Source: a virus. Taken from it: 25,242 bases of DNA. Position numbers and translations under genes: made by a program. The stretch is from the IMG/VR virus record IMGVR_UViG_3300006736_000084, positions 1-25,242 of that record. One strand, written 5' to 3'. The notes under the pieces are model-generated. The model was not told the origin of the DNA. It saw only the letters and a list, made by a program, of their open reading frames with translations, and did not search any database. This document shows, piece after piece, positions 1 through 25,242 of this stretch (positions are counted from its first letter, which is position 1; each line of letters starts with the position of its first letter).

Positions 1-3000
1 ATCTGTCTCCATGGTTAAGAATTCTGACAGCTATATTATCAAGATGAGGTAGAAGACGTTCTGCTATGACTTTGTAAGATTCGTCTGTGCTTTCGTCTAT
101 TAACCATCGTGCTGCTGCTTTGCCTTGATCCACCAGATTTACTTCTGGACTGTCTCTCCACCATTTAGCTTCGCTTACATCTGGTGGCTTTGGTCCTCTT
201 AGATCTTCTGGACCAATAGCTTTGCGTAAACCATCCTCAAACCCTTTCATCTGCTCTTTGACAGGTAAATCATTTAAGCCACTAATACCGACGTTCTCTG
301 CATGGGAGATGTACAGTTCTGGTGGAATAGCCTGTCCAGAAACTGGATCGCGTTGCTGATAACCGTAGTGATCTATTCTTTTCCCAAGTCTTTCATCTGC
401 TTCAACTTCTTTAATTTTAGGACTATATTCTCCATGCTTAATTTTATATGCTGTTTCATAAGCCTGTTTATGAATATCATCCGTTTGCTGAAGAAAGCCC
501 ACCCCCGCGACTTCAGGAAACGCTTCACCAAAAGTCCCCCTGCGTGTCTCAGCTCGGCGTCCACTTTCTATAGCATCATTAATAGCGTGGGCCATATCTT
601 GAACATCCCACATCTGACCTTTATAGCTATCGGCATCTTCCCATTCGAAGTGGGGAGCCCTACCATAAATATCCCCTTTCTTGCTGTTCCAACCTCCCAT
701 GAAACCAGAACGCCAATATTGTGAAGCTATCGCAGCTACTGGTCCAGCGTCCATGATGACTCTGTCCTTCACCCTCTTTGACCAATATTCATGTAAGGCA
801 TCTATGATTTTTTGGCCTTCGTCTGCTTCTGGATCTCTTGCTGGATTCCGGCTCCACTCATTCATCTGATGACGGAGATTAGTTATAGCCTCTGAAGGGA
901 CGCCCTCCTTTTCCAAGAAGTCAAAAATACTGTCTGCCCAGTCCTCAGCTGTATTTAGTTCCCGCTCCACAAATACGGATTCCCTGATTAGCATATCATC
1001 TAGGGAATCTGGAATCCGATGCCCGCTGAGGCGTTCGTCGACCGCTTTAGTATAACGATCTATATCAAAATGATGAGGTATCTCTTCTGTACTAGGTCGC
1101 TCAAACTCTTTAAAATCGTCAGTTTTATATGGGAAAGTGGCTTCATCTTGCACCCTTCTGATCTTGTTCCAGTCTCCCATCGCCTGTGGTTCAGGTGCCT
1201 TGCCCTTACCGGCTACCTCTGTTTGTATCTTTGCAATCTCCTCTTCAGTGTCCAGCAGCTCCTTAGTTAGTTTTTCAATTGACCTGGAATGAGCCTTCAT
1301 CTTCTGGCTAGTCTTTCTCCTCAAGGACGCGAGACCCTTCTTTCCTGCCTTGCCAGATAGAGATGAGACGCTGGACCTCTTGCGCTTGAATCCAAACCTC
1401 TTACCAAACATGCTTTGTTCTTTGGTTGAAAGAACGTCGCTGTTTGAGCGCATGAACTCTTCGCGTCCAATATATGTCTGCCTTTCCGCCCCAGTTGATA
1501 CAGGAGCTTGTGGCTCATCTGCCATCTTAGATGCGTTCTCTCTAAGATCAGTGATCTCCTTTTCAATTCTCTTTATCTTTTCTTGGATGGTTCCAACAAC
1601 CTTTATCTGATCGTCTGCTCCCCTCTTAGAAAGCTTAGACAATCTACTAGCTGTTATCTGCTCTAGGTTCTTCTTAAGAAAGTCAACCTGTCTCTGCTTA
1701 CTATCTGCAAGCATCTTTGTTCTTTTAATCTTAATATCCCTAGTAGAGTTCGTTACCAATCCCTCTTCTTCGATCCTCCTAAGCTCCATAATCTCATCGA
1801 TATCTCCGAAGTCTGGTGCTCGACGAGAATTGAAATTTACAACCGCAAGATTCTCTCCCCACAAAACCTTTCTGTTCCTAAGCTTTTGACCACTAACGTG
1901 ATCCTCAATATGACCACCAACAAAGTCATTAAGCCTACCAAGATCCCTTTGCGATAGCTTGCTAATATCTCCTTCACCTACAAGGGCTCTGGATATATTC
2001 TGAATGTGATTGTAGTCTATCCCAAGCCTCTTCCTAAGATTATCTAATTCATCATACTGACCCGCCTTAGGGGCGAAGTAATCAGAATAATCATTCATTC
2101 TCATTCTCCACCACCTAGCTCTGGTGATGACCTCTTCAGGTAATTGAGGACTGAAGCTTTTATTATCTACAGCAGCGCTTAGTTTCTTCTCAAGCTCTGC
2201 CATATCATCAACGATTTTTTTCTTAAGCTTAGTGCCGTTTGCCCACGAGAATCTAGATAGAGTTCTCATTGATGCTTCAGCCTTATAAAGCAAATCTGGA
2301 AACATTTGTAGTAGTGGTGCTTCAAAATTCTTTCTAGACCACTTATCCATCTCCTTCATAACACTGGAAAACTGCTGCATATTGAGATCGGATTTGCCAA
2401 GCATCTCCCTAACTGCTCTTAGCACATCTCCATCACCAGTATAGATTCTTTCCATAAGAGTCACAACATCGACGCTTTTGGCATCCTCTCCTTCCTCAAC
2501 TCCGATCCTAGTCTTAATAGTTCTACCGACCTGCTTGTAGGATTTGGCATTTGGATTAGCACCGGTATCCCAAACAGCAGACGGGGCGAGCCTTTCTTCC
2601 AAAGACCTAGATAGGAATCTAACAAGCGACAGGTTGGATCTGGACTTTCCTTCAAGAGCTACAATAGAGTCATCTGGTGAAATCCCATCAAACGGCTGCT
2701 TCCTCCTACCGGTGCCGAACTCAAACTCTGTCTTAATCCTTCCTGCCAAGTACGGTTTCCAGCTAGTGTTTCCAAGATCGAACCCTAGCTTCTCTGCCAT
2801 TGTATCTGACAAAGAATAGTATTGGTCAAAGAGATACGCTTTGGCGTCTTTTGGATCCATCGTCCTAAGCCAACGCTTAAGTGACAAAGCTGCCAGCTTA
2901 CCGTCCTTAATGGCGTTGTATGTCATCACTGCTGGCATACCGGCAGTAGACTTCATAACATCGTAGAACGACTCCATGTGCCTCATCTTGATAGATGCTG

Positions 3001-4729
3001 CCTTTCTTTTAGAGAGAATCATTCCAATATCTTTCTCGATATTACCAATACCTGCAACTTCAATCGCTTCCTCTAATGTAGCAATCTGCCTATGGAGTTC
3101 AAAGCTATTTTTGCCAAGTCCTGCACCCTGAACAGATCCGCTAGAGATGCCGCCGTGTGCCTCAATCTTTAACTGCTGAAGCTTTCTTACATTTGGATCC
3201 GTGTACATGTGAGAAACATAATCTTGTAGGCTTTCAATCTTAAAGCCAGCAAGCTGCTCTTGTGCGAGGATATCGTCGAATTCTCCTCTAACCCAGTTGG
3301 CATGGTCCATGAGTTTCTGTGGCAATTGTCCGCCATCATGAAGGGCGGATATAATCATTCCATCATCATTCTTTTTAACAAAGCTAAGTTCTGTTCCTTC
3401 AAGGATTCCAGATAGAACTTCTCTCTCATCTTTTGTAGTATCAGACAAGCGCTCCTCAAGCCTTGCTTGGTAATCTGTAGTCTCTTTCTGTATGGCATAC
3501 TTGGTTCTGTAATAACTCTTAGTTAAGTCCTTAGCTACTCCAGATGTTGGATCAAACAATCTTGATGTATGTACAGAGTACGCGCTAGTTGCAAGCTTAT
3601 ATCCTGCTGCGCCACCTAATGCTGTCCCGACCAATTGCCCGGTTGTACCAAACATTACTCCACCTAGGCCACCAGCGACAGCACCACCGACCAATCCTCC
3701 TGCTAACTTTCCTGGACCGGAAGTGAAGCCTCTATCTGCATGAGCAAAACTAGCAGTCTCATCGAACATATCGGCAGCAGTTCTGCTCCAATCTGGAATA
3801 TGATCCAGTTTCTCTGATAACAATTTTCCAGCAGTCCTTGCTGCGCCGCCTGGTGCTGCTGCGATAGATGCTAGCTTGCCCCTGTTTTGGATTAGTTCGT
3901 TAACTAGAGAATCATAGTTATCAACCATGTACGTTCCCACCTCATCATGTAGGTGGCGAAGCGCACTATGCTCCAGGTGTAGTAATTCATCTACTCCTGC
4001 TGCTGCACGTCTTGCGTCTTGCAGGCCTATCTTTTCTGCAATTTTCGGTCTTAAATGGCTTGCTGCTAGATTGTAGATTTGAGCGCCGTGCTTATTAAGA
4101 GTTAGGTTTGTCCCCTCGTTTGTGATTGCCTTACCGCCAAGCTTGATCGTTTGCGCCAAGCTTGTCTTCTTTACTCCAACCTTGATGCCTGCACCAATAC
4201 CAAACGTCAGGTACGTCAATGGATCTAATGCAACATCTGCTAAGAATCTTGTGGCCCAGTTGGATTCAGTCATCAGCCCACCAGTGCCGAAGGTATGCCT
4301 CTTCCTCCATGAATCCATAAACGCTTGCGTAGAGAATCCAAGCTTGACTGGCCCGACATTAAAGGCGTTTCCGTCTTTCTGATTTGCTCCCAGATTGGCC
4401 ATCGTTAATGCGTGTGTTGCATACAAAGGCGTAGAGAGGATATCGATAGCTGGCTGGAACCAGGTTCCAAACATCTCTTCAGAAGGCTGCTCGAATCCCA
4501 TCATGTGATCCCAGTATGTCTTTTTGGGATCGCCAGCTTTAGCCCGCTCTACCTCCTCCAAGCTAATTAGACCACGGGATGCAGCCTGATCTAAATCATG
4601 GGATGTCTTCGCTAGCTTTTCTTCCTGCCAGTTATCTTCATCGCTATTAGCAGGGTTAGCTGCACGGTGCATCTGTTTCTGCTTGAGTTCTTCAAGCAGT
4701 TGATAATATCTTTCGTTATCTAATGGCAT
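1..4729 (-). CDS. Giant internal virion / polyvalent protein, 3' end outside window
   Basis: This is an open frame of 1576 codons from an ATG at 4729 with no stop before the window edge, so the C-terminus is missing. The start follows the upstream stop by 10 nt. The protein is largely hydrophilic and helical. A small-residue/glycine-rich hydrophobic stretch lies at about residues 335-380 (for example LAGGLVGGAVAGGLGG), preceded by another hydrophobic patch near residues 175-195. A charged coiled-coil-like segment rich in Lys/Glu lies near residues 1000-1150. No catalytic motif is recognised in the visible part. Near the left edge the segment YKVIAERLLPHLDNIAVRI resembles sequence I associate with the approach to enzymatic modules in large phage polyvalent proteins; this is only an impression. 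Very long proteins placed after the tail genes of short-tailed phages are usually packaged and ejected with DNA, and membrane-active glycine-rich segments fit that. Arg and Lys codon use changes near 1150. Coding status is certain; the role is inferred. Confidence 0.85.
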   Translation of the reverse strand, partial: MPLDNERYYQLLEELKQKQMHRAANPANSDEDNWQEEKLAKTSHDLDQAASRGLISLEEVERAKAGDPKKTYWDHMMGFEQPSEEMFGTWFQPAIDILSTPLYATHALTMANLGANQKDGNAFNVGPVKLGFSTQAFMDSWRKRHTFGTGGLMTESNWATRFLADVALDPLTYLTFGIGAGIKVGVKKTSLAQTIKLGGKAITNEGTNLTLNKHGAQIYNLAASHLRPKIAEKIGLQDARRAAAGVDELLHLEHSALRHLHDEVGTYMVDNYDSLVNELIQNRGKLASIAAAPGGAARTAGKLLSEKLDHIPDWSRTAADMFDETASFAHADRGFTSGPGKLAGGLVGGAVAGGLGGVMFGTTGQLVGTALGGAAGYKLATSAYSVHTSRLFDPTSGVAKDLTKSYYRTKYAIQKETTDYQARLEERLSDTTKDEREVLSGILEGTELSFVKKNDDGMIISALHDGGQLPQKLMDHANWVRGEFDDILAQEQLAGFKIESLQDYVSHMYTDPNVRKLQQLKIEAHGGISSGSVQGAGLGKNSFELHRQIATLEEAIEVAGIGNIEKDIGMILSKRKAASIKMRHMESFYDVMKSTAGMPAVMTYNAIKDGKLAALSLKRWLRTMDPKDAKAYLFDQYYSLSDTMAEKLGFDLGNTSWKPYLAGRIKTEFEFGTGRRKQPFDGISPDDSIVALEGKSRSNLSLVRFLSRSLEERLAPSAVWDTGANPNAKSYKQVGRTIKTRIGVEEGEDAKSVDVVTLMERIYTGDGDVLRAVREMLGKSDLNMQQFSSVMKEMDKWSRKNFEAPLLQMFPDLLYKAEASMRTLSRFSWANGTKLKKKIVDDMAELEKKLSAAVDNKSFSPQLPEEVITRARWWRMRMNDYSDYFAPKAGQYDELDNLRKRLGIDYNHIQNISRALVGEGDISKLSQRDLGRLNDFVGGHIEDHVSGQKLRNRKVLWGENLAVVNFNSRRAPDFGDIDEIMELRRIEEEGLVTNSTRDIKIKRTKMLADSKQRQVDFLKKNLEQITASRLSKLSKRGADDQIKVVGTIQEKIKRIEKEITDLRENASKMADEPQAPVSTGAERQTYIGREEFMRSNSDVLSTKEQSMFGKRFGFKRKRSSVSSLSGKAGKKGLASLRRKTSQKMKAHSRSIEKLTKELLDTEEEIAKIQTEVAGKGKAPEPQAMGDWNKIRRVQDEATFPYKTDDFKEFERPSTEEIPHHFDIDRYTKAVDERLSGHRIPDSLDDMLIRESVFVERELNTAEDWADSIFDFLEKEGVPSEAITNLRHQMNEWSRNPARDPEADEGQKIIDALHEYWSKRVKDRVIMDAGPVAAIASQYWRSGFMGGWNSKKGDIYGRAPHFEWEDADSYKGQMWDVQDMAHAINDAIESGRRAETRRGTFGEAFPEVAGVGFLQQTDDIHKQAYETAYKIKHGEYSPKIKEVEADERLGKRIDHYGYQQRDPVSGQAIPPELYISHAENVGISGLNDLPVKEQMKGFEDGLRKAIGPEDLRGPKPPDVSEAKWWRDSPEVNLVDQGKAAARWLIDESTDESYKVIAERLLPHLDNIAVRILNHGDR

Positions 4730-4739
4730 ATTATTCTAC

Positions 4740-6662
4740 CTAGAAATTCCAGTTAAGTTCTTCCATGTTGTACTTATCCGGGAACTTTTCCATGTATTGA
4801 AAGGCTTCATCTCTAGTAAGTACTCCACCACTTTGCTGTTTATATCTACTTTCAGTTAGGAACTTATATCCCGCCGGAGTCTTCAATGCTTCCCAAAGTT
4901 GTCTCTGATTTGCTGGAGAAAGGTTTGATGGAGAAGTTCGTGAAACGTCTTGGTCCATTGTATCAACAAGCTTTGCAATCTCAGGAACTATAAGCCCCAT
5001 AGGTCTGGTCTGCTCATTAATTCTATCTTGATCGATTCCAGTACTTATTGATCCAGAATTAATACCATCAGTTATGATGTTATATTCATTAGCTCCAGAT
5101 CCATAAATTACCCTATCTGTAAAGTACCTAGCAACATTCATTCCACTTCCACCGCCAACCACTTCATCTATCTTTCCACCGACTGTAGCCATAGCGAGGT
5201 AAAGGTAGCCCAATTCTGCTTCTCTTTCCTCTGCTGCCTGATCCGTTACAAAGTGGGCTGTCCGCTTAGGTCTCCTAATAGTTTGTGCCTCGCTTGCCAA
5301 TCTAATTAATTCGTCATAATGACCTTGAATTTCCCTGCGGTTTTCTACTGGGATATTAGCTAGAAGAAGTTGTGGCTCACCTGATTTGTCCTTATAAAAT
5401 GGGGAACCAGATAACTGCGCAGCTTGATATTCAAGACCACCAAGTGTACCGTCTGACCAAAGGGATTCTTGCTCTAGCTTAAAAGTCAAGGCATCTCTTT
5501 CCATCTGAATCTTCTCGGCTGTTAGATTCTTATTGAGAGATTCCAAGTTCTGTCTGTTAGCTTCAAGCGCCTCAATCTGCTTCCTCTGCTCGTCAACAGA
5601 CAAAGACCTGAAAGCATCTAACCCACCTGGGTACTGTGTCCCAGCATACAGTTGCAGTCTCTGGTTTAATCCTTCGTTAATGCTGCTATCTGTTAGTGGG
5701 GAGTAGGCTCCTGAAGTTGTGACGCCTTCTGCTGCTGTTGCAGATGTTACGCCCCTTTCCGCTCTACCGCCAAATAATCCTACACCACCACCTTGGAACT
5801 CTCCCGCCATCTGGATTGCTTTAGCTTGGTTACCTTTGTCCCATTCTGCAACGATATTCTTGAATGCCTGGTTATATCTGGTAGCATCTGGATTATCACC
5901 CTGAATGATCCTGGCTGGGTTAATTCCTATCGCACTTAATGCTTCATCCATCTGATGTGGAACATACTTATAATGTCCTTCTGGAGCACCCTCAACAGCT
6001 TGCATCTCTTCAGCATATCCAGCTTTAACAGCTTTCCTCATAGTCTCAATAGTATCTTTCCAGACTACTTGCCTCTGATTACCTTGACCATCAGCAACAG
6101 TATAGGTCTGTTGATATAGCCTCTCGTCATCATGGCCAAGCAATCCCAACTGATCGACCCATACCTTATTCTTTTTGAAGTTAGCTGCTCTATTCTCTTC
6201 GGCTGTCTTATAGGACAGATCATAACCATATCTTTGTGCAGCAATACGTTCCCTATCTGTCTTATAGGACAGATCATAACCATATCTTTGCGCAGCAATA
6301 CGTTCCCTATCTACACGCCTTTGCTGCCGCTCGATTTCCTCTTGGGATCCAATCCTCTCTGTCTGCATTTCCTTATCATGTACTAGGCCTGCATCGAACT
6401 GCCTTTGGCTTTCCGAGAATGTCCTATCGTTTACTCTTTTAGTTTCATTAAACTCTGTAGTAAACCTATCTTCATTGAAATCAAATGTCTCATTATACTG
6501 TCTAATGGACTCGTCGAACTGTTCGCGCTTAAAATTATAATCTCTATCTGTCTCAAAGCGACGGCGCTTCTCAACTTCAGCATTACCGACGCCCTCTGCT
6601 ACTCTCGTTAGAGCAGTAAGACCTTCCTCTATCGGTGACTTCTTTGGTATGTATACTGGCAT
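4740..6662 (-). CDS. Probable internal virion (ejection) protein, 640 aa
   Basis: I do not recognise a family. The N-terminal 160 residues are very charged and rich in Arg, Glu, Asp and Phe with a heptad-like helical look (NFKREQFDESIRQYNETF), suggesting a long coiled coil. This part contains an 18-aa unit, RERIAAQRYGYDLSYKT plus one residue, present twice in tandem at about residues 118-153. The remainder is mixed helical with no signal peptide, membrane segment or catalytic motif that I can see. The ATG at 6662 is one base after the upstream TAA (TAAAATG). The gene sits between the glycine/alanine-rich 350-aa protein and the giant protein, the usual place of internal core or ejection proteins in podoviruses. 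That context is the only basis for the functional call. Confidence 0.8.
   Translation of the reverse strand: MPVYIPKKSPIEEGLTALTRVAEGVGNAEVEKRRRFETDRDYNFKREQFDESIRQYNETFDFNEDRFTTEFNETKRVNDRTFSESQRQFDAGLVHDKEMQTERIGSQEEIERQQRRVDRERIAAQRYGYDLSYKTDRERIAAQRYGYDLSYKTAEENRAANFKKNKVWVDQLGLLGHDDERLYQQTYTVADGQGNQRQVVWKDTIETMRKAVKAGYAEEMQAVEGAPEGHYKYVPHQMDEALSAIGINPARIIQGDNPDATRYNQAFKNIVAEWDKGNQAKAIQMAGEFQGGGVGLFGGRAERGVTSATAAEGVTTSGAYSPLTDSSINEGLNQRLQLYAGTQYPGGLDAFRSLSVDEQRKQIEALEANRQNLESLNKNLTAEKIQMERDALTFKLEQESLWSDGTLGGLEYQAAQLSGSPFYKDKSGEPQLLLANIPVENRREIQGHYDELIRLASEAQTIRRPKRTAHFVTDQAAEEREAELGYLYLAMATVGGKIDEVVGGGSGMNVARYFTDRVIYGSGANEYNIITDGINSGSISTGIDQDRINEQTRPMGLIVPEIAKLVDTMDQDVSRTSPSNLSPANQRQLWEALKTPAGYKFLTESRYKQQSGGVLTRDEAFQYMEKFPDKYNMEELNWNF
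6203..6312 (-). repeat. 54-bp-period tandem duplication inside the 640-aa gene
   Basis: Bases 6203-6258 and 6257-6312 match over 56 positions with a single difference (T at 6237, C at 6291). The 54-bp period keeps the frame and encodes two copies of an 18-residue unit in the charged helical N-terminal region. Confidence 0.95.
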
Positions 6663-6663
6663 T

Positions 6664-7716
6664 TTAGAGTCCTGCTGTTGTCAATGATTTGATGCCCGCT
6701 TGGTTAAGTGGACCCCATTTCTCGGAACCTTTAGATTTGAACTCCCAATAATCTGTGCCATCTGCTCGGGTCGTTTTCTTATAATCGTATTGCGCATCGT
6801 GGTCCGTAATCAACTGAAAATCACCGCTAGTGAACTCAGATGATCCAGTGGTCCAACCGCCATTTGTGTCGGTCATGTTACCTACTCCACTATAATCATC
6901 CATCGCGAAGGCTGCTTCCGCAGCTGCTGGGTCAGATAGATCTACTACGCGACGTTCCCTATAATCATCCATCGCGAAGGCTGCTTCCGCAGCTGCTGGG
7001 TCAGATAGATCTACTACGCGAGAAGTGGACGCTCCACTTTCCCCCATTGCTCTAGCAGCCTCTGCTGTCCATGTGAACGATGTTGGATCTACTTCGCTAG
7101 CAGTTGCTGCATCGGCTTTGTTTTCTGAGATTAAAGCGGCTACCTCTGCTGCTGTACCACCAAGCTCACCGAGGGCTTCAATCTCTCCACCAGTTGCATC
7201 CATGGTTGCATCTATGAGTTCTTGTGATACAACCTCTTCACCCAATATACTTTCCCTCATTGCAACATCGGCTTGGATTGCGCCTGGCAGTGCGGCGCCC
7301 AATGCTGCCATTTCTTGAGATGCGATATCTGAAGCCGCACCCTGGGTAAACTCTGCCTTCTGTGCTCCAGTAAGTCCAAGCCTTCCAGCTTCTGTCTCTG
7401 ATGCAACCTTAGACATTGTCCTTTGTTTGGCGCCAACTGCACCAACTGCGGTGGCAATATCAGCCATAGAATCAACTGCATCCAACTCTGCCTGAAGCTC
7501 CTCCTGTCGTGCCATCTCTTCTTGTAGTGCTTCATCCTGGGACTTAGCGCTCATGTATCCGACACCAAGGCCGGCAATAGCCCCAGCGACGCCGCCAACA
7601 GTGGTACCGACTACTGGAACGGCAGATCCAACAGTTGCTCCAGTTGTTGCTCCAGTAATTGCTCCAGATAAAAGAGCCTGGTTTCTCAGGCTCTCATCTT
7701 CCCATTCGTATGCCAT
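6664..7716 (-). CDS. Probable internal virion protein with Gly/Ala-rich hydrophobic N-terminus, 350 aa
   Basis: No family is recognised with certainty. Residues about 15-56 form a long glycine/alanine/valine-rich hydrophobic stretch (TGATVGSAVPVVGTTVGGVA and onward) that could insert in membranes. It is followed by a charged helix (DEALQEEMARQEELQAELDA) and then a long Ala/Glu-rich helical region. A 23-residue unit beginning RVVDLSDPAAAEAAFAMDDY is present twice near residues 230-276. The C-terminal 70 residues are Gly/Thr/Trp-rich and probably fold separately. The ATG at 7716 has a good ribosome site (AGGGG) and lies 8 nt after the previous stop. Small proteins with such glycine zippers next to giant virion proteins are typical of the ejection protein set of short-tailed phages; the role is inferred from this. 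Confidence 0.8.
   Translation of the reverse strand: MAYEWEDESLRNQALLSGAITGATTGATVGSAVPVVGTTVGGVAGAIAGLGVGYMSAKSQDEALQEEMARQEELQAELDAVDSMADIATAVGAVGAKQRTMSKVASETEAGRLGLTGAQKAEFTQGAASDIASQEMAALGAALPGAIQADVAMRESILGEEVVSQELIDATMDATGGEIEALGELGGTAAEVAALISENKADAATASEVDPTSFTWTAEAARAMGESGASTSRVVDLSDPAAAEAAFAMDDYRERRVVDLSDPAAAEAAFAMDDYSGVGNMTDTNGGWTTGSSEFTSGDFQLITDHDAQYDYKKTTRADGTDYWEFKSKGSEKWGPLNQAGIKSLTTAGL
6890..7021 (-). repeat. 63-bp perfect direct repeat, 69-bp period, in the 350-aa gene
   Basis: Bases 6890-6952 and 6959-7021 are identical over 63 positions, offset by 69 bp. The unit is in frame and codes for 23 residues. The absence of any silent difference between copies suggests a recent duplication or active homogenisation. 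Confidence 0.97.
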
Positions 7717-7724
7717 TTTTACCC

Positions 7725-8924
7725 CTAGTAATCTAAGTCTGGAGTTGTTGAGTTAGAAGTGTCAGATAGATCATCCGAGATCGCACTTCTACCATAATAA
7801 AATTCTACATTAAGTTGAACGCTTTCCCAGAAGAAATCGTTGATGCTTCCCTTTCTTGCATCATCAGCATCGAAGCTTCCTACCGGAGCATTAAATCCAG
7901 CACCCGGCCACAGAGTAGTATTCTCATCTGCCCATCTTGCATGAAAAATACTAGAATCAGAAGTATCTACATAACCAAAGGTTCCTGAATCTTTATACTT
8001 CATGCTAATATTATACCAGCTTCCACCCTTAAGAACAACTGCGCCTCTTATATCATCTTGAGTTCTAAGATCAGTCCTAATAGACTTCTCTTGAATTTTC
8101 TTAAAAGAAACATATGGAGCAGTGTCGCCAGAAACTGGATCTATAATATTACCATTTGTATTTGGAAAGTCAGTTTTAATTACTGGGTTAGTATCAACAA
8201 ACAGTCCAACCTTGAAACTTCTAATCAGTTGCTGTATTGGAGAACCGTATGGATCCCACGTAGGTTGTGCAACAATTTCACAAATTGTTCCTGGTCCAGG
8301 AAGCATTGAAAAAGAACCAAAGACATGTGCGATGCACCCATCTGGAACATATATCTTCATTGATCCATTTGGAACAGTTAACCACCTACTCCAGCATTCA
8401 TCCTTTGTAAACCATTCATGCGGGGCCATCGCTGGCATTGAAGAACTTTTGATTCCCGCCACAAGAGAAATAGCAGGATCAGCACCATCATCATCGTATA
8501 TTGAATTAATTGTCTTAAGATAAACTGGTGATCCATCTTCAGCAACATCATATATTAAATATGAAGGTCCTGGAAATCCAAGAAGTTCGTATGGTAAATT
8601 TTCTCTATTCTGGGATTGTGCGGATTCGGCGCTTGCCTCGGGTAGCCACCCTCCTGGACTAGTTCTAATAAAGTCAGGAACAATCCAATCCCAAGCCTGG
8701 CCCCAATAATAAGTAAGGTCTAAAATGGGATTTGATCCAACGGTTGCAGAGTTAAGCCTGCCATTAGTCCACTTTTTTAGGAAGTACCTATCAAAGCCCT
8801 TTGAATCAAAATCTCCTCTCTTGACACCCTCAATAAAAAATTCTTCTATAGTGGTAAAGTTTCTATCTACCTTGGCCCCGCTGACCAATTCTGAACCAGA
8901 AAATGTTTCAAGTGTAATTGGCAT
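7725..8924 (-). CDS. Fibre-like virion protein C with adaptor-type N-terminus, 399 aa
   Basis: I chose the ATG at 8924, which overlaps the upstream stop as TAATG, rather than an in-frame alternative start 36 nt earlier that lies inside the previous gene. The N-terminal helix VSGAKVDRNFTTIEEFFI aligns without gaps to helices in the two genes just upstream, with an invariant Phe. The rest is rich in Gly, Ser, Asp, Trp and aromatic residues, predicted mostly beta, without signal peptide or membrane segment. The C-terminal part includes a run ESVQLNVEFYYGRS that looks like a closing beta strand, followed by an acidic tail. It is likely an appendage or minor tail protein. No receptor-binding or depolymerase motif is visible. 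Confidence 0.75.
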   Translation of the reverse strand: MPITLETFSGSELVSGAKVDRNFTTIEEFFIEGVKRGDFDSKGFDRYFLKKWTNGRLNSATVGSNPILDLTYYWGQAWDWIVPDFIRTSPGGWLPEASAESAQSQNRENLPYELLGFPGPSYLIYDVAEDGSPVYLKTINSIYDDDGADPAISLVAGIKSSSMPAMAPHEWFTKDECWSRWLTVPNGSMKIYVPDGCIAHVFGSFSMLPGPGTICEIVAQPTWDPYGSPIQQLIRSFKVGLFVDTNPVIKTDFPNTNGNIIDPVSGDTAPYVSFKKIQEKSIRTDLRTQDDIRGAVVLKGGSWYNISMKYKDSGTFGYVDTSDSSIFHARWADENTTLWPGAGFNAPVGSFDADDARKGSINDFFWESVQLNVEFYYGRSAISDDLSDTSNSTTPDLDY

Positions 8925-9757
8925 TAGTATGTGGCTCCTGGATCCTCTGCAACAATCCAAATCCTAGCCTTATCCCAGGCGTGGCAATCCTGGGTTGCAT
9001 TAGAATTGAATCTCTGCTTTGATAAATCACCGCATTTAATAGCCAATGAAAAGCTATGAATGCTTACAATCGAAGAAGTGTTATCATTAGTTGTGCTTCC
9101 AAATCCAAGAAGTGGAGCGCATGTAAACAAAGTCCTACCATTGTACGCTGTCCCAGGTCTGTATGCAAGAGATGCGTGGGAAAATGGGTGCTTCTGAGGT
9201 GCGTCCCAAATTGGATTAGCGGTATCAGCAGTTTGATAGTGGGAATTTAATCTACCAAACCTTGCTTCTGTACCATTTAAAACTTGAAGTGGCGCGCTCC
9301 AACTCGCAGTAGTCCTATACATAATAGCAATTTGATAATTGTGTCCGTGCATGAAGTAATCGGTACCACCAGAAGTGTACTTATCTGAAAAATCATGCGC
9401 TTCATATTCAGCACAAATATAGCCAATAGGAAATTTCTCAGAAGATGTTCCAGTATAATTGCTCCATGGTGTATATGTTAGCTCTAAACCATTAAACCTA
9501 TTCCATGCACTACCATCTTTTGTTGCAATCGTTAGGCCGTTTCCACTGACATTTAAATTGGTTCCTTCTTTTTCTGAATATAAGAAAATAGAACCTGGCT
9601 CAGACAAATGCCTGTATCTTCCAGCATTGATTGAGAACTGGTCATTAGCAATCTTTGTAGTATTTACAGCTGTTTCAATATCACTAAATCCAGAGTTTAG
9701 ATCATTAAAGTCAACACGGGAATCATCTATAGATGAGGTATAAAAAAATCTAGACAT
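8924..9757 (-). CDS. Fibre-like virion protein B with adaptor-type N-terminus, 277 aa
   Basis: The ATG at 9757 overlaps the upstream TAA (TAATG). The N-terminal helix VDFNDLNSGFSDIETAVN is of the kind found where phage fibres dock on a baseplate or tail hub and aligns gaplessly with its two neighbours. Downstream the sequence is rich in Ser, Thr, Asn, Tyr and Gly with several His (MHGHNYQIAIMY at about residues 136-147), consistent with a beta-sandwich or jelly-roll fold. The final strand region ends DKARIWIVAEDPGATY. There is no recognisable enzymatic motif. It forms a block of three successive adaptor-bearing proteins and is most simply a short tail fibre or head fibre. Confidence 0.75.
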   Translation of the reverse strand: MSRFFYTSSIDDSRVDFNDLNSGFSDIETAVNTTKIANDQFSINAGRYRHLSEPGSIFLYSEKEGTNLNVSGNGLTIATKDGSAWNRFNGLELTYTPWSNYTGTSSEKFPIGYICAEYEAHDFSDKYTSGGTDYFMHGHNYQIAIMYRTTASWSAPLQVLNGTEARFGRLNSHYQTADTANPIWDAPQKHPFSHASLAYRPGTAYNGRTLFTCAPLLGFGSTTNDNTSSIVSIHSFSLAIKCGDLSKQRFNSNATQDCHAWDKARIWIVAEDPGATY

Positions 9758-10491
9758 TACCTAACAACCCTATTAGCTACAACAATACATTTACTGATAA
9801 GTGCATTTACACCAGCTCCTCTAAGATCTGCATCACTCTGTAGAGCTATTCCAACTTGGATTCCGAAATACGATGTTCCTTGGTCCAATGAAATTTGGCA
9901 TTGTCCGGAGACTCTCTCGGGTAAGCACCTGTATGGATCTGCGTGATCGTATGCCTGAACTGTTGCAAGTGGGTTTTCAACCAAGCCACTGTTCGTCGGT
10001 GTAGATGATCCTGATCCATCCATGTCGTCTACTAATTTAATATCGTTCTCATCTTCTACATAAACACTTAAAACTGTTTCTCTTTCATACTTATACGGAA
10101 GCTCGACGGCGTAGCTCCCCTGGCCTACTTTCTGACCATTGACAGCTGGGTTAAAGGTTAGTAGAGAAAAATCTCCGCAAGAGACCTCTAATGACCAGAG
10201 AATCATAAACTCTCCGTATTCGCTGCATTCTATTTTAATGACACTACCAGGAATTAATGTAGTTTGTGCCATCAAATTTAGAACTGTCGTGCTTGGATTC
10301 GTTGTAGACTTATTGGTATAGAACTCGTGTAGCGCTCTAGGCCTAAAATCTACTCTCCTAACAGTCTTTCTGGCTAGAGAATAATCTTTAATATTATTCA
10401 TCTCTGAAGCAACCTGCAAGAAGTTTTCTTCCAGGTTCCTCCTATTCAAACCATACTTATACGAGAAATGATGTAGCTTCTTAGGGTACAA
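9757..10491 (-). CDS. Fibre-like virion protein A, TTG start, 244 aa
   Basis: The reading frame has no ATG before residue 31. A TTG at 10491-10489 is preceded by AAGGAG at 10504-10499 with a 7-nt spacer, the strongest start signal here. Beginning at the internal ATG would remove the adaptor helix LNRRNLEENFLQVASEMN shared with the two downstream proteins. The rest is a beta-rich globular domain ending in a strand-like run ISKCIVVANRVVR. Its first codons overlap the end of the small basic gene upstream by 11 nt. Probably a virion appendage or a protein attaching fibres to the tail; no precise family is recognised. Confidence 0.7.
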   Translation of the reverse strand: MYPKKLHHFSYKYGLNRRNLEENFLQVASEMNNIKDYSLARKTVRRVDFRPRALHEFYTNKSTTNPSTTVLNLMAQTTLIPGSVIKIECSEYGEFMILWSLEVSCGDFSLLTFNPAVNGQKVGQGSYAVELPYKYERETVLSVYVEDENDIKLVDDMDGSGSSTPTNSGLVENPLATVQAYDHADPYRCLPERVSGQCQISLDQGTSYFGIQVGIALQSDADLRGAGVNALISKCIVVANRVVR

Positions 10492-10624
10492 TGATCTTCT
10501 CCTTCTTCTTGTATGGTGGTAACTTCATCTTCTTTAAAGTAATGTCTTGCTTATGCTTCGGCAGCTTAGATCCTTTCTTCCTTAAAAGAACAGTCTCTTT
10601 TTCCCAGTCCTTCTTTAGTTTCAT
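10481..10624 (-). CDS. Small lysine-rich protein, 47 aa
   Basis: An ORF of 48 codons starts with an ATG at 10624 that overlaps the stop of the gp10-like gene as ATGA, and ends in TAA at 10483-10481. It fills what would otherwise be a 129-bp gap in a tightly packed operon. The product starts MKLKKDWEKETVLLRKKGSK and ends KKKEKIIVP. About one third of its residues are Lys or Arg. There is no membrane segment. The downstream gene's ribosome site is embedded in its 3' end, an arrangement that suggests coupled translation. A DNA- or RNA-contacting virion peptide or an assembly chaperone are possible, but no function is shown by the sequence. Confidence 0.7.
   Translation of the reverse strand: MKLKKDWEKETVLLRKKGSKLPKHKQDITLKKMKLPPYKKKEKIIVP
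10489..10504 (-). promoter_or_regulatory. Strong Shine-Dalgarno deciding a TTG start
   Basis: AAGGAG at 10504-10499, spacer AAGATCA, then TTG at 10491-10489. This matches an ideal ribosome binding site and lies inside the preceding small gene, so translation of the 244-aa protein starts on a rare TTG codon. Confidence 0.75.
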
Positions 10625-12855
10625 TGTCCCTTCGCAACCGATGGTGTGTGCGCATACGAAAGCCCGACAGCTTTAACCTTAACTGGATATCCAGACTCGA
10701 ATGTAACATCTATAGTATGGCTAAAACCAATAACTGGCTTCTCGATCTCTGGGACCATCCAAAAATCTCCTGGTGCCAACCAATATGGTTTAGCATCAAA
10801 CAACGGCCCATCCCGAAAAACTGGGTCGCCCCAAAACCCAAATGGTTTCTGATTGAAAGCCCTTCCAATTCTGTTCTTTGATGGGTACGCCTTTCCTTTC
10901 CCTGTGGCGACGTTAAAGATTTCTTCACCTTCTATCTTAATGTCAATGTCGGTAAAGCTAGATGGCTCCATTAAGAACCTAATACCAGAAAGAGTCCTAG
11001 AGAAACTTTGAGATTCTGTAGTCAGCCCAGCGGTTCTAATTCTTGCGGTAGGAAAAGTATTACCCCTAAACAATACATAAATCTTATCAGATACACCAAG
11101 AATTTCTTCATTGTACTGACAAATATCATTAACGCTTTCTTCTACAACGTACCAGTTGTCGGTAATGAGGTTATACATAATAACGACGTTTGGACGCTCG
11201 CTAATGTACTCAGATCTAATAGATAGGTAGTAGTAATCTCCAATTACCTTTGCTGAAGTATAGCGACCCATATCTTCCAGGTAGACATCCCTAAGCCAAT
11301 ACGGCTCGCTAACTTTCTTATGGCTAACGCCATCATAAAAACCAAATCCATTTGACCACAGTCCAAAAATAATTCCGTCTCCAGCATCCACAAAGGTTGA
11401 ACCATGCCTAGATCCGTTCTTGGTATCCTGCTCCAATAGAGCAGCGTACTCTGTCCCTGTGCTATCGGCAACCATATAGTAAACTTCTGTTGATGTTTCT
11501 CCAATAATGAACAGCCTATCACCAGCAGGAACCAGCCCGGTGACATTTGAATATGGGTTAATCACCTGTAAATCTCTAAACTGACCAAAGAACCCACTAT
11601 CAGAGTAATAGACAGAGTTTCTGTTAAGGCTAACTAGCCACAACCTGTTTGAAAAAGAACATCCAATCTCAGAACTTGGTGGAGGTCCAACTGTAAGATC
11701 CATAAGAGGACCTTGAGCAACTACATCATCCCCATCAATTGCAGTGTACCTAGTTCCTGTAGAGTTAGATTGAGCCCAATCCATAAATATAGCATTCGGG
11801 TCTCCAGGTGTTGGATCTTGTGAATTTAAATTAATAGACCTTCCAACATAAACAGTTGTTATATGCTCATCAATTGTTGGGACATCCCATTGGACTAAAG
11901 GCCAAACAGTTGTCCATGTTGGAGTGACTGTGGCGCGATCCCCATCATCGTCATCGTCATCGTCCTCTAGAGTGTAGGATCTAACAGAATTTTTACTAGG
12001 ATTAGCGTGTCTCAAACTTGCAGCAGAAGCTTTACCTTTATTCCCGAAATAATCAACAAATTGAACGCACCAAACAGCAATATGCGAAATATCGCCATCA
12101 CCTGTACTCTTCTCTTCATCGAATCCATTTGTTGGATCTACATTAAGTAACCAATACCTTGTAGAATTTAGGTAAACATTCCCATCATCTGATCCATCTC
12201 CAACTATTTGAGTGGTATCAACTGGATTAAAACTAGTGGTCCATGGATTTGCATGTTGCTTGTGATGAACCCCAGCATAGGCTCCGTAGTATGTAATCTC
12301 TGCACCAGAGTTAACAACCGGCCTAACTGGAATAACATGTGGTGGATTAGGAATCTCTCTGACTCCTACCGGTACGACACCCTGTACGCCATCCCAGACA
12401 TATGGTGGATCACCATGATTCAGAATGACTAGCTTCTGCTCATGTATAAATAGGTAGGGCCTTCTAACAACATCGTCTGTTCCGCCCCTACCTAGTCCTT
12501 CCATAGTATGGATTAACCTAGCTCCATTACCCTCAACTGTATAGACTTTATCGTCAACTGTGTAAACCACATGTTCGATATCAAAGTAATCTGTAAACTT
12601 AATTACTCTTGTGTGCTCGCCAGTAGGTTGTTCAGATGAAGTATAATCTGAGAAGTAATCAGAAGAACCTTGCTGCTGTACCGTATTTGTTTCACCTTCT
12701 CTAAACAACCAATCCTTTCCTGGATAGTTCTGTAGATACTCACCGTTCTCTGTTGGATAGAAGTTGACAGTTCTCCTATCCAGGGCAAGTGTCTTCGTCT
12801 GTTCTGAATCCTTCAGACCAGCAAAGAAAAATACAGGTAGTTCAGTAACAGCCAT
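10621..12855 (-). CDS. P22 gp10-like packaged-DNA stabilisation / tail hub protein, 744 aa
   Basis: I place the start at the ATG at 12855, coupled as TAATG to the stop of the previous gene; a TTG 18 nt upstream is the only longer alternative. The N-terminal motif NFYPTE (about residues 31-36), the segment SNRLWLVSLNRNSVYYSDSG and the following GDRLFIIGETSTEVYYM are characteristic of the gp10-type propeller proteins that close the tail channel and keep DNA in the capsid of P22-like phages. P22 gp10 is about 470 residues, so this protein is considerably longer. Part of the extra length lies between about residues 165 and 380 and carries a run of seven Asp (residues 298-304). The neighbour order connector, then gp10-like, then fibres fits a neck/hub role. 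Confidence 0.75.
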   Translation of the reverse strand: MAVTELPVFFFAGLKDSEQTKTLALDRRTVNFYPTENGEYLQNYPGKDWLFREGETNTVQQQGSSDYFSDYTSSEQPTGEHTRVIKFTDYFDIEHVVYTVDDKVYTVEGNGARLIHTMEGLGRGGTDDVVRRPYLFIHEQKLVILNHGDPPYVWDGVQGVVPVGVREIPNPPHVIPVRPVVNSGAEITYYGAYAGVHHKQHANPWTTSFNPVDTTQIVGDGSDDGNVYLNSTRYWLLNVDPTNGFDEEKSTGDGDISHIAVWCVQFVDYFGNKGKASAASLRHANPSKNSVRSYTLEDDDDDDDGDRATVTPTWTTVWPLVQWDVPTIDEHITTVYVGRSINLNSQDPTPGDPNAIFMDWAQSNSTGTRYTAIDGDDVVAQGPLMDLTVGPPPSSEIGCSFSNRLWLVSLNRNSVYYSDSGFFGQFRDLQVINPYSNVTGLVPAGDRLFIIGETSTEVYYMVADSTGTEYAALLEQDTKNGSRHGSTFVDAGDGIIFGLWSNGFGFYDGVSHKKVSEPYWLRDVYLEDMGRYTSAKVIGDYYYLSIRSEYISERPNVVIMYNLITDNWYVVEESVNDICQYNEEILGVSDKIYVLFRGNTFPTARIRTAGLTTESQSFSRTLSGIRFLMEPSSFTDIDIKIEGEEIFNVATGKGKAYPSKNRIGRAFNQKPFGFWGDPVFRDGPLFDAKPYWLAPGDFWMVPEIEKPVIGFSHTIDVTFESGYPVKVKAVGLSYAHTPSVAKGQ
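11944..11964 (-). repeat. Asp-codon microsatellite in the gp10-like gene
   Basis: Seven consecutive Asp codons, mostly alternating GAC and GAT on the coding strand, form a short trinucleotide repeat. The resulting acidic loop could bind cations; length variation by slippage would remain in frame. Confidence 0.85.
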
Positions 12856-14279
12856 TATGATTTCCAGTGCCAATACTTAGTGGGATCATAATCGTCAACA
12901 TTTTGAATAACTTTATAGTCTCTATGTCTTCCAACACCAGGGTCCTCTGATGCCGCTGTTCTATCTTGCTTCAGCAAATACATTAACTGAGACCTAAACT
13001 GAACAATAGCGTCTCTAAACGAAGAAGTATCCCTGTTCTGCAACTCAACAAACTGGTGAACGCCAAGCCTAAGTAATTCTAAAACTTGGTTTGTTCTTCC
13101 AAGATCAACGTAAGATTGACCATCTGGCCTTAGTCCCCAATCATTGAGCCTATAAACATCAAATGAATAGAAGTCGTCTGGTGGTGGGAGAAGATCAACT
13201 GTAGTCCATGGGCCATCGTAATACATTTCCCTGGTCCTTAGGTTTACAGAGCTTAGCTGATCTGTTACAAAATCTCCACTATTCGTAGGATCTTTATCTC
13301 CGCCATTACCTAGGCCCCACATATAGTCGACCTGCTGATCTAGTCCGTAAACGCCAATCCTATCTTTATATTCTGGACCGTTAACTGCGAACATTGGAAC
13401 TCTGGATCTCTCTGGGTTCTTCTCAGACCTCCAAAGTCTTAGCCCATAAGTGTGTTCTCCTATATTTGCATTTCCATACTCCCAATCTACCCATGTTCCA
13501 TCTGATGGTGCAAAGTAGGTGGTTGTTGGTCCAGGAGCACTAATAAGTCCAGACTCTTGATCAACGTATGTCCAAAACAAATAGTAAGATCCAGCATCCA
13601 TCCCACCACTAGTCTTATCAGCAAGCGCTGAGGCTGCTTTTACTTTTGGTGCAAACTTTGGACTTGGCAAGGATTTGTTATCATCTACCCTCCAAGAAAC
13701 TGGCGCGCCACTTTCTGACCAGTAGCGCGTGGTCATAAAATCTCTAATGTAATCATCGTTAAGGCTGGAGGCTTTCTTAAGTAAATCAACCTCTACAGTC
13801 TTAATAGACGAAGTCCTAAAAGAATAATCTTGTCTAGTAAACTCTACCTGCTGGCTCGTAAAACCAACGTGCATAGGCTTATCAAGGTAAAGTCTATTTG
13901 CATTTGGAGATGTTAGTGGGGCTGCGCCAGAGTTAACTGTTTTATAAACTCTATTATCAAGCAGGAGTACCCTGCCTGTCATCTTCCAACTCCAAACGTC
14001 TGTTGGAATAGTAACTCCTTCCCCACCAATATTTCCACCACCGTCCAATGTAATAAAGTTGTTACCTCTAACACCAGTCCACTTATATGAATCGCTAAGC
14101 GTAGATGGTGAAAGCGTTCCTCTTCCTTCCCAGATATAATTCCAAGACCACTTTTCTCCTCGAATAAGTTTATATATTTCTTCAAACCACTGGTACATGA
14201 TGTCTTCAGACATGTTCTGGCCAGTGTTAACCATCAAAAGATCAACGATCTCTTGAATTCTCATGGTTTGATTTGCCAT
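12855..14279 (-). CDS. Head-tail connector / adaptor candidate, 474 aa
   Basis: The protein lies between the capsid accessory genes and the gp10-like protein, the normal place for the ring protein joining portal to tail. The first 45 residues (RIQEIVDLLMVNTGQNMSED and onward) and the last 90 (VLELLRLGVHQFVELQNRD and onward) look helical, as in adaptor proteins. They flank a beta-rich middle with a segment typical of sugar- or protein-binding beta domains (FWTYVDQESGLISAPGP, about residues 235-251). The ATG at 14279 has AGGAG eight bases upstream, within the structured GC-rich leader. It is longer than P22 gp4 or T7 gp11, so it may be a connector with an inserted domain. No signature residue proves the assignment. 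Confidence 0.55.
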   Translation of the reverse strand: MANQTMRIQEIVDLLMVNTGQNMSEDIMYQWFEEIYKLIRGEKWSWNYIWEGRGTLSPSTLSDSYKWTGVRGNNFITLDGGGNIGGEGVTIPTDVWSWKMTGRVLLLDNRVYKTVNSGAAPLTSPNANRLYLDKPMHVGFTSQQVEFTRQDYSFRTSSIKTVEVDLLKKASSLNDDYIRDFMTTRYWSESGAPVSWRVDDNKSLPSPKFAPKVKAASALADKTSGGMDAGSYYLFWTYVDQESGLISAPGPTTTYFAPSDGTWVDWEYGNANIGEHTYGLRLWRSEKNPERSRVPMFAVNGPEYKDRIGVYGLDQQVDYMWGLGNGGDKDPTNSGDFVTDQLSSVNLRTREMYYDGPWTTVDLLPPPDDFYSFDVYRLNDWGLRPDGQSYVDLGRTNQVLELLRLGVHQFVELQNRDTSSFRDAIVQFRSQLMYLLKQDRTAASEDPGVGRHRDYKVIQNVDDYDPTKYWHWKS

Positions 14280-14280
14280 C

Positions 14281-14450
14281 GGTGGTGCTCCTGGCTGGGC
14301 CTGTGCTGGCCCCTGGCTTGGCTGTGGTAGGCTGGCTCTACTCGAGGGGAGAGAGGCCCCCCAGAGGCTCTCGAGCGCCTCTGGGGGGTGGGTGACCGGG
14401 GCTTGGGGTAGAGGTCCAAGCCGGGAAGAGGTCAGTCACCCTAACTACGT
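14281..14450 (-). other. GC-rich, highly structured intergenic region between capsid and tail genes
   Basis: By hand count 111 of the 160 bases 14281-14440 are G or C (69%), against clearly AT-leaning genes on both sides. It contains a perfect 12-bp hairpin (arms 14357-14368 and 14377-14388, loop of 8) and a second structure with a 7-bp outer stem (14390-14396 with 14435-14441) and a 7-bp inner stem (14400-14406 with 14416-14422). No T tract follows. Next on the transcript comes a 48-nt stretch (14328-14281) with no U and more C than G. The last part supplies the ribosome site of the connector gene. It is probably a transcript-processing, stabilising or attenuating element. Confidence 0.8.
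14357..14388 (-). terminator. 12-bp perfect GC hairpin without T tract (possible attenuator or mRNA-stabilising element)
   Basis: The arms CCCCCCAGAGGC and GCCTCTGGGGGG pair completely around an 8-base loop. The following minus-strand bases are CCTCTCTCCCC, so it is not a classical intrinsic terminator. Its place directly after the capsid genes could protect the capsid message from 3' exonucleases or reduce transcription into the tail genes. Confidence 0.5.
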
Positions 14451-15161
14451 CTAGGTGCTTCCGTATCGCTTGTATCGGATAGGCAATGTCAATTCAGCAT
14501 CGACAAAACTACTAGCAACTGCACCACGAGCAAAACCGATGCTAGCACCGCCAAGTGAAACCTCACTAGATTGTGCTATCAGCGCAGCCTTTACGTGTGT
14601 CACAGTAGTTGCAGCAGACAACAAAGTGGGGTCAGTCGCAAGAGCAGCTGCGGTAGTCACCAATGGAGTTCCATCAGCAATAGCAGACGCCACAACAGCA
14701 TTAAGAGACATGCGTCCACGACGAACAAGCCAGATTGCATCACCAGCAGTCAGAGTTTGAACAACAGAGTGCGCTCCACTAGTTGTCCAATCTACAGTTG
14801 TTGAATAGTACAGATCAAGGAAAATACCAGCAATGGTATCAACCGGCGCGATAGCTCCAGCTAAAGCTCCAGTATAGAGCAATGCCTTTCCGTTCTGTGA
14901 AGAGGTGGTACCAGATGCCAAAGTAACATCAGCAGCACCAACAGGGTGAACGTAAAGAGCAAGCTCCATATAATACTGCGCGCCGGTAGCCGCAACAGTA
15001 TAAATCATCTGCCTGCTCATGCCTTCATGAAGGAAATCAGATGAGGCTTGGTTTTCGCCGTGAAGCGCCAAATCCTCAGCCGTAACCATAACATTCGGCG
15101 GAAGGAACTTACTATGGGACTGGAGGTCAGTCCATCCCATGAAATCAGTAAAACTAGCCAT
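14451..15161 (-). CDS. Probable capsid accessory / decoration protein, 236 aa
   Basis: No named family is recognised. The protein is rich in Ala, Thr, Ser and Val, with a region around residues 50-145 that alternates in a beta-like way (QYYMELALYVHPVG) and low charge, as common for head accessory proteins. It starts with an ATG at 15161, preceded by GGAG at somewhat long spacing, 17 nt after the previous stop. It uses mainly CGN arginine codons, as the capsid gene does, suggesting abundant expression. It ends with two nearby in-frame stops (TAG ACG TAG). A decoration, head-fibre or head-closure role is plausible from position; nothing in the sequence decides between them. Confidence 0.7.
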   Translation of the reverse strand: MASFTDFMGWTDLQSHSKFLPPNVMVTAEDLALHGENQASSDFLHEGMSRQMIYTVAATGAQYYMELALYVHPVGAADVTLASGTTSSQNGKALLYTGALAGAIAPVDTIAGIFLDLYYSTTVDWTTSGAHSVVQTLTAGDAIWLVRRGRMSLNAVVASAIADGTPLVTTAAALATDPTLLSAATTVTHVKAALIAQSSEVSLGGASIGFARGAVASSFVDAELTLPIRYKRYGST

Positions 15162-15178
15162 TTTGTTATAACTCCGTG

Positions 15179-15616
15179 TTAGCTAATTGTTCGATATGAA
15201 ATAGAAATATCACAGGTCTTAGCAGAAGCGTCAGCCTTATTAGCGCAACGCGCCGCAATCCTAACATTTGCTGCTACTTTCTTGCGAATTGGAATCACAA
15301 GACCCATATGGTTACTTGCGTGTCCAGCAGTAAACCTTACCATAGCAACGACAGTTTCAGATGCTGCCGCTCCAGTCGCCAAGGCAACCTGGAATGAATC
15401 AGCAGCAGAAACAGCCTCAATCACAATTGAATCAATATAGATTTCAGATGTGATTGTGCTAGCAGGAACAACTTCCGCATAGGAAGCAACTACCCATGCA
15501 TCTGCATGACCAGTTACTGTGACCGCATTTGCTAGTGTAGGGTAAACACTCAATGTACCTGAAAGAGAATCCTCCAGGTTATCGAATGCTACCTTGCTTG
15601 ATAGTGCATTAAACAT
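15179..15616 (-). CDS. Probable beta-sandwich capsid accessory protein, 145 aa
   Basis: I choose the ATG at 15616, one base after the capsid stop (TAATATG) and with GGAG upstream, instead of a longer in-frame extension that would run 153 nt back into the capsid gene and encode a sequence unlike a structural protein (with several Cys and Arg). The 145-residue product alternates hydrophobic and small residues (SEIYIDSIVIEAVSAADSF) and ends with strands rich in Arg and Cys (NVRIAARCANKADASAKTC), a pattern I associate with small phage surface proteins. Its place just after the major capsid gene suggests it binds the capsid shell. Confidence 0.7.
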   Translation of the reverse strand: MFNALSSKVAFDNLEDSLSGTLSVYPTLANAVTVTGHADAWVVASYAEVVPASTITSEIYIDSIVIEAVSAADSFQVALATGAAASETVVAMVRFTAGHASNHMGLVIPIRKKVAANVRIAARCANKADASAKTCDISISYRTIS

Positions 15617-15617
15617 A

Positions 15618-16727
15618 TTACCACGTCTCCCACATTGCGCCACCGGAAGAATCAGAAACGCCATGATCTGACATTCGGAACATTCCGATGTTGAATGAAT
15701 CAACGATCCACTGAGTCTGCGCAAGCTGGCGATACGGAGTACGAGGAGCAAGAGCGCGACTTCGAACATTCGGGTTAACGATCATAAACAGACCGCCATT
15801 CAGATCCAGAATGTTATCAGTTGCAACTTCCTCAATGTCACCGTCCAACTTGACGGTATCTTGAAGACCGGTACGTTCGGCTTCAAACTTCTCGTCAATA
15901 TGCAAGCAGTACACTTCATCAGCAGGACAGTTTGGATCCCAACTAACCCAGTGACCATCAAACATGAAAGTACGAACACCATATTGGGCATCCTGACGAT
16001 CAGTAATGACGTGGTACGGGGTGCTCATCTCAAGCATGGCTCGACGAATGTTACCAAAAGTAGCCTTGGTAGTGACAAGGTCACTTGGAACAAGGGTACC
16101 AATAGTGCATGCATCAATAAGCTGAAGCAGAGCAAGAACGCCAGCGGGCAGGTTAGTACCAGCAGAAATCGTTCCAAAGTTAGAAGTCAACTGAACATAT
16201 TGATTACGCCACCAAGTCTTTGTAGACTTCGCAACACCACCAACAGTCTGAGTCTGTGCTGCAGGTGCAGCGGTTTCAATAATAGTCCCAAGTCCATCTG
16301 GCTGAGAACCACCGAGTCCGTTGAAGATCGCGCTACTCAAAGCACGCTTCTGAGACACAGCAGCTTCCATCGTCTTGAAGTCAACCAAGTCGAACAGAGC
16401 TTGAGCGTTACCCTCATTCTCCCAAAGATCGAAAACATCAAATCCAAGAGGAGTTGCAATGTATCGATTGGTCCAATACGAAAGAGCGGCGCTGGAAGAG
16501 GATGCATCCGGTAGGACATCTCCTCGAGCCATCCACTTTCCCATGGTTGGGGGACCAAGGTAAAGGGGAACTTCCTTAACATCGTAACAATTAACAACTT
16601 GTGCAGTTTCCACAAATCGCCGGTAGAGGTACGACTTCTTGAGTTCCTGTGCTACGAGCTTCTTTGACCGATCTTCGATTGTACGAATAAGGTCAAACTG
16701 CTCGCTGTAACTAGTGCGAACACCCAT
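15618..16727 (-). CDS. Major capsid protein (HK97-fold candidate), 369 aa
   Basis: The gene follows a scaffold-like gene and precedes small accessory proteins, the standard position of the shell protein. The length fits an HK97-fold capsid protein with separate scaffold. Features consistent with that fold are a charged N-terminal helix (about residues 14-34), a Gly/Ala/Thr-rich middle, and a segment TFGNIRRAMLEMSTPYHVIT followed by FDGHWVSWDPNCP in the C-terminal half, similar to other phage shell proteins of this length. The ribosome site is good (AGGAG, ATG at 16727). Every Arg codon I read is CGN, while most neighbouring tail genes use AGA/AGG, which fits very high expression. Confidence 0.75.
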   Translation of the reverse strand: MGVRTSYSEQFDLIRTIEDRSKKLVAQELKKSYLYRRFVETAQVVNCYDVKEVPLYLGPPTMGKWMARGDVLPDASSSSAALSYWTNRYIATPLGFDVFDLWENEGNAQALFDLVDFKTMEAAVSQKRALSSAIFNGLGGSQPDGLGTIIETAAPAAQTQTVGGVAKSTKTWWRNQYVQLTSNFGTISAGTNLPAGVLALLQLIDACTIGTLVPSDLVTTKATFGNIRRAMLEMSTPYHVITDRQDAQYGVRTFMFDGHWVSWDPNCPADEVYCLHIDEKFEAERTGLQDTVKLDGDIEEVATDNILDLNGGLFMIVNPNVRSRALAPRTPYRQLAQTQWIVDSFNIGMFRMSDHGVSDSSGGAMWETW

Positions 16728-16738
16728 TTTCTAATCTC

Positions 16739-17542
16739 CTAAAATAGTTTTTCTGAACCGTCAACAATTGCCTTGTACAATTCTGGGTTGTTTGCCTGCA
16801 ACAACTCTGCTGTACGAGGAGCCCGATTCTTTCGGCGATTGCCATCACCTGAATCAGCGGGCACATTTGAAGTCCTAGTTTCTACGCTATTGCCGGTAGC
16901 ATTACTAGGTCTATTGTTACTAAGCTTTCGCTCAAATCCTTTTGCTCCAGCATCTCTAATCTGCTGGAAAATATTATCTTTTCTAAACAATAAAAGCATA
17001 TCAGTAGCAGTCAGGCCGCCATTAAGCGTCTCTCCGACAAACTTCCTAAACTGATCAACCTCACCTTCTGAAGCAAATGCAACAGTGGCATCGCCATACT
17101 TCTGTGGCTTACCAACAACATCAAGCATGGATGTTCTAAAATTCTCAACAAGCTTCCGTTGCTTCTTTTCAGACTCCTCCTTCTTGAAAAGCGACATAGC
17201 CTGTTCCCTTGTAAGTGGGCCATCATCGCTTGGCTGCTCACGTTGTGTAACTGGCTGCTGTTGGTTTTGTTGGTAAATTTGATTCTTCAAATAATCCTGA
17301 AGTTTCTTTCCAGCATTCGCCTCTTGTTTAGAAGCATCATTAACTTTTTGAATTGCATCAAAGACTGAATGATGCTCACTAGGCAAGCTATCACGGTCCC
17401 CGTTCCAACCACTGAAATCAAAAGAGCCGCTAGGTGCTGATTCACTTGGACCTCCAGTTGGTGTTGGTGCCGCGCTTGGCGCTGCTTCAGATGTACTTGG
17501 TGCTGCTGGTGCCGGTGTACCGCCACTAATTTCCGAACTCAT
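16739..17542 (-). CDS. Capsid scaffold protein candidate, 267 aa
   Basis: The protein has a low-complexity N-terminus (about residues 6-40) rich in Pro, Ala, Ser and Gly, a Gln/Lys-rich helical middle (LKNQIYQQNQQQPVTQREQ), and an Asn/Arg-rich C-terminal third that ends in a short helix. Such disordered, helical and basic compositions are usual for scaffold proteins lying between portal and capsid genes. No protease motif is visible. The start at 17542 overlaps the zinc-ribbon gene by 17 nt and has an excellent ribosome site (AGGAGG at 17554-17549), in line with high expression. The call rests on position and composition. Confidence 0.7.
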   Translation of the reverse strand: MSSEISGGTPAPAAPSTSEAAPSAAPTPTGGPSESAPSGSFDFSGWNGDRDSLPSEHHSVFDAIQKVNDASKQEANAGKKLQDYLKNQIYQQNQQQPVTQREQPSDDGPLTREQAMSLFKKEESEKKQRKLVENFRTSMLDVVGKPQKYGDATVAFASEGEVDQFRKFVGETLNGGLTATDMLLLFRKDNIFQQIRDAGAKGFERKLSNNRPSNATGNSVETRTSNVPADSGDGNRRKNRAPRTAELLQANNPELYKAIVDGSEKLF

Positions 17543-17990
17543 TTTCTACCTCCTCTTTTGGTAAGAATTTAGGGCTTTCGGTTTTCCCTTGTTTTTCCAT
17601 ATCCTTCATTTTTCTGAAGACTGGATGACTTTCTAACTCTTTTGTAGGAACAGCCTTGGGCTCTGGAGGAGTACCAATAGCCATATTACCAGCAATAGCA
17701 AGACCTTTACTATCAAGGTGAGATTCGTATTGTTTAAGACTGTTAAAAACAATGCTATTACCGTTATTATCTTTTAAATGAGACTTTAGTGGAAAACTTT
17801 CATTTTCTCCTTTAAGACCCCAACATCTTTGAGGAACATAAAACTCTTGAACTTTCCAAGAACGAGAACCACATCTTTTGCATGGAATGATTTCCCCACC
17901 TAATCCAGTCGGTTGATCATTCTTGCAGGCAGACGTCCTAAAGTCATCCTCCTCCTCTCCGCACTTTTGACAAATATCAGTATAAAGCAT
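17526..17990 (-). CDS. Zinc-ribbon protein of unknown role, 154 aa
   Basis: The N-terminus has a CxxC pair (C7, C10) and a second CxxC pair (C37, C40), with an additional Cys at 22 and 56, as in rubredoxin-like or zinc-ribbon knuckles. The last 70 residues are charged and probably flexible (ESHPVFRKMKDMEKQG). The ATG at 17990 overlaps the upstream stop (TAATG). Small zinc-ribbon proteins often occur in phage head operons without a known function. Nucleic-acid or protein contact, for example in packaging or assembly, is conceivable. Only the metal site is supported. Confidence 0.75.
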   Translation of the reverse strand: MLYTDICQKCGEEEDDFRTSACKNDQPTGLGGEIIPCKRCGSRSWKVQEFYVPQRCWGLKGENESFPLKSHLKDNNGNSIVFNSLKQYESHLDSKGLAIAGNMAIGTPPEPKAVPTKELESHPVFRKMKDMEKQGKTESPKFLPKEEVENEFGN

Positions 17991-18307
17991 TATAAATCTT
18001 TAATTTCTTTAATTCTTTGTTCTTGGTAATGGTTCCTCATTTCATTGAGGCCGGTATCAATTCTAACCGTAACCTCTGAAAGCTTATCTTCAATGGAATC
18101 AAATTTACCAACAACGGCAGTTACTTGATCAATAAGCTTTTCAACTGTATCAATACGCTCATCACGCCAATCACCAAGAAGCTTATCGTGCTTATCTTGC
18201 ATGGCATCTAGGCGTCGCGTATTTTGTACATGAATCCACATAAGGAATCCAGCAAGAATACCTATGCCACCTAAATCAAGAAGCGTATTTATAAAGGTTT
18301 CTGGCAT
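17990..18307 (-). CDS. One-pass membrane protein with coiled coil, 105 aa
   Basis: Residues about 8-26 (TLLDLGGIGILAGFLMWIH) form a single hydrophobic helix. The remaining 75 residues look like a charged coiled coil (EKLIDQVTAVVGKFDSIEDK). There is no signal-peptidase site. The start overlaps the portal stop (TAATG). The topology matches small holin-like or inner-membrane spanin-like proteins, and also unassigned membrane proteins seen in head modules. It could act in lysis with the candidate lytic genes at 23125-23715 and 22548-23087, but they are not adjacent. Confidence 0.7.
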   Translation of the reverse strand: MPETFINTLLDLGGIGILAGFLMWIHVQNTRRLDAMQDKHDKLLGDWRDERIDTVEKLIDQVTAVVGKFDSIEDKLSEVTVRIDTGLNEMRNHYQEQRIKEIKDL

Positions 18308-20193
18308 TATTTAAGCTGCCTTAGTCCAGACATTAAGTTATTTAAATCTGGCCCGCCTTGATCTGCGGGGAATCTCTCTGCATGTTCAGGGCCACCCATT
18401 CCACCTTGTGGGGGTCCACCTTGTGGGGGTCCACCAGCCATCCCAGGTCCACCGCCCATACCTGGCTGCGGTAGCTGCTGTAAGTCCTGCTGTCCAATAA
18501 CCTCAGGCGGCATATCAAACTTAACCCTAATCATTTCGGCAAGTTCAGCCCAGTTCCATTGCTGAACCAAAAGCCTCTCTGGTGTCGGATCCATCATTAG
18601 AAGTCTAAGGAATTGTACAAATACCAATTGTTCCTCGGCATTTGCTGGTGGTTCCATATCTCTAACATCAATATTGTAACTATATGAAGTCGAAAAATCG
18701 TTTACTCCAGGCTCCAGGTTTGCAATTCTAGTTCCGAATGTAAAACGCCTAGACCTATAGAGTGAGAAGATACCAACAAGGTGCATAAGCTTAACAATGA
18801 TTTCTTTAGTTGCCCTTGTAATTACTTCTCTCATCCCAGAAACTCTAAGACTTGTAGCATTGAGAAGCGCTTCAGTCTGCCTAGCTGTAATTTTCTTTAC
18901 CGCGACACCTCTGTCAATATCGCTAGCTCCAGCAGCCCCCTGAGCTAGAGTCTGGAAAAAGCTAAGCAATTGCATTTGCTCATTTTGAATCCCAGGCCCT
19001 TCCCATGTTTTAATTCCTGCTGGATCGCCGTTAACTTTAACCTCTCCAGAATACCTAGCGTTTAGCAACTTTCTAATTTCTTCGCTCTCCATTGCTGCGC
19101 CAGCACCAGTAAGGACTTTCTGGTTTAAAGTCTCGTATAGCCTATCGCCAATCGCTGAGACGCCAGCACTGTACCATTCAGCATATGGTTTCAAATCTTC
19201 TACAATAGAAGTATCCCAAATGTCTCTAATTGGTGAAACAGTAATTGGGATGAGCGGGATCAGACCTCCGAATGGATTGGCATCAGACTTAATAATAATG
19301 TCTGGATAACCAAGTACGTGAACAAGATACCAGTTAGTATAATCCGGAGCATTTCTGTCTCTCCTAATATGTGTGACACAGATAAGTACTGGATCATCAA
19401 TCCTATCGTAACCTGAAACTCTATTTAGTATTGGCTTATATTTATTAGAAACGCTTACATTCTCAACATTGATATTAGTAATGAGCTTAAGCTCTTGCTT
19501 TGAGATAACGACAAGCTTTGCAATATAATCTAAATCTGCGTAATTCTCGTTTTCCTTAGGAATAACAATCATAAACGGAGAGATTTCATTAAGCCACGGC
19601 ATTCCAAGTTCAGGGTCAAAAGCCGGGGGTGGATCCTGCGATACGTTTTCTTCAACGATATCCTGCATTTCAAATGGGTCAAACGGAGGTATATCATCAA
19701 CATCGCGACCAACATTAGCAATAACTTCCTCCTCTTGTATCGGGACATAATTATCGTTAATATCTTGGTCCCTGAAATCGACGACATTTGGAGACCTGTA
19801 AAGAACCGATCTCATTGGATCAAAGTTATGCTGGTCCATTGTATGGCCAACTTCAATCCAACCAGTAGATGCCCAAGTAGCTGTGATGGTTGCCTTAGTT
19901 AGGTGATGCTTGAGATCGCACACTCTAATAATTGAATTAGATGCAACCTCTAAGTCGTCTGCTCTTTTAGAAAAATCTGCGTTATCCGCCTTAACTTTAA
20001 TGATTGGGTTTCTTACAATAAGCCTAGACTGAATAGTGTCAATGAAATCCTGAACAAGGTTTCCCTTCAACTTACCAAGTTCTGAATTCCTAATGATCTG
20101 CTTATTCTCGTTCCACAACTTATCAAACTTACCCATTCGGAACTCAAGGTCTTTCCTAATGCGCTCATCCCATGTTTTAACATCTAGAGCCAT
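18307..20193 (-). CDS. Portal protein, 628 aa
   Basis: The gene directly follows TerL (ATG at 20193 abuts the TAG at 20196-20194) and precedes the scaffold and capsid genes. The length, a helical N-terminus (WDERIRKDLEFRMGKFDKLW), a central domain with IISK-type and basic strands, and a helical region RQTEALLNATSLRVSGMREV followed by the wing/crown region agree with portal proteins, which form the 12-subunit DNA channel where terminase docks. The last 60 residues are low complexity (GMGGGPGMAGGPPQGGPPQG), with a DNA tandem repeat. Function is inferred mainly from position and size. Confidence 0.75.
   Translation of the reverse strand: MALDVKTWDERIRKDLEFRMGKFDKLWNENKQIIRNSELGKLKGNLVQDFIDTIQSRLIVRNPIIKVKADNADFSKRADDLEVASNSIIRVCDLKHHLTKATITATWASTGWIEVGHTMDQHNFDPMRSVLYRSPNVVDFRDQDINDNYVPIQEEEVIANVGRDVDDIPPFDPFEMQDIVEENVSQDPPPAFDPELGMPWLNEISPFMIVIPKENENYADLDYIAKLVVISKQELKLITNINVENVSVSNKYKPILNRVSGYDRIDDPVLICVTHIRRDRNAPDYTNWYLVHVLGYPDIIIKSDANPFGGLIPLIPITVSPIRDIWDTSIVEDLKPYAEWYSAGVSAIGDRLYETLNQKVLTGAGAAMESEEIRKLLNARYSGEVKVNGDPAGIKTWEGPGIQNEQMQLLSFFQTLAQGAAGASDIDRGVAVKKITARQTEALLNATSLRVSGMREVITRATKEIIVKLMHLVGIFSLYRSRRFTFGTRIANLEPGVNDFSTSYSYNIDVRDMEPPANAEEQLVFVQFLRLLMMDPTPERLLVQQWNWAELAEMIRVKFDMPPEVIGQQDLQQLPQPGMGGGPGMAGGPPQGGPPQGGMGGPEHAERFPADQGGPDLNNLMSGLRQLK
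18401..18435 (-). repeat. 15-bp tandem repeat in portal C-terminal tail
   Basis: CCACCTTGTGGGGGT at 18401-18415 is repeated perfectly at 18416-18430 and continues for five more bases. On the coding strand it encodes repeated GGPPQ units in a flexible tail. Confidence 0.9.
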
Positions 20194-22293
20194 CTAGAAC
20201 CTCTCAATCCCGTTAAAGTCCATTATACTTTGAAATTCATTCTTTGGTGGTTCTGGCTTCTCAGGCTTGTCTGGGTGTAGAACCACACCTTTCTTTTCAT
20301 ATATCAAACTCCAGGCGTGCGCTTCAGCCATTATGATATCATCATGCGCACCTCTCCTAGCCTGAATCTTTCCTTTATTGTCGATGATTATTTCGTTCAT
20401 CTCTTCTACAGTTTCTTTAAAACCTGGCCTAGTAGTAAGTTCCCTGTAGGATGCCCTTAAAGAATAAAGTAACGGATGTCTATTTGACTGAGTAGTTATT
20501 GCCCATGCTCGCTCAAGAATCGGTGTATTACCTTTTCTATAATAAACATTGTAATAACCAGTCTGCTTAAACATAGACCAAACAACCTGACCAGGACCGT
20601 TACGCTCGCAATTAATGAGGGCAATGTTATACATCATTCCAAGAAGAAGTAGTGGAAGAGCAGCCTCCTCTGGTTTGATTCTATCCCTAAATAATGCTAC
20701 TGTTCTTCCTTCTTCGTCTTTAACGACAAAGACAGTGTAATCGTAATCAGTTGTACCAGCAGCAGTTTCGGCAGCTTTGCCTTCCGCAACATCTCCACCA
20801 ACATAATACGTTGCCCCTTCCTTTGGCATCTCTCTAATTTTAAGGTTACCGTATGGAATCGGAGTTACTGATGGTGAGTACTCTCCATAAGGTAGTAAAC
20901 GGAGGGGATCGTTGTTGCCATTGCTATCAACAAGATTGCCAATAAGTACAGGATTATCGCAAGACTTCCCGCACTTATCAACTTCTTCAAAGGAAAAGAA
21001 CTTACCCCCGACCGTTTGCCAGGCGTGTCTTGGAGTGGTTGGGTATTCCTGGTCGAAGATTGCTCTATCGCCCGAGAACGCGTTTTTGATTTTACTCCTC
21101 CGCCAGTATAGTTGTCTGGGGGTAAGTTCATATTTTTCGTAAAACTCCTCTTCTGTCATGATGATTTTGCCAGACTCATCAGTCTCGCAAACTTCAATAT
21201 CATCATTAAGGAAAATAAACTTTCCATTAGAATCAAAACAAGATTCTGGCGGATCAGTCTGGTACTCAGCAGAAATATACCAAGGAAGGAAAATTGGAGT
21301 TGCCTCTGCTTTCCCCTCTACAACTCGGTGCCACCTATGGTAAAATCCATTTACTCCTTCAGCAGTGGACTCATCAACATAAATTGTTCTTCCCTTCTCG
21401 GGAATACCTGGAACGATACTTGCGTCAATCTGACGGTCGCGTCCACGAGGCCACTTTGGTTTTTCTGAACAGTGCAAGATTGCAATATGCTCTGAGGTTC
21501 CTGGGTTTGGTGCTTCCGCAGACTCAAAGAGGATTCTTGACATGTTCTGTAATTCGATAACTTTGGACGCTCTTCTTTCAACAGCAGGTAGCTGGGGATA
21601 GAGTTCTGAAATTCTCTCGAGCCAGCGGATGTAAGTCTGTCTCTTTTCACTGAGGTGATCCCCCTTATCAATGATAACCATGGCAGTAATGCCAGGGTTC
21701 TGCATTATAAGCCAAAGCCAAAAAGCCATCAATAAAGTAGTAATACCAAGCTGACGAGATTTAAGAATAATAATTCTTACTGGAATATCGTTAAGCCATT
21801 GGTCCAGCATTACTGCTGCAACCTTACGTTGTCCTTCATTAAGGATAAACGGGCCGTAACCACCGTCTGGAGCAGCAGGGTTCAAGCCTGGACGGTAAGC
21901 AATCTCTAAACACATCTTACAGAAGAAAGGAAAATCAGAGTAAAGCCTATCGGAAACATTAGCTGTTGGCTCTACAGATGGATCTGCTTTCTTCTTTACC
22001 CTAACAGAAGTTTTCTTCTTTTCGCTCTTAATCTCCGTAGTAAAATCTCCTGCAGCCTCAATAGGAGTCAGGCCAACTTCAGCTAGAAACAAAACCATAG
22101 CTCTTTGGCGGATATTGTCATCGTCAACATCTACACCTTGAACTTCAAGCAGTTCTTTAATAGTCTCAACGCGACCTTGAATCTCTTCTAGTTCACTTTG
22201 AGGGACTCCTGCCTTACTAGCCTCATGCTCATAATATAGCATTCTAGCTGTTTCTTTTACAAGGAGATCGTCAGTCAGATTCATCAGCGCCAT
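20194..22293 (-). CDS. Terminase large subunit (TerL), 699 aa
   Basis: The ATPase half has a variant Walker A, KSRQLGITT (residues 178-186), and a Walker B-like strand IAILHCSE ending in the catalytic Glu (residue 277). The nuclease half has the RNase H-like acidic positions: YYVGGDVAEG (Asp 501), CERNGPG (Glu 563) and AHDDIIMAEA (Asp 651/652). This is the full set for a genome-packaging motor and headful or cutting nuclease acting with the portal. It overlaps the preceding small gene by 23 nt. An N-terminal region of about 110 residues, rich in Glu and Lys, precedes the ATPase domain and is longer than in many TerL proteins. Confidence 0.93.
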   Translation of the reverse strand: MALMNLTDDLLVKETARMLYYEHEASKAGVPQSELEEIQGRVETIKELLEVQGVDVDDDNIRQRAMVLFLAEVGLTPIEAAGDFTTEIKSEKKKTSVRVKKKADPSVEPTANVSDRLYSDFPFFCKMCLEIAYRPGLNPAAPDGGYGPFILNEGQRKVAAVMLDQWLNDIPVRIIILKSRQLGITTLLMAFWLWLIMQNPGITAMVIIDKGDHLSEKRQTYIRWLERISELYPQLPAVERRASKVIELQNMSRILFESAEAPNPGTSEHIAILHCSEKPKWPRGRDRQIDASIVPGIPEKGRTIYVDESTAEGVNGFYHRWHRVVEGKAEATPIFLPWYISAEYQTDPPESCFDSNGKFIFLNDDIEVCETDESGKIIMTEEEFYEKYELTPRQLYWRRSKIKNAFSGDRAIFDQEYPTTPRHAWQTVGGKFFSFEEVDKCGKSCDNPVLIGNLVDSNGNNDPLRLLPYGEYSPSVTPIPYGNLKIREMPKEGATYYVGGDVAEGKAAETAAGTTDYDYTVFVVKDEEGRTVALFRDRIKPEEAALPLLLLGMMYNIALINCERNGPGQVVWSMFKQTGYYNVYYRKGNTPILERAWAITTQSNRHPLLYSLRASYRELTTRPGFKETVEEMNEIIIDNKGKIQARRGAHDDIIMAEAHAWSLIYEKKGVVLHPDKPEKPEPPKNEFQSIMDFNGIERF

Positions 22294-22591
22294 TTACAAT
22301 TATTCTGCTATCTACCAACATTCTTCTGTGTGCAATTTCCGCGGGCTTCTTGAACTCAATGACCTTTGGTGCAATGCCTAACTCTCCACCGTGCATTGCA
22401 TCATAAATCATTGCGCCACGCATTGCTGATTCGGGATCTTTTCTAACTGATTTCGAAACAAGCACACCTTTACCATTAAATTTCTCAGTAATGGTTTCAC
22501 CCTTGATGACTTGAGCTAACTGCTCAGCCATAGAATCAGGTGTAACCTCAAGCGCTTTTAGCGCTGACAGTATTTGATCTTTGTAGGTCAT
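22271..22591 (-). CDS. Terminase small subunit candidate (TerS), 106 aa
   Basis: The protein has an N-terminal helix pair (DQILSALKALEVTPDSMAEQ), a beta hairpin region with Lys-rich turns, and a helix AMRGAMIYDAMHGGELGI that resembles the oligomerisation segment of small terminase proteins. It overlaps TerL by 23 nt and precedes it, the most common TerS position. At 106 aa it is short but within the lower range. No clear Shine-Dalgarno is visible before the ATG at 22591, which lies 44 nt inside the preceding gene, so translation is likely coupled. Confidence 0.5.
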   Translation of the reverse strand: MTYKDQILSALKALEVTPDSMAEQLAQVIKGETITEKFNGKGVLVSKSVRKDPESAMRGAMIYDAMHGGELGIAPKVIEFKKPAEIAHRRMLVDSRIIVNGADESD

Positions 22592-23087
22592 ATGATTGAA
22601 CTATTGATTCCCAGATTCCTCTTCCTGTACGAACAGTACTATTTGTCCCAGCCCAGTAGTGTTCATGTGCAGTTTTAAACTTAGGTCTGACAATCCAACA
22701 GAACGCCTTGTACTGTCGGATCAACTTCAAATCATCTTCCTCGGCAGCAGTGCAAACAAAATCATAACCGAAAATGCTGGCCATACAGATTGCGGCTCTC
22801 ATTGCGCGCGTTCTATTTAGTCTTGATGTACCTGGATCAAAAAGAAGAGTGCCGTGGTTCCCGTCAGTAGCTTGGCACACCAAAGCCAAATTTAAATGTC
22901 TAGAGTTCTGACGAGTAGCACGTCTTGTTGTTGAACTGTCAGATGTGATGTGAACTGTATGACCTGCGCGGGAACTTTGCAGCCATAGTTCCCAGGCAAA
23001 CTTGGACACAAATTCGACTTCGTTCTGGAATGCAAACACTGGGGGAACCACGGCACCAGATTCTGATATGTCGATTCCTATCTTCAC
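22548..23087 (-). CDS. Amidase_3-fold-like protein with missing metal ligands, 179 aa
   Basis: The order of elements resembles N-acetylmuramoyl-L-alanine amidases of the AmiC type: a first strand KIGIDISESG, a helix after NEVEF (Glu 23 or 25), a strand GHTVHIT, a strand LALVCQATDGN, and a closing strand CWIVRP. However, the zinc-binding His normally following the first strand is absent and the second (in SIHAN) is replaced by CQATDGN. The protein is therefore either not a hydrolase, an inactive relative, or a misidentification on my part. The start is GTG at 23087, overlapping the stop of a tiny basic ORF as TAGTG. It overlaps the next gene by 44 nt. Confidence 0.6.
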   Translation of the reverse strand: MKIGIDISESGAVVPPVFAFQNEVEFVSKFAWELWLQSSRAGHTVHITSDSSTTRRATRQNSRHLNLALVCQATDGNHGTLLFDPGTSRLNRTRAMRAAICMASIFGYDFVCTAAEEDDLKLIRQYKAFCWIVRPKFKTAHEHYWAGTNSTVRTGRGIWESIVQSYDLQRSNTVSAKSA

Positions 23088-23125
23088 TAGTACTTCTTCT
23101 TAGACTTAACTTTACGTTTAGGCAT
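23087..23125 (-). CDS. 12-aa basic mini-ORF, MPKRKVKSKKKY
   Basis: The ATG at 23125 overlaps the upstream stop as TAATG and the ORF ends in TAG overlapping the downstream GTG start as TAGTG. It is flanked by perfect couplings on both sides and fills the gap exactly. Eight of twelve residues are Lys or Arg. It could be a translational relay that passes ribosomes to the GTG gene, or a real micropeptide. The sequence alone does not decide. Confidence 0.45.
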   Translation of the reverse strand: MPKRKVKSKKKY

Positions 23126-23715
23126 TATGCAACCATGAGAAACTTATTGGGAACAATAAGAGTATACGTGAATGTTTCATGCCCCAAAGCCCTTTGACAC
23201 TCGCAAAGCTCCATGAACAAAGCAAAGTCTTTAGCGCTCTGGAATACCTGGCATCCAGCACTCCACCTACCTACGTTTTCTGATGCACCGTGAGAAGTCG
23301 CCCTGTGGATATTGATCCCAAAATATCCTTCTGTCTCGTTCTCCCCATAATCTAGAATGGAGTCTTTGGTACGGTCTCTCCATACATTGACTATCCCTTC
23401 CCTTTGACAAAGCGCGGGATACTCCCCACGGTGCATATCGATTTTATAAACTCCCCTATACTGTCCTGGAACTAGAATAGCTGTTCCATCTACGCTAATA
23501 GGGTTGTTTAAATAATAATTACCAGGATCAGTGGTTGCTGGCCAGCTATGTGTTATCCACTGTCCATCTTCTTTAAACACACAGCAGATCATATCATCGA
23601 AAGCATCTGGCTGTGGATCTTTATTCCTAACACCAATAATGTTAAGATTGTAGTCTCCTTCAGTAAAGACCTTGTGGCCCAACGATGAGACTGCTTGTAG
23701 AATGAAAGGAAGCAT
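23125..23715 (-). CDS. YkuD / L,D-transpeptidase-like cell-wall enzyme, candidate endolysin, 196 aa
   Basis: The protein carries the sequence GINIHRAT near residues 133-140 and GRWSAGCQVF near residues 149-158. This H-x(n)-S-x-G-C arrangement (His 137, Ser 152, Cys 155) matches the catalytic cysteine motif of the YkuD / L,D-transpeptidase fold, which acts on peptidoglycan cross-links. The upstream strands (YNLNIIGVRN, DDMICCVFKEDG) fit the beta core. No signal peptide is present, as is usual for endolysins released through a holin. The ATG at 23715 overlaps the upstream stop as TAATG. It may be a lysis enzyme or a virion cell-wall enzyme. Confidence 0.6.
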   Translation of the reverse strand: MLPFILQAVSSLGHKVFTEGDYNLNIIGVRNKDPQPDAFDDMICCVFKEDGQWITHSWPATTDPGNYYLNNPISVDGTAILVPGQYRGVYKIDMHRGEYPALCQREGIVNVWRDRTKDSILDYGENETEGYFGINIHRATSHGASENVGRWSAGCQVFQSAKDFALFMELCECQRALGHETFTYTLIVPNKFLMVA

Positions 23716-24074
23716 TATGATAACGCCAATCTAATATCAAGAGCGGAGCCAGGAGCAACAGTGGTTGTGACTCCATTTGCTACGGCTTGAATTGAAAGTC
23801 CAGATGTGAATGCCCAACCAGCACCGAAATCGAAGAAACTAGAAGTAGAAGCAGTAAGTGGAAAAACAAGGTCCGGTATGTCGGCGGAAGTATCAACTTG
23901 TTTAGCATCGTAAATTTTAATATATACTATAGACCCATTCGGGTTATTCACGTAAATACTTTGTAGAACGCCAGCAGTTCCAATAACATCTGTTTGCACA
24001 GTTGCAGATAGTGCAGTATCAACTACTAGTTTAGTAGCAAACGGGATCGTAAGACTTGTGGTTGTCGCTGCCAT
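23715..24074 (-). CDS. Small beta-rich virion protein, paralogue 2, 119 aa
   Basis: A Ser/Thr/Val-rich protein without charged helices. The segment NNPNGSIVYIKIYDAKQVDT and the following DIPDLVFPLTAS match the next upstream gene. This looks like a beta sandwich of the type found in small phage virion proteins. The start (ATG 24074) follows the previous stop by 6 nt with AGG upstream. It probably arose by duplication from its neighbour. Role unknown. Confidence 0.75.
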   Translation of the reverse strand: MAATTTSLTIPFATKLVVDTALSATVQTDVIGTAGVLQSIYVNNPNGSIVYIKIYDAKQVDTSADIPDLVFPLTASTSSFFDFGAGWAFTSGLSIQAVANGVTTTVAPGSALDIRLALS

Positions 24075-24080
24075 GTTAAC

Positions 24081-24455
24081 CTATGAGGTTAGGAATCTTA
24101 AAGTTACGCCAGAAAGGACATCATCACTTGTTTCACCGGCACCAGTGACAACTGCGAAGCTAATATCAGCAAATGTGAAGCCCTTGTGCATGGTAATAGA
24201 GCGCTTAGTAGACGCATTTATCTTTAAACAAATATCTGGGACTGAACCAGAGGCTCCACCAAAGGTTGGTCCTGTAGCATCCCAGAACTTAACATACACA
24301 GCAGAGGTATTTGTTGTGTTATCCGCCTCTATAATATAGAGGGTGCTGGAAGTTGCTCTAACATCCTTTTGATCAGCATCAATACCGGCATCTTCCTTAA
24401 TGGTAATCTTACCACCAAGGGTTGTCGGTAGAGTTCTTGTTACAACATCTGCCAT
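24081..24455 (-). CDS. Small beta-rich virion protein, paralogue 1, 124 aa
   Basis: First gene after the hairpin/T tract. Its centre, TSAVYVKFWDATGPTFGG followed by SVPDICLKINAST, aligns with the protein encoded next in the operon. The ribosome site AGGTG lies immediately downstream of the terminator's T tract, so read-through or coupling from the upstream gene would control its expression. Probably a structural protein of beta-sandwich type; no named family recognised. Confidence 0.75.
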   Translation of the reverse strand: MADVVTRTLPTTLGGKITIKEDAGIDADQKDVRATSSTLYIIEADNTTNTSAVYVKFWDATGPTFGGASGSVPDICLKINASTKRSITMHKGFTFADISFAVVTGAGETSDDVLSGVTLRFLTS

Positions 24456-24464
24456 TTTTCACCT

Positions 24465-24518
24465 AAAAAAGAATGGTGGTCCGGCCTAAAGACGGCAATC
24501 TCTGCGAACGGACCACCA
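24465..24518 (-). terminator. Intrinsic terminator / attenuator before the structural operon
   Basis: The minus strand carries a 10-bp perfect stem (arms 24518-24509 and 24483-24474: TGGTGGTCCG with CGGACCACCA), a 25-base loop that can form a small inner stem (GCC with GGC), and directly after it TTCTTTTTT. This is a good rho-independent terminator, although the loop is longer than usual. It stands 9 bases before the start of the structural operon's first gene. Confidence 0.75.
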
Positions 24519-24576
24519 GCGAATCCCTAACTACACTTGGGCATTTTTGAGTGGCCCCGAACTCTGCTCGGAACGC

Positions 24577-25008
24577 TTATCCATGAGACGCCAATCCCAG
24601 GAAAACGCTCGTCTTAGCTTTAGCACTGTCGACAGTGGGTTCTCCTTGTAGTGTTAAATCCGAATCGGAGGGGCTTTCGGCACTTTCACCCTTAGGGGGG
24701 TTAATAATTCGATTAAAGACACCGGAATATGATGACTCTACTTCACTTAAAAACTCTTCGAAACCTTCTGGTTCCTTTCCAATTGCTGAATCTATCTCGT
24801 GAAGCTTTCCTGAGAACTTCATTATAGTATCAATTCTGTGATGAAGTTTTAGAAAAGCAAATGCGAAGTCTTCTTTTTTACAACTTGCCGAAAAAGTCTT
24901 ACTACCTTGCAAACAATTATTCTTACCAGCAGGATCTAGTTTCTTTCTGTTGACAATTGTCGCCAGAATTCTAAAAATTGCAAAAGTTGCTTCTGTTTTA
25001 TACATCAC
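24577..25008 (-). CDS. Unrecognised small protein at the head of the operon, 143 aa (GTG) or 142 aa (ATG)
   Basis: The frame starts GTG ATG at 25008/25005; either could be used and no strong Shine-Dalgarno is visible (GAGAA close upstream). The N-terminal 50 residues are basic with a hydrophobic helix (TEATFAIFRILATIVNRKKL); then comes a helical middle (EDFAFAFLKLHHRIDTIMKF) and a Ser/Glu/Pro-rich disordered tail. It lies about 25 nt downstream of a predicted transcription start and is followed by the terminator hairpin, so it can be transcribed alone. That layout invites the guess of a regulator, but no DNA-binding motif is visible. Confidence 0.65.
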   Translation of the reverse strand: MMYKTEATFAIFRILATIVNRKKLDPAGKNNCLQGSKTFSASCKKEDFAFAFLKLHHRIDTIMKFSGKLHEIDSAIGKEPEGFEEFLSEVESSYSGVFNRIINPPKGESAESPSDSDLTLQGEPTVDSAKAKTSVFLGLASHG

Positions 25009-25039
25009 AGTTCTCGGCCAATTGGCTGCACTCGTCTAT

Positions 25040-25070
25040 ATTATATAAGGTCTTTCTATTGGAGTGTCAA
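25040..25070 (-). promoter_or_regulatory. Sigma70-like promoter driving the operon
   Basis: On the minus strand TTGACA at 25070-25065 and TATAAT at 25045-25040, both perfect matches to the consensus, are separated by 19 bases; an alternative -10 TATATA two bases upstream gives 17-base spacing. Transcription would start near 25033, about 25 nt before the first gene's start. Confidence 0.75.
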
Positions 25071-25242
25071 CAAATCTTTTTTCCTTAATAATTACAGGCA
25101 CTTAGGGCTCCTATGGGGTTTCAAACGGCGTTTTCCGCAGCGCTAGCGTGAAAATGTGATTTAAATGCAGCATTTGGTTTATTGATTTTTGGATTAGAGA
25201 TGAGGGTCCAACACACTAAAAAGATATAAATGCCACACTGGG
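25071..25242. other. Non-coding sequence upstream of the promoter
   Basis: I see no coding frame in either direction that looks real. The region is AT-rich and holds a CGCTAGCG palindrome at 25141-25148 and short inverted bases around 25122-25133, but no convincing second promoter or terminator. It may be the boundary with another gene cluster outside the window. Confidence 0.5.

Follow-up and report, generated by a model that had tools for sequence, protein, structure and literature searches.

The stretch of DNA analyzed here (the window, 25,242 nt) comprises positions 1 to 25,242 of IMG/VR record IMGVR_UViG_3300006736_000084 and comes from an uncultivated phage. Its long open reading frames (ORFs) lie on the minus strand, and the transcript is read on that strand. 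The gene for the major capsid protein (369 aa; 15618 to 16727, minus strand) was recognized by its match to phrog_9953, major head protein (E = 9.9e-12), and the protein is ∼49 to 91% identical in the 12 closest relatives. It is followed by a small gene (15179 to 15616, minus strand), whose homologue in L004 starts at the same ATG, and by a gene for a 236-aa protein (14451 to 15161, minus strand). The AlphaFold model of the 236-aa protein (pLDDT 75) had as its leading PDB matches capsid and head-fiber chains of Pam3, phi29 (gp8.5, head fiber base), T1, Sf11, FCWL1, and XM1 (best E = 6e-3). These matches are suggestive of a high-copy decoration or cement protein. On the far side of an intergenic gap lie the genes for a 474-aa protein (12855 to 14279, minus strand) and a 750-aa protein (10621 to 12873, minus strand). 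A fold search with the 474-aa protein returned no confident match, and its model was too weak to name a fold; by its place and its conservation in relatives, it is a putative neck or tail (adaptor-like) protein. The 750-aa protein, conserved beside the 474-aa gene in relatives, is a putative tail nozzle or stabilization protein, a function assigned from position only.

The window's own DNA and protein sequences had no match among annotated phages. PHROGs identified the capsid, portal, and terminase and no other proteins, a search of ten proteins against Pfam put a name to none of them, and Rfam gave no match above the gathering score in the window. A scan of genome contigs with an alignment of the capsid protein found no relatives.

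A GC-rich, structured gap

The gap between the 236-aa and 474-aa genes (14280 to 14450) is 171 nt long and has a GC content of 67.8%, compared to ∼44% for the contig. No other 170-nt segment of the contig is as rich in GC as the one at 14280 (68.2%); the runner-up elsewhere reaches 61.2%. Read on the minus strand, the gap contains a perfect 12-bp GC-rich stem with an 8-nt loop at 14388 to 14357 (CCCCCCAGAGGC-GCTCGAGA-GCCTCTGGGGGG; −28.7 kcal/mol, z = −4.5), 62 nt from the upstream stop codon and 78 nt from the next start codon. This main hairpin is the top local structure of the window's sense strand. Between it and the stop codon, a two-stem structure with a 9-bp outer and a 7-bp inner stem occupies 14441 to 14390 (−23.6 kcal/mol, z = −3.9). 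On the other side, the leader of the 474-aa gene consists of a T-free, C-rich run of 50 nt (14328 to 14279), the longest of the sense strand, where the next longest is 32 nt; an AGGAG Shine-Dalgarno-like site lies 8 nt before the ATG. The bases immediately after the main stem are CCTCTCTCCCCT, with no T tract. A preliminary description of this DNA had claimed an island of 170 nt and 69% GC, a perfect 12-bp hairpin, a second two-stem structure, a 48-nt U-free, C-rich stretch, and no T tract, and our measurements bear out each of these features with small changes in the numbers.

The 12-bp stem provides the stable GC-rich hairpin expected of an intrinsic terminator. However, the accompanying U run was tested for and is absent (CCUCUCUCCCCU, 3 U in 8, no run), and the window hairpin is therefore not classifiable as an intrinsic terminator. 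We also compared the gap to shuffled sequences. With 10 nt added on either side, it folds with z = −3.07, a value reached by 0 of 200 shuffles, and its best local hairpin was equaled in 5 of 300 shuffles that kept the GC-rich composition. Given its composition, the main hairpin alone is thus only moderately surprising, and the case for it rests on the relatives, where its kept position indicates that the window hairpin is more than chance.

The possibility that the 474-aa ORF extends N-terminally across the gap was rejected. By reading, the frame is open to ∼14438 but offers no ATG, GTG, or TTG. The homologues begin where the annotated ORF does, and ∼51 open codons are likely by chance at such a GC content. 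We note that the sister contig L006 (IMGVR_UViG_3300025082_000191), 99.93% identical to the window over 7.2 kb, ends at 14486, ∼44 nt before the structured island, and that L026 also ends ∼20 to 30 nt past the end of its homologue of the 236-aa gene; strong hairpins may break assemblies at this junction.

Conservation of position and pairing in relatives

We scanned IMG/VR with the flanking proteins and the capsid protein and obtained 14 distinct contigs that span the junction (L007, L008, L009, L011, L012, L021, L022, L024, L025, L027, L028, L029, L068, and L070), giving 15 loci together with the window. A final scan of the collection yielded no new junction-spanning locus and hence no independent prospective test of the rule described below. 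The flanking proteins of the relatives are ∼27 to 63% identical to those of the window. In 14 of 14 relatives, a strong GC-rich hairpin was found directly after the homologous stop codon, such that its position at this junction is conserved in 15 of 15 loci. The stem is mostly 11 to 15 bp long and the loop mostly 4 to 8 nt, and the first stem base lies 6 to 29 nt past the stop codon where measured. From the stem to the next start codon, most relatives have ∼17 to 32 nt, with somewhat more in L008; with 62 and 78 nt on the two sides, the window carries an expanded version of the junction. L008 departs from the simple form: here, the stem forms the base of a three-way junction. Some relatives have a counterpart of the window's two-stem structure ahead of the main hairpin, but it is weak (mean z = −1.6), and the structure is not clearly conserved.

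Compared to shuffles, z averages −5.2 for the hairpins of the 15 loci and is −3.1 or lower in every one. Within each locus, the 3′ ends of all sense ORFs were ranked by their best local structure. The hairpin came first in 11 of the 15 loci and second or third in 3, placing it among the top three in 14; the exception was L008 (rank 4), whose structure is longer than the 46-nt test segment. A scan of the sense strand of six long contigs (26 to 50 kb) identified the hairpin as the strongest 40-nt structure in four and the second strongest in two.

The conserved position was accompanied by extensive sequence turnover. The 5′ arms of different phages share 33% mean identity, which is near chance, yet each pairs fully with its own 3′ arm; paired with the 3′ arm of another phage, they reach 45% on average. 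Within the subgroup of L025, L027, L028, L029, L068, and L070, 10 of 11 stem positions vary yet stay paired, with exchanges that include G-C to T-A and G-C to C-G. Pairing in this subgroup was counted from the loop outward; the automatic alignment gapped the loop and slipped the arms by one. The value of 0.36 for L008 in the pairing count is a register artifact at the stem that closes its three-way junction. Arms and loops are unalignable outside the one subgroup. Stem positions that vary and remain paired indicate that the structure rather than the letters was kept, and we regard this as supporting evidence, short of a formal covariation test and with the register of such short arms uncertain, that the stem has been maintained across relatives. 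Conservation of the stem, on which the preliminary description had made its reading depend, was thus found in every relative, although conservation of the sequence was not.

Other strong structures were noted in these contigs. L025 and L029 each have a very strong long stem at 4228 to 4277 (−31 and −34 kcal/mol, z = −6.5 and −7.4). In both, it precedes the capsid start by the same ∼770 nt and falls inside or near a scaffold-like gene. The core of this stem, CCAGAGGC/GCCTCTGG, recurs as the core of the window hairpin, possibly by coincidence. Additional very strong hairpins lie at reverse-complemented positions 721 and 26941 of the L011 contig (G001, L049 to L051) and at position 3340 of the L021 contig (G003, L052). 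Two of these are at gene ends, and one is followed by a T run (GGCGGGCATTTTTG), which indicates that canonical terminators also occur in the group.

Association of the hairpin with the capsid genes

The gene order in the same six-member subgroup bears on the side of the junction to which the hairpin belongs. Where the contig is long enough, the order is decoration gene, hairpin, two small genes, and the homologue of the 474-aa gene. The hairpin lies 6 to 9 nt past the stop codon of the decoration gene and does not follow the tail gene. Since it stays with the decoration gene despite the two inserted small genes, the gene order argues that the hairpin belongs to the capsid cluster and to its 3′ end. 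In the window, the homologues of the two small genes are far off, at 23715 to 24074 and 24081 to 24455. This pair, near one contig end, is homologous to the pair of L027 and, by arrangement, to those of L028 and L029; judged by these homologies, it has moved within the structural region.

Proposed role of the hairpin

Taken together, these data suggest, with moderate confidence, that the hairpin is a post-capsid 3′-end element that sets the head-to-tail step in expression. In this it would work much as T7 Tphi does, which, like the terminator of phiKMV, is found in the same slot. In the proposed scheme, the late genes would be read as one transcript in the order scaffold, major capsid, small protein, decoration protein, hairpin, and neck/tail genes, and the polymerase would have to cross the hairpin to reach the tail genes. 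In most relatives, the ∼17 to 32 nt before the next start codon offer room for a ribosome-binding site and little space for a promoter. Transcription of the tail genes should therefore cross the hairpin, unless it contains a promoter or a transcript starts within it, and so the hairpin could be at most a partial block. Transcripts that stopped early or were cut further down would be trimmed by 3′-to-5′ exonucleases back to the hairpin. A stable capsid mRNA would remain, the tail part would decay or never be made, and shell proteins would be produced in excess over tail proteins. The hairpin would thereby act on RNA 3′ ends, mRNA stability, and the amounts and ratio of the proteins, and we infer the copy numbers of both flanking products. 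The stem, and not a U tract, is common to all loci, and 3′-end protection therefore fits best. Relatives that carry a U run probably use this hairpin to end part of transcription as well, and in the window, which has no U tract, protection or end-setting would be likelier than termination. A 3′ end that protects the capsid message was one of the roles put forward in the preliminary description; conservation of position and anchoring on the capsid side make it the best reading, and it stands as a prediction from sequence.

A precedent for protection is the hairpin at galE in the Escherichia coli gal operon, which sits immediately before an mRNA end inside the operon, is a barrier to exonucleases, and contributes to a higher abundance of the promoter-proximal genes (PMC11925234). 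It has no terminator function but fixes the mRNA end made by downstream Rho termination or RNase E cutting, and it helps to create polarity (PMC11925234). It differs from the phage hairpin in its 8-bp stem, and the ends come from Rho and RNase E. In E. coli, conserved structures commonly shield parts of operons from decay (PMC5927463).

The strongest alternative is a leaky intrinsic terminator, or attenuator, that halts a constant fraction of polymerases past the capsid genes, such that read-through makes the tail genes; we regard this as possible but rather unlikely as a general account. Its model is T7 Tphi, between genes 10 and 11, which occupies the same capsid/tail slot with a 15-bp stem 7 nt after the capsid stop codon and ∼22 nt before the next start codon. 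Read-through of Tphi is the only route to expression of T7 genes 11 and 12 (PMC5592923). The hairpins described here share this placement between the last head gene and the first neck or tail gene, with the start codon a ribosome-binding site away (∼17 to 32 nt in most relatives and 22 nt in T7, but 78 nt in the window). In phiKMV, an annotated terminator follows the major capsid gene directly, with two tandem hairpin-forming stretches in the gap, and the transcriptome of LUZ100 revealed a strong terminator directly after the major capsid gene (PMC10134795). Some relatives would suit such a mechanism. L022 has TTTTTGG right after the stem and is the only relative with a clear U run; in L011, L024, and L028, five of the 8 nt that follow the stem are T, and the 4 to 6 T counted over L011, L022, L024, L027, and L028 are comparable to the counts for T7 and phiKMV scored alike. 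In these five, plain partial termination is possible.

Several observations argue against this explanation for the group as a whole. No U tract follows the stem in the window, L009, L025, L029, or L070, whereas Tphi ends in the T run GGGGTTTTTTG and the phiKMV terminator has the U run GGGTTTTTG. The scan for terminator-like sequences, which like the one for promoter-like sequences remained at shuffle level, does not list the window site. In addition, the stem begins 6 to 29 nt after the stop codon in most relatives, and at spacings below ∼27 to 30 nt an intrinsic terminator of E. coli is repressed by the ribosome that trails the polymerase (PMC4824070), which argues against efficient termination at 6 to 9 nt under coupled transcription and translation. 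The window differs further from Tphi in the 62 nt that follow its stop codon and from phiKMV in having two more genes between the capsid gene and the hairpin. Finally, Tphi serves a phage-encoded single-subunit polymerase, but no T7-type RNA polymerase scored over the cut-off in the ten records searched, some of them incomplete. The phages of this group therefore likely use the host polymerase. One weak match to a T7-type polymerase fell in a long open frame that does not resemble a polymerase and was discarded.

The nearest annotated capsid relatives, reached only with the capsid protein of a diverged relative, are the Myxococcus phages Mx8 and Mx9, whose major capsid proteins are distant homologues. 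Both have a 15-bp hairpin ending the capsid cluster ∼22 to 31 nt before the next start codon. In these phages, the hairpin follows the gene directly after the capsid gene, and it is not annotated as an element in their records.

The preliminary description had also proposed a rut-like site, at which the U-poor, C-rich stretch would load Rho and limit expression of the tail genes. The 78 nt after the window hairpin are indeed rich in C (C 0.44, G 0.24, T 0.08) and include the longest T-free run of the strand. However, this T-free, C-rich leader is absent from the relatives, where the corresponding composition is C 0.17 to 0.31 with a normal T content (0.19 to 0.33), and most have only the short spacing of ∼17 to 32 nt in which to accommodate such a zone. 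A conserved rut site is thus not supported, and we consider Rho-dependent termination improbable here. Its third suggestion, a recognition site for a phage protein, is disfavored. Together with the wider class of sites for a phage or host protein or for DNA-level packaging, recombination, or replication, we rate it as slightly less probable still than Rho-dependent termination. The near-palindromic DNA in a GC-rich island at a module border would suit such a site, but the arms have essentially no common sequence, a stem pattern search of bacterial genomes placed the window stem core in only 19 contigs, as scattered, chance-like matches, and in each phage the structure is found at a gene 3′ end, the place predicted for an RNA-level role. 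Least probable of all is processing of the late transcript by RNase III at the head/tail border, as occurs in T7 at other junctions: stable double-stranded RNA does lie at the module border, but stems of mostly 11 to 15 bp with tight loops are shorter than typical RNase III sites, whose helix runs for about two turns (at least 20 bp).

A phage requires shell subunits by the hundreds but each tail part in only about a dozen copies, and in many phages a single transcript encodes both. As judged from the sequences compared here, the hairpin most likely represents the head/tail expression boundary of an uncultivated phage family. We also raise a broader and more speculative idea, which we hold only tentatively: mRNA decay may be the main means by which the whole lineage sets the ratio of shell to tail proteins, a hairpin of fixed position and free sequence protecting the capsid message without termination, and the mechanism may drift between protection and termination as U tracts come and go. 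The principle itself is not new, since T7 Tphi has a similar function. A structure held at a fixed place through sequence turnover in 15 diverged phages, mostly without the hallmark of a terminator, nonetheless offers a simple, searchable signature of the head-to-tail switch point. The hairpin would mark the head/tail border in unannotated genomes, and it makes protection versus termination directly testable.
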